From positions 24,224,501-24,288,500 of the forward strand of contig OY754470.1 of NCBI GenBank assembly GCA_963575645.1: a stretch of 64,000 nucleotides of DNA, given 5' to 3'. The stretch is from Xanthostigma xanthostigma. Its lineage: Eukaryota > Arthropoda > Insecta > Raphidioptera > Raphidiidae. This document shows, piece after piece, positions 1 to 64,000 of the stretch. The first letter of the stretch is position 1. Every line of letters starts with the position of its first letter. The translations under genes were made by a program, and so were the position numbers. The notes beneath the pieces were generated by a model that saw nothing but the letters and a program-made list of their open reading frames with translations, had not been told where the DNA came from and searched no databases.

Positions 1-70
1 GACATTGAAGATGTAACGAAACGTTGCAATATACGTATACCGTATACTATAAAAACCCGCTGTAGAACAT

Positions 71-155
71 TAAGCTAAGGTGGCGGCAAGGTAAAGTAAT
101 TGCCTCGTAACCTAAAGGTTCGATTCCGGCGATCGGTGTCATTATTTTTTTTTTT
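71..155 (+). repeat. tRNA-like SINE remnant
   Basis: A GGTTCGATTCC match to the pol III B box lies at 118-128, preceded by a GGTGGCGGCAAGG stretch that could be a degraded A-box region and followed by a long T run. No cloverleaf acceptor stem can be drawn, so this is not a working tRNA gene. The rest of 156-526 is AT-rich, with nothing recognised. Confidence 0.4.
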
Positions 156-526
156 GTTTTTTAACAATTACTCCAATTTCACTTCTGTAGTGTGTAATGT
201 AAAATACACCGTCTATTTTTTATTATTATAAGAAGATTCACTTCGGTCGTGTATTTCGCGACACACACTGTTTTTCTCTCGCAATCTTTGACTAAACCCC
301 CGAGACAAAAAGACATAAAGTTTATATATCCAGAATATGATGCAGCAGATGGGCACATTTAGTAGTCCAGTGAACTTTATAATCCTCCGTGGATTTGTAA
401 AAATAATATCATATAGAAAGCTCACATTTTATCTTTCAACAGAGTTTCTTTAGAATACTATCTAAGATGGCGGATTGATTACATAATACCACATGAAACG
501 AATCTGTGATAACTTTTTATAATAAA

Positions 527-1419
527 CTAGTAGCCCGGTCCGGCTTCGCCCGAATTTGTAAATTGCCATCGTTTATTCGTCGACATACGTTTCAAAATTG
601 GTCTCCACGAAAAGCGCTTTTATTTTAACGCGATAATAAATAGATAGATAGATAGATTTATTGGTTTAGATATACAAATCATTGTTAAAAAACCCGTCAG
701 AGAAAAAAATATATTATATAATCAGTAAAACAGTATTTAGGGAGCATTGCTCGCTTCTAAAAATTCTTTATACGTGTAAAAACATTCTTTACCTAGATAT
801 TTAAAAAGCGTTTTTTTTTTTAAGTTTCAAGGCTCTGATTGGAATCTATTATTATTTAAGTAGGATGACATCAAGTCGAGAGACACCCATGAAACCGTAG
901 ATAGATCATTTTTCCAATAAAATTTCATGTGGAACACAGTCGAAAGCCTTGCTGAGGTCCATGGCAACTGCTTCAGTATGCAAACCAATGTTTTTCCCTT
1001 CAAATATCGTGTTTAAAATATTAATTATAGCTTCGATAGTTGAACCTTTAGGTCTAATAGCGAATTGGTATTTTTGTGAAAATGGCATTAGCTTCTAAAA
1101 ACAATAATATCCTTGATTTTAAAATATATTCAAAAATTTTAGAAAAAATCGGAATAATGGAGATGGGTCGATAATTCGATGGTTCATTTATATCTCCTTT
1201 TTTGTGTACTGGAATTACCTTACTAACTTTAAGTGCATCCGGAAAAATACCATTTTCAATACAACTATTGAAAATGTGAGCTAGCCTATGTTCATCCTGA
1301 AGGTCCATTCTAAACATTGGTGAAAAACATTTAAAATCGGGTGAGTAGTTTCGAAAATTACCCTTCGCATACACACATCTCTCAAAATTCGCACTCTCTC
1401 TTTATAAAGTAACTAATAG
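527..1419 (-). mobile_element. Helitron-like element split by a LINE fragment
   Basis: 527-638 and 1283-1419 together match one uninterrupted copy at 18875-19126. The left edge reads A|CTAG followed by TAGCCCGGTCCGGCTTCGCC, the reverse complement of a Helitron 3' end ...CTAG|T. The far end, TTTATAAAGTAACTAATAG, is degraded. The middle (639-1282) is a foreign LINE fragment, so the host element is older. Confidence 0.6.
639..1282 (-). pseudogene. LINE reverse-transcriptase fragment, 5'-truncated and frameshifted
   Basis: On the minus strand two overlapping frames read SCIENGIFPDALKVSKVIPV, HKKGDINEPSNYRPISIIP and, after a frameshift near 1060-1085, FAIRPKGSTIEAI and AVAMDLSKAFDCVPHEILL. These are standard blocks of non-LTR reverse transcriptases (the VIPVHKKGD...NYRPIS region, then the block before the catalytic region with DLSKAFDCVPH). 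Coding similarity fades near 860. The 3' end (left on the + strand) is a short GATA/TCTA microsatellite (639-656), typical of Jockey/CR1-type tails. Only a partial polymerase is present, so it cannot be active. Clade assignment is uncertain. Confidence 0.85.
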
Positions 1420-1694
1420 CTCTGCATTTTAACATTGTGTTTGCTAGCACAGTTCCAGTCTTGTCGGACATCCATTGGGTTGATTTCAGAAGTAATTTTT
1501 TATATAATGTGAAGTACATAATTTGAGTTAGAAATGAGTTTGAATCGACATAAAAGGAAATTGGTTAAAGTCTGCTCTATAAAATATAGTTTCAAATTTT
1601 AGGAAGGTTAAACAGCTAAATACTATTACTTATGCTCACTTGCAAAAAGCACTGCTAGAAAATCTAATTTGACAATAACCTTAGATTATCTATA

Positions 1695-2819
1695 TCTATA
1701 TATTTATATAAAAGAGTTCCGTGACTGATTGACTGACAGACAGCGCACCGGCCAAACCAATGAACGAATTGGGCTGAAATTTGCTAAGAACGGATTTTTG
1801 AAAATTCAATCCCTAAAAAAAATTGGTTGTCTGTAAAGTCGGTTTACGGACGATAGTTTTACGTGATAACGTATTCCGTAATACATAACCTAAACCTCCC
1901 AAAATTTGGTTTCAATCCGCTTATACTTGGTGTCGGAATGATAAGAAATGTCAAAAGTGACGTTTGCAACTGTCAAAGTATTATGTTCTAATAATAATTA
2001 GTTATTCCAATACTTAACTTAGAAGGCGTTGCATTTCACAAAATACTAATGTCAAAAAATTGAATTAAACATTAGAAATGCAGCCGTTTTCATGTTAAGA
2101 CAAGACATACGTTATTTTCTAATTTCCATGTACGGCAAACAAAGAAAACCGACCGCGTCGCGCCATGCATTAGACAACATTGCATTTATACAGCTATTTT
2201 TCTATATAAATTTGTATAAAAAAACTGTTTAGGCAAATTCTGTTATACGAAATCTATGTAAAATGTTCTCCTCTTTCGTTTAAGACTGGTTTCAAACCGA
2301 TCTGATTTAAATTGAGCGAGAAATTAGCAAAAAGCACGCACAGGGTCAGGCGGAACGTTACGCGTTAGGAACGTTACGTTAGGAACGTTACGACCGTTAG
2401 GAACGTTACACTTTTTCGTACATGCAGCCGGTGTTTTATCAATTTATAAGATTGGTGATTCATCAATTTATAAGACGTTATCACGTCAAAAAGTGTAACG
2501 AGGGTTCAAAATTTGCATGGAGAAATCATATAAGATATCAATTCGAAAATGCGCAGTACTACTCCTTATCAACAAATAAAGAAGCACGTGTTTCGTGCTT
2601 TCTCAAAAACAACCCCTTCAGAGGGTGAAAAGAGGTAAATAGTCTAAAGATCAACATGTGTGTCATTTTCAAGGTTTTCCAGGACGTTGATCACGTGAAT
2701 GTCATCAATTTTTAAATTTATTAGAGGAGTTTACGTCGAGAAAGGAGTATCTATGCCAAACAATGGGAATGCATCCATGTTTCGTCTCAATCGCGTGCGA
2801 AGCCGCGGGTAACGGCTAG
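1695..2819 (+). mobile_element. non-autonomous Helitron interrupted by another repeat
   Basis: It begins A|TCTATATATTTATATAAAA and ends GCCGCGGGTAACGGCTAG|T, the TC...CTRR form with A/T insertion site that defines Helitrons. A short AGCC/GGCT stem precedes the end. An uninterrupted relative is at 15016-15519. Between CCCTAAAA and GTGTAACG this copy carries an insertion (1817-2492) absent from the relative. No Rep/helicase ORF. Confidence 0.8.
1817..2492 (+). repeat. repeat family B copy 1 (inserted in a Helitron)
   Basis: The 5' end is AAATTGGTTGTCTGTAAAG and the 3' end GACGTTATCACGTCAAA. Near-identical to 25431-26014 over most of its length; copies of the same ends occur at 23231-23815 and 48601-48857. 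Copy 1 carries about 83 bp (near 2096-2180) missing from copy 2. It has internal clusters of GGAACGTTA. No terminal inverted repeats or ORF; superfamily unknown. Confidence 0.8.
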
Positions 2820-3985
2820 TGTATTATATGAAAAGAATTATAGAGTTTCAAATCGATCCTGCTAGGAAAAAGTTGATCGATTAAAACGTTATTTTTTCTT
2901 AAAATGTTTATACATGTACTTAGCATCGTTTTTTGTACAGTTTCCACTTCAAAACAACGTTTTTCAGAACTCGTGATCAAAATTTAGCTTGAAAAGCAAT
3001 CTTTTTCTATGTGGAACAATAATTTGTTTTTGTGGGAGTACAATCTAATATTCTATAGATAACAGGGACTTTGAATACGACATTAGACTGCGCCTAATGT
3101 GTGGAAACTGTAATTATATGATCACAATCTAAGGTAATTGTGAAACCAATTTTTTTGACAATCCTTTCTGCAATCCAAGATTAGTCTTTTATTATTATAA
3201 TTAAACTGGATTGAAGATAGAAACAACTTAAAGATAAGTTCAGATTTCACTTGGATCTGTGAGAATCAAAACAGAAATGGTTAAAATTAACCAAAACATG
3301 CTTATCAGTCACTAATTTTTTAACAGATCTTCAGTACAAAACAACAGCGGATTTTTTTTATCTTCAAAATATTTTGGAGTAATATATCCCAGTCGGAAAG
3401 AACAGCCAGAATCGACTTTGATTGCTTAGCAGGTACCTATACAAGATTCAATACCAATATTTTCACTAGTTTTGAAACGACTACCTACTCTAAATCTGTT
3501 GCTGGCTCTTGGCTATTATTACCGTGGACGCTAAAAGTAAATTCCCAAAAAAAAATCCTACAGCAATGTTATAAATTTTTATGAAAATTTATTCTTAATA
3601 TTGATGAGGATTTTTGCATCTAGTATATTAAAATAAGGTACAGTTAGTTACATTGTGTGATGTTAACAGCTGTTTTTGACACGTGGTATGATACATAGTA
3701 TACGTTTGGTACTTCTGTTGGTCAGGGACATGGTGTGGGAGTTGACCAATATAAACATGATGCCGTGGCACAGAGCCAACCCGTCTTGACTTCCACTTTA
3801 GTGACAATGTTGTTAGCATCGTTAGATTTCGATGGTGAACGCTTCTTAATCGCTTAAATTATTATATTTGGCTTTTTTTGTCGAGACTTACTGCAATCAC
3901 ATACGGTCTGAATTAAACTAAATAAAATAATTGCATGCAGAAACGACGGACGCTTCATACATTAGGAATGTTGCTAGAAAATAAG
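2820..3985. other. interval with one small repeat fragment
   Basis: 3278-3380 resembles part of family K (compare 21880-21990: AACAGATCTTCAG followed by AAAATATTTT). I see nothing else in the interval. The short ORFs are not supported by codon pattern or similarity. Confidence 0.5.
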
Positions 3986-4491
3986 TAAAGGGTCTCGCAC
4001 AAACCTTTTGGGATTTGGTTCTTAGTTAAATTGATCGAAAATGGTTTTATTTTATAGTTTAAAGGTCACTAAAAAAAGTGTCCAACCAATGGATTTTTAG
4101 ATATGTTTGGCGAGATTTTAGATATTGGGATATCCTGCATTGAATTCACAAACATGTTCCATGTTCAACTTTTGTTTTTTTTTTTAAATGGAAAAATAGT
4201 CGAAAACTAGATAATTTTGGAAGGTATCACCTGTATAAAATAAGGTTGTATTCGAATTCACCGCACTCGAAAGTATATTTCTAGAGCTTAGGATTATTTA
4301 AGATTGTGAATTCAATGGATATCTAAAATCTCACTAGCATTATAGGTATCTGTAGCTAAAAATCTATTGGTTGTTAGGCTATGCGCCCGCATGGACACTT
4401 TTTCTTAGTGACCTTTAAACTATAAAATAAAACCATTTTCGATTAATTTAACCAACAACCAATTCACATACGGTTTGTGCGGTATTCTTTT
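3986..4491. repeat. foldback element family X, copy 1
   Basis: Long imperfect terminal inverted repeats of about 100 bp. The left end contains GGTCTCGCACAAACC; the right end has GGTTTGTGCGGTATTC as the inverse. Both arms contain GATCGAAAATGGTTTTATTT or its complement. Second copy at 39018-39605. No ORF; a MITE-type element. Confidence 0.75.
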
Positions 4492-5542
4492 CTTATTGAA
4501 ACGCATTAAAATTCACAAAATTTATTCCTTCTTTGGTTTGGTGCACACATAAAAGATAAAAGGAAAACATATTCTCAAAAATAAAAACGAAAACGGTCAA
4601 GAGCGTGCTGGACACGCACATGATAGAATTCGATTTGAATTTTCCTTAAACTACTTTTGCTTAAAAGTACAAACTAAAGGTTACATTCAGGAAACTGGAA
4701 TCATCGGGCCAAAAAATGAGAATATTATTTTTTTTTAATTTTTAATTTCCAAACTTCAGATTTTTGTAAAAAGAGAATGAAGTAGATTTTCTCGAAAACG
4801 ACGCATTTCCGATCCTAAAGCGAGAGAGGTTAAATCATTCCAAATTAGTCTCTCGAGAGGAATACGAGCAATTACCGGTCACCCTGTATATATGTATTGT
4901 AAATTTGCATATTCAACAGAAATGATATTACGGTTGCCCTGAATACATAGTATAATGATGAATCATATTATATTCATCACAGAAACTAATAAGAAAACGC
5001 TTAGTCGACAGTCAAGCGCAAAGCATGTCTTACCTCACCGTCATATTAACCGGCTTCAAAGACGGCTGTATCGAATGTATTCTATCTATTTATTGAGACA
5101 CGTGGGATGCTGTTCAGCATAGGAATTAGTGCATTGACGCCTTCGATGGGTACTTTAATACACTAGGCTGGGTGATATCTACCTCGTTCCGTGGCCTCCT
5201 TCTCACTCCTCTGCAATCCTGATGGCTGCGAAGGAACGTACTGTGCTTTCAAACTCAACATATTGGATCCTATTTTGCTAGCGGCGATAATATTTCTTAC
5301 TGTGAAACTGGCAGGAGATATAACTTGAAAGCCTCTTAGCAAAAAGATATATTATACAATTCTGATACACCTCACTAGCCTTCGCCAGCGACTTTGCTCA
5401 CGTTTACGTCGATATTTCGAGAGAAAACGTATCTTGATCGTATTCGGACAAAAAGTACTCTATACATACTCTAAGTTTAATCCCAAAACGGACAGACGCT
5501 CTTTCCCATCCCGTTACATTTTTTAAATTAATATCAATGATT
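4492..5542. other. unassigned interval
   Basis: Contains degraded interspersed-repeat phrases (for example TTACCGGTCACCCTGTATAT near 4870-4895 and TCACTAGCCTTCGCCAGCG near 5370-5395) but no element with readable ends and no gene. Confidence 0.4.
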
Positions 5543-5747
5543 AATAAAATATTTTTAACAAAAAAATTGAACCGACTTCACACTAAAAAGTAAAAAATAA
5601 TTGCGTATTGAAATGTTTTGGAGTCGGTGTCAGCCAAAATGAAATCTATTCCGAGAACTACACCGACTCCAAAACATTTCAATACGCAATTATTTTTTAC
5701 TTTTTAGTGTGAAGTCGGTTCAATTTTTTTGTTAAAAATATTTTATT
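5543..5747. repeat. 205-bp foldback with near-perfect arms
   Basis: The left arm (about 5543-5631) and right arm (about 5664-5747) are close inverse copies, sharing TTGAACCGACTTCACAC / GTGTGAAGTCGGTTCAA and AATTGCGTATTGAAATGTTT or its complement. A 30-base centre separates them. The GAAGTCGGTT core recurs in the adjoining element. Confidence 0.8.
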
Positions 5748-6040
5748 TTTCTCTTTTTAGTGTTAATCTAACACTAAAAATCGGTGAACATACATAATAA
5801 ACATTATGCGTTTCTTTGAAATTTGAGAATTTCCCTCGATTTCTCCGGATTCCACCATCAGATCCTGACTTGGTTCCGATGGGACCACCTCTGAGGTGCA
5901 CTCTTTCGAATAAAAAAAAATCTGAAAATCGGTCCATAATTGACGGAGAAATCGGTGAACATACATAAAAAATATATATATATATATATATATACAGACG
6001 AACACAGAACCTCCTCCTTTTTGTTGAAGTCGGTTAACAA
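5748..6040 (-). repeat. Lepidoptera-type interspersed repeat
   Basis: Contains ATCGGTGAACATACATA twice, CAGATCCTGACTTGG, ACCTCCTCCTTTTTG and a closing GAAGTCGGTT. I recognise this combination from many lepidopteran introns, and it is part of the basis for the organism call. An (AT)n run sits at 5970-5993. Short ORFs in several frames are incidental. Confidence 0.65.
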
Positions 6041-6078
6041 TAAAAAAGAGCGTGCAGCGACATTATTTATTAATTCAT

Positions 6079-6490
6079 ATAGTGATCCGTCCCAGTTTCG
6101 TCCGGGTGCAAAAGATATATTTCTGCAAAATGTATGTCGTTTGCGTCCCGGCGTCTGAACTAACAGCTTTGAGTGAAATCTATCAGATTTGCTTCTGAAC
6201 TAATAGCTTTGAGCGGATTTTAACAGATGTCGCTACTTGGTACTTAAACAGTTTTTTTTGTTTGCTTCTGAACTAATAACTTTGAGTAAATTCTATCAGA
6301 TGTCGTTACATGTTACTAAAACAGTTTTTTTGAGAAAACACCGTAATTTTGTACAAAATATTTAATCAAAACTATCCTATAGCGTAAGTTGCACCAAACA
6401 ATCACATTTATAAAATTTCATTATAATCGGTTCAGTTGTTTCGAAGGTTAGCGCGGCCAAAATTGTGACACGAAAATTTTATATAAATTT
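6079..6490 (-). mobile_element. degraded Helitron, relative of 59857-60160
   Basis: Shares with 59857-60160 the phrases TCTGAACTAATA, TCTATCAGATGTCG, ACACCGTAAT, ATTTAAT-AAAACTATCCTAT and ATCGGTTCAG. The terminal CTAG and TC borders are mutated here. It contains an internal partial duplication of TTGCTTCTGAACTAATA (near 6190 and 6263). Confidence 0.6.
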
Positions 6491-7516
6491 ATTTATTCTA
6501 ATGAACCCAAAAAAGGACATCAATAATTTTAACAAATTTTTATGTTTCAAGGTCACTACACTATTTTTAAATTATTTTTGAGAAGATGTCTGTGTGAACG
6601 TCTTTTTTTCGAAGAGGAAATCTCGAGAATAAAAAATGATGTCGACTACGTTAGGGTGCCAATCGACGCGTATAACGATCCAGTCGTTTATTTGTTTAAG
6701 TAAAAATACTACAACAAACGTGGATTTTGCACAAAATCTCCCAAATAAAAAATTATATCGGGTTGTTTTATTTTTTTATTATTAGGCTAAGAACTTATCT
6801 GGCCATCTAAATTTGGTAGCAGTTCATTTCTTCAGTTTTTTATGTTAAATTAAATCTCAAATAATAGATTTACTCTTTTATTAAGTTCTTAAAATAAATT
6901 TACCAATTACCAGTTACTTTAAGTAAATGAAGTAATTTTCTCATGACACTTTTCCAAACAGCATTACAATACGAACAAAATCCATCTTATATAAAAAAAA
7001 AACAAGTTACACTGTTGGAAAGCTACCTAAACAAAATAATTCATTTTTGCTTGTAGGTGAACAATATAAGTGAGAAACCACTGTAAATTTAATAATTTTA
7101 AAATTTAATTCTAGAAATTTAGCAGAACGCATTAGGTCAGATCAGTCTTGCTGAATGCTTTTTTTATTCTCCTTTGTCATTTATGTCTGTGCAGTTTTGA
7201 AGTGTGGATCTTCCAGATGCAATTTATATCTTCACGACATACTATCTAAGCTCACTGAAACGCTTTTCTACGTTGTTATAATGTCTAGATAGTTCAACCA
7301 GTATGACGTCACAGTGTACACAAACTGTCTCCAACAACAGTTTCTACATTTTAATGAGTTTTATTTAGTTGGAAAACTTTTATCTCGTTATGAAATTTGC
7401 TATTGTGATTATTCAGATTAAAATATCGCTTTTCTTTATGACGCCATGGCGCATATTATTATACATGGTCATTATCCAGTCAGTCCGAAAAGGGTTACCT
7501 TATTTTGTTTTCATTA
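6491..7516. other. unassigned interval
   Basis: AT-rich; I see no gene and no repeat with readable ends. Confidence 0.5.
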
Positions 7517-7909
7517 CAGTGTCCGACCGAACTTTCGGTTTCGGCCTAGTTTCGGCAAAAAAAACTGGTTTAGGCTTAGTTTTGGTTTCGGCTTCCATTT
7601 GAGCGAAACTACGGCCAAAACATAGACTAGATTCGATAGGTTTCGCGCTGAAATCAGACATGTTCGGTGCACCTGCGAGCGACAAGTGTGTTTTATGCCT
7701 CCTAAAGTTAATGATTAGTTAAAATATCAGAGGCTGAATGAATAATATATGATTGATTTAAAAATAAAAAAAATAAAGACTGATAATAATAATGTTTACC
7801 TTATTTTTCCCACGAAAACATGAAAATTCGGTTTCGGTTTCGACCCAAACTGAAGCCGAAATCTGTTTCGGTTCCGGCCGTAAAAACTAGTTTCGGTCGG
7901 TTTACACAC
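7517..7909. repeat. hAT-like non-autonomous element rich in TTTCGG
   Basis: Starts CAGTGTCCGACCGAAC and ends TTTCGGTCGGTTTACACAC, imperfect inverse ends. Repeated TTTCGGTTTCGG-type motifs lie just inside both ends. This composition matches arthropod hAT-derived elements I have seen, but no transposase sequence is present and the 8-bp target duplication is not clear. Confidence 0.5.
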
Positions 7910-8690
7910 GTAATACGATATAAGTCGCATGTATTTACGCTGAATGTGGAAATAAATGTGACACATAACTAGGAATGCGCGAGTAGTCTATTTTCCATTA
8001 TACTAAAGTATCAAAACTTTATCTCTCTGCAATATTCGATTCGAAAAAAATACATTGTTTAAAATAGCAGTCCAATGTAATCGAGCTAATTTTCCACTTC
8101 CTTCGTCATCAAAATTTCTTTAAAAAACTAGTCATATCTAGCATAAATGCCTCGTTTCCCTCGCCGTGTGAAAGTTCCGGTAAGGTAATTATGGGAAAAA
8201 TTATCCTCATTTTTAGTTGCAAATTAAAAAAAATCAGCTTGTGTTAGAAGTTTTTTTTTTATTAACTGCAAAATCTCGTAATCCAGTTTTGACCGGTTTC
8301 CATATCCAGTCGACTTGAAATTTTCCACAAATACAAAAAAAAAATAAATAAAAACTTATCAATGTTCTGTCTGTGTGTTCGCTTAGTTCTTTTTAACTCC
8401 ACAATGGATTTTGATGCGGTTTTCATCACTTAAAAAATTTCTTTCGGAGGGTTTACGTGTATATTATATTCATATTAATTTAAATATAGAAGGGAAATAT
8501 CAATGTTTTGTAATCAAGTCGTAAAAACTAATAAGATGCTTATACATAATTTGCGCTGACCAAACCATAAGAGGATGCATCAAATTAAAGTACTAGGTAT
8601 AGAATTGTACGGCTGAAGAAGACCACGATAGGATGGCCCAGAGAAATCATTTTTATCTTTCAAAAAATTAATCAAAATTATTATTATTAT
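7910..8690. other. unassigned interval
   Basis: AT-rich; I see no gene and no element with readable ends. Confidence 0.5.
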
Positions 8691-9149
8691 TTGCGCAGTT
8701 ATCTTGGCCGGCATGGTATTAATCATAATGCAATCAAATATGTTAGTGACGTTCAGCATTTAATTCAGATTAAAATTGACCTTTATATGTCATTTAAAAA
8801 GTACTCGAAAAAAATTGTTATGGTTTACTTGGTTGGTGAGACTTGCGAAGCTATTTTGACCGATATAGTATTAATCATTCAAATATTTATATCAGATATC
8901 GTGTACATCGTTATAATAATATTAACAAAAAACTCAGGTATGTGGACAAAATTATTAGATATATTAATTTTACGACGTATAAACCTTTTCAAGTTCATAC
9001 AGAAAATTAAAATAACAATATTACGAAAATCAACACTAATTACTCTAACCATCGCAATTAACATTATTCAAATAGGCATGTTATCTTTAATAGGCAATCT
9101 ACAAATCCGGGCGAAACTATTTTGCCACTTCCGTTCCAATGAAGATTAG
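8691..9149 (+). CDS. hypothetical hydrophobic ORF, possibly a fragment of a membrane protein gene
   Basis: 152 codons open from ATG to TAG, one of the longest ORFs in the window. It has alternating hydrophobic stretches (for example ILTDIVLIIQIFISDIVYIV and TLITLTIAINIIQIGML) separated by basic segments. The layout loosely recalls an exon of an insect gustatory/odorant receptor, but I see no diagnostic motif, no clear splice sites and no matching exons. The first 60 codons contain a weak echo of the next 60 (TGGTATTAATCAT and TAGTATTAATCAT). It may be chance in AT-rich DNA or a decayed gene. Confidence 0.2.
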   Translation: MRSYLGRHGINHNAIKYVSDVQHLIQIKIDLYMSFKKYSKKIVMVYLVGETCEAILTDIVLIIQIFISDIVYIVIIILTKNSGMWTKLLDILILRRINLFKFIQKIKITILRKSTLITLTIAINIIQIGMLSLIGNLQIRAKLFCHFRSNED

Positions 9150-10233
9150 AGGAGGACATTTTTACGATTCGTAAAAAAACATTATTGAAAAATTTTGTTA
9201 CCCGAATTATTTATTCGATAAACTCAGTATAGAATAAGCCATTTTATACTTCTGGTACTTCTCGGTAATGATGTCATTTAAACGATCACGTGTCAATTGG
9301 TTGCCACCATCTACGTCAATTTTGTTTCCCAAGCCACCTTGTAGATTCACATAATTTGTCTCTTTATATACGATTCGCTCATCTCTATGTACATAGATTA
9401 TCTACCAACGTTGAATATAAACCTTTTCACTGTCTACTTGTCTTGCTGCTTGCCTGTTACTACTTTACGTTAATATGGGTAAAGTTTTCTCTTGTCGTCT
9501 TGTGTTTGAGTCGGGATTTTCCCGGTTTTGTATATCTTTGTCCGGTTATACCGGAATTTGTATTTATTCACCCAAAAAAGAGACATTTTTATAAATGAAT
9601 CTTTCTGAGACGCTTGTTCAAGAATAATGAAAATATAGTCTCTTCTTTTTTAGTAAATCAAAATAAACGTCATGTTCGTTTAATTCACAACTCATGAGTC
9701 ATGACTATTAAGCCTATAGCTGTGCGGGATTGCGTTATAATCGGATTAGAATCAATAGAAAAAAATAAAAACGCTGCAGTTCATAAATCAATTAAAAAAA
9801 TATTTATAATACAATAGTTAATTAACAAAATAAAAGTGGAAAACACAGAATAAGTATTCGGATTAAGATATAAAAACACTATAACCCGAAGGTTTATATT
9901 TCGCAGCATTTTCTTTTTGTCCAATTGATAAGCTTAAATATTCAAACAAACTCATCGGCACGTTTTCTTTTTTCAATTTGAAAAGTAGGAAATTGATATT
10001 TAATACGTTCTGTAACAAGAAAATAACCAAAGTACTGAAGCGTACTATAGAGTAGCATAGCTTTTCAGCAGTTAGAAAACCTTATTCTAAGAATAACAGT
10101 TCCTATAAATGTGGGGCATAGAACAATTTGTTGCTGAGATATAATTTGAAAATAAATAAAATTAATATAAAAAAACAATTTTAAAAATAAGCTTTTATTT
10201 AAATGCTCTAAAAAGAAGAAAATAAACTTTAAA
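9150..10233. other. unassigned interval
   Basis: I see no gene and no repeat with readable ends. A 102-codon ORF at 9290-9598 has no recognisable domain. Confidence 0.5.
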
Positions 10234-10448
10234 TTAAATCAAGCCGAACCATTCATTACATACAATTTATATTATATAAAAGCTTGTCGCGAGATTTTCC
10301 TGTGTAAATAAACAAGAATATAATATCTTGATCTTGACACAATTTTAAGAAAAATGTTTGTATTTCATAAATTTACACAGGAAAATCTCGCGACATGCTT
10401 TTATATCATATAAATTGGATTATGTAATGAACGGTTGGGCTTGGTTTA
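10234..10448. repeat. foldback element with arms of about 70 bp
   Basis: The left arm contains CGAACCATTCATTACATA and TTGTCGCGAGATTTTCCTGT; the right arm contains the inverse ACAGGAAAATCTCGCGACA and TATGTAATGAACGGTT. About 60 bp of AT-rich loop separates them. No ORF. Confidence 0.8.
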
Positions 10449-10581
10449 ATAAAAAAATATATAAAAAATTTAATATTTTTTTAATGGTTTTTATAATAAG
10501 ATGTTCATAATAATATGTTTTAACTAATAATAATATGATCATGTATATTGTTTTAACAATTTACCACCTTACGACCAGCTT
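10449..10581. other. short AT-rich spacer
   Basis: Between the foldback and the GAAACGTTGG element. Nothing recognised. Confidence 0.5.
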
Positions 10582-10690
10582 GAGACCCTGAAGATGAAAA
10601 TAAATTTTTTGAAACGTTGGCCACTAGCGAAACATTGGTGAAGCTTATTTATGATCCTCAACTAAAACCTTCCTTCATCGTAACTATTGG
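10582..10690 (+). repeat. CTGAAGATG...GAAACGTTGG element, copy 1
   Basis: The phrase CCTGAAGATGAAAATAAA, a short A/T stem and GAAACGTTGG are followed by CCACTAGCGAAACATTGG and a TGATCCTCAACTAAAACC tail. The minus strand of 54001-54105 is nearly the same. CTGAAGATG-stem-GAAACG modules are known to me from Penelope-like and other retroelement ends, but no coding part is present. Confidence 0.6.
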
Positions 10691-11282
10691 ATCAACACTA
10701 CTTTATGCTTCATTTAATCTAAAGTTTATTTTATTCGTTTTAGAAGCCTGTTTTTAAAAATGTTTTTTTTACTATTAATTTTATTTTTAAGTTTTAGTGT
10801 GCTTTATTAAAAGTACGATTTGCATCCGGAAGAAAGCCGGACCGGTCAATTAGTTATTATAATATTGTATTGTCATCGGAACCACATACGTATGCAAAAT
10901 TTCAGTTCAATCGGAAACCGGGAAGTGAGTCAAATTTAACTTAAAACATTTGATTACACACACCGGACACGTGAAACTAAATAAAAGCTTGTAAAAACAC
11001 AGAAACGAAACGTTCTTTGTTCCATATTTATAGAAACATGTATCTTCTAACGATTGTTGAAGTCGGGGTTACCTGTATATTAAATTACAAGCTTACAGTT
11101 TTTGCTTTCATGTAAAAAGTCAACCAAAGTGTGAAGTAGCTGTTGACAGGCTACAACAAACTATTCAGGCCTGTTTTGTTACAACATTTACTGTTTCAAA
11201 ACTTTCACAATCGATTCAAACTAGCTTATTCGTTAATATGGCATCAATATACCTATAAATAATTGCTAATCAATACGAAAGC
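10691..11282. other. unassigned interval with a degraded repeat tail
   Basis: 10850-10960 carries a common insect repeat phrase (AAAATTTCAGTTCAATCGG). Nothing else recognised. Confidence 0.4.
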
Positions 11283-12188
11283 TTAAGGACGTAGTCTGGT
11301 GTTCGGGTTTTGAAAAAACGAATTTATTTTTTTTACATTTTAAGTAAGTATATTATATTGAGAAAATACTGTAAAAATTTTAGACCGAAATATTAAATAT
11401 TTACAAAGTTATAGCATAGAGTCGAGAGCAGCAACGGTCTTACGGTAAGACTCTTACCTGCTCTTACCTCTCAATTGTTATCACGTTACCCTTATACTCT
11501 CGCAGAGTAGAGCAAACAAATTAGCAGAAAACGATGCCTTTGAAGAAACGGAAGGTTTACTATACACCAGGCATAGCTGATTAGTGTAAATACTCATTTT
11601 TATTTTTTTGCAAGAAATCTGAAATTAAAACTTTAAACGCGTTTTTCTCAAAACTACGTTTTTCTAAGCGGCGCGGGTGATTGAAACAATTGTATACAAC
11701 CGATTGCTTTCAGTTTTTCACAGGGTATTCTACACAACAATAGCTCCGTCCGGTACTAGAATTACTTAATTATAAAAATTATTTCTATTTTTTTTAACCG
11801 ATTTTCAACGAAAAAATCACGATTTTCTCGTTGTTTTTTTTCTAAAACCCGCCATTTTGTTATTTATCAATAAAAATGTTTATTTCTAGTACGGGATAGA
11901 GCCACAAGCCTACGAAACAATAACCAATTTAATTTTTATAATTCAGTTGACTCCAAGTGACGTTATCACCCGCGCTACCCACCTACCTCCATTTAAAGTT
12001 GTCTATTTTAGGTTAAAAAAACAATTATAAAATGGAGTAAAATTAAGCAAAAAAAATTTTTTTTCTTAGTTTACGATGTCAGTAAAAACATGTAACAAAA
12101 TTGAAAACATCGTACATTATTTTGACATTAAAAAAAAATTCTGAAATAACGGTTGAAAACGAGCTTGAACATAGGACTACGTCCTTAA
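11283..12188. repeat. TTAA-flanked element family A, copy 1 (906 bp)
   Basis: Starts TTAAGGACGTAGTC and ends GACTACGTCCTTAA, a perfect 14-nt inverse including TTAA on both sides. The body matches 27954-28842 and 40616-41494 along its length, with shared blocks such as AGCAACGGTCTTACGGTAAG. TTAA duplication is the hallmark of piggyBac-type insertion, but the ends do not look like typical piggyBac termini and no transposase is encoded. A short ORF MPLKKRKVYYTPGIAD at 11533 is broken in the other copies. Confidence 0.85.
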
Positions 12189-13120
12189 AGAACGGTGGGG
12201 TATTAAAGTCCCATTGTACAAAGCCTGAGGTAATACCTTTGTTATGGGACGCCTGGGAATCATACACCTATCATCGGCGTTAATCTAGAAAATCGATCTA
12301 AAAACATAAATAACACTAATACCGCATTCACTACAAAGCTAATATCGTTTTTCGATTCATTGTAATTTATTTTCGAATGGAATAAAATTAATGCAACATA
12401 AATAACCAAAACCAATTTCGGTCGTTCAAGACCAATTTCAATTTTTTAGCCCTATAATTTTTCGTAACCACGCTGTATAAAAAGTATATTCGTTATAATT
12501 GAGGGAACTTCCATACAGATAATTAATTTAACGTGAAACATTTCTGATTACATTTTTCTAATAAAAAAAATTAATACTCTATTCAATAACTATTTATCAG
12601 TTTTCTCACATCAAAATTAATTTAACCGATATTATTGATGCTGGTGAAATTGACCAAAATTCTGTAAGCGTTTATTCGTCGAAGAAAACCGTATAAAAAT
12701 GAAATTTTAAGTAGATTACCTTTTTGTTTTATTTACATTTAAACATATTTAATTCTTGCCTGAAACTATAGTGTTTATATGTATAAGAACCAAAAACGAA
12801 TTTACTTTCTTCAGCACTGAATTCATTTCGTATAATAATAAAGCACCACATTATCGTAATCGTTTGTTTGTTAGTGAATGGTTATTTAAAACACTGTTGT
12901 ACTACGACAGTGACGGTTCCTCCATGAGCACTGCGGACCTGCAGAACAACCAAAATCTTAGTTAATTCATAATTTTAGAATGAATTATACTCGTTTAAGG
13001 AAACACAATTAACGTTAAAGCTTAACAACCACTGGCAGACCACAAAACTCGTGTTTGTTCTGTATGACAGACTTTCTTGCGTTCAGACCTGTGCTGCATT
13101 TCGAAACAGCACATGAAACG
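12189..13120. other. unassigned interval
   Basis: I see no gene and no repeat with readable ends. Several 60-70 codon ORFs have no recognisable content. Confidence 0.5.
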
Positions 13121-13500
13121 TCCCCGGTGTACATCGTGCAACTCCTGACCCACAGGTTATAGCATGTTATTTAGATCGGCTTAGAGCTGCAATTACTGTC
13201 AGCACATTAGTACAAATAAGCATCTAACACTGTCATTTGCTAGAAGTGTTTACTGAATCTATATCATTCAGTCAACGGCTTTGACGGGACGGTATAAATG
13301 ATACACGACACATGGCTTATGGCAGTAGTGACTAATGTTGCAGTGTATATTGTAGTGTGTTGTCAACAGTGTTTGAAATAACAAGTTGATGATGAACACG
13401 GGCATGATTCATAATTTAATTATCTTCCCCCCTCATTCTTAGCTCGTGTTGACCCTGCTGAACACACATTTAAAATGTTCACGCACGCCACTGCTATACG
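13121..13500. repeat. repeat family F, copy 1
   Basis: About 380 bp, strongly similar to 29993-30400: both contain CCCGGTGTACA, GTTATTTAGATCGG, TTAGTACAAATAAGCATCTA, TCATTCAGTCAAC and GGCAGTAGTGAC in the same order. No inverted ends or ORF. Class unknown; it could be a segment of a larger retroelement. Confidence 0.75.
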
Positions 13501-15015
13501 AGGTAGTTCAACAAAAACTGAAACGACTGAAACTAAAAACTTTAGAAACGAACAAGATGAAAGCTATATTTTTCTTTTATTAAATGAAAAGACCAAGTCA
13601 TAAAAACGTAATTACTGATACTATCAACATTAACGCGTCACAGTTGTATAAAAAAATTCTTAACTCAAAGATTTAGCAAGTTATTAGCATTATTCAAATG
13701 AGACTTGCGAATTTCATAATAAAATGGTAACAGATATGCATCAGCTATATTATGACAGTATAATAGCGCGTATTTCTATATAAAGCCAGGAATACTAAAG
13801 TTATATTAAAATATATTAAAATGCGAGAATTAATTTGAAAATGACGCACGGTAAAACAATCTTGCTAAGTTTTTTGTCAGTTCTTTGATGAATTAACAAA
13901 ACGGTATTTTTCAGTGGATCATAAACTCATTGAAACTGTAAAATCATTTTTTTGGTTAAAAGAATAGGGGTATATGGAAAGTTATAGGAATTAAATTAAC
14001 GCCGACCTCAAAACTTCATTATTTTACGCCTTTCAGTGACTTTTTTGGATGAAGTTTTTTGGTCTACAATTTTTTTTTTCTGTAATATTAATTTATACCC
14101 TGTACCCTTCTCTTACGACTAGGTATGTCGATTGTAGCCTAAATTATATATAATTTAAATTTGAATAAAGCAAGTTTGATCAAAATCAGTGTAGCCATTT
14201 TTGAGCGATTTCAGTACAAACAACAGACAGACAAAAAATACTAGAAAATCCCACAAGGACACAAAAATGCAATTTCCGTCGCCATTTTACATAACAGTAT
14301 GGACGATTATAAGCACTGTAAATCTACTTTGATAAACCACTAAAAAAATTCCTAGAAGTTAGATTCAAGTAAGAAAATGTTGGAAAAAATCTCTACAAGT
14401 GTAATATTTCCGCTTCATAAAACACGGTACATATTTGGTTCATTTTTAAAAATTCAAATTTTCCAACGCACCGTAGCGATGGAAACGTTTTGCTTGTTGA
14501 AGAGTCATCAAACATATAAAATCGGTGGAGCATAAAATCAGGAATACATAATATACAATGTCCTTATGGATTGTTCGCCGCCCAATGAGACTGTTAGGAA
14601 ACAGGAACATGTAAAACGTATCAAATAAAACTTGTACCAGCTATAGATAGCTACCCTTACAATGTACCACCTATAGTCAGAACTTGGAACGAAACACTGA
14701 CTGCTCTTCTGTAAACTGTACTGGGAAATTCTGCAGGTTGTGTTCTTTACATTATTATATGTCTGTAACAATAAGTATGTGAAATCTTCGAAATAAATGT
14801 TTTTTCTTAAATTACTTGCGGCAACTATACAGGCTTGAAAAGCAGTATAGTTTTTTTATGAGGGTGGTACAAAATAGTAATTTTTGTGTATATCAAGATG
14901 TATTATTTTATGCACGAGTTGTGACGTTGCTAAAATGAGCAATTAGCGAGTTTTAACAGTAACACGAGTCATAAAAGCATTAAAATCGAGACACATGGTA
15001 TATCTTTCCCACGTA
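13501..15015. other. unassigned interval
   Basis: 14160-14260 resembles a common insect repeat tail (GATCAAAATCAGTGTAGCC, then ACAGACAGACA). Otherwise I see nothing. Confidence 0.4.
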
Positions 15016-15519
15016 TCTAAATATGTAAAAAAACCGTGACTGACTGACTAACTGATTGATTGACTGACTATTGACTGACTGATCTATCAACCACTGGACG
15101 GATCGGGCTGAAATTTGGCACACAAATAGTAATTCTGACGTAGGCATCCGCTAAGAACGGATTTTTGAAAATTTAACCTCTAAAAGGGTGTAACGGGGGT
15201 TCAAAATTTGCATGGAGAAACCATATAAGACAGATGTATCAGTTCGAAAATGCGCAGGATTACTCCGGTCAATAAATAATTAAACACATGTTTCATGCTT
15301 TTTTCAAAAACAACCCCTTCAGAGGGTGAAAAGAGGTAAATACTCTTAAAATCAACATGGGTGTCATTTTCAAAGTTTGTCAGAGCGCTGATCACGTGAA
15401 TGTCATCAAATGTGAAATTTATTAGGGGCTCTATACCGAGAAAGGAGTAACTATGCTAAATAATGGGTATGCATCCGTGTTTCGTCTAAATCGCGTGTGA
15501 AGCCGCGGGTAAGGGCTAA
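15016..15519 (+). mobile_element. non-autonomous Helitron, uninterrupted copy
   Basis: Begins A|TCTAAATATG with the GACTGACTGAC region just inside, and ends GCCGCGGGTAAGGGCTAA|T, fitting TC...CTRR. It is the intact relative of 1695-2819 and defines where the insertion lies in that copy. It abuts a second Helitron at 15520 with no gap. No ORF of its own. Confidence 0.8.
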
Positions 15520-15833
15520 TCTAATATATAAAAATAAACGTTTGTTTGTATGTCTGTTCCTATATCATTCTTCTGATTGCAATGAAACTTCGGTGAGTAG
15601 GTTCGAGCCCACGAAGGTTCCTGGATAACAAAAAAAACAAACTGTGAAAGCAGTACGATTTAAAGTGGAATTCTTATACGATAGAACCGGTGTCTTCACT
15701 GCTGTTGTCGCTGTCAAGCAGGGCGTAGCCCAGTGAGGCAAGACTGTAATACGGTGGAGCTGCTGTTGTCGCTGTCGAGCGGGGTGCAGCCAAACTGTTG
15801 TCGCTGCCGTGTTTCATCTCAATCGCGTGCTAG
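15520..15833 (+). mobile_element. second non-autonomous Helitron, directly joined to the first
   Basis: Begins TCTAATATATAAAAATAAAC immediately after the CTAA of the previous element and ends CTCAATCGCGTGCTAG|T. The interior has two related units containing GCTGTTGTCGCTGTC (near 15700 and 15760). Short and non-coding. Confidence 0.75.
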
Positions 15834-16196
15834 TCTTTTATAAAACAACTGATTTTCACATCATAATAATATATTTGTAATATTTTTGGATAGTTCAGTT
15901 CAGCCAAATTGGAATATGACGATTGTAGGTATACGAGTACTATGCTGTTTCTTCTCATTTCCCATTTAAATGGCAACTGACAGACATTACTATTGGATTG
16001 GTAAAATTGAATTACTTTTATTTTGCTTTACGCACTGGTACAAAAAAGGATAATTTTACAAGTTCTGTACATGAAAAGCATCTATTTTAAAGAGGATCGT
16101 GCATAAAAATCTTTAATTCCTAGGTTGTTATGAGCCTATTCATTGTGAAACACAAAGTGTCTTCATACTGCATACAAATCTTACACAAAGCTATTA

Positions 16197-17390
16197 TTCA
16201 AAGCAATGGCACGTCAATCCGGTGTCGGAAAGGCAACCGGATGGCGAGTGGTAATCTGGGCCTATGAGTGGAGCAGAACCCCCTAGTAGCGGCCAAAGTG
16301 ACCCCAAATGGACGGGGGCGGCGATATGGGGGTGGGGCAAAATCGAAAAAAGTTTGAAAAGGCAACCGGATAAAAATGCGGTTGCATTGAAGGAAATACC
16401 CTAATTATATAATAAATTTTTTTTGCCATCCGAAACACGCGGGCCGTTTTTGCACTAGCGAATAAAAAAAAAATTTTAAAAAAACTGAAAAGGCAACCGC
16501 TTCAAAATTAGTGAGCATACTTATTGCCACCACCAAAAGTTGGAAAAAAATTGCCATCCGATCCTGATGGGCAGTTTCGGGAAACAACCCCTCAAAGTCG
16601 CCGAAAAACCCTTTTTTTCGATTTTTTCAACAATAAGTAAAAAAAATACACTAAAAATTGTTCAAATCGGATGGCATTCGAAATTTATACTGTCCTAAGT
16701 ACAAATAATAGTGTGTATCAATGCCATCCGATTTCGATTAAATTTAGCCACCCCCCAAACTCATAAAAATAACAATTTTATGCAGCGTATGGCATTATTT
16801 TTATTGTTATTGAGTTTTGGAGGTTGGCTAAATAGGGGTAAATTTAATAAAAATCGGATGGCATTGATACACACTATTATTTGTACTTAGGACAGTATAA
16901 ATTTCGAATGCCATCCGATTTGAACATTTTTTAGTGTGTTTTTTTTACTTATTGTTGAAAAAATCGAAAAAAAAGGTTTTTCGGCGACTTTGAGGGGTTG
17001 TTTCTCCGAAACTGCCCATCAGGATCGGATGGCAATTTTTTTCCAACGTTTGGTGGTGTCAATAAGTATGCTCACTAATTTTGAAGCGGTTGCCTTTTCA
17101 GTTTTTTTAAAAATTTTTTTTTATTCGCTAGTGCAAAAACGGCCCGCGTGTTTCGGATGGCAAAAAAAATTTATTATATAATTAGGGTATTTCCTTCAAT
17201 GCAACCGCATTTTTATCCGGTTGCCTTTTCAAACTTTTTTCGATTTTGCCCCACCCCCATATCGCCGCCCCCGTCCATTTGGGGTCACTTTGGCCGCTAC
17301 CAGGGGGTTCTGCACCACTCATAGGCCCAGATTACCACTCGCCATCCGGTTGCCTCTCCAACACCGGATTGACGTGCCATTGCTTTGAAT
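16197..17390. repeat. 1.2-kb foldback element
   Basis: Two arms of about 588 bp, near-perfect inverse copies, around a 20-base centre at about 16784-16802. Ends ATTCAAAGCAATGGCACG / CGTGCCATTGCTTTGAAT with T and A just outside (possible TA target). Repeated GGCAACCGGAT and GCCATCCG motifs lie in both arms. The ORFs in the two arms are mirror images and differ by a few residues. No transposase similarity recognised. Confidence 0.88.
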
Positions 17391-17602
17391 ATATAGCAAC
17401 CTTAAACAAAAGGTCATTCGTTGTCACATATCGTTTATATAATACAGCAACTCTAATAAATTATTGCACTTCAACGAATCGTTCAATTTTAGATTTGTTA
17501 CGTATGCGTATTTTCGTTCTGCAATGTGCATAAAAAAATTTTACGAAAGCGGTGTCAATGCTGTTTTTATGAAATTTGATTCACGCAACTGATCACAGAC
17601 TC

Positions 17603-17884
17603 AAATCTTCTTGTTTTCCGGGGTTGTATGCCGTGGTCCATTGATATTTCTACCTGACGTTTCGTCTACAACTGCGGTAGACATTATCAAAGGCGATGTG
17701 GTAGCGAGCCAAGTGTCCTTCTGGGCTGCTCACAGGTAAGTGTGTCGACAAGTGTGGTACATCCGTCTTTTATGGTCAGCGTGATCGTGTTCTCTACTGA
17801 TAATGTCTACCACAGTTGTAGACAAAACGTCAGGTAAAAATTCCAATAGACCTCAGCATACAAGCCCGGAAACCAAGAAGATTT
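17603..17884. repeat. inverted pair carrying GAAACGTCAGG hairpin modules
   Basis: Arms 17603-17689 and 17798-17884 are inverse copies. Each contains TGATAATGTCTACC, a CGCAGTT/CACAGTT loop, GTAGAC and (G/A)AAACGTCAGG, i.e. a hairpin followed by GAAAC. The outer parts share TTCCGGG and AAATCTTCTTG. The layout resembles the CUGAUGA-stem-GAAAC core of hammerhead ribozymes found in Penelope-like elements, but the first box is TGATAA, so activity is doubtful. Family known to me only as a widespread insect repeat. Confidence 0.6.
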
Positions 17885-18874
17885 GGATTAACACCGACCG
17901 TGAAAGCCTACTCACTTGGATGATCACAGACTGCTCAAAATATACTCGCTTATTAATTTCGCAGCGAAATCCTTGACTTCTAATCACAAAATACCATTTT
18001 CACATCCCTATGTAGAAGCGTTCCCGAAAAACATTATTTATTCTCTTGCATCAAGATCTAAACGCCACTAAAAACGTTGTTTTATTTTCTGGAAGCGCAC
18101 ATTTAAAGTGCAGCATCCCACGCGATCTGGAACAATAATTTACGACTGTCTTGTTATACATGGAGTGATTCTAAAATATGACTGATGCTACTCGCACTAT
18201 CACTATTTTCAATCACCGTTAGGCCTAATCTACACTGAAGATACGTCCAGGCTCCTATTTAGACGCTGATAACCTTAGATGTTGAGCGTCTATAATCCAC
18301 AATCTAATCTCATGCTACTATTGAAGTCCGGTCAAATATTCTTCAATTAGGTTAAACGGAAGCATTCTGATCTCGTCTCGCTTTAAATTAAATCAAAAAG
18401 AATCGAATTGTCTCTGAAAAGGATAAAATTCATTTGTTTTACAACTAACTTACCTAACCTACAAATTATTCCGCCGATTTCCACTTGAAGGTAAGTTAGG
18501 GAAGGTGTAACAAAGGGGAAAATAATCTTAACCATTTCAGAGACTTTCTAACTTTTGTTTTGGAGCTGGTTCAATTTTAATTTTTAAATTAATATTACAG
18601 TTTACAATTTTCAAAACATTAACGAACATTCTGTATAACAAAATCTGATTTGCGAGTGTAATATTACTCAGTTTGTTACAAATTATGCGAAAGTGTATAC
18701 ATGAGAGACATTGATTCACTCCATTGCTTCAAACACGGGTTAAGGAATGTGAACTATCAATTAATTAAATTCGTCACTTGTCAAGTAAACAGAACTAACT
18801 GACATTTTAAATTATTTACCTAAAGTTTCAGAAGTGTAATAAATTTAACAGTTAAACTGAGTTTTATCAACAAA
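17885..18874. other. unassigned interval
   Basis: I see no gene and no repeat with readable ends. A 60-codon minus ORF at 18537 is not supported. Confidence 0.5.
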
Positions 18875-19126
18875 TTAGTAATCTGGTCCGGCTTCGCACG
18901 AATTTGAATAGATTGCCACCATTTTTTCGTCGACTTACGTTGCAAAATTGGTTTCCACGAACTGCGATTTTATTTTAACGCGATAATATACAGCCTATGT
19001 TCATCTTAAAGGTCCGTTCTAAATATGAATAACATTTTGAAATCGGATGAGTAGTTTCGGAGATTACCCTACGCATATACACGAACTCACAAAATTTGCA
19101 TTCTCTCTTTATAAAATTAGTATAGC
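18875..19126 (-). mobile_element. degraded Helitron-like element, uninterrupted
   Basis: Matches the two halves 527-638 and 1283-1419 in order, without the LINE fragment: ...AACGCGATAATATACAGCCT... joins the two. The ends TTAGTAATCTGGTCCGGC and TTTATAAAATTAGTATA are decayed forms of the family termini. Confidence 0.65.
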
Positions 19127-19507
19127 TTTAAGTGATATAGTAACGCGCAACCTGTCTGTTTTCGAAAATTTAATACGATAGTTCCAAATTTTAAATGTGT
19201 AAACATCCTTATTGGAGCGCCCATCTCCCAAAAAGAAAAGAAAATGTCGCCAAAATGACGCTTATAGCGGAGCATTTTTCAGATGCTATATTTTAGTCTC
19301 CTATTCGAATCTGAATATTTGCACAGCTCTTGAAAGTACCGGAGACTCGCTGTTATTTTTTTATTTGTTGCACTCAAAAATTAAAACGGCTGGAGCAATT
19401 TTGGTATAACTCAGTACATGATCTACAAAAAACTAAAATTATATCACCATTTTAAAAATTTGTAACAGACAGAACTATTTATACACAATATGTATTGATA
19501 TGTATAT
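19127..19507. other. unassigned interval
   Basis: Nothing recognised; no gene. Confidence 0.5.
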
Positions 19508-19945
19508 GCTGCACACGAGGCTGAGTTTGCCGCTAGATTCTTTGTTAGATTTCAAGCGTGCTGTGGCGCTGAGTTTCATGATGGCTTTTATGTATTCGCT
19601 TCACACGAAGCATCTTTTGAAGCTGGCGTTGTAGATGGATATGATGCGCGCGCAGTGACAGAATTGTAACAAAAGTGAACGTTTATTGCCTCTAAACAGA
19701 TCACACTATGACGCAATATTTGTTTGCGAGCGTTTTCCCATGTCGCCCACGTGACAAGGCACTATTTTCCGATTGGTTCTTGCACAAAACTAACAGACAA
19801 ACAAACACGAAAAATGTCCCCGGTTCTAATTTTGACATTCATCCTGTGACCACGCACGCGAACCCGCAGTGACGACATTTCCATCTTTGCAGCCAGCGTA
19901 CGTCCCAGCAACGATTCCAGTGCCAAAACCAGCTTTGTGTGCAGC
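19508..19945. repeat. MITE family E, copy 1
   Basis: Inverse ends GCTGCACACGAGGCTG and CAGCTTTGTGTGCAGC. The body matches 54349-54779 throughout (for example AACGTTTATTG, CTATGACGC, ATTTCCATC). 438 bp, relatively GC-rich. Target duplication not clear. Superfamily unknown (a hAT-like type is possible). Confidence 0.8.
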
Positions 19946-20889
19946 GTACTTTACTGTTTTTACTAACCTCTTGCGACCGTTCCAAAGCATCGCATATAGA
20001 GGTAGTAGTTTATTGAAACTGGTGAACTTGTATACAAAACTTTCACCCTCTGTTTTCAAAAAGCATTATTCTTCGAAGTAGTAAACTGTAAATGTACAAA
20101 GCCACTGCACATATAGATTTAGTGTTCAAATTCGATATTAATATTCTACATATATTAAATAACATGTAAAGGACAACGTCAGGTTTATTTGAACTGTGAA
20201 ATTCGTACGATATCAGTATTACACGGTTGAGGGAGTATACGAAATACGACCCAAAACGAGACGGTTAGAAATATCTGTGATTCGAAGTTTAAGCCTTCTG
20301 CATATTAATATTTTATTATCAAAGTAGTGAATTGCATGTTATTATAACTTAGATTAATATCATGAAATCCTATTGTGCGATATATAGTTTATTCATAATT
20401 TAAAATCCATTTAATTTTCTCTATACCCGAGATTTAATCTATTATATTAGGCCAATTGTTAAACTCGACGTTTTCCATGCCTCCTCATGACAGCCTGATT
20501 TCCATTTTAAAATGCCTAATGTCAAAACGAAGTGACCTAAATAAATATAAATTATTTCTTTGGAAGCAGCGGTTTATAATTAATTACCTACAATTTCGCT
20601 AGTACGTAGCAAGATTTACAGTGACAGGAAAGCCCATCCAAGATAACGATCTATACATATTATATAGATTTCAAAACGGCAGAAACTATTTCTCATAGAA
20701 ATTATTTAGGCGTACACACTATACGGGTTCTTAAATATGGAGTCGTAAAATTAGAATCGCGTAGTATTCGCACTAGAAAAGTCAGAAGCTGAAAAAAAGT
20801 CTTCAAGCCAATTCTGTTAGGGACATTTTTCTTTTTAGTAGTTTAACTAACTCACCCGGGTGCTTAAGAATATTGTATTGTATCAAAAC
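19946..20889. other. unassigned interval
   Basis: AT-rich; I see no gene and no repeat with readable ends. Confidence 0.5.
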
Positions 20890-21461
20890 TGTTCTAGTTC
20901 GTGGTGGAAATTATTTATTTACAAAATAAACGTTTAACAAAATAGTTAAACACACAAACTAAAGTACTTCTCAAACTTACGTAACAGTAATAATAACGTT
21001 AACAGAAACAAAATAACGACACTTCCAAATAATAAAAAAGAAACTAAATAACAGAAAAATATAGAGTCACTAATTATGTACACAAAATATTTACAATACA
21101 GGAACACACCAAAGTTTATTAGCACACTTGTCTAATAACTATATACACACGATTATTTACAAAAAGTTATTTATGTTAAACCAGATTTACATAACTACAC
21201 TTAATGATTTATGTCACAACGCACTGGCACTGCATCAACATAAGAACGCCTTACAAACAACTAACTGACTGACTGACCACTCCGCTCGCATTTTATAGCT
21301 TCGTCCCCCGCCTGTCGAATGTTCTAGAAGCATCTCAACCTTTCTTGACATGTATTGGCTTCTCCAGGCAATTCTAAGAAAGTCGGGTTGTCTTGGCTAC
21401 CTGTTTTCCATTGTTGTTGTTGCTGCTAGAAGATTCTACAGAATCCATAGTCGTCCCAACA
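20890..21461 (-). mobile_element. solo LTR, minus orientation (probable)
   Basis: Ends TGTTCTAG...GTCCCAACA, a TGTT/AACA inverse pair as in LTRs. On the minus strand a TATAAAA box (complement at 21287-21299) is followed about 175 bp later by AATAAA (complement at 21115-21120), the order of U3 promoter then R polyadenylation signal. No gag/pol or second LTR lies nearby. I could not find a matching short target duplication, so the ends are provisional. Confidence 0.5.
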
Positions 21462-21745
21462 GGGAGCGCTCAACAGTATATTAATTAAGCCCAGAAAGAA
21501 ACAGAAAGATCTAGTGAGCAGTAAAGTCCGCAGTGATGTCGTCATCTAAGTGGCTTTTTCATACCATATACTCCAAACATTCAAAATCTGAGTACTAAAT
21601 TATAAATTAAATATGCGGTTTATGTTTAACTCTAATAAATTGAAAATACAAATTTTTACTAGACACAGTTAGACCTAATAGTTTCGGCTTATAAAAAAAA
21701 TCCAGCCAATTGGGCGACGGGACCACCCCAACTTCAAAAAAAATT

Positions 21746-21816
21746 GACATTTGACATATTATAATAAAGAAAATCAAATTTCTGTTAACGCGTGCGGTGA
21801 CTCAGGTAACGGCTAG
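21746..21816 (+). mobile_element. Helitron 3' end
   Basis: Ends CTCAGGTAACGGCTAG|T, a Helitron 3' terminus. The preceding GACATTTGACATATTATAATA matches 36371 onward, where a decayed end CCAG|T sits at 36427-36431. The 5' end was not located. Confidence 0.55.
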
Positions 21817-22200
21817 TATTAAATATTATGGTATTGGTTAGTCGTTTGCATGGTTAATAATAATAATATTATGTTATCACTTCATATAAAAATTAACCAA
21901 AGCGTGCTTATCAACTATATATAACTAACAGATCTACAGAACAAACGAACATATTTCATTTTTATTTTCAAAATATTTCCAAAACTATAAAGTTTATACA
22001 AACATTTTTTTAAATAGATAGAATAATAAGCAGTTATGAAAAGTATACCAATATTATATAAACAAAACAACGTTATAACATATATCTCTTCTGCGCATGC
22101 GCCGAATTTTTCCCAAAAACATTAGGGCTATTCATATTTGTCTATCAAAAATTTGATTTCAATACTCCGTTTGACTTCTATCCTGTTCACAGACGCACAG
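21817..22200 (+). repeat. repeat family K, half copy
   Basis: Matches the left arm of the foldback 36431-37229: TTAGTCGTTTGCATGG, AAAATATTTCCA, CTGCGCATGCGCC and CCCAAAAACA occur in order. The inverted right arm is missing. It follows directly on a Helitron 3' end, as in the full copy. Confidence 0.65.
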
Positions 22201-23230
22201 ACTTTTCCGAAAATATGTTTATTGGATTCAAATGATCTCAAAACGAAAAAATCTTAATCTATATAAATTAGTGCTATTCCCCACTTGTGATGTTGGGATG
22301 GTAATATATTTTTCCGAATTTAATGTTTTTGTGTAATATAATCCTTTAATCTATCAGATTTTAGTTTAAAATGTATTTTTCACACTGTTATTGAGTGTTA
22401 TAACATTTGATCCTGCCATGCTAAAGCTGGTTCAAGCACCGTACTGTCTTACATAGGATACTGTATGTTTAATACTTACTGTATTTTAAGTACTGCTGCA
22501 GTATGGTACGTGAACGTAGAAAGAGAAGTCAGATAATAGGGACGTGCGCATCTTCTTGACAGCGCCGCGACGCCTGACACGCCCATTCGCATCCTGTAAC
22601 ACTAGAGATAACAACAACATACCACAGTGATCTCAGCTTTGTTCTTTATACTGAACTGCTACCTAAATTAAGCAATTTTTGATGACTTGTAATTTCCTAA
22701 AAGCATTTGCAAATAGCCATAAAGATATCAGTCTACATATTTAGCTTTTTATTTACGTGCTAAATTCTAATATTGTCATATTATTAATTCAGACTCAAAA
22801 AAATTTCTTTCGATTTATATCATAGCGCACGGAGTACGCCAGCCAAGTTCCTATATTTACACGAAACATTTCGAGGACTTTTCGACCCCCTTCTAGCTCT
22901 GAGACTAGTTACATTACAGAATTGTTTTTTCGTCAAAGGGGTTAAGGTTACAATAAAAAATCAGAATTCCAAATTTCGTACATCTATAGGTAGAATAGCT
23001 CTCAAAATACGAATGTACAAACATCACGATTTTGCGCATTCACTAACTGACATAGATCATCATAATTCACAAGCATTTAGCAAGTGCTGAGAGCATCGAC
23101 CCGAATGCATCAACTGGTCGTCCGAAGGCCACTAATGTCTAGCTGGTGTGATACAATGAAATATGGTTTATAGCTATAATATTATGTATGTCGATAATAT
23201 TTAATTCAAGTAGAATAAGCAAGAATACAA
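22201..23230. other. unassigned interval
   Basis: Near 22257 there is a Helitron-like start (A|TCTATATAAATTAG) without a matching end. Otherwise I see nothing. Confidence 0.4.
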
Positions 23231-23815
23231 TTTTTGACGTGATAACGTCTTATAAATTGATGAATCACCAATCTTATAAATTGATGAAACACCGGCTGCA
23301 TGTTCGAAAAAGTGTAACGTTCCTAACGTTCCGCCTGACCCTGTGCGTGCTTTTCTCGAAAACGGCCCTAACGATTTGGATGAAATTTACTGAAAAGGGA
23401 TTTTGGGGGGCAAAAAATCGTTTTAGCTAGGTCTCATCTCTCGAAAAAATCGTTTTCATACAAATTTTATCATTATAAAAATCAATTTTTTGACGTATGA
23501 AAATACTTAAATATTGTAAGTAGGTTTTGGAATTTTATATAAACAGTGAAACAATTGTTTTCAAAATATTATGACAATTAATCTTTGAGATTTAAAATAA
23601 ATACAAAAGAAAGAAAGTTAAAAAAAACAATTATTATTATATGTGGTGAGTATTTTAATACATAAAATTAACCTAAATTTGAAGCGAAAGATGGAATATC
23701 ATAGATTCGAATTATTATAATTATTATATGTAGAATTTAGGTTATGTATTACGGAATACGTTATCACGTAAAACTATCGTCCGTAAACCGACTTTACAGA
23801 CAACCAATTTTTAAA
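23231..23815 (-). repeat. repeat family B, copy 3
   Basis: Minus-strand copy: starts TTTTTGACGTGATAACGTC and ends ACAGACAACCAATTTTT. The outer 60-110 bp match copies 1 and 2; the centre differs (TGACCCTGTGCGTGC, then sequence ending in AAAATCG). Suggests the family diversified internally with conserved ends. Confidence 0.75.
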
Positions 23816-24420
23816 AAGTATTGAAATCTCACCAAAAAAAAATAAATGTGAACAAAGGGCCAAGTTTAGTACAAAGAAAATGTGGGTTAACAGACTTTGC
23901 CGAAAAAAAAGAAGTAACATCTAAGAAGGTGGCAAGTTTTTATATTTTAAATTATAAATTAAATACTCGTATATATAAACTTGCCAAGAAAAAACTTGGT
24001 ACATTTTTAAATATCATTTGTTTTTTTCGGCAACACCGACAAACTTGCTTGTTCGTTAAACCGAACTTGGTATTTTTTTCACATTTTTTTTTTGGTAGGA
24101 TAAATACCTGAATGCAAATACCCGCTACACTTATCTACACGTCATCTCCACCACATATACCCGTACTTCCACCGTATTATGAGCATACCTATAATGCTTA
24201 ATGTAAAGTAGGTCGCCAAATTTAAATTATTTATGCTGCATCCATTCAAATATGTCATTTAAATAAAACTTTTGAAAAACGTGATACTGATAAATATTCA
24301 TTTATGTAACCGACTCCACAAAACCTATTTTAATATTAATTGAAGACTATTATATAATTTTTTCAATAACTATCTACCGATATTTTTATATAATAAAATA
24401 AAACACCTTGTTTTTAATGA
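23816..24420. other. unassigned interval
   Basis: A 96-codon ORF at 23821-24111 is lysine-rich AT sequence without a recognisable domain. No repeat with readable ends. Confidence 0.45.
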
Positions 24421-24630
24421 TACGATAAAATTTTACGGGATACAAGGCTAAAAATTTTAAAAACAATTTTTATTCACTAAAACATTCTTTAATGCCCAAC
24501 GTTTCGGCAATATCTTTTGTCTCTTCAGGTCCTTAAAACATTTAACGAAACGTTGACCATTAAACAATGTTTTAGTGATTAAACATTGTTTTCAAAATTT
24601 TTAGCCTTGTGTCCCGTAAAATTTTATGAT
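24421..24630. repeat. palindromic element family R, copy 1
   Basis: Inverse ends ATAAAATTTTACGGGATACA and TGTCCCGTAAAATTTTAT, with AAGGCTAAAAATTTT in both arms. The centre has GTCTCTTCAGG and AACGAAACGTTGACC, linking it to the GAAACGTTGG elements. Second copy at 50262-50546. About 210 bp, no ORF. Confidence 0.8.
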
Positions 24631-25430
24631 ATTTTATAGTAGTTATCATCATTTTTAGCTCCCCACAAATAAGCAAAAAATACTTCTGTAAGTCTGACTT
24701 TTCTCAAATTTCAAGTCGATAGCGGAATTTTTAATTTCTGAGAAAATCGACTATTCTTTACAGACAGACAGACAATGAAGTTTCATCATAAGGCTTCCGA
24801 TTTTTACCATTTTATGGTTTTAGTACCGAGCCCAAGAACGTATTGTTTTTAATAAATCTCTTCCAGTAAGTTCAAAAATACAAAAATGTACGTACAGTAT
24901 TTCTTTACATTATAACGTGGTATTATCATGTAAACCGTTCAAATTTTGAACCTGTGACTTATAATATTTAAAAGCGGCGTAAAATATCTCCTATATTAAA
25001 ATTCGTTGTAATTTATTACCTTTTAAATCCTGCGAGAGATTACACTGTTCATGGGTTGGTTGTTTTTGTCTCATGAGAGATCGCAGCAGGAATGGTGTGA
25101 AATGGGATTTGTAAGCCTACCACACACGCATGTACGTGTCTTAAAGTTGGGATCCCTGTTATTTCCCCTAAGCTCCAAACGATTTTAACGAGAAACATTA
25201 TTTGAATTTTCAAGTTATTGTTTGAAAAATATGAAATTTTAAATGCGAATTGACACTACGCCTAGATAGCACTGGTAGCCTGTGGTTTCACGTTTTTTAA
25301 TTAAGAATTAAAAACGTTTTTTAATTATTGTGCCTTTATAGAACAGTGTCGATTCTGATTTTAAATTTTGAGAAAATTTATTCATTTTTTCTAATCATTT
25401 TAATTAACAATAAGCAAATAGATGTTTAAA
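24631..25430. other. unassigned interval
   Basis: 24740-24850 carries a typical insect repeat tail (ACAGACAGACAATGAAG). Otherwise I see nothing. Confidence 0.45.
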
Positions 25431-26014
25431 AAAAAAATTGGTTGTCTGTAAAGTCGGTTTACGGACGATAGTTTTACGTGATAACGTATTCCGTAATACA
25501 TAACCTAAACCTCCCAAAATTTGGTTTCAATCCGCTTATCCTTGGTGTCGGAATGATAAGAAATGTCAAAAGTGACGTTTGCAACTGTCAAAGTATTATG
25601 TTCTAATAATAATTAGTTATTCCAATACTTAACTTAGAAGGCGTTGCATTTCACAAAATACTAATGTCAAAAAATTGAATTAAACATTAGAAATGCAGCC
25701 GTTTTCATGTTGCATTTATACAGCTATTTTTCTATATAAATTTGTATAAAAAAACTGTTTAGGCAAATTCTGTTATACGAAATCTATGTAAAATGTTCTC
25801 CTCTTTCGTTTAAGACTGGTTTCAAACCGATCTGATTTAAATTGAGCGAGAAATTAGCAAAAAGCACGCATAGGGTCAGGCGGAACGTTACGCGTTACGA
25901 ACGTTAGGAACGTTAGGATTTAGGAACGTTACACTTTTTCGTGCATGCAGCCGGTGTTTTATCAATTTATAAGATTGGTGATTCATCAATTTATAAGACG
26001 TTATCACGTCAAAA
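25431..26014 (+). repeat. repeat family B, copy 2
   Basis: Nearly identical to 1817-2492 over its length, from AATTGGTTGTCTGTAAAGTC to GACGTTATCACGTCAAA. It lacks the 83-bp block seen in copy 1 after CCGTTTTCATGTT. The high similarity suggests recent activity or recent duplication. Confidence 0.8.
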
Positions 26015-26367
26015 ATTTCTAAACTCCAGATTGCCTTAATAATCATATTAATTAATTATTAATTGAAGTGATAATTTTTTTTCCAAACCTATTTGTTCAC
26101 CTTTGTGCAACAAACAAATAGATATTTAGGAAATTTTTCAGATTTTTTTTGGTCATTTAAGCTTTAAACCAAGCCTATACCAGTATCCAATGTAAAATTT
26201 CCATCAATGATCATCTTTGAAGGCCTGTTATTCTTAAAGTATCATATTTACAGGAAAAAAGAACAAAAAAGTTTTTTGTAGACAATTTTTATTTCAACAA
26301 ATATAAAAAACGCACAAAAATTACCTCAGTTATCGATAATATATAATCTGTATTCGGATATATAATA
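26015..26367. other. unassigned interval
   Basis: AT-rich; nothing recognised. Confidence 0.5.
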
Positions 26368-26761
26368 ACCGAGCGGGGGCAGCGTTGTGGTGAGGGCACT
26401 AGACTTGCATTCTGCATTCGGGAGGTACTGGATTCGAATCTCGGTGGGGACAGATGTGGCCGGAACTTTTTCCTGCTGCCTCTTGTCGAGAAACGGTAAT
26501 TCCGACCATCTTGTTGAGGTGTTCCATGGTTTCCTTCAATGATTCCAGATAAATATTATTCAAGGCCGATTACCTGTCAAACGACTATGCACAAAATTTT
26601 CCTGACTTATCCTAATGCACTAAAATTCCTTCATTCGCCCATTGCTATTAAATAAGTTGTAGTTTAAAAAATATGGAAAATAACGGGAAGTGTGATAGAT
26701 GGAAAATAGTAATGGTGCGAACGACGTCTGTTATGACATGAATTATTATTATTATAATAAA
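26368..26761 (+). mobile_element. tRNA-derived SINE, copy 1
   Basis: The head ACCGAGCGGGGGCAGCGTTG (A-box region) is followed by GGATTCGAATCTC (B box, 26430-26442). Then comes a tRNA-unrelated body, and a tail of ATTATTATT. The second copy at 28881-29273 is inverted and shares the body (TCCATGGTTTCCTTCAAT and complement). SINEs are pol III transcribed and move using LINE machinery; no partner LINE is identified. Confidence 0.82.
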
Positions 26762-26787
26762 TTACCAGAAAATATTAAATAGTATAT

Positions 26788-26905
26788 TAAAGTATAAGTG
26801 GGTAAAAAGGTCTTTAAAACACGCGTGATTTTTCGAGCACGACGGCGCAGCCGGAGTGCTCGAAATAGAGCAAATGTTTTAAAGACCAGTTATCCACGAA
26901 TACTT
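26788..26905. repeat. hairpin-forming repeat
   Basis: Nested inverse pairs: AAAGTATAAGTGGGTAA / TTATCCACGAATACTTT, GGTCTTTAAAACA / TGTTTTAAAGACC and CGAGCAC / GTGCTCG around a GC-rich centre (ACGGCGCAGCCGGA). Possibly the start of a larger element running to about 27290, where GCGCCAATAAAAAAAA inverts TTTTTTTTATTGGTGC near 26911. Function unknown. Confidence 0.5.
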
Positions 26906-27300
26906 TACGCTATTTTTTTTTATTGGTGCACTTTGAAATCATAAATACTGGTATTATTACTACAAAAAAATGGAAATAAAAACTAATAATGTAAAATGGT
27001 TGTATTCGTGATGTGACATCAGTATACCTTTCGTTGTCATGGAAATGAGAAAAACAGAAATTAATTTGCAATTTGTCATTAAAGATTAATTGTTTAATAA
27101 TGTTTGAATAAAGGTTTTGCAATTTTGTTAGTAATATTTTATTTGACGTTACACGCTACTCCTGTCAAATGAATTATCAAAAAATTTTCGAGTTGTTGAT
27201 GTTCCCATGGTAACATTAAAAAACGCGCGTTTTTGAAAGTTCGATTTAAACACTCTGAGGCGATAAAATAGGGCGCCAATAAAAAAAAATTGAAAACAAT

Positions 27301-27953
27301 TTTACTAAAAGAAACCAACTACGATTTAAGAAAATATTTGGGATAATATGATCTTATGCTGATATATGTAGTAATGATTAATAAAATATATTTATTATTA
27401 TATTATTACTATTATAAAATCATAGAAATAAAAACTAAAGTCCGTTCGGTAGTATATTCTGTAAATCTATAAATTCAGTGAACGCTTCTGTCAAATGATT
27501 GATTGCATCATCTTTAGTAGTCTGTATACGATACAGTGCTGCCGCCGGCGTCGTACCGTGGATGCACTTTACTAAATGGCAGCGACCAGACGTTCGTGCT
27601 TGTTTGTAAATATTAAATTTTTGTTTATCTAAATACATATCCAGTACAGGCAGCCGCTTCTATGTTTTGCACTATATAAAAGACGCTGAGGCGCCGCGTC
27701 GGTTATAGCATCTTCGGTCTTGTACGTTGCATCAACGTTTCCGTTATTGCTTTGTTTGTTATTTATTTGCCGGTGACATTTTACATTAAATTCCTTACAC
27801 TTTTTACTTCTTTTGAATTTATTTCAGATCCTTTATTTTGTTAGAATTTGTTGTTAAAGAAAACAATTTTCGAAATATATATTTTAACATCATATTATGA
27901 TCTTCTGCTGATTTCCCAAGTAAGACAGGAAATGATGAATAAATTACTTTAAT
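27301..27953. promoter_or_regulatory. interval with an isolated TATA-box-like promoter sequence
   Basis: TATATAAAAG at 27673-27682 is followed by a short GC-rich stretch (GACGCTGAGGCGCCGCGTCG) and T-rich sequence. It looks like a core promoter and might be the promoter of a retroelement LTR or of a lost gene. No ORF follows. A 67-codon minus ORF (27435-27638) is not recognised. Confidence 0.25.
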
Positions 27954-28842
27954 TTAAGGACGTAGTCTGGTGTTCGGGTTTTGAAAAAACGAATTTATTT
28001 TTTTACATTTTTAGTAAGTACAATATATTGAGAAAATACTGTAAAAATTTTAGACCAAAATATTAAATATTTACAAAGCTATAGCATATAGTCGAGAGCA
28101 GCAACGGTCTTACGGTAAGACTCTTACCTGCTCTTGCCTCTCAATTGTTATCACGTTACCCTTATACTCTCGCAGAGTAGAGCAAACAAATTAACAGAAA
28201 ACGATGCCTTTGAAGAAACGGAAGGTTTAATATACACCAGACATAGCTGATTAGTGTAAATATTCATTTTTATTTTTTTGTAAGAAATCTGAAATTAAAA
28301 TTTTAAAAGCGTTTTTCTAAGTGGCGCGGGTGATTGAAACAATTGCATACAATCGATTGCTTTCAGTTTTGCACAGGGTATTCTACACAACAATAGCTCC
28401 GTCCGGTACTAGAATTACTTAATTATAAAAATTATTTCTATTTTTTTTAACCGATTTTCAACGAAAAAATCACGATTTTCACGTTGTTTTTTTTTCTAAA
28501 ACCCGCCATTTTGTTATTTTTCAATAAAAATGTTTATTTGTAGTACGGGATAGAGCTACAAGCCTACGAAACAATAACCAATTTAATTTTCATAATTCAG
28601 TTGACTCCAAGTGACGTTATCACCCGCGCTACCCACCTACCTCCACTTAAAGTTGTCTACTTTAGGTTAAAAAAACAATTATAAAATGGCGTAAAATTAA
28701 GCAAAAAAAAATGTTTGTCTTCATTTACGATGTCAGTAAAAACATGTAACAAAATTGAAAACATCGTACATTATTTTAATATTAAAAAAAATTTCTGAAA
28801 TAACGGTTGAAAACGAGCACGAATATAGGACTACGTCCTTAA
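27954..28842. repeat. TTAA-flanked element family A, copy 2 (889 bp)
   Basis: Starts TTAAGGACGTAGTC and ends GACTACGTCCTTAA, identical to copy 1. It lacks a short stretch near the middle (ends of AAACGCGTTTTTCTCAAAAC). The short ORF seen in copy 1 has an early stop here. Flanked by the two inverted SINEs. Confidence 0.85.
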
Positions 28843-28880
28843 TTGAACTTATGATCGGTTTCTTATATTATTAGGTCTAT

Positions 28881-29273
28881 ATTAATAATAATAATGCGTT
28901 TAACGTGTGTTTCTCGACTTTATGTCATAACAGGCGCCATTATCACCATTACTATTCTCCATCTATCACACTTCCCGTTATTTTCTAAGGAAAGAATTTT
29001 AGGACATTAGGATAAGGTAGGCACATTTTGAGCATACGCGTTTGATAGGTAATCGGCCATAGCCTTGAATAAGGAACCATCTCCATTTTTATCTGGAATT
29101 ATTGAAGGAAACCATGGAAAACTTCAACAAGATGGCCGGTACAGGAATTACCGTTTCTCGGCGAGAGGCAGTAGGAAAAAGTCCCAGCCAAATCTACCCT
29201 CACCGGGATTCGAACCCGGTACCTCCTGAATGCGAGTCTAGTGCTCTCACTGCTATATGCCACCCCGCTCGGT
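28881..29273 (-). mobile_element. tRNA-derived SINE, copy 2, with target-site duplication
   Basis: Minus-strand copy of the SINE at 26368: the B-box complement CCGGGATTCGAACCCGG lies at 29204-29220 and the head ends CCCCGCTCGGT. The tail is AATAATAATAAT on the left. Flanks are ATTATTAGGTCTATATTAA (28867-28885) and ATTATTAGATCTATATTAA (29274-29292), a 19-nt direct repeat with one mismatch, as expected from LINE-mediated insertion. Confidence 0.87.
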
Positions 29274-29292
29274 ATTATTAGATCTATATTAA

Positions 29293-29992
29293 CAATTCTA
29301 AAAATGATTTAATAAATGGGACCTTAACATAGTGACGATCCGTCCATCCGCCTGTTTGTCTGTCACAAGCATCTAAAGATTAGATGTAAACTAGATAAAA
29401 ACTTGAAATTTTTTGCAAGTATAATATCATCCGTAAATAGTTAAAGAGTAATTTTTAAAAAAATCTGTTCTCTGCGGACAGTTAAGTGATTTCATTTATT
29501 TTATTTACTTAGCTTGCGACGTATTCAAAGATCTTGTTTTGAAAATTTTGAAATGAAAATTTTTTCAAAACTTTCAGATAAAAACCTAAAAAAACATAAA
29601 ATATACAAATTATTCCGTTCCATATTTTTGCTTGCAATATCCGAACATATATAACCAAAATATAAATTATTTTCGCTTATAATATGTATATCCATTTCAC
29701 AACGTTGAAACTTTAATTAAAAAAGTTATTAAAAATGACGGCAGAAGCAAACCACTAATTGCCAGTTAAGGTCATGAAACTGCTATCAATATATTATATA
29801 ATCACATTCTATTTACATACATTTCAAAACTGGTAAAAGAACACCAACAAAATCAATTCTATAAAATATTGGCAAACGACCAAAAACTCTTCAAGAGACA
29901 ATACTAAAATAAGGGAACTAATTTTCGATCACAACAAAGTTGAAAGTTCATCGAAACGTTTCGATCACATGAATTAACGTCATAATCAGATA
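29293..29992. other. unassigned interval
   Basis: AT-rich; nothing recognised. Confidence 0.5.
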
Positions 29993-30400
29993 CTCCCGGT
30001 GTACACCGTACAACTCCTTACCCACAAGTTATTATGTGTTATTTAGATCGGTCAGCGCATTAGTACAAATAAGCATCTATGACTGTCATATGCTAGAAGT
30101 GTTCACTGAATCCATCTCATTCAGTCAACACCTTTAATGGGTTTTGACTCGACGATACGTATGGCGTACATACATACATGATACACGACACACAGCTTAT
30201 GGCAGTAGTGACAAGTGTTACAGTGTATATTCCAGTCTTTGAAAAACGTCAATAATTAGAAAATCATAAAACTGGATGTGATTCAGAATTTAATTAACCC
30301 TCCCTCATGCCTAACCCGTGTTAGGAGATACCTTCGGTTAACCCTGGAGACCACCAATTTGAAATGTTAACACGTCGTCACTGTGATAATATATGAGTAA
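29993..30400. repeat. repeat family F, copy 2
   Basis: Same order of blocks as 13121-13500. Its right end runs into a local tandem duplication. It carries an insertion of CGTATGGCGTACATACATA-type sequence not present in copy 1. Confidence 0.75.
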
Positions 30401-30637
30401 ATAACCTTAAAATAGAATTTCTAAAAAATTTGTTATATTTTTATTCGAAAAAAAAAAATTTAAAAGTCGCTCGCTTTATACGCAACCATGCAGAACACCA
30501 ATTTGAAATGTTAACAGGGCGTCTCTGTGATAATATATGAGTAAATAACTTTAAAATAGAATTTCTAAAAAATTTGTTATAATTATTTTCATTCGAAAAA
30601 TAAACATTTAAAAGTCGCTCGCTTTATACGCAACCAT
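30352..30637. repeat. two-unit tandem duplication, period 144 bp
   Basis: The unit beginning CACCAATTTGAAATGTTAAC at 30352 is repeated at 30496; both run to GCTCGCTTTATACGCAACCA. The units differ by a few bases and short indels, so the duplication is not brand new. Confidence 0.88.
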
Positions 30638-31551
30638 TTAAAAGAAGAAAACGTGACAATATCAATTAAACCTTCAAAGCGACACCTTTCATTGAACTAC
30701 TCTCGTACAACCACACTTCCGTAGCTTGTTGCATAGCGTTTATTTTAACATTGTGGAACTTCACAAAAAAATATATATCGGAACAACATAACCATACGAA
30801 TAACCTAGTGACAATTTTAAAGTACGAATTTACGAAACAATGAATAATAATTGTGACTATCGATTTCAACAAGCTATTGTTTAAAAATATGCGATCTACT
30901 TTTGTTTTATTATAACAAAAGACGACTGTAACAAAATGAAAACTTGAATACATCGGTTAGTTAGTTCAGTTAACAACCCTATTGGCCAATTCAAACAAAT
31001 TGTTTGTATTATGTATACATGGTGATTAATAATGTGTAACACATGTAATATGTACAAACATAAATCACTGATTGATTGTTCAGATTACATTGCATACATT
31101 GAACCTTCTAAATACGTGGGAAATATCTGGGCCATTTGCCAAATAGGTAATTGCTTCAACGCAAACGATACACGAAAAAACATTAAAGTTTCTAGAAACA
31201 AATTAACACGTGAACAAATACGATCTGAAAATTATGCATTTCGAATATGCAATTTATATTTAAGGTAACAGATTGGGTGTCTAATAAATTTAACCATAGC
31301 TAGGTACTTATCTATAAAGTATAACTTTAAAAATGATAATAATAATAATAAAGAATTTATTAAATAGATCTTCAGCGAAGATAATATATAACAAGTCAAA
31401 ATACATTAAAATAATATTAAAAAATTATCTCATACTCGTATATTATTTGATAAAGTCGATTAATGCAGAATTGGAATCGAACTTAACAGTATCCGTCTAT
31501 TACAGTTACGGTTTCAACCGTAAAAAATAATTTTCGCGGGACTCAGTCACT
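30638..31551. other. unassigned interval
   Basis: Three ORFs of 65-95 codons (one minus, two plus) show no domain or splice context. I see no repeat with readable ends. Confidence 0.45.
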
Positions 31552-31881
31552 TATAATACGCACCACAAATCCAAAAAGCTCGGAAATCATATGCGAATGC
31601 GGACTTGCGCTTGTACAGTCTGTTGAGAAACTACAAACTCGCAACTCAACAAAACTAAAATAACAATAACAACTTGACAATAGCGTACTCGACTGTACTT
31701 TAAATCAGGAAAGCGCCAAGTGACAAAAACAACGAACGATTTCACGGCCAATCACCGACGAGCGCACGTTCCGTACAGGTAGCTGGGCGGTGGTAGGAGT
31801 CTCAACCGCTCTAAAATGTGCCTTTGCGACGCTGTTTGTGACTAACTTCCGAACCTATTTTAGATCCGTGTCGCGTATTGT
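31552..31881. repeat. MITE family D, copy 1, just upstream of the slo S1 exon
   Basis: Ends TATAATACGCACCACAAATC and GATCCGTGTCGCGTATTGTA are imperfect inverse repeats that also share TCGGAA / TTCCGA. Matches 44589-44908 throughout, for example CTTGCGCTTGTACAGTCTGT and AAATGTGCCTTTGCGACGC. No ORF. Its right end is about 88 bp from the S1 exon. Confidence 0.85.
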
Positions 31882-31969
31882 ACTAAAAAAAATTTGTAAC
31901 TTTAATATATACCCACCATTATTGAAGTTCTGTAGAGTGTAGACTAATAATAACGTTTCGTTGTTACAG

Positions 31970-32031
31970 GTTGTTCTGGTGTTCATCCTCAGTATAGCAT
32001 CGCTTATCATCTACTTTATTGACGCCTCAAG
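31970..32031 (+). CDS. slo: slo exon encoding transmembrane segment S1
   Basis: 62-nt internal exon: 20 codons plus two bases (AG) that complete a Ser codon with the next exon. It reads VVLVFILSIASLIIYFIDAS, the S1 helix of Slo1 channels ending in the extracellular S1-S2 loop. The acceptor is TTGTTACAG (31961-31969) and the donor GGTAAAT (GT at 32032). Incoming phase 0, outgoing phase 2. A MITE-like repeat (31552-31881) ends about 88 bp upstream, so the acceptor region has little unique sequence. The preceding exon (S0 and the cytosolic S0-S1 loop) was not found in the window. Confidence 0.95.
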
Positions 32032-34484
32032 GTAAATATCTGCGTCTCAGTTTATCTGATTTTAATATAACAATGTATATCACCAATAATTATTTTGTAT
32101 CCAGCATTTCAACAATTCAGATATGTTTTTATCAAAAACAAAAAAGGCCAGTTAGTAGCCTCATACAAATGAATAATCATCTTCAAAATAAGAACCAAAT
32201 ATTATTTCTGTCATAAAATTACGGGAATATGTTTTTCAATAAAAAGATGTTAGGTTTCCGTTTTATGAAACTGCAAGCCTTCATATGATATGCTTTTAAG
32301 CAAACGAAGCAATTTTTTACAAAATAACTATTTTCTCTTCATATTATTAACGTACCATACTAAAAAATTTCATTAAATCCTTTCGTGTTTACAATAAAAA
32401 AACTTGGAAAATGTATGCCCAGTAATACATATTTTATGCATATTGAATAAACTCGTAAATTAATATAAAGCAAGTTATAAAAAAAAACCTATTAACCACC
32501 ACAAATTTTTATATGTACTGAATCAATTTCTTAAAATTAACATGTTTCTTTGTCTTTACAATAATATAATAATTCATAATATTGTTGCTTAAGGTTCTTT
32601 CTAGAAATAATTTTCTTTACCAAAATTAATTTGGACAAGAAATCTCCTATATTTATATATTTATTATTTTTTATTGCATCTACATTTAACAATGAAGAAT
32701 TTATTTAAATTTATATATGAACTGGATACCAGTAAGAAAAAAAACGTATTGATATCATAATCTTCTTAAAAATAATCCCAACTAATTTTACCAGATTTAT
32801 ATCTTTGCTACCATATAAGTATTTCTGATTTTCTTTATTAAAGATTTATTGTTTTCTTATTTATAAAAAATAATGAAAAATAAGTAATAAATATTTTTAA
32901 AAACAAACAAAAATTTTATCTTGAAAACAAACATCGATTGCAAAGCATCATCAAAAAATGGTAAAGTAGGTATATGTATAATAATTTCTTGATGATGTTA
33001 GCAAACAATCATTCATAATTTCAATTTGTCTTGTGTGTTTTGGGGAAGAAAAACGTTTTCTTATTTTTATACAATATATTAGATTCTTAAAATCTTTTTT
33101 TGATAGGTTAAACTGCCAAATCGACAAATTGTAAAAATTATATTTTTATTTTATATTAGTGAGATCTGTAATTTCTATAGTTATCTTTTTAACGAGGAAA
33201 TTTCATAATAATAAAATAAATTTCAGGAGGCCCTTTACATGAAAACTCATATTCCTATTTAAAAAAAATAAAACTGCATTTCAAATTTTAGCGTTACTCA
33301 TCATTTTCCGAACGTTTGGACTCAAAAAAATTAGAATGATGTTTTTGGAACATGCTGACAGGGTTTAAACAACTGAAGACACACTTTAAGTAGAGCGCCG
33401 GTTACCCAGACAAATTAGCAATCAACTTCTTTTATTTTTCTTTTCTACAGTTGGTATTTCTGAAATATAGTTTAGAATAAAATTTTTACATATTTTTGAA
33501 AATATATATGAACATATTTTTTTCAGCGTAGAATATGCATAGTAATTTTGAGTAGCATTTAAATCTAGTTTAAATATTTTCAATACAATGATTATATGAA
33601 CTGAAAGAAACGTTTTGTTTGTTATAATAAGTGATTAATTAACTATCTTTAATTAATATTTAAGCTATGTTTAAATTCAACACAAATATTATTATGAGTG
33701 ATACGATTTAATTAAGCCCAGTTCAGACTGGTACAATGGTTAAATTTTTTTTTATAAAATTGGCTTTAAACTTTGTAATCGAATATGAAAATTGTACAAT
33801 CTTATTGAATCTACTATTTTTACTATAAAGTTTGACTAGCATTTAAATACAACGTCAATAAATGTACCTAACTTCAAACAAAATTTGACCATGTATCATT
33901 CAAGATTGGGCTTCAACTATTACCTAAAAGTTGATTTGTATACACTTTGTGAAATTTTTTATAATATATTTTTACCGTATCGTTTAGGTGATTGTTATAT
34001 AATTAAAGAAGTATTTAACTAGTTAATAAACAATAACCACATACTACACAGTGTTTCAGAAGATCTCGTAATGTGTCCTGGACAAGACGATAGGAGTTTA
34101 TATACAAGAATATTATAAGATACATAATAGCTTTAGTTCTTCCATTTTATTTGCTGTGAATTTATTAAATGCGTGTTTCAATTGAAACTTTAATATTTAA
34201 ACTTCCGAACCTATATCACTCTAAGTACCTTACAAGATGGAACACTTAAAGCCTGTTGTCAGCTATGAACAGAGTTGAATTGAGTTGGACTTTGCTGCCA
34301 TCGAAAAATTCAGCTCATTTATTATAAAATATTACTTTAAAAACAATATGTTTCAGATTGTTTTCTAGCTCTACTGGTATCGATACAAGCTCAGCAGATT
34401 CAGTTGTATTAGACTGTGGGTTTTAAATTTTTACGCAATTTTCTGAAGCACTTGTAGAATGACTAAAACTGTTGGTTTTTGAAT

Positions 34485-34841
34485 TTTTGAAGTAAAACTT
34501 CTTTAGCACCGACTTGAGAGTAACTCAGATCTTTTTTCGTACGGGAGTAAAGTTCTGTATATTTTGTCTATGCAGTTTCCGCTATTAAATCTGCATCTGT
34601 AGAAACCATCTTGAACGAAAAGTGAAGCATAGCTACGGACGCAAACCGAATATTTAACGGCGTCGACTGACAGTATCTGTAGAAACCATCTTGAAAGAAA
34701 AGTGAAACAACGTTACGGACGCAAACCAATTTTTGTGATCGGCCGAAGCGCTAACGGAGGTCGACGAAACATATTTTAAGCATAGTTCATGTGCTTATAT
34801 TGTGTTATTTTAGGTTTAGTCGTCAAAGAAGTTTTACTTCA
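34485..34841. repeat. element with GAAGTAAAACTTCTTTAG ends
   Basis: The left end TTGAAGTAAAACTTCTTTAG and right end TCAAAGAAGTTTTACTTCAA are inverse. Inside, an 80-bp direct repeat starts at 34595 and 34675 (ATCTGTAGAAACCATCTTGA). The left terminal motif also opens the element at 46263. Confidence 0.65.
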
Positions 34842-35806
34842 ACCGCGCGTAAAGGTTACACGCACTTTTTTTACAAAAAAATACTCTAGGTATAGTTGAT
34901 AGGTGTTAGCATAGAACTTCAACGTCATGAGGAAATGGCGCCTGTTCTTTATGATCTGAAATAAATCGCCTTGAAACCTATAGACCACAAACATTGCACT
35001 GAATTATTTAATTGAAACTTTTTTAACCTGTAATTAAAATGTACATGAATGCGTTTTTACAATAGACAAGTAAAAAACATTGAATGGTATACATTTTGTA
35101 GTGATCTAGACAAGTAGAATTAGTGTTTATCTTATTTCATGATTCTTCAATATTTCATTCATAATGTTCACCACAGTGAATTGCATAATAGAACCTAACA
35201 TCATTTTTTTCTTCTTTTTTATCGATCCGGATGACCGGTGGTTAACCGACGTCCGGATAATCGGCGCTCTACTCTTACACACATATAGAAGGTGAGACAA
35301 TCGATTTTATTATGTAGCACAAATTATTGAAATCGCATGAACTGTTAAATTTTTATCCTGTTACAACTTTGTATAAAGTACGTATGAACTATGAAAACAG
35401 CCAACAAGTGTGCGATAAAGATACTAAACTCTTTTAATGTTTTGTGGTAACACTGTTTTATCAACATTAAACTATATTTCCCAATACTTTGCTTTGAATT
35501 TTATAAATAAAAATATATAATATTTCTACAGCTCTCCGCTAAAAAAATCCTTAAGTGTTATTCTGTGATATAAAAAGACTGGCGTAAGTCCAAGAGATAA
35601 AAAAAAATTAATTAGAATTTTTATTTGACTTAACATACTATATTTTGCCAAATCGTATTTATTATTTTTTTTTATTTCAGATGTTTCAATACATTTGCTT
35701 TACAATGTTCCATACTAATTAAAATAAATTGTTTCGATCATATATAGGATATCTATCTTAAAAATGCAAAACTTATAATATGACGGCTTATACTCAAATA
35801 AATATA

Positions 35807-36195
35807 GTCAGAGTGCCCGTCGGCAAAAATTTTACTGACACATACTCTCCCCAAACTTTGTATATGAACCATTTAAAATGTCTGACACCTCGAATATGTC
35901 GACATATTCGAGGTGTCAGACATTTTAAATGGTTCATGTTATTTGTCAGAGAACATTATTTTAGCGTTTTAGTTGAAGTTTTTAAGCTATCCAATTAAAA
36001 AAACAAACAGTACCTATCTATAAATTTTTACATGTCGTCAAAACGACATGTTTCGGAAAATTTAGAGGGAAAACGCCCCAAAATCAAAAAAAGTCATAGA
36101 GGAAATAGGTGTCAGACTAGGCCTAATGAAGCCATATAATACAAAGTTTGGGGAGAGTATTTGTCAGTAAAATTTTTGCCGACAGGTACTCTGAC
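35807..36195. repeat. mariner-like MITE with TA target duplication
   Basis: The left end GTCAGAGTGCCCGTCGGCAA and right end TTGCCGACAGGTACTCTGAC are inverse; the similarity extends about 60 bp inward. TA flanks both ends (35805-35806, 36196-36197). No transposase. It contains the 74-bp perfect palindrome described separately. Confidence 0.85.
35864..35937. repeat. 74-bp perfect palindrome with no spacer
   Basis: Two 37-nt arms meet at GTC|GAC (35900/35901). The left arm begins ATGAACCATTTAAAATGTCT and the right arm is its exact complement. It sits inside the mariner-like MITE. Confidence 0.95.
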
Positions 36196-36370
36196 TAATA
36201 ACTATAGTCTGCAATAATTATTAGAAAAATTTTATTATCGAAACAATGTCAATGTCTGGATTCAAACCCAAATCTTCACCATCGCGGCGACTGAATTATC
36301 ATTTATTTTACAGTAACATATCTAAACAATTAACCTCTCTCATATTATACGCAATTCAGATGCTCTCTGT

Positions 36371-36430
36371 GATATTTGACGTATTATAATAATGTCTTTG
36401 AACGCATGCAATGACGCGGGTAACGACCAG
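36371..36430 (+). mobile_element. decayed Helitron 3' end next to family K
   Basis: GATATTTGACGTATTATAAT ... GCGGGTAACGACCAG|T parallels 21746-21816. CCAG replaces CTAG. It directly abuts the start of the family K foldback. Confidence 0.45.
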
Positions 36431-37229
36431 TATTATATATTATGACATTTGCTACTCGTTTGCATGACTAACTATCTAATATGATGTCATTAGTAAAAAT
36501 TTACCAATGTATCTTAATTAGCTTCATAATTAATTCCTTTTTGAGAGATCTTCAGAACAAAAAACAGCTGATTATTTTAATTTTAAAATATTTCCAGTAC
36601 TATAAAGTGTAGAAAAAACTTTTGTAGCAAAATAATTAGAATAATAAACCATTACGAAAAGCATACCCTTTTGACAAAAAAAAACAACTTTATAATGCAT
36701 ATGTTGTCTGCGCATGTGCCAATTTTCCCCAAAAACAATAGGAGTCTTCATATGTACTTACATGCCAAGCATATTACCAAAATTTGGTTACGATTCGCTC
36801 AATTGTTTGATCTGTATCGTGCTTCCTCCAACAGGTCGATCCGCCATTTTATTTTTGTCATTTAGTTTTTGAGCACGATACAGGTCTAACGGCTGAGCGA
36901 ATTGAGACCAAATTTTGGTAAGATATTGGACATGTAAATTTGAAAAACCTTCATGTTTTTGGGAAAGATCGACGCATGCGCAGAATAGATATGCGCTAGA
37001 AAATGTTTTCAGTATCGGTTTATTATTTTATATATTTTTCCAAGAAATTTTTGTAAATTTTTTTCTTCTAAAATTTAGTTCCAGAAATTTTTGAAAATCA
37101 AAAAAGTCAGCATTTCTTTCGTTCTGAAGATCTGTCAAAAAGAATGACAATTAGCTATGGTTGGTTTTTACATATGATACCATATTATGTAGCCATGCAA
37201 ACGACTAGCAAATATCATAATACATAATT
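36431..37229. repeat. foldback element family K, full copy
   Basis: The left arm (ATTATATATTATGACATTTG, CTCGTTTGCATG) and right arm (CATGCAAACGACTAGCAAAT, ATCATAATACATAAT) are inverse. Further paired blocks are AGATCTTCAGAAC, TGCGCATG and CCAAAATTTGGT. The centre is near 36840. A left-arm-only copy is at 21817-22200. Arms have diverged, so it is older than the 16197 foldback. Confidence 0.78.
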
Positions 37230-37974
37230 ATAGCCGTTAACAAACATTATATTTCTTTATTATACAGAGCTACTGGCGGAAACCTATTAACTTATGCGTT
37301 AAAAAACGTCCACGCACCAAGATCACACACTGAGGGCTGTATTTATCCAGATTAAGCTAAGCACATTAAGCGCAAGACACTGCAGTGATAAAAATTTAAC
37401 GATTTGTGTTCTGTCAATAATTCGTGATATATAACAGAATACTTAGCTGTTGTAATAATAACACATATAATATATTATTATACATGATGTTGTACATAGG
37501 TGATTGTTTAGTGATTTATACATTGCAACAATACAAATCAAAACAACTTAACAAATGTAGAGCTCTCAACACTCATTTAGTTACATAGTTACTTAACAAC
37601 AAAACAGGGCTTGGCTCATTTCAATAACAAAATAATATAAATCAATCACATAATATACACACAAATACTCTAAAAGTTTGCATGAATATGTCTAGTTGTA
37701 GAAGTGATTATGATTTATGAAATAATACTCGCAATGCATGGAGCGATATGTCGTTTTTATGTCAAATACCTACATCATATAGCAATCGACAACAACAAAA
37801 GATGCGGCGATCGTTTTGTACGCCACTGGAATGGTCGCACGCCTCTGACACATCAGCAGCTTGCGATTTCAATTAAGTTGCGTAGAAATAGTCGCTGATA
37901 TTTAGGAACAATTTTAACGGAAGGTTTTCTGTGTAGGCACGTCATCCAATTTTATACAGTGTTTCAGAACAAGA

Positions 37975-38548
37975 GTCGGAAAAAAGGCTTGTGATTCCTT
38001 GGCTAATTCTATAAGAAACATGGATTCGCAAAGTGCAAACGCTCCGTTTTCGAAGCACAGTGTGTCAAAAAATGATTTATTTTGTTTATTGATATCTCGG
38101 GAACCTTTCGAGATTCAAAACTCAGCTTTTGTACTATTAGCTACTTTTGAAGCGCTTATTAATTTTTTTTTCTTACGTCAGTGATGGAGATTTTAGGGTT
38201 GGCTAAGTGTATTTGCCCCTATTTTCTGTGACACTGAGGAAATTGGCCTTCTGAAAGCAGATTTTAAATCGCCAATGCTTTTTTTCACGATGTGATCAAA
38301 AGCTCTAGCGAGAAAAACGGAATTTTATGAGAAAAGTAACATGATCACAAAACGTTTATTGGACAAAACTGATAAAAATCACACTGGCTGAAAATGCCCT
38401 TCCCCTACTTCTTAATGACTGCCTATTGTATTGCATTTTTTGACACCCTGTATCTCGAAAACGATGCGTTTGCGGACCCATGTTAATAGAAACGCGTTTC
38501 TTAGATTTAGCCAAGGAACCGAACCCTTTATTTTCCGACACATGTTTT
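37975..38548. repeat. foldback element with diverged arms
   Basis: The left arm GAGTCGGAAAAAAGGCTTG...TGTGTCAAAAAATG (37977-38075) is the inverse of CATTTTTTGACACCCTG... ...TTATTTTCCGAC (38434-38545). It includes TTCCTTGGCTAA, AACATGG and CGTTTTCGA in both arms. A 158-codon minus ORF crossing the right arm is incidental. Confidence 0.7.
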
Positions 38549-39017
38549 TTTGACGATAAAGTTATTTGGTGACGGAGCGTCGCTCCAAACGACGCGACAC
38601 GACGGTAAGCTGTCGTCGCAATAATTGGATAACGTATCGAGTCGGCAGAAAATGTTCCGCCTGAGATTGTTCTCAGTGGTGGGCAATGATAGACAAGTTT
38701 CTCTACATCATGTATGTAGATAATGTAAGCAATGTAGATTTTATGTAAACATATTGCGCTTGAGGTTTCGTTTCTGGTGGACAATAAATACATCAAAAAA
38801 TATAAACACCATGAATTACAAAATCTTGGCATGAATATACCAAATAAAGCGTCAAAATTGCTTGATGATGATAGAAAAAGTTACCTCATTTTTTTAAACT
38901 TAAAATATTTTCCATCCATCCTAGCATCCTCAAAAAATGCCGACACATTATTTGATACACTCGTGTCAAGATTTTAAAATTCATGCTGTTTCTGGCACAT
39001 TAAACCTACTTTGAAAG

Positions 39018-39605
39018 TAAAGGACCCCACACAAACCTTATGGGATTTGGTTCTCGGTTAAATTGATCGAAAATAGTTTTATTTTATAGTTTAAAGGTCG
39101 CTAAGAAAAAGTTTCCATGGGAACATAGCCTAAAAACCAATAGATTTTTAGCTACAGATATGTTAATTTGATTTTAGATATAGGAATATCCAAATATTAA
39201 GAGCACTGTGGTTGAAACAAAAATAAAAAAATAAAGAATAGTTACTTCTTACCAACAGTTTTATTAGCGGATGCACATTTTGGGAGCTATGCTCTCATCT
39301 TCAGCAAACACTAAACTGTTTACTGTTTGCTGAAGGGTGACACCTTCCAACATTACCTAGTCTTAGAGTATTTTTTTATTTCTAAAAAAGAGCCCAAAAG
39401 TTGAACATGGAACATGTATGTGAATTTAATGGATGTTCCTATATCTAAAATCTCGCTAAACATATCTGTAGCTAAAAATCTATTGGTTTTTAGGCTATGC
39501 GCCCATGGACACTTTTACTTAGTGACCTTTAAACCATAAAATAAAATCATTATCGATCAATTTAACCGAGAACCAAATCCTATAAGGTTTGTGCGGGGTC
39601 CTTTA
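39018..39605. repeat. foldback element family X, copy 2, with an insert
   Basis: Ends TAAAGGACCCCACACAAACC and GGTTTGTGCGGGGTCCTTTA are perfectly inverse; arms of about 100 bp match copy 1 (3986-4491). Between about 39190 and 39345 a segment with CTCATCTTCAGCAAACAC is absent from copy 1 and probably represents a separate insertion. Confidence 0.8.
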
Positions 39606-40615
39606 GTGTTGAAAGTCGTACAAGAAGCCACGCATTATTAAACTTTCAAAGCGTTTTCTATCTATCAATCACCAAATGAAACGTAATTTCAACGTTTGCA
39701 TTATCTACAATTACGATATAGAAAATTACTATTGTCTATTGATTGTGCGACCATCACTAATGGTAGGTTTCTGAAGAAAAGTAACCTGACGGCGTAGATG
39801 TCCGTAATATATCTTAATTACCAATATTCAACTCTTTTATTATTCGCAATCTTTAAAAGAGCAAGGAAGTAAATTTTTTAAATTAAAAAAAAAATATATA
39901 GTAATGCTATTCTCATTTTTTTAAAGGTGGTCAGTAATCACTTCACTTCCCGATTCACTATTTTAATAGACATTCATTTTTGACAATTTCAAATTAAAAT
40001 ATGCATTCTTATAAAGAGAATATTTTGACTATTGGGAATGATATTCAGCTAAATAAGTAGGTACTTACCAGAAACCAACCATCGATTTATGAAATCTGAA
40101 AAGTCACAGTTAAATATATAGGTTTTAGATTTAAAAATATATACAAACTCGTGTTTTTATTTGCCCCTTTTTAAAAATCGTCACAATGTAATGTTTTTAC
40201 GCTGCAAAATCATAGACTTTTTACTAATAGACTAGACAGTTGACTGTATGGAACTGTTATGTAGTGAGGTAAGTCACCTTTTGTAGTTTAGGTAAAATTG
40301 ATTGCACTTTGACTAAACTACGTAGCCTGCAAATTGCAGCTTGCATCAAATCTTCAGTGCATGTCAGCTGTCTAATGGAACCTTAAAATCTTATATTCGT
40401 GATATTTTTATTAAGGTTTAATGGCTCTTTAAGCAATAACAGCTATTTTATTGTTGAAATGCGATTGAAAGGCAGATGCACTTAATGTAGAAAAAGTTAA
40501 GTAAATTGAATTTAAAAATATTTCGATATCTTCTTCAAAATTCGAGACAAACAATGTTAACTCCAACTACGAATAATTTTAAAAGGAATGCAGAAAGATT
40601 ATACGATTGCAACAT

Positions 40616-41494
40616 TTAAGGACGTAGTCTGGTGTTCGGGTTTCGGAAAATCGAATTTATTTTTTTTACATTTTTAGTAAGTATAATATATTGAGAAAAT
40701 ACTGTAAAAATTTTAGACCGAAATATTAAATATTTACAAAGCTATAGCATATAGTCGAGAGCAGCAACGGTCTTACGGTAAGACTCTTACCTGCTCTTAC
40801 CTCTCAATTGTTATCACGTTACCTTTATACTCTCGCAGAGTAGAGCAAAACAATTATCAGAAAACGATGCCTTTGAAGAAACTGAAGGTTTACTATACAC
40901 CAGGCATAGCTGATTGGTGTAATTAATATTCATTTTTATTTTTTTGTAAGAAATCTGAAATCAAAACTTTAAACGCGTTTTTCTCAAAACTACGTTTTTG
41001 TAAGCGGCGCGGGTGATTGAAACAATTGTATACAACCGTTTTCTACACAGCAATAGCTCCATCCAGTACTAGAATTACTTAATTATCAAAATTATTTCTA
41101 TTTTTTTAACCGATTTTTAACGATAAAATCACGATTTTCTCGATGTTTTTTTTTAACCCGCCATTTGTTGTTTATCAATAAAAATGTTTATTTCTAGTAC
41201 GGGATAGAGCCACAAGCCTACGAAACAATAACCAAGTTTATTTTTATAATTCAAATGACTGCAAGTGACGTTATCACCCGCGGTACCCACCTACCTCCAT
41301 TTAAAGTTGTCTACTTTAGATTAAAAAAACTATTATAAAATGGCATAAAATTAAGCAAATAAAATTTTTTTTTCTTAGCTTGCGATGTCAGTAAAAAAAT
41401 GTAACAAAATTGAAATGATTGTACATTATTTTATTATTAAAAAAAATTCTGAAATAAGGGTTGAAACGAGCCTTAACATAGGACTACGTCCTAA
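40616..41494. repeat. TTAA-flanked element family A, copy 3
   Basis: Starts TTAAGGACGTAGTC; ends GACTACGTCCTAAA, so the right TTAA is mutated. It lacks about 20 bp near 41035 present in copy 1. The most diverged of the three copies. Confidence 0.83.
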
Positions 41495-41942
41495 ACAAAG
41501 AATTCTCAAATTTCGCGTTCACAAGCAGTTTCCAAGAAAGTCCCTTTTTCACCCTCTAAGGGTTAATTAAAAAAATAAAACCGATCGAGCATGTAGCTGC
41601 TTATTTTTAACGATTTTAACATTTTGCTAAAAAAGACTACAACTCCCATTTCACCTCCATAGGAGTTGAATTAAAAAAAAATTAAGTTGGTATGTTGAAT
41701 TCAAAACCTCTCACTTGAGTGAATTGTGAGATATAGACATTTGTCGAAAAAATTTAGATCCCCTTTTGGCCCTCTTAGGGGTTGAATTTCCAACAATCCT
41801 TTCTTTTTACGTTTCTAGGTCATAAAAGCAGCCTACTGTCCAAATTTTAATATTTTCTGTGTTAGTCCGTCATCGGTTTGTCTTTGAGTGACGTCATTGC
41901 GCAAAAGAACCTAAAATACGTACAACCAGTGAGCATATCTTA

Positions 41943-42416
41943 AGCCGCAACATGTTTTATAAACTTGTTGCCTAAAACTTAAACTTCGAACTTTTGTTTT
42001 AAAACTTATTACAACATTAAACATTTGTTGTACAACATTGCTGTGGTTGTCCTATTTATTTCAAACATGTTTAAACAAACTTTTGTCAGTTCAGTTGACA
42101 AGATGGCCTCAAACGACGCAACAAAGGTTTATAAAACATGTTGCATAGTGTAAATGCGGCTAAAAGGTCCAAATACGCGTTTAAACATGTTTTATAAACA
42201 AAAGTTGATAATACACAGATTTTCTTTTATCTGTACCTACTCGGGCTGGGAAGACATAAACCTGTTGCAAAACATGATTTTATGTTGTAAATAATGCTTG
42301 TTGTACAACATTCTACAACTTTTTCTAATGCATTCTTAAAATTGTTGCAATATGGGTCGCAACTGTGTTGTACAAGAGAAGTTTATTAAACATGGTGCAT
42401 AGTGTAAATACGGCTT
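41943..42416. repeat. MITE cluster with ACATGTTTTATAAAC motifs
   Basis: Inverse ends AGCCGCAACATGTTTTATAA (41943) and CATAGTGTAAATGCGGCT (to 42161) with GTTTATAAAACATGTTGC inside. A second right end, ACATGGTGCATAGTGTAAAT, follows near 42390. Either one compound element or two overlapping copies. Confidence 0.65.
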
Positions 42417-43015
42417 TACAGTGTTCATGGTGTTTACCTATAGCTATTCGAAATTCGTTTTACCCTGCCTTTTTTTTCTAATAATATCTTGTTATGTATG
42501 ACTCTATGCAATTGTTACGCAATGATAATTATTTCTTTTCATTTAATATTTTTGTCAAATCATTTCAAGTTAACTACTGTGAAAACTACTCGGTATTTTT
42601 TATTTTTATTCAAAATTACAAACTCAACATCAACGTCGTTGAAAGAGTTTGTGTACGAATTGATTATAGTATCCTACCGATGGTATAAATGGTATGTCAT
42701 TCAATTTAACACTAAAGGTGTCGGGTTCGAGTTTCTATTCTAATGATATTTTTATAACACTTTATGTCATAGTAACTTCATTATGTTCTATAAATAATGA
42801 GAAAACACTTCGAGATAAACGACTCCGAGGTAGAAAAAAAATGACTTTTCAGATAATCATGAATCCACTGACAATGAATAATACTGCACACGACAACTTT
42901 TCATAATATTTTGGACTGATTTATAATGTACTGGCAATGGCAAATAGCGCTTAGCTACTTAGGGAATCTTAATCTAATGACATTGCTATAAGATTCACCG
43001 TTTATTTTGTTTCAG

Positions 43016-43112
43016 CGAAGAGGTAGAACGATGCCAAGTATGGAGTAGCAACATCACTCAACAGATCGATCTTGCCTTCAATATATTTTTTATGGTGTAT
43101 TTTTTTATACGA
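43016..43112 (+). CDS. slo: slo exon encoding S1-S2 loop and S2
   Basis: 97-nt exon: one base completes the split Ser codon, then 32 codons. The peptide runs EEVERCQVWSSNITQQ (loop), then IDLAFNIFFMVYFFIR (S2). The acceptor is TTTCAG just before 43016; the donor is CGA|GTAAGT. The loop is extracellular in the BK topology, and its N-I-T is a potential N-glycosylation sequon (inference). The Drosophila protein as I remember it has KW and NN where this has VW and SN, an ordinary divergence. Outgoing phase 0. The reading frame stays open a little into the intron. Confidence 0.96.
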
Positions 43113-43449
43113 GTAAGTTTTCATTGATAAATTTAATTACAAATGAACATTGGTAATAATTATAATCATAGGCCTCTAATGATCTTATAGTAAAAAAATT
43201 ATAAAACTTTTTTGGGTAGGTATCTATATGAAGCAGCGTGAACATTTGTGTAACACATTTTTTTGTTTTGTCTGAATACGAAATCGAAGACCTGGCTGAA
43301 GGGTAGTGGGGTCTAGGGAAGCAACTTTTCACGTTGCAAAATTTTATTTGCAAATATTAATTGAGCATTTAATAAAATAAGTGCATTATTTAGTCGGGTC
43401 TAAATGCTTACCAGGCGGTTTCAAAACTGGGAATAATATACGTGAGTGC

Positions 43450-43610
43450 GGGTAAGACGCTATGGGTAGGTTGAAGTATGAGAGAGAGACAGAGAGAGCG
43501 CGCATATCGACGGCTTTATGACTTTTGCACCGCCATTATATGGGTAGGCTAAAGTGTGAGAGAGCGTATAACGACGACCGGCTGAATTGAAGCGTGTTTC
43601 GGTGCAAATG
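43450..43610. repeat. GA-rich imperfect direct duplication
   Basis: Two units of about 84-90 bp open with TATGGGTAGGTTGAAGTATG and TATGGGTAGGCTAAAGTGTG, each followed by (GA)n and then CG-containing sequence (CATATCGACGGCT, TATAACGACGACCGGCT). GA runs like these can bind GAGA-type factors; no direct evidence of regulation. Confidence 0.5.
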
Positions 43611-44194
43611 ACTCTGACAAGACATACACATACTTTTTTCTATCTCACATTGATTTGCCTGGTACTTTTTCTTGTACAGATATCACCCGTTTCTAATAAA
43701 CTTTTGGTTCCATTATGTACGGAATTAGTAGTTCGAGAATACCTACTTTTCGTATTTCCTTTTTAATACTCGTTGAACACTGACAACAGACTTTGTTTAA
43801 ACTTTATGACACGCTTCTGTAAACACGCCATCTTTCCACGCACAAAAGCAGAAGCGCTTTGGCAGTAGGACATCAAAATCGATTCTTACTATGCACTAAT
43901 ATTATTTGAATTCTTCATTTAAACTGTCCTAGCTATGATAGTTTCTTTCAGACACAATTTGGACTCATCCGTTATATAAAATACATTATATATTTACTGG
44001 AATTTTTTTATTAAAAATTACAGCAGTGTAGGATCACGGACCACGGTATTTTTTTATTAATACGAAATTAGAAATAAATTTTTGACAAAATTTCAAGCAT
44101 CTTTAAAAATAGTTCCGACATTTTAATGGTGCGCAGTGCGGTATTTCAATTAGATATTCTGCATTCTATCTATAATCAGGTTTATATTAAAATA

Positions 44195-44566
44195 CTAGCT
44201 TTTACCCGTGACTTCATCCGCGTGGAATCAGTGTGTACAAGTGATATAATTGATTAAAAAAATCGAAAATTCAAGAAAGATTCTTATTTAAATTAAATTT
44301 CATCACAATCATCCCAGCGGACCGCTGGGACGATTGTGATGATTTTGTCCGGCCGTTACAGCGTAACTTTATACAAAATTACGACCCCTATTTCATCCCC
44401 ATAGCGGTTGAATTTTGGGGGGAAAGTCAAGTAGCCTATGTCTTTCCCCAGACTTCAAACTATTTCCGTATTAAATTTTATCACAATCGGCCCAGTTTGG
44501 CTTGGCCGTGAAAGCGTAACAGACAGGCAGACAGAGTTACCTTATCATTTATAATATTAGTATGGA
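44195..44566 (-). mobile_element. Helitron, minus orientation
   Basis: On + it begins A|CTAGCTTTTACCCGTGAC and ends TTTATAATATTAGTATGGA|T. Reversed, this is A|TCCATACTAATATTATAAA...CTAG|T, a Helitron terminus common in Lepidoptera. Contains a local palindrome ATCATCCCAGCGGACCGCTG near 44308. Non-coding. Confidence 0.75.
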
Positions 44567-44588
44567 TTAAAACATTGTCATTATACAC

Positions 44589-44908
44589 TTATAATACGCG
44601 CCACGAACCTAAAAGGCTCGGAAGTTAGATGCGAATGCGGGCTTGCGCTTGTACAGTCTGTTGAAAAACTACAAACTCGCAACTCAACAAAACTAAAATA
44701 ACAATAACAACTTGACAATAGCGTACTCGACTGTACTTTAAAGCAGGAAAGCGACAAGTGACGAGCGATCACGGCCAGTCACCGACGAGCGCACGTTCCG
44801 TACAGATCGCTGGGAGGTGGTGAGAGTCACAACGGCTCTAAAATGTGCCTTTGCGACGCTGTTTGTGACTAGCTTCCGAACCTTTTAAATCCATGGCGCG
44901 TATTATAC
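44589..44908. repeat. MITE family D, copy 2
   Basis: Ends TTATAATACGCGCCACGAAC and TCCATGGCGCGTATTATA inverse, both followed inward by AAAAGG..TCGGAAG or its complement. Same orientation as 31552-31881 and highly similar. Confidence 0.85.
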
Positions 44909-45210
44909 CTTTTACTCTGATAACGCTCCTCTTGTTATCACAGCCTTCGTTGCTGTTCGCTGTTTTTTGTTAAAAAAAATTGTTAAATTGGAAGACAAAA
45001 GGCGATTTATAACTTTACAGTCAAACCTTGGAATTACTGTTTTTATTTCTATGTCCATATATTATATTTTTATATAATAATTTATTGTTCTTGCATAATT
45101 AGTAACAAAAATGGGGATAGAAATGCATATTCCGAAATATGAAGGTTTGATTCTGTTCCAGAATAAATCAATGGTATTTTACACTGACACGATTCGTTTC
45201 CCTTATTTTT

Positions 45211-45739
45211 TTAAGGTAGTACAGCACCAAGGCAACTTTAAATAAAAGGCTTGATTTTTTTTTATATTTCGGTAGATGGATGATTGATTTTTCCAAAACT
45301 AGTCGGTGAAAATTAAAAAAAAACTATTTAAATTAAAGTTAAAACCTTAATAAATTATTGAAAACAAAGAAAATCGTTGTGCCCGACTAATTAAAAAAAT
45401 ATTCAATCTTTTTAATTAAATATCTTTTTAATTAGTCGGGCACAATGGTTTTTTTTTTGTTTTCAATACTTTATTAAGGTTTTAACTTTAATATAAATAG
45501 TTTTTTTTTTTAATTTCCACCGACTAGTTTTGGAGAAATCAATGAAAACATATCATCCATCTACCGTTTTACCATAAAGCCAATGTTAAATATGCCTACT
45601 TTTGAAGTCATTTATTTATTTAAATAATCAGGCAACCCCCCCTAAAATTTTCAGAATTGGTGTAGACTTAGTCCAACTTCATATAAAACAAAAATCAAGC
45701 CTTTTATTTAAAATTGCCTTGGTGCTCGTACTACCTTAA
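45211..45739. repeat. TTAA-flanked foldback element family I
   Basis: TTAAGGTAGTACAGCACCAA and the inverse TTGGTGCTCGTACTACCTTAA form the ends, with TTAA on both sides. The arms continue inward with AAATAAAAGGCTTGA and CCGACTAGTTTTGG to a centre near 45410 (TTAATTAGTCGGGCACAA in both). No ORF. Unrelated in sequence to family A although both carry TTAA. Confidence 0.85.
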
Positions 45740-45799
45740 GTTGTTCTACTAAATAATCTAAGTTTGAAAATGTATTGATAAATTTTATTTTAATTACAG

Positions 45800-45911
45800 T
45801 TTATAGCCGCTAGTGACAAACTCTGGTTCATGCTGGAGATGTATTCATTTGTAGACTATTTTACGATACCCCCGTCATTTGTATCTATATATTTGGATCG
45901 CACTTGGATTG
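45800..45911 (+). CDS. slo: slo exon encoding S2 end, S3 and S3-S4 turn
   Basis: 112-nt exon: 37 codons plus one base. It begins [17 protein letters not shown] and continues [20 protein letters not shown], matching the S2-S3 turn, S3 and the very short S3-S4 linker of Slo1. The acceptor is TAATTACAG and the donor G|GTAAGT at 45912. The last G pairs with GA of the next exon to form the Gly that opens S4. The next intron is only 91 bp, far shorter than all others here. No indels or stops. Confidence 0.97.
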
Positions 45912-46002
45912 GTAAGTAATTCAAACCGGAATCAAAAAAAATCTATTATGAAAAAATAGTTTCATGATAAAAGTTTACATTGACGGTTAACTTTGTTCGC
46001 AG
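45912..46002 (+). other. slo: short slo intron between S3 and S4 exons
   Basis: 91-bp intron with GTAAGT donor and TTCGCAG acceptor. It is the only short, repeat-free intron among those visible here. The neighbouring frames join perfectly across it (split Gly codon G|GA). Confidence 0.93.
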
Positions 46003-46154
46003 GACTGCGTTTCCTGAGAGCATTGCGTCTAATGACCGTGCCTGATATCCTGCAGTACCTCAACATACTCAAAACTTCTAGTTCTATTCGTCTTGCTCAA
46101 CTAGTCTCAATATTCATCTCAGTCTGGTTAACAGCCGCTGGTATTATTCATTTG
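46003..46154 (+). CDS. slo: slo exon encoding S4 voltage sensor and S5
   Basis: 152-nt exon: two bases finish the Gly codon, then 50 codons. It reads [20 protein letters not shown] followed by [20 protein letters not shown] and [10 protein letters not shown]. The three arginines spaced every third residue in LRFLRALRL are the charged positions of the BK S4 sensor; the [19 protein letters not shown] stretch is S5. The acceptor is TTCGCAG and the donor TTG|GTATGT. Outgoing phase 0. The frame stays open into the intron, but that tail is intronic. Confidence 0.97.
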
Positions 46155-46262
46155 GTATGTATTTCAACGGACTTCAAAAAATGGAAGAACTTCTTTATTC
46201 GATTGCCTTTTTTTTGTATGTCTGTCCGTCGACAAGTTCGCCGGCTGTGAACTGATTATTTT

Positions 46263-46525
46263 TGAAGTGAAAACTTCTTTAGCGGCGTTGTACACTTTTT
46301 TGTAATGGGTAAAAAATGTTAAACTCGCGTCAGGAAAAGTAAGAACTGGGTGAGCGAGAAAACTCTCTAAGTGATAGTAATTGTTTATACAACGTTAGAC
46401 ATCTAGCGTTGAAATATCGTACATAAAAATGCAATCTATGATACAAACCATTTTGATCGAAAATTCGTAAGACGTTAATATTCAAGTTTTCACTTCTGCC
46501 GGCACTCCCGGAGTGCAACCCGTCT
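46263..46525. repeat. element with GAAGTGAAAACTTC ends
   Basis: The left end TTTGAAGTGAAAACTTCTTT and right end AAGTTTTCACTTCTGCC are inverse. An internal segment, AAAACTCTCTAAGTGA, is shared with the pogo-like element at 47092. Recognised as a repeat type frequent in Lepidoptera. Confidence 0.65.
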
Positions 46526-47091
46526 TTTTTTTTTATTTGATAGAGTATGTCTCAAAGTTGGTCACTTAGCAAAATCGCTTCAGCAACTTTTTAGAAAATT
46601 AACGAAACTATTGCCAAAGTTGTAGTTATCGGCGTGAATGTTGATCTTCGGTTTCATTATATATTAAAAAAGACCACTAAAAAATTTGTATATATTTTTT
46701 TAATGAACATCCTTCAAATAAGGGTCACTAAAAAGTGTAAAATAACTTTTAGATTGGCACCAATTTTATCCAAGTACATAAAGCGTGATAGTAATTGGTG
46801 CCGACTTAAAAACTAAAAGTTTTTTATTTATAATCTTGCTCCGTTCAAACACCAGCACATGTGAAATTCCCAAATACCTAGTCAAATATTTTTTACACAG
46901 ATTTCAATAGCGATCACTTTTATCAAAAAATTATTATTTAAAAAAAATTCTCCTAAAAAATGTATAGTCAATTTGTCATCAATATATTATTTTGTTATTC
47001 GATTTTTTGAGAGAAACAACTTCTATATTACATATATTTTTTTCAAATTGGCTCACGTTTTCCTACAGTTTTTTTTTTTTTTTTTGTTATA

Positions 47092-47564
47092 TACAGTCAA
47101 ATCTGAGTGAGTGAGAACTGGGAAAGCGAAAAAACTCTCTAAGTAAGAGTAATTACCAGGTACCGTCTTTGTAACCCACTAAAACCTCTAAGTGAGAAAC
47201 AGAAACCTCTTTAAGAGAATGACATTTTTCACTCAAGGACCTCACTAAATGAGACTACTACTTGCCTGTACCGCTATAAGCGATAGTTGAACTTATTAAT
47301 AGTTGCACAAAATTCAAGAATTAATCATAATTAATAGCTGAACTAACTATAAGATTGTTTTTGTATCATTGTTTTTTTTTAGCATCTATGTCGAATTATC
47401 TATGTCGAAAAATACATACATATTTATCACTACATATTTGCTCTATTTTTATAGACCTCTATAAATGAGAAAGGTCACTCCTGTACCTCTGTAAGCTAGA
47501 AACCTACATAAACGAAAAAGAGATCGCGGCCCCTTGAACTCTTGCTTGTTCAGGTTCGACTGTA
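47092..47564. repeat. pogo/mariner-like MITE
   Basis: Ends TACAGTCAAATCTGAGTGAG and CTTGTTCAGGTTCGACTGTA are inverse, with TA at each edge. The interior has repeated CTCTAAGTGAGA-type units on both sides (for example ACCTCTGTAAGCTAGAAACC). No transposase ORF. It lies wholly inside the intron before the pore exon. Confidence 0.75.
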
Positions 47565-47686
47565 TTTGGTTTATGTAGTAGTATAACAATATAACAGTTC
47601 TTAACACATTTAAGCAGCGCTTTAATAAACTCAAGATGTGTCCAGTATTTTAAGTATATTAACTATTAATTAAATTATTTTAACAG

Positions 47687-47854
47687 TTGGAAAATTCCGG
47701 AGACCCTCTCGACTTCAGCAATCCACAGCAACTGTCGTACTGGACTTGCGTCTATTTCCTAATTGTGACGATGTCTACAGTAGGCTACGGTGACGTTTAC
47801 TGCCAGACAATCCTTGGTCGAACGTTTCTTGTATTTTTCCTTCTTGTTGGCTTG
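47687..47854 (+). CDS. slo: slo exon encoding pore helix, selectivity filter and most of S6
   Basis: 168-nt exon of exactly 56 codons, phase 0 at both ends. It reads [20 protein letters not shown] (turret), [10 protein letters not shown] (pore helix), TVGYGD (filter, 47777-47794), [11 protein letters not shown] and LVFFLLVGL (S6). TVGYGD is the potassium selectivity signature. The acceptor is TTTTAACAG and the donor TTG|GTAAGT at 47855. The first codon TTG is Leu joining the HL of the previous exon, giving the family HLLENSGDP; it is not a start codon. The next exon is one of two alternatives. Confidence 0.98.
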
Positions 47855-48600
47855 GTAAGTTCAAATGTTTTATGCTTACGTGCTTTTTATTTTATTCATA
47901 AAAAAAACAATTGATTAATCTTAAAATATTAAAATTATTTTTTTTTATATTTGACAATACCTTTAAAAAATCGTTGTTTTCTGGACACCAGTATAAATTT
48001 AGTAAAATTACATTTCTTGGTTCGAATGTATCAAATGTTAAGACAAAAACTTTTTGCAAAAATGATTTCAGTTTTAATAATAGACGTTTAGTTATTATAA
48101 AAAAATATGTAAGTTATTTTTGTTTTAGAACTACTATTTAAAAAAAACAAAACAAATATGTATCAATCTGTACATGATTTGGTGTGGCTTTCTGGCTGCT
48201 CTGGTGACATTTCAGAATGTTCATTTTATATTAAAATTGCAATATGGGACATTCTTTCAAGCATTTTTGCTTTGAAGTACCTAAAATTATGTATCAATAT
48301 TTGCTCTAAAAACAGTAATACACACTGCATTTCATAAAAAAAACAAAATAGTTTATGAACCCTTGCAAGTTGCATATAGATCCAGTATTTTTAAACTCTG
48401 GTCAAATTTGTAACATAGTTTACTTCCATGGATGTGATTGTATCATCAATTAACTCCTTGAGAAAAAACAGGTGAGTTATAAAAACTAGCCCTTGGAAAA
48501 TGTAAACACAGGAACAGAAAAATTAAGCAAAAATTAAATTTCATTTCAGTTCCAACAATTGAATATTAAATTTAAAAAATAGTTTCAAAATAAAGAATAG

Positions 48601-48857
48601 TTTTGACGTGATAACGTCTTATAAATTGATGAAACACCGGCTGCACGCACGAAAAAGTGTCACGTTCCACCTTAGCCTGAGCGTGCAAGCGAGAGCGCGG
48701 TGTAAGTGATAGAGAGGCACGATCGACCCAAGCGTCGGCTTGTACGCATTTCTCTCTCTTCTCGCGTGACGTCAGAGAGTTCATCAATGTTTCTTTATGA
48801 CGTTATCACGTAAAACTATCGTCCGTAAACCGACTTTACAGACAACCAATTTTTTTG
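48601..48857 (-). repeat. repeat family B, short copy 4
   Basis: TTTTGACGTGATAACGTC at the left and ATGACGTTATCACGTAAAAC, then ACAGACAACCAATTTTT at the right, as in the longer copies. The 120-bp GC-rich centre (GAGCGTGCAAGCGAGAGCGC region) is unique to this copy. Confidence 0.75.
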
Positions 48858-49820
48858 TTTTAAAATTGTTTCATGTGTCACTTCTCGACATCGAAAACGC
48901 CTGTCGAGTGTTATACGTGAAAGTGCGTCAATACAGTATAGAATTTAAATTACTATGACAACACTTCATTAAAATTAAATTGAAAGCAAATAGTGTGACA
49001 TAATTTTTATTCTTTTCAAAAAAAATATTGAAAAGATATTCCCATATCTGAAAATTGGCATAAAAATGTGTTTTACTTGGAAACATAAAACCTAAATCAA
49101 TAATTCGGTATCAAATAACTTATATTGCACCTCATACCACATAGAATTTTGTAACTCCATTTTAAAAAATGTATCATATTTTTGTAACTTAAACGGAATC
49201 ATTCCATGCACACATTTTCCAAAAGACAGATTGGTTCGGATAATGTAAATTGTATAACTTGCATACTTAAAAATCAACTCTGATGTTAAAAAGGTTCATT
49301 TTAAAAACACCAATAATATTATTTTTCCTACATCAATGTAAACATTTTCACATTTATTTTAAAACCTTATTTCCCCTTGTCGGAATTACAATTTCACATC
49401 AACGAAAAGTTATTTTAATCATACTGTTCTGAATTCACCGTATTAATTTGCAAACTGTTAAATTTTTGCGTGAAAATTTTAATTATCACCAACCTGTAAT
49501 ATTCTATAAATACTAAATGGGACTTCTAGAATTCTATTTAAAAAATTATACGCTTTTATAAAAAATGCAACAATTTAAAAAATCACCCAAGTACCTAATT
49601 TAAAATGCGTCGAAAAAATCGTACTTTATAATTAAGTCGCTGATTGGTTGTGATCAGTGGGAATCCCAAACGCGTATCTTTATGTTAAAATAAAATAAAC
49701 TGAAAAATCTTAATTTACCCTCGCACTGACCATTCGAATTTCTTAATAAATAAAATAATAACATAAGTAAATTTTCGTGCGAGTATATTTTAAATATTTA
49801 ATTACATTAGCTATAGCTCT

Positions 49821-50005
49821 TGTTTGCTACAATTGTAATAAACACCCATTGTTACGTCGCTATATTATTATGAGTAAGGAAACTCAGTCCGCCGCGAAAG
49901 TGGAAAAATTCTGGGTTCATGTCCCGACGTTGACAGTGTTTAAAAAATTATTTTTTTCTTACGTAGCGATGTAACAATGGGTGTTTCTTAACAATTGTAG
50001 CAAAC
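49821..50005. repeat. short inverted-repeat element with a tRNA-like B box
   Basis: The left arm TGTTTGCTACAATTGTAATA and right arm TTAACAATTGTAGCAAAC are inverse over about 44 bp (also CACCCATTGTTAC / GTAACAATGGGTG). The centre has CTCAGTCCGCCGCGAAAGTG and GGGTTCATGTCCC, a B-box-like motif. Flanks ATTAGCTATAGCT (49806-49818) and ATTAGCTATATCT (50006-50018) look like a 13-nt target duplication. Confidence 0.7.
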
Positions 50006-50261
50006 ATTAGCTATATCTAGTGTTATTAAAATAACAATATTCAAAAATAAACATTAATTGCAAATTTTCACGTTGATTGGTTTGGATTAGCTTCGGTTCA
50101 TAACAAGAATGTTCCTAAACTATAATTTTGAATAAAATTTTAAAACTTCACTTTTTAATCTCATAATATGTCAATCTATGATTGCAGTTTCAAAAGTAAA
50201 TCTGCCCAAAAATTAATGTTTCCTGCCTTGGGATTTATACCTTGTTTGATATTGTGATATG

Positions 50262-50546
50262 ATATGATAAAATTATACGGGATACAAGGCTAAAATATTA
50301 GAACAAATTTTATTCACTAGAACATTATTTATTGGTCAAAATTTCGGCAAAATTTCTTTGCTTCTTCAGGACCTATAATATAATAATAGGTCCTGAAGAA
50401 GAAAAGAAATTTTGCCTAAACGTTGACCAATAAATAATGTTCTATTGAATAAAAATTGTTTTAATATTTTAAGATGAAGGAAGGTTTTGGTTGAGGATCA
50501 TAAAATATTAATATTTTAGCCTTGTATCCCGTATAATTTTATCATA
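50262..50546. repeat. palindromic element family R, copy 2
   Basis: Ends ATGATAAAATTATACGGGAT and ATCCCGTATAATTTTATCAT inverse; the centre has CTTCTTCAGGACC and GGTCCTGAAGAAG. A segment near 50470-50508 (GAAGGAAGGTTTTGGTTGAG) also occurs at 54009 and 10650, so this copy may have taken up part of a GAAACGTTGG element. Confidence 0.8.
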
Positions 50547-52244
50547 TTGGTTACGATGTGATTTTATGAATTTCCAAATTTAAGATACATTTTTATGCCT
50601 TTTTATGTGAAATGAGACAAAAGGAAAAAACACGTGAACTGCGGACGCATGCCTTCTCTGTCCATAAAATATTTCATAGCTATCGTTCCTTTCTCCTGAA
50701 CGGGCTGGTAAATATAGCTTCCTACCCGACATTTACATTGTCAAAAGTTAAGCGTATCACACCATGGACAATATATTTTAACTACAGGTTATATTTAACT
50801 GTGAGGCGACTATCCAACAACCATTATTCTTAAAGCCACTCTTGCTTTAAGGTTGAGATTTTGTTTTTTTAGAACTCTGAAACTGAAAAAACAATCTTCG
50901 TTTGTTAATTAGACATTATGAACAAGCAAAGATTTAATGCAATATTTCCGTTTGTGAAACTCGCTACTCAAATACATTTTTCAACAATAATTTTTTACAC
51001 AAATATTTCAAAGGATTTTTGTTCATTGGTTTGTTTTCTCGAGAAAACAGATCGTGTTCTTACATTAAAACGTGTACCTATCTCCCTAACGGAGTTTTCA
51101 TTTAATTTTATTTATACCTAAAGTGCAAAATTATAATATTTATAATTATAATAAACTGCACTTCTAAGCTTAACGTCAAAAATTGAATTTTCATAGTAAA
51201 ATAATCTTATTTTACAATAAAATGAAGATAAACCGACTGATTTTTTAATTTATTTAGTTATTGTTTATTTTTTAACAACAAATTCCTGACCCACTTTACT
51301 GAAATTTTTCATTCTGTTTTTCGAGATCAATTTATAAAAATCTTTTAAATTATTTACATTAAAAATTCAAATTGCAGAAGTTCAAGAAAACCAGAATTTT
51401 AACCTGACTATTTCCTCTCCTATGAAACCTGTTCATATCATATAGAATTAATTATTTCAGTTACTTTTATGTACATTGTATAAAAGGCCAATCAGAATGA
51501 GTGAGAGACCGAAATTATAAAAATATTACTGTCACAAAATATATTTTTAATCCTTTTATTTTAAATATCATTATATCTCTTTTTATCGCATGCTTTTCAT
51601 CTTTCTTCCCAATGCTTCTCACTTTAATTGCCTGCATATTGCTATCAGTTTGTTCGTTTGTGAATGAACAGCATTTATTATTGTTGGGTTCCAAAAATAC
51701 TATGTTCACATGTTAAATGTTGATACATATTTCTAAAAATTATTTTCCAGCTGCACTAATCGAAAAAAATAAACACGTATATCCAAATTATTTTTTAAAC
51801 CTTTGAACAATCGCGAAAAAACATTTGTGGTCAAGAGGCGAAGTAGCTTATGTGAAGTTTTTATTACAATTTTTTTACGCATTCATGTAGAACTTTTTAA
51901 AGTCGATAATGTGTTCTAGCATTCTAATCGCATAACAAAATTTCAGTTAAAACACACAAATCCACCACGCACTGATCTTATTGAATAGGTTAGTGGGAGC
52001 GACGACTCTAAAAAATGGTTCCGATTTCATGGAAGTCGAAACTTACAGAGGAGATAGTATATATAGTGACCTAAATCACTTGCCCAGGAAACCCTGGGAA
52101 AATTTGACCCGATAGCTTCCAGTATTCATTCTGTTGTAATTACTAGTCCCATAGAGTTAGAGCTTTTAAATTTTATGAATTTATTAGTCAGCAAGAGCTT
52201 TTTAGAAATATATATATTTGCCGTCTTAAATAATAGCAACTCAG

Positions 52245-52821
52245 TTTTTAGGGTTTAGTACCCGAAGGGTGCCCAACGTGACTAAGCCTTCCCTGTCTGT
52301 CAGCGGGCTATATCTGATGAACCGTAATAGGTATAGAGTTGAAATTTTCACATAGTGTATTTCTATTGCCGCTATAACAACAAATAATGAAGAACCAAAT
52401 TTTGATATATAGGTATAATACATTCTATACTATACCTACATACACAAACCGCAACACGTGCTACGCAACATGCGCAAGTAACAGTTTTAATACAAAACAA
52501 GCGTCCGCTGACGGTACGTTTATACAGCAGTATACTCGAACATTTATTAAAATACAATTATGATAACTCTCGCATACACAGTACGATCGCTAGGATATCA
52601 AATATAGCCACGGTATAGAGTACAATTCAGGTAGTCCATCTGAACTCATTGCACTAGATGGTAAACTGACCGCGACGGGAACGACAGTTTTACAACGGCA
52701 AAGCGAGAAAAATCTGGGAGACTCGATTCCCGTGATGAACGAACTATTGGCATACCTATACAAGTTTGTAGGGAGCCATCGTTGCGCGAGTCTGACCTGC
52801 ACTTGACTGTTTTTTTTTTTT
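52245..52821. repeat. Lepidoptera-type interspersed repeat
   Basis: Begins TTTTTAGGGTTTAGTACCCG, followed by CTGTCTGTCAGCGGGCTATA and TGATGAACCGTAATAGGTAT, and ends GCGCGAGTCTGACCTGCACT with a T run. I recognise both ends from many lepidopteran introns. The middle (about 52400-52780) may hold a further insertion, and its ORFs are not supported. Confidence 0.65.
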
Positions 52822-53734
52822 CATGTGAAATGAAACTTTTGTGAAAATCGGAACCAGTTTTTACGTCCGTCGCTTGCACTATAGTTATCGGAACTCACAC
52901 AAACTATTGTCAATACTTTTGAACAAATTATGTTTCAATAACGTGATTGCTTATTTTCTTATGCAAATGTGTTAAAATTGTGTTATCTTTATGTTTAAAT
53001 ACAGTAGCGCATTTTAATAAAATTTACAAAAAAACATCATCATTCGGAAGTCTATTTTTTCACTCTAATGAAAAGTTACAGCACTTCCGGCCACATACTT
53101 CACAAGGTTCATGAATGGGAAATTGAATAAAATTCATTCATCAGCATGTCTTTTCAATCTAAATAAACCCGTTCGATGCTAATTATATTTAAGATGAACA
53201 TTAGTGAATAATGAATGAAAATCGTTCGTCTCGTCGATTCCGACGTTATTGCGTCCTGCGTCGTAAAACGCTTCAAAGCAAGGCCTAGTTTATATGAGAG
53301 GCGTTCAACGCGCGTTGAACGCTCTTCATGTGTGCTAGGCCTTAGACTGGCAGTGCCGTTTCTTTCTCTAGCAGTGAAAAATGGGTTATTGAATCACATG
53401 CTAACCATCTTACCAGTCTAAAAGTCAGACCATGCAGTTGAAAAATCAACTTTCACCGGATTTCTGTTTTTATTATTTTCTTACTACTATAGTAGAAAGT
53501 ATATCAGAAGAAAAATCCCGTGTACACTATACAGGCCTGGTTAGTGACTCCCAAACTATTTTTATCAAAAATATAACATACGCCTTATTTGCTTTTTGAC
53601 CACATTTTAAACATTTATTAAACACAGGTCGTAAACCTAATAAAAAAAATAATATAGTGATCTTTCCTCCAGTATTCAAAAAAGAGTGACGTTTTACTTC
53701 ATTGATAATTTAAAATAGTAGTCATGTCAAACCC

Positions 53735-53820
53735 ATTCAGTAGGTGGCGTTGTTTAAAGTTATAGTGTCCCAATTTAATTCAGTAGGTGGCGTTGTTTAA
53801 AGTTATAGTGTCCCAATTTA
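53735..53820. repeat. perfect tandem duplication, 2 x 43 bp
   Basis: ATTCAGTAGGTGGCGTTGTT...CCCAATTTA occurs at 53735 and again at 53778 without a difference. Very recent duplication or assembly effect. Confidence 0.95.
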
Positions 53821-54000
53821 ATTTTAAAATTATTACCTACTCTATTTTCAACTCTGCCATTATTTTTTAAAATAATTATTAATGTATAAAACAAATAGCT
53901 TCCACATAAATGATTGATCTTTGACACTTTAGCACATCTTTGGGTTGAATTTGCACTTGAGGCTTTTTTGAACACAACCTCCTAAATTAGTTATTAAAAT

Positions 54001-54105
54001 GAAGATGAAGAAGGGTTTTTGGTTGAGGATCATAAAATAAGCTTTACCAATGTTTCGCTAGTGGCCAACGTTTCGAAAAATTTATTTTCATCTTCAGTTA
54101 TTAAA
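54001..54105 (-). repeat. CTGAAGATG...GAAACGTTGG element, copy 2
   Basis: Minus strand reads CTGAAGATGAAAATAAAT, CGAAACGTTGGCCACTAGC and GATCCTCAACCAAAAACC, nearly identical to 10582-10690. Confidence 0.65.
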
Positions 54106-54348
54106 TTTATAAAATTATACAAACCTGAACAGTCTTTGTATTTATCCCTTGTACTAGCTAATGAGTAAGTAAATGAACCATTTAATAATAAAACAAATGA
54201 ATTGTTCTTGATGTTTTTATCTTTAAGAAAACTTTATTATTAGTCAGCGTTTCTCAGTTAGATTGGTTCTGTCATCAAAGTCGAAAATAATATATCATAG
54301 AATGTTTTTTATAATATTAAAATGTATATAACGTATGGTTTTAATGTC

Positions 54349-54779
54349 GCTGCACACCGAGCTGGTTTTGTCGCTAGAGTCCTTGCAAGATTTGGCTGCT
54401 AGGTTTCAAGGATTCCATGATGACTTTTGTGTGTTCGCATCACACGATGCGTGCTTCGAACCTATCTTTGTAGATGGGTTTGGTGCGCGCACAGTGACAG
54501 TTCGAATATGTAAACAAAAATGAACGTTTATTGGCTCTAAACAGAACGCACACTATGACGCCATGTTTGTTTGTGGGCGTTTGACCATGTCGCTCACGTG
54601 AAAATATACTGTTTTCTGATTAGTTCTTGCTCAAAACAAGCATGAAAAATAACCTCGGTTCAAGTGTTAAAATCCAGCTTGTAACCACGCACGCAAGTCC
54701 GTGATGTCATTTCCATCCTCGCAGCCAGCGCAAATCCCAGCACCGATTACAACGCGGCAAAACTAGCCTCGTGTGCAGC
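54349..54779. repeat. MITE family E, copy 2
   Basis: Ends GCTGCACACCGAGCTGG and CTAGCCTCGTGTGCAGC inverse; the body matches 19508-19945. Inside an slo intron. Confidence 0.8.
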
Positions 54780-55224
54780 GGCCTTTAAACTCTTGGTTCA
54801 GAAACATTATAGAGCCAATAACCTATTACATTTTATTTAGATGCTATTTTTTATGCCACATGAGTATTGCTTCTACTTATATTAATCAATTTCACACAAT
54901 TCAAGGAATAAAAAATAAATGGAAATTCACGTCATTTTATTTATGTATAAATACATTGTTTATATTATACAAGGTCCAGTAGTAACATTTCAAAAAGCAT
55001 TATTGTATTATTCTACTGCAACCCTCTTGATAAAAGGGTACCTTGAAACAAATAATATGCAACCAATGGATATTAATTGAAAAGCTTTTTGACGAGAAGT
55101 AATCTTCATTTTGATAAAAATCAGTTTCATTATAAGTATGAAAAAAGGTACTTGACTATTTATATAAAATTTTAAAAAAAATCCGAAAAGAAATATATTT
55201 TTCTCTATTAGTACTTGACTCTCA

Positions 55225-55560
55225 ATTTAAATAATAATAATAATTTCTTTATTTACAATTCCATCGGAATATCTAGTTGCCTGGAGAGCTGGCGACGATA
55301 TTTTTAAGTGATTTTTAAAATGATATAAAATATCTGTACACGTGTTGTCCATTTGAGAATCTTTACGGCTGGAAATCTTTCTCCTTTGCGTGTTAGGTAA
55401 CAGATTAGACTGATTAAATATAAATTTCTCATGTGTCTAACAATGCAACACTTTGAATGATAAATTAAATTAAAATAAAAAATAACATTGCCTGCTCGAT
55501 TGGTCACTTTTATCACGTTGCCAGACTTGACAATAATTAAAAGAATTTTTTATATAGTCT
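55225..55560 (-). mobile_element. possible LINE 3' end
   Basis: On the minus strand the segment ends with GTAAATAAAGAAATTATTAT, an AATAAA followed by a short microsatellite as in Jockey/RTE 3' tails. A 70-codon ORF upstream (55304-55516) is not a recognisable polymerase part. Weak call. Confidence 0.35.
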
Positions 55561-56138
55561 GCTAACAGTGAATAATTGTGATATCCTAGTAGATACAAAA
55601 TCAAATTTGAATAGTTTTTTATTCAACTAGTTTACTATCGGAAACTACTGAGGGATACTTGTTTATACTTCAAAAACTAGCTGAAGTGCTTTTTTTTTCA
55701 AATGGCAACATATAGGTATTTTTTACATTTTCGAAATCTATTTTTTCTCTATAAATTCATATAAAATTTTCGTAAGGTTACATAAGAAAATATTCGAGAA
55801 AAAGTCCATTGTGTAAAGTGTTTGAATTTGCAAATATTGACGTAGAATAATGCCAAAAAACTTTTTGAAAAACGAACGCGAAACACCGTATAAAAACATA
55901 AATTATAAGAATAATTTTAAACGGCTTCAAAGTGCAGCTGGTAAATAGAATATTTTGTTTGTATATAATTGTAAGTAAAGTGTTTGTTGTATTTTACCTT
56001 AACAATGTGATGTTTTGTACAAAAACATAACTTGTGCTGTGTTTACAATACTTGTCAGTAAACGTAGAGTTAACGTTTAGTTAGCTAACGGAGTGGTGTG
56101 TAGATATTTTAGTGTGCACTTGTGGTGTTTGTTTACAG

Positions 56139-56230
56139 GCAATATTTGCCAGTAGCATTCCTGAGATAATAGAGCTCGTAGGCAATAGATCCAAATACAG
56201 TGGAGAATTCAAACGGGAGCATGGAAAGAG
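56139..56230 (+). CDS. slo: slo alternative exon a: end of S6 and S6-RCK1 linker
   Basis: 92-nt exon: 30 codons plus AG that starts an Arg codon finished by the next, unseen exon. It reads AIFASSIPEIIELVGNRSKY then SGEFKREHGK. AIFAS completes S6 after LLVGL. PEIIEL keeps the two glutamates which in vertebrate BK channels form the inner-vestibule charge ring (E321/E324). The NRSKY region is the linker to RCK1. The acceptor is TTTGTTTACAG; the donor is AG|GTATAT, weaker than the GTAAGT donors upstream. Same length and phases as the exon at 63519-63610, which it should replace in mature transcripts. It resembles the usual insect Slo sequence at this site. Confidence 0.95.
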
Positions 56231-57218
56231 GTATATAAACACAATCAACACAAAATAAATGCATTTACATGTTACTTAAAAATGTACGTTGCTTTGGGCG
56301 TTTTCGACTAGCTAATCAAGTCACTGAGTTTCATTTTATCTACAAACTTAAAATCTTTTCTTTCGCCCATTTTAAAATGAAATGGTCTCCTCCTATGTCT
56401 CCCAATTGTTCATTACCTTTGTCAAAAAGATGCCCTTAAAACAATTAAATATTATATCACTAACGAAATTTGTAATGCATTGCAAAAATTATATCAGGAT
56501 TTTAATAATCGCGAATTAATACTTTCATAACCTAAAACCTGAAGTTCATATCAATTAGTTTCAAATGAAATCGGTTATTGTAACCACTCTATCAACGTAG
56601 GTTCACTGAACTGAATAGGAAAAATGAAATCGTGACGTCATTAAAATGAACGGGTCTACATAATCCCAATGACTTCACAATAGTAATTCGAAAACGCCTT
56701 TTATTACTGTTCGTTTGAGCGGGGTAGGATTGAAGCAAGGTTAGTGAATGCACGGGCTGCCTCGTTCCATGAACGACGTCAGCTATCAGCCTTGCAATAT
56801 CAATTAACAGGTTCCTGGATAACGTTATCCCCTACTACTATTCAATGGAGCAAGGTAACCTCTGTATCTACTGACCTTGGGATTGAAGCATGTATTTTTC
56901 TATACGCAGTGCCGCAGTCGAACTTCCATATTATGTCGCTAAATAACCTAAATAAAGAAAGTCGTTTTCCTTCTTTTTCCTTTCTTTTTAAAATCTAATT
57001 ATATATACAAAAATAAATAATTATTTTACGCTTTCGAGAACATTTTATTTCTATTTTAATTAATTTGCTTATGTCTACAACAAAACTCAAAAAAAATTAT
57101 TCATATGTTGTTTGAACAGAGCTAATTTTATCTTCGGCACCTAAGGTAAAAATTAGCTCTCGCATGATGTGAAACAAACAGTTACAAATTGCTATATAAT
57201 AGAATTATTGATTGATGT

Positions 57219-57370
57219 TACTGTGTCACTGTGGAGTAATGTACCTCAGTCCGCCGCGATAGTGGAAAGATTCGGGGTTCGTATCCCGACGGTGACGTTG
57301 TTTGAGAAATATTTTTTTCTAATATAGCGATGTAACAATGGCTGTTTCTTAACAATGTAGCAATAAATAG
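57219..57370 (+). repeat. partial tRNA-like element, relative of 49821-50005
   Basis: Shares CCTCAGTCCGCCGCGATAGT, GGGGTTCGTATCCCGAC (B-box-like) and AGCGATGTAACAATGGCTGT with the earlier copy. The left inverted arm is absent or diverged. Confidence 0.6.
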
Positions 57371-57720
57371 TCGCTGCACTTTAAAGTTACTAATATTGAT
57401 GTCATCCTTTCTTTTAAAGATATCGCTAAGCAAATTTTTTCGTAATATGGAAATTCGACTGCACTTTCATTTTTTGCATATTGGTTCGGTAATCATGATA
57501 AGTTATCGGCTTAATAAAGTCTCAAATAAAATTATCCACTAAAATAGCATACTACATAATACATTCTGAAACTCAAATTTACACATTAAAAATCAGGGCA
57601 GCAACCAGTAAATATCAATATATTTTTATCGTAATTAGACTTCGCCCAGTAAAAAAACATTAAAATCCAGAGTTGCTTAAATGTGACTTGACTAATTTTT
57701 TTTTTGATTCGGTGAGCTGT

Positions 57721-59342
57721 ATACAGGATGATTCAGAAGGAAATGTCAATATTAATTTAGGTACGTATTTGGGGACCCAAAATAAACATAAGAGTTCCTA
57801 AAATCAAGGGTCCTATTCTTAACCGTTACAGAGATACAAAGGTAAACAAAATATTCAAATTAAAATTTTTATTAAATTATTTCTAACAGGTAGGCTAGGT
57901 TTTATAGTTTTCAAAAATGCGACCGTTTACTTCTAAACGCAGGTTTATAGTCTGATGAATAAATATTTTAACAAAAAATTTAATTTGAATATTTTGTTTA
58001 CTCCCGAATCTCTGTAATGGTTTAGGCTAGACGGCGAGGAGTTTTGGGTGTATTTTTCGGGCACAGGCGAGATTATTGTTGGAATCGCTTCGTTTTAGGG
58101 TGTAGTTCAACCCCCTAAGTTTGCTTACAAATTGTTGGTGTGCTTGATTTTATAATTAACAATTAGTGACGAAAATAGTGTTTTTTTTCTCTATTTCCTT
58201 TAATATCTCCGTTCCTCTTGATTTTTAGTATAGGATATGCATTGAGAAAGTTGTTCCTTATGAAATTTCCTAAAAAATGAACACTGACAGAGGTCGCTAA
58301 GTGCAATTTTTAACTTGCAAATAGCCCCGAAAGTTAAAAAGACACGTTTTTTTCACTATTTTTTTACTAAAAACTGACCGCACATAGATGGCTGAAATTT
58401 CTCAAAAATGATGTCGATGTTGACCCAAACATGCATGAATAATTTTAGCGTCATCGGTCAATTACTTGTAGAGTAATTAACGATCACTTTTTTTTGTTTC
58501 CTTAATTGCAAATTGCGCCATTTTTTTCACAAACGGGTTTCGCCGATTTTATAACGATTGAATATTGGAAAAGTTATATGGTTTTATACGTTTGTCTAAA
58601 ATTGGTATCGCTAAAGAAATCGTTATAAAATCGGTTAGAATTATTTTTTTCCAAAAATTCCAACGGGACACTAAAGTTGAATGGATTTGTGATTTTTCTG
58701 GCTTGGTCCGACCAGCGAAACCCGTTTGTGAAAAAAATGGCGCAATTTGCAATTAAGGAAACAGAAAAAAAGTGATCGTTAATTACTCGAGAAGTAATTG
58801 ACCGTTGACGCTAAAATTATTCATGCATGTTTGGATCAACATAGACATCATTTTTGAGAGTTTTCAGTCATCTATGTGCAGTCATTTTTAGTAAAAAATA
58901 GTGAAAAAACGTGTTTTTTAACTTTTGGGGCTATTTGCAAGTTAACAATTTCACTTAGCGACCTCTGTCAGTGCTCATTTTTTAGGAAATTTTATAAGGA
59001 ACAACTTTCTTAATGCATATGCTATACTAAAAGTCAAGAGGAACGGGGATATTAAAGGAAATAGAGAAAAAACACTATTTTCGTCACTAATTGTTAATTA
59101 TAAAATCAAGCACACCTACAATTTGTAAGCAAACTTAGGGGGTTGAACTACACCCTAAAACGAAGCGATTCCAACAATAATCTCGCCTGTGCCCGAATAA
59201 TACACTTTTTAATGTTTTTACCTCCTCGCCGTCTAGCCTAGTTGAGAATATAATCCATGCTTATAGGAACTTTTATGTTTATTTTGGGTCCCCGAAGACG
59301 CACCTAAAATATTGACATTCACTCCTGAATCACTCTGTATAC
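57721..59342. repeat. 1.6-kb foldback element family J
   Basis: Ends TATACAGGATGATTCAG and CTGAATCACTCTGTATA inverse, with a possible TA target. Arms pair over long blocks such as GGGGACCCAAAATAAACATA, CGAGATTATTGTTGGAATCG and AACTACACCCTAAAACGAAG or complements. The centre is near 58640. The left arm is about 200 bp longer because of an insert at 57820-58023. Mirror-image ORFs around 58550-58756 are not credible genes. Confidence 0.87.
57820..58023. repeat. small foldback nested in the left arm of family J
   Basis: Ends AACCGTTACAGAGATAC and ATCTCTGTAATGGTT inverse, with GTAAACAAAATATTCAAATT and its complement inside. The corresponding place in the right arm (about 59235-59260) lacks it. 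Confidence 0.75.
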
Positions 59343-59856
59343 AGTGATACACACAATTTTTACACGTCCGTGTGTACAATTAGAAACATTAGTCAACTGG
59401 AGTAAATCCATATTTAAGGGCGTCTCCGTCTTGTGTTATAAATAGTTACCTGAATCCCAAATTACTTTCGGATCAACAATAATAAGAAAATATAGCAATT
59501 TTCATTTCTTTCTCCACATTTAGTTCAAACTGATTCTTATTTATAATTAACCATTCTCAAATATCCTGATAATCAAAATTTTGAATCTTATAAAATAAAT
59601 TGTGTTAATATATTTTTTAATACCTGCACACTACATTATTCTACAAAGTTAACGCAGGCGCAGTGGAATTCGGCGATTTTCATAGTTCAGTTAACGACAT
59701 AGCGTAAAAAAGATCAGGATAAAAACGTGTAGGTTTGGGAAAAAATGTCTATCTCTGTCAGATACATTATACGTAATATTCTGCTGTTGTCAAACTATGA
59801 TAATAAATTATGATTTATAGAATAAATATTTCAATAAGAAAATATTTATAAAGTCA

Positions 59857-60160
59857 CTAGCTGCCCGTCCCGATTTCACCCGTGTGCGATAGATATAATT
59901 CTGCAAAACGTATTTCGTTTGGGGTCCGGCGTCTGAACTAATATCTTGGAACAAATTCTACCAGATTTGCTTATGAACTAATAACTTTAAGCGAATTCTA
60001 TCAGATGTCGCTACATGTTACTAAAACAGTTTTTTTTCACAAAACACCGTAATTCTGTACAAAATATTTAATAAAAACTATCCTATATAGTTGTACCATT
60101 TACAAAATTTCATTAAAATCGGTTCAGTGGTTTCGGAGATTTTTATATAATATATAGAGA
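59857..60160 (-). mobile_element. Helitron, minus orientation, clean ends
   Basis: On + it reads A|CTAGCTGCCCGTCCCGATTT ... TTATATAATATATAGAGA|T; reversed, A|TCTCTATATATTATATAAAA ... CTAG|T. About 304 bp, non-coding. Related to the degraded copy at 6079-6490. Confidence 0.78.
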
Positions 60161-63100
60161 TATAACATTTTTTTGTTATAACAAAATACGTGTATGTTAC
60201 AAGATACTTCCACTAGTCTCATTGATTCAATCACTTTGGCGACGAACGTTAAAGAAATCCTGACCGGTTACCAGGGACGCTTACGATTCGATTGTATAAT
60301 CAGGCGCCAAATGGCCGCCAAAGAAAGTATTCGAAAAAACAACAGAATCGTGTAAATATGCTATCCGATTCGGTTAAAATATAATTTCGGTTAATCCATA
60401 TATTAATTAACTATATGAATCATTGTCTATCTACTCAATGTGCGGTGAGTGAACGCAACAAAGCTTATCGAAAATATATCTGCACTCTTTCTTCGATATA
60501 ATTTCCTGATTTCTCCGATGATAGGATTGGTTGATGTACTTGCATTCAATCTGAATAAAGTATCTCTGTTTCAAAAACTTTGTCTTTTTCTATGACGTTA
60601 ACATGGGCGTACCCAGCTTTTGGCCCAGAAGGGGGCAAATTAGAAATTTCTTAAGCCGGATCCCCCGTGCTTGTTTTGCCCACCTGAATACGCCAGTGCT
60701 TACGCCGTAAAAAAAGACAGAAGTATATGTTTGCTCCCTAATAGTTCGATTGCGATTTTATTCCTATGCTCAGTATAGAATAAAAGTATACGGGTTAATC
60801 ATACCGTAAGTACAGTATGCACGGGTGTTAGCCTAGAGAACGTTGTTAGAAGCTACTTAAACCCGCTACTTCTTAGTTCTTACCCTCAGTTGCCGCTGCA
60901 ACCTGAAAATTGTCTGATTCCACTACCGCAACTGTGAAATACAAACACCACACATTACAGACGAAATGATAACATGTTTGTTATAGCACAACACCTTTTC
61001 TAAACGGGTATTTTTTGCACAATCTGTTTAGTGGTTTTCATATGTATCTATTTCTGCACTTAAAAGTAAGTTTTTATGTTTTAGAAATGTATTATGCTAG
61101 TTTTTGTAACGCTTATTTTAGGATTTTTGTAATTATTATACACTGAAAACATAATTAAATTATTACAAGAAGAAAACAAATGAAAAAGGAATCATTATAT
61201 TTTTTTGTTACAGGAAAATACGCATTTTCGTATTTAAATACCGATAACATTTTCATTGAAATTAAAATCGTAATTTGTTTCTTGCAATCCAAAACTTGCA
61301 GTTCGAAAACTTTTGTATTATTGTCGATACCATGAGAATTAAATATTTTTAATTATTTGACGAGTAATTAATAGTAATTTATTAAAAAGATTAAATCCAA
61401 TAACTTAGCTTACCATTTCTCTAAAGTCTAAATAATCCACAATTCAAATAATAATTTGCTGTCTAGAATTTTCATTTGATTTTTTCTAGTACATTAACAC
61501 GAAAATAACATTACGTTTAACATACCTACTTATGCATGACTTAATAATACTCTATTTAAAGAAAAAGAAAATCAAATCAATTAATTTATATTTAAAAAAT
61601 CAAAATTTAATACAGTAAACATAATAATGTATATTATGTACTGCCACAACAAAATAAAACAAATGTAAACAAATTTTAATATCTAAAAAAAACTTACAAT
61701 AACAACTACATTTTCATTATGTAAGAAAAAATTATGCACGTTACTTACGTTATAGTGTACTGTTTTTTTTTATTTTTGATTTCTCAGCGGTAACAATATT
61801 GCACTGGTTAGATATATAAATTTGCTCTAAAATAATTTATTTTTTTAACAGTGATTCCGGCCATTTATAAGGTGTCTATTTAAACATTGTTTACAAATTA
61901 CAAAATATTAAATAAGTTAAAACCTCATTTTGATTAAATATCTAAAAGACATTTTTGTAAACAATTATTAATTTCAATGTTCAAGCGTAGATAAAACAAA
62001 AAATAATGTGTAAATTGAATTATGAGCTGCTTTAGTACTGAATTTTTGTAGAAATGTTAAAAAAAATTATTAGAATATGTTTTGATATTACACAAAGATG
62101 GACGAATATATAATATGTAGATAACATTTCTAAAAAAAAATTATCGCTATTGATTTCGCGAACCACTATTTTTGTCTTTTAAAAATCATATTTTACAATA
62201 AAGTTTAAAACCATAGATCTTTCATAGGTTTTATTAGAGTCTTATTTCTAAATAAACAAATATAAAAATGAGTATTTAAGTTTCTAGCACTGTTCTGAAG
62301 ATTCAAATGGCCTCAATTGAGCGCCTGTACTAATCCGTAACCTCTCTCTTTCTCTCCACTATTTTATATAAATTATTTTTGAGCAACAAGCAACCAATGG
62401 TAGAAATAAAAAATATATTTTAACTTATTATATGTGTTCTTTGCACGCCTGAAATTCTGACTAAGTTGTACAACGCAAAATTCCACGAGTTTATAGCTGT
62501 ATGCAACGAGAATGCAAATCGATACTCAGCTGTTTAGCGTCTATAATCTACAATCGATGCTTCCGAACATCGTCATCGACAAAATTTATTTCACATCTTA
62601 CCTAATTTGACTTTAAACAAATTTTGCGAATTTATTTAAAGTTGAATTGTTCGTTTGCTATCACATCTATAAACTCGTCCAGCAGTAGCGTCATATAATT
62701 AAGTTGGGACATTGAATATGTGATCAACACTTATCATAGATTAAAATAATTTTCAAAAGTATTTTGACAGTTTTATTAATTTATTCGGATTGTAGTTTTG
62801 AATATTTTAATTGTGGACTGCACAGTGCACATGGGTTTGGCTAATGAATAATGATGCACTAACTTGTCTGCTGTCCCCTTTCCTGGCATTTTAATTTCTT
62901 ATCACTTCTACTAAACATTTTCATTCTACATCACCTCAATATAATATATGTAAAATTTGGCTGAATAATGTTTTTATTTTTCCCTCACTATCCTGAAATA
63001 GAAACAATAATTTCGATTACAATTTTCCTCTTAGGTAGTATTTTAGATACAAGGTATTTTTCTTTCTCACGATAAGATTTATTTCGCAAGAATGGATGAA

Positions 63101-63518
63101 TAACTACTATATTACTTTAGACGACTAAAAGCACTAGCAATATTAGTTTGTATTTTTAATGTAATGATGAATTGCTTTCATAAAATACAACAAAACTACT
63201 TAATATACGTTCAAATTGCTTCAAGGGTAACTTTTTCAATCTCAGATGGCGCACATTAGTGATCAGAACAAATTGCTGACTAATCGATAGTCTGTTTGCT
63301 GCATCATTTGAAGTTGAGGAAACAGCTCTTGAAGAAATATTGAACGCATAAACATTATGTCGATTTTTGTTTAATTTTAATAACAACAATGACTATATTA
63401 GTGCCGAATTTAGTGCATATTATGTTGGTGCTTTTGTATGTAATTCGACAATATGGTATACGAATGATTGCGATTGAGTGTCAGAAGTGGGATAGTCAAT
63501 GTGGCTTATGTGGTGTAG

Positions 63519-63610
63519 GCCGTGTTTGCCAGCTGGATACCCGAGATCACGGAGCTCGCTGCCAATCGACCCAAGTACGGGGGCAAATACAGCAAAGACG
63601 TGCGCCGCAG
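63519..63610 (+). CDS. slo: slo alternative exon b: end of S6 and S6-RCK1 linker
   Basis: 92-nt exon with the same phases (0 in, 2 out) as exon a. It reads AVFASWIPEITELAANRPKY then GGKYSKDVRR. It matches exon a at 15 of 30 residues, keeping FAS, IPEI, EL, NR, KY and a Gly, while the second half diverges. Both vestibule glutamates are kept, and a Pro replaces Ser before the linker Lys. The acceptor GTGTAG follows a purine- and G-rich stretch with almost no pyrimidine tract; the donor is AG|GTATTA. GC is 56/92 and GC at third positions 23/30, against 39/92 and 12/30 in exon a. Insect slo is known for heavy alternative splicing; whether this is one of the named Drosophila sites I cannot confirm. 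Confidence 0.9.
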
Positions 63611-64000
63611 GTATTACACCGCGTCCCCCAGAAAAAATAAAACAACCACTAACAAATCTCACGCTGCACGACTTTTATACATTCTTTACCGCGTCCATTT
63701 GCCGATCAATCATTCGACCTATTCGAATCAACAGTCAGACATTTCTAATTATGAGTTTGAATTTTGACTGTACAATTTACAAACACATCTGTAATGTCTC
63801 TTTATAGCTTTGCTATTACATCAAGCATTGATTACAAACTAGAAAAAAATATAGATCTATTCTGGTTGAACCCAGTACAACACCGATTAACTATTATCAA
63901 ACATATGGGTATATTTTCTTCACTGGTTTTCTGTATTTACATTCGAGCATTAGAACTTATCATTAAAAATTATCTTCAGGTAGAGAAACGTACATCAATT
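63611..64000 (+). other. slo: start of the slo intron after alternative exon b
   Basis: Begins with the GTATTA donor of exon b. No further exon (the RCK1 start, which in the family opens with HIVVCGH) is visible before the window ends. Nothing else recognised. Confidence 0.8.

Follow-up and report, generated by a model that had tools for sequence, protein, structure and literature searches.

Two alternative exons for the S6 end and S6–RCK1 linker of slowpoke in Xanthostigma xanthostigma, probably spliced mutually exclusively

Introduction

The slowpoke gene of the raphidiid Xanthostigma xanthostigma raises the question of whether a Slo1 (BK) channel gene selects between two exons for the segment that joins its pore to its calcium-sensing gating ring, and of what such a selection would change in the channel. 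We analyzed a window of 64,000 nt (contig OY754470.1, forward-strand positions 24,224,501 to 24,288,500; coordinates below count from its first letter). In this window, a sequence-only reading had noted two similar exons following the pore exon and proposed that they swap the S6–RCK1 linker. Our preferred explanation, to which we assign a probability of about 0.88, is that these exons, a and b, stem from an old tandem duplication of one slowpoke exon and that their splicing is mutually exclusive, with the choice retuning gating.

The gene and its exons

Judged by its sequence, the window holds, on its + strand, the 5′ part of a slowpoke/Slo1 BK channel gene. A tblastn search with mouse Slo1 returned collinear segments at 31970, 43014, 45782, 46002 and 47687 that span S1 to S6, and each upstream slo exon detected in this way occurs in one copy within the window. 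Past the segment of the S6–RCK1 exon, the same search gave nothing better than E 0.64, which puts the RCK1 exon outside the window. The pore exon is bordered by an acceptor (...TTTTAACAG) and a donor (GTAAGTTC), and the locus encodes the hallmarks of Slo1, a Slo1 pore sequence and S6 with the TVGYGD filter. When the pore exon was joined to exon a or exon b and compared with solved structures, Slo1 chains took the top 22 places both times. For both joins, Drosophila Slo isoform J (7pxe) ranks first among the solved structures, with E 4.1e-43 for pore+a and 7.8e-40 for pore+b, and it is the sole insect Slo among the solved-structure matches listed. Two claims of the sequence-only reading are thus supported: the gene is slowpoke, and both exons lie downstream of its pore exon.

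Table 1. Coding exons of the slowpoke gene discussed here, and the intron between the alternative exons (window coordinates).
Feature	Position	Strand	Details
Upstream coding exon, S4–S5 segment	46002..46154	+	tblastn with mouse Slo1, E 9e-19, and translation; left border approximate; donor GTATGTAT
Pore exon: turret, pore helix, TVGYGDVY filter, start of S6	47687..47854	+	56 codons, phase 0/0; tblastn and translation
Alternative exon a: S6 end and S6–RCK1 linker	56139..56230	+	92 nt, 30 codons + 2 nt; peptide AIFASSIPEIIELVGNRSKYSGEFKREHGK
Intron separating exons a and b	56231..63518	+	7,288 bases, from exon borders
Alternative exon b: segment equivalent to a	63519..63610	+	92 nt, 30 codons + 2 nt; peptide AVFASWIPEITELAANRPKYGGKYSKDVRR

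Several repeats were also seen in the window. A near-perfect inverted repeat at 16195–17391 has arms of 397 nt that are 97% complementary and spaced 403 nt apart; it contains further paired arms (16581–16749 and 16836–17004) and resembles a foldback element within an upstream intron. Three dispersed direct copies (11306–12133, 27976–28787 and 40639–41441), which agree at 93% over their first 300 nt and at 95% and 77% with the reference copy over another 300 nt, appear to be recent insertions, as does a 282-nt stretch at 1815 that recurs without a difference at 25430. The intron ahead of exon a holds a 43-base tandem repeat (53735–53823; 2.1 copies, 100% matches). A foldback inside the intron between a and b, with arms of 197 nt (58180–58376 and 58879–59075) that are 86% complementary and 502 nt apart, is probably the remnant of a mobile element.

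An exon pair of equal length and phase

AG precedes and GT follows each of exons a and b, and both enter in phase 0 and exit in phase 2 with the same partial codon, AG. Their peptides are identical at 15 of 30 residues, a value not attained in 200,000 shuffles of peptide b (the best shuffle gave 11), and tblastn of exon a against the window returned exon b at E 1.5e-7. At the DNA level, 56 of 92 bases are identical, and eight of the 15 common residues are encoded by differing codons. Length and borders would mean little alone, since AG and GT lie 92 nt apart at 286 places in the window, 54 of them open in phase 0; it is the homology that carries the case. A BLOSUM62 scan of 30-codon frames and tblastn, covering both strands of the window, found no third copy of the exon: in the scan, the self matches of b and a scored 158 and 151, and the next best frame, which contains stops, scored 25. 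The two are thus homologous neighbors that agree in length and phase and have intact splice sites, the features by which a mutually exclusive pair is recognized. The borders, phases, identity and 7.3-kb spacing given in the sequence-only reading were all reproduced.

The length of the exons ties their choice to the reading frame. As 92 nt is not a multiple of three, the frame is shifted when a transcript has neither exon (0 nt) or both of them (184 nt), and is kept with exactly one. This earlier argument is arithmetically correct, and with the RCK1 exon outside the window, the outcome of skipping or double inclusion rests here on that arithmetic. In the shifted frame of a pore+a+b join, no stop is present inside exon b, so quality control of double inclusion would depend on stops in RCK1.

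The residues exchanged

The exons correspond to residues 327–356 of 7pxe, and to human residues 313–342 as numbered from the chain positions of 6v22. With the limits given for the Drosophila Slo linker, 341–354 (PMC8660915), the alignment to 7pxe assigns the first 14 of the 30 residues to the end of S6. Exons a and b share 10 of 14 residues in the S6 end, five of 14 in the linker and neither of the last two, and their S6–RCK1 linkers are equal in length. The proposal that the pair swaps this linker was too narrow in that the end of the S6 helix differs as well, at four of 14 residues.

In human numbering, E321, E324, R329, K331, Y332 and G334 are common to both exons. The vestibule glutamates, which align with human E321 and E324, are thus kept in both, as had been claimed. 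Exon b further retains S317, P320 and I322 and contains no stop. The differences between a and b include Ser/Trp at 318, Ile/Thr at 323, Gly/Ala at 327, Ser/Pro at 330 and Ser/Gly at 333. Over residues 341–356 (7pxe numbering), exon a carries a net charge of +3 and exon b one of +5, compared with +4 in fly isoform J, +4 in human and +6 in Aplysia.

Exon a is identical to fly isoform J at 19 of 30 residues and to human Slo1 at 17. Exon b matches human Slo1 at 18, fly isoform J at 15 and Aplysia at 15. Its closer match to isoform J (19 vs 15) suggests that exon a corresponds to the fly J exon. The divergence of exon b appears similar to that of orthologues between phyla. Exon b is equally far from a and from fly J (15 of 30 each) and shares 18 of 30 residues with human, which suggests that both copies are under constraint and that the duplication is old, although 30 residues cannot date it.

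Known exon swaps in Slo1 genes

Vertebrates are already known to swap this piece of the channel, so the a/b pair chiefly adds a new, well-formed case, some details of which are open to testing. One of the Drosophila slo events presumably is an S6–RCK1 pair. Fodor and Aldrich 2009 is said to be a key paper on the topic.

In mouse Slo1, the alternative exon e9alt is reported to map to the linker that joins S6 to the cytoplasmic domain and to weaken the calcium response strongly (PMC11758846). The half-activation voltages (V1/2) given there for STREX-2 and STREX-2-e9alt (n=4 each, STREX background) are −5.8 vs +74.3 mV at 10 µM calcium, −61.6 vs +41.9 mV at 100 µM calcium and 142.5 vs 145.9 mV without calcium. 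For the STREX-e9alt forms, a leftward shift of 50 mV at zero calcium is also stated (PMC11758846). Like a and b, exons 9 and e9alt of vertebrate KCNMA1 are alternatives for the stretch of the same channel that connects S6 with the cytoplasmic domain. The gating effect was described for e9alt, and the likeness is drawn from its described location; in the pair here, E321 and E324 are kept in both exons. As the exon events of human, fly and worm Slo1 are called distinct (PMC9741552), this likeness is probably convergent.

For Drosophila slo, three tandem-exon events are described, of which one affects calcium sensitivity and another the conductance (PMC9741552, citing Lagrutta 1994), and a mutually exclusive pair, 2a/2b, is reported to alter the cytosolic face and to cycle daily in DN1 neurons (PMC6025963). 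The gene is the same, its events likewise involve tandem exons and isoform J has an a-like segment, but the cited texts, as far as excerpted, do not place the reported events on the S6–RCK1 segment. The a/b pair may be the insect counterpart of a known fly pair. For splice region 4 of slo-1, nematodes, arthropods and vertebrates are reported to have alternative exons whose position is exactly the same (PMC4270693); the excerpted text locates this region directly behind two conserved phosphorylation sites without mention of S6 or RCK1, and region 4 may be a different site. Among the literature matches listed, no insect paper is titled on an S6–RCK1 exon pair; this speaks only weakly for absence, because the search did not extend to the key papers (Adelman 1992, Lagrutta 1994 and Yu 2006). 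Nothing on this exon site appears in the excerpts of PMC5068790, PMC4039745, PMC10834251, PMC3330124, PMC5660682, PMC13423992, PMC7954323, PMC5671578 and PMC10018040. A search for relatives in viral contigs gave five pattern matches, none of them confirmed.

Consequences for gating

We infer that both exons are used, one at a time, and that the choice between them alters the channel. Each exon encodes the cytoplasmic S6 end together with the linker through which force passes from the gating ring, the calcium sensor, to the gate. In BK channels, this C-linker is described as a passive spring and as the sole covalent link of the ring to the pore, and its length is reported to matter for the spring (Niu 2004, as told in PMC4319557). 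Since the linkers of a and b are equal in length, such a length effect is not what changes, and the swap would act through composition: Ser/Trp at 318, Ile/Thr at 323, Gly/Ala at 327, Ser/Pro at 330 and a linker that is two charges more basic in b. The likely effect would be an altered coupling of calcium and voltage to opening, with the vestibule glutamates retained. Retuned gating is plausible because mouse e9alt, described for the same linker, strongly changes the calcium response, and by this analogy an effect on calcium coupling similar to that of e9alt appears the most likely consequence. A change in conductance, for which one of the three Drosophila events is the precedent, is less likely, because the glutamates are kept in both exons.

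One of the changed residues also allows a second reading. In the alignment, the residue at the position of human Y318 and fly C332 is small in a (Ser), as it is in fly isoform J (Cys), and aromatic in b (Trp), as it is in human (Tyr) and Aplysia (Phe). A review names Y318 as the site of omega-3 fatty acid action (PMC4319557), and fly C332 is reported to line the verruculogen pocket (PMC8660915). Because the Ser/Trp change sits at this position, exon choice could conceivably switch pore pharmacology and lipid sensing, beyond calcium coupling, an extension that we regard as doubtful.

Splicing of the pair and alternative explanations

Exon b might instead be a silent, recently decaying copy, with exon a alone in use. 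Such a reading would draw on the weak acceptor of b, with nine pyrimidines among the 18 positions from −20 to −3 (a has 12 and the pore exon 10), and on the a-like segment of isoform J, the one insect Slo among the structures listed. Exon b, however, has no stop and no indel, and its donor and acceptor are intact. It keeps residues in common with human or Aplysia Slo despite the 50% divergence of the copies, and its GC content of 0.61, against 0.32 for the window, indicates no drift to background. Decay is unlikely given the absence of stops and the retained residues listed above in human numbering, and we consider this reading very improbable. That a and b belong to two tandem gene copies, or reflect an assembly duplication, is barely credible: nothing was found in its favor beyond the duplication itself, the upstream slo exons are single-copy in the window, and the 36 mismatches in 92 bases speak against an assembly artefact.

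Some features weigh against the preferred explanation of a mutually exclusive pair: the acceptor of b is weak, the donors of a and b both deviate from GTAAGT, the flanks show no outstanding pairing that could enforce exclusivity (below), and double inclusion meets no stop inside b. Under that explanation, the weak acceptor of b would fit a default use of a, with b requiring an activator. Neither TGCATG nor GCATG occurs within 200 nt of a or b. As raw counts, TGTGT and GTGTG occur twice each upstream of a and not upstream of b. Exclusivity may be less than strict, with abundant transcripts that include both exons or neither serving as a frame-shifting off switch. The separation of 7.3 kb is too large for the steric block that acts between close neighbors, and no enforcing RNA pairing was found among ungapped helices in 10 pairs of 300-nt flanks from this one genome (none exceeded the best of 20 shuffles, and one equaled it). 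With exon b free of stops in the shifted frame, a double-inclusion mRNA would moreover run at least to RCK1. Against this, the title of Soom et al. 2008 reportedly calls the vertebrate Slo1 swap of exon 9 and e9alt, at the same site in mouse Slo1, mutually exclusive, and we hold abundant double inclusion or skipping to be quite unlikely.

Implications

As a natural pair with the same linker length, in which nine of 14 linker residues and four of 14 S6-end residues are changed, exons a and b offer a test of composition versus length in the coupling of ring and gate. The Ser/Trp change, at a position reported for both drug and lipid action, gives the pair relevance for compounds acting on insect Slo. 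If the doubtful lipid and toxin reading were true, exon b would make channels responsive to polyunsaturated lipids and resistant to verruculogen-type blockers, properties that a cell would select by splicing.
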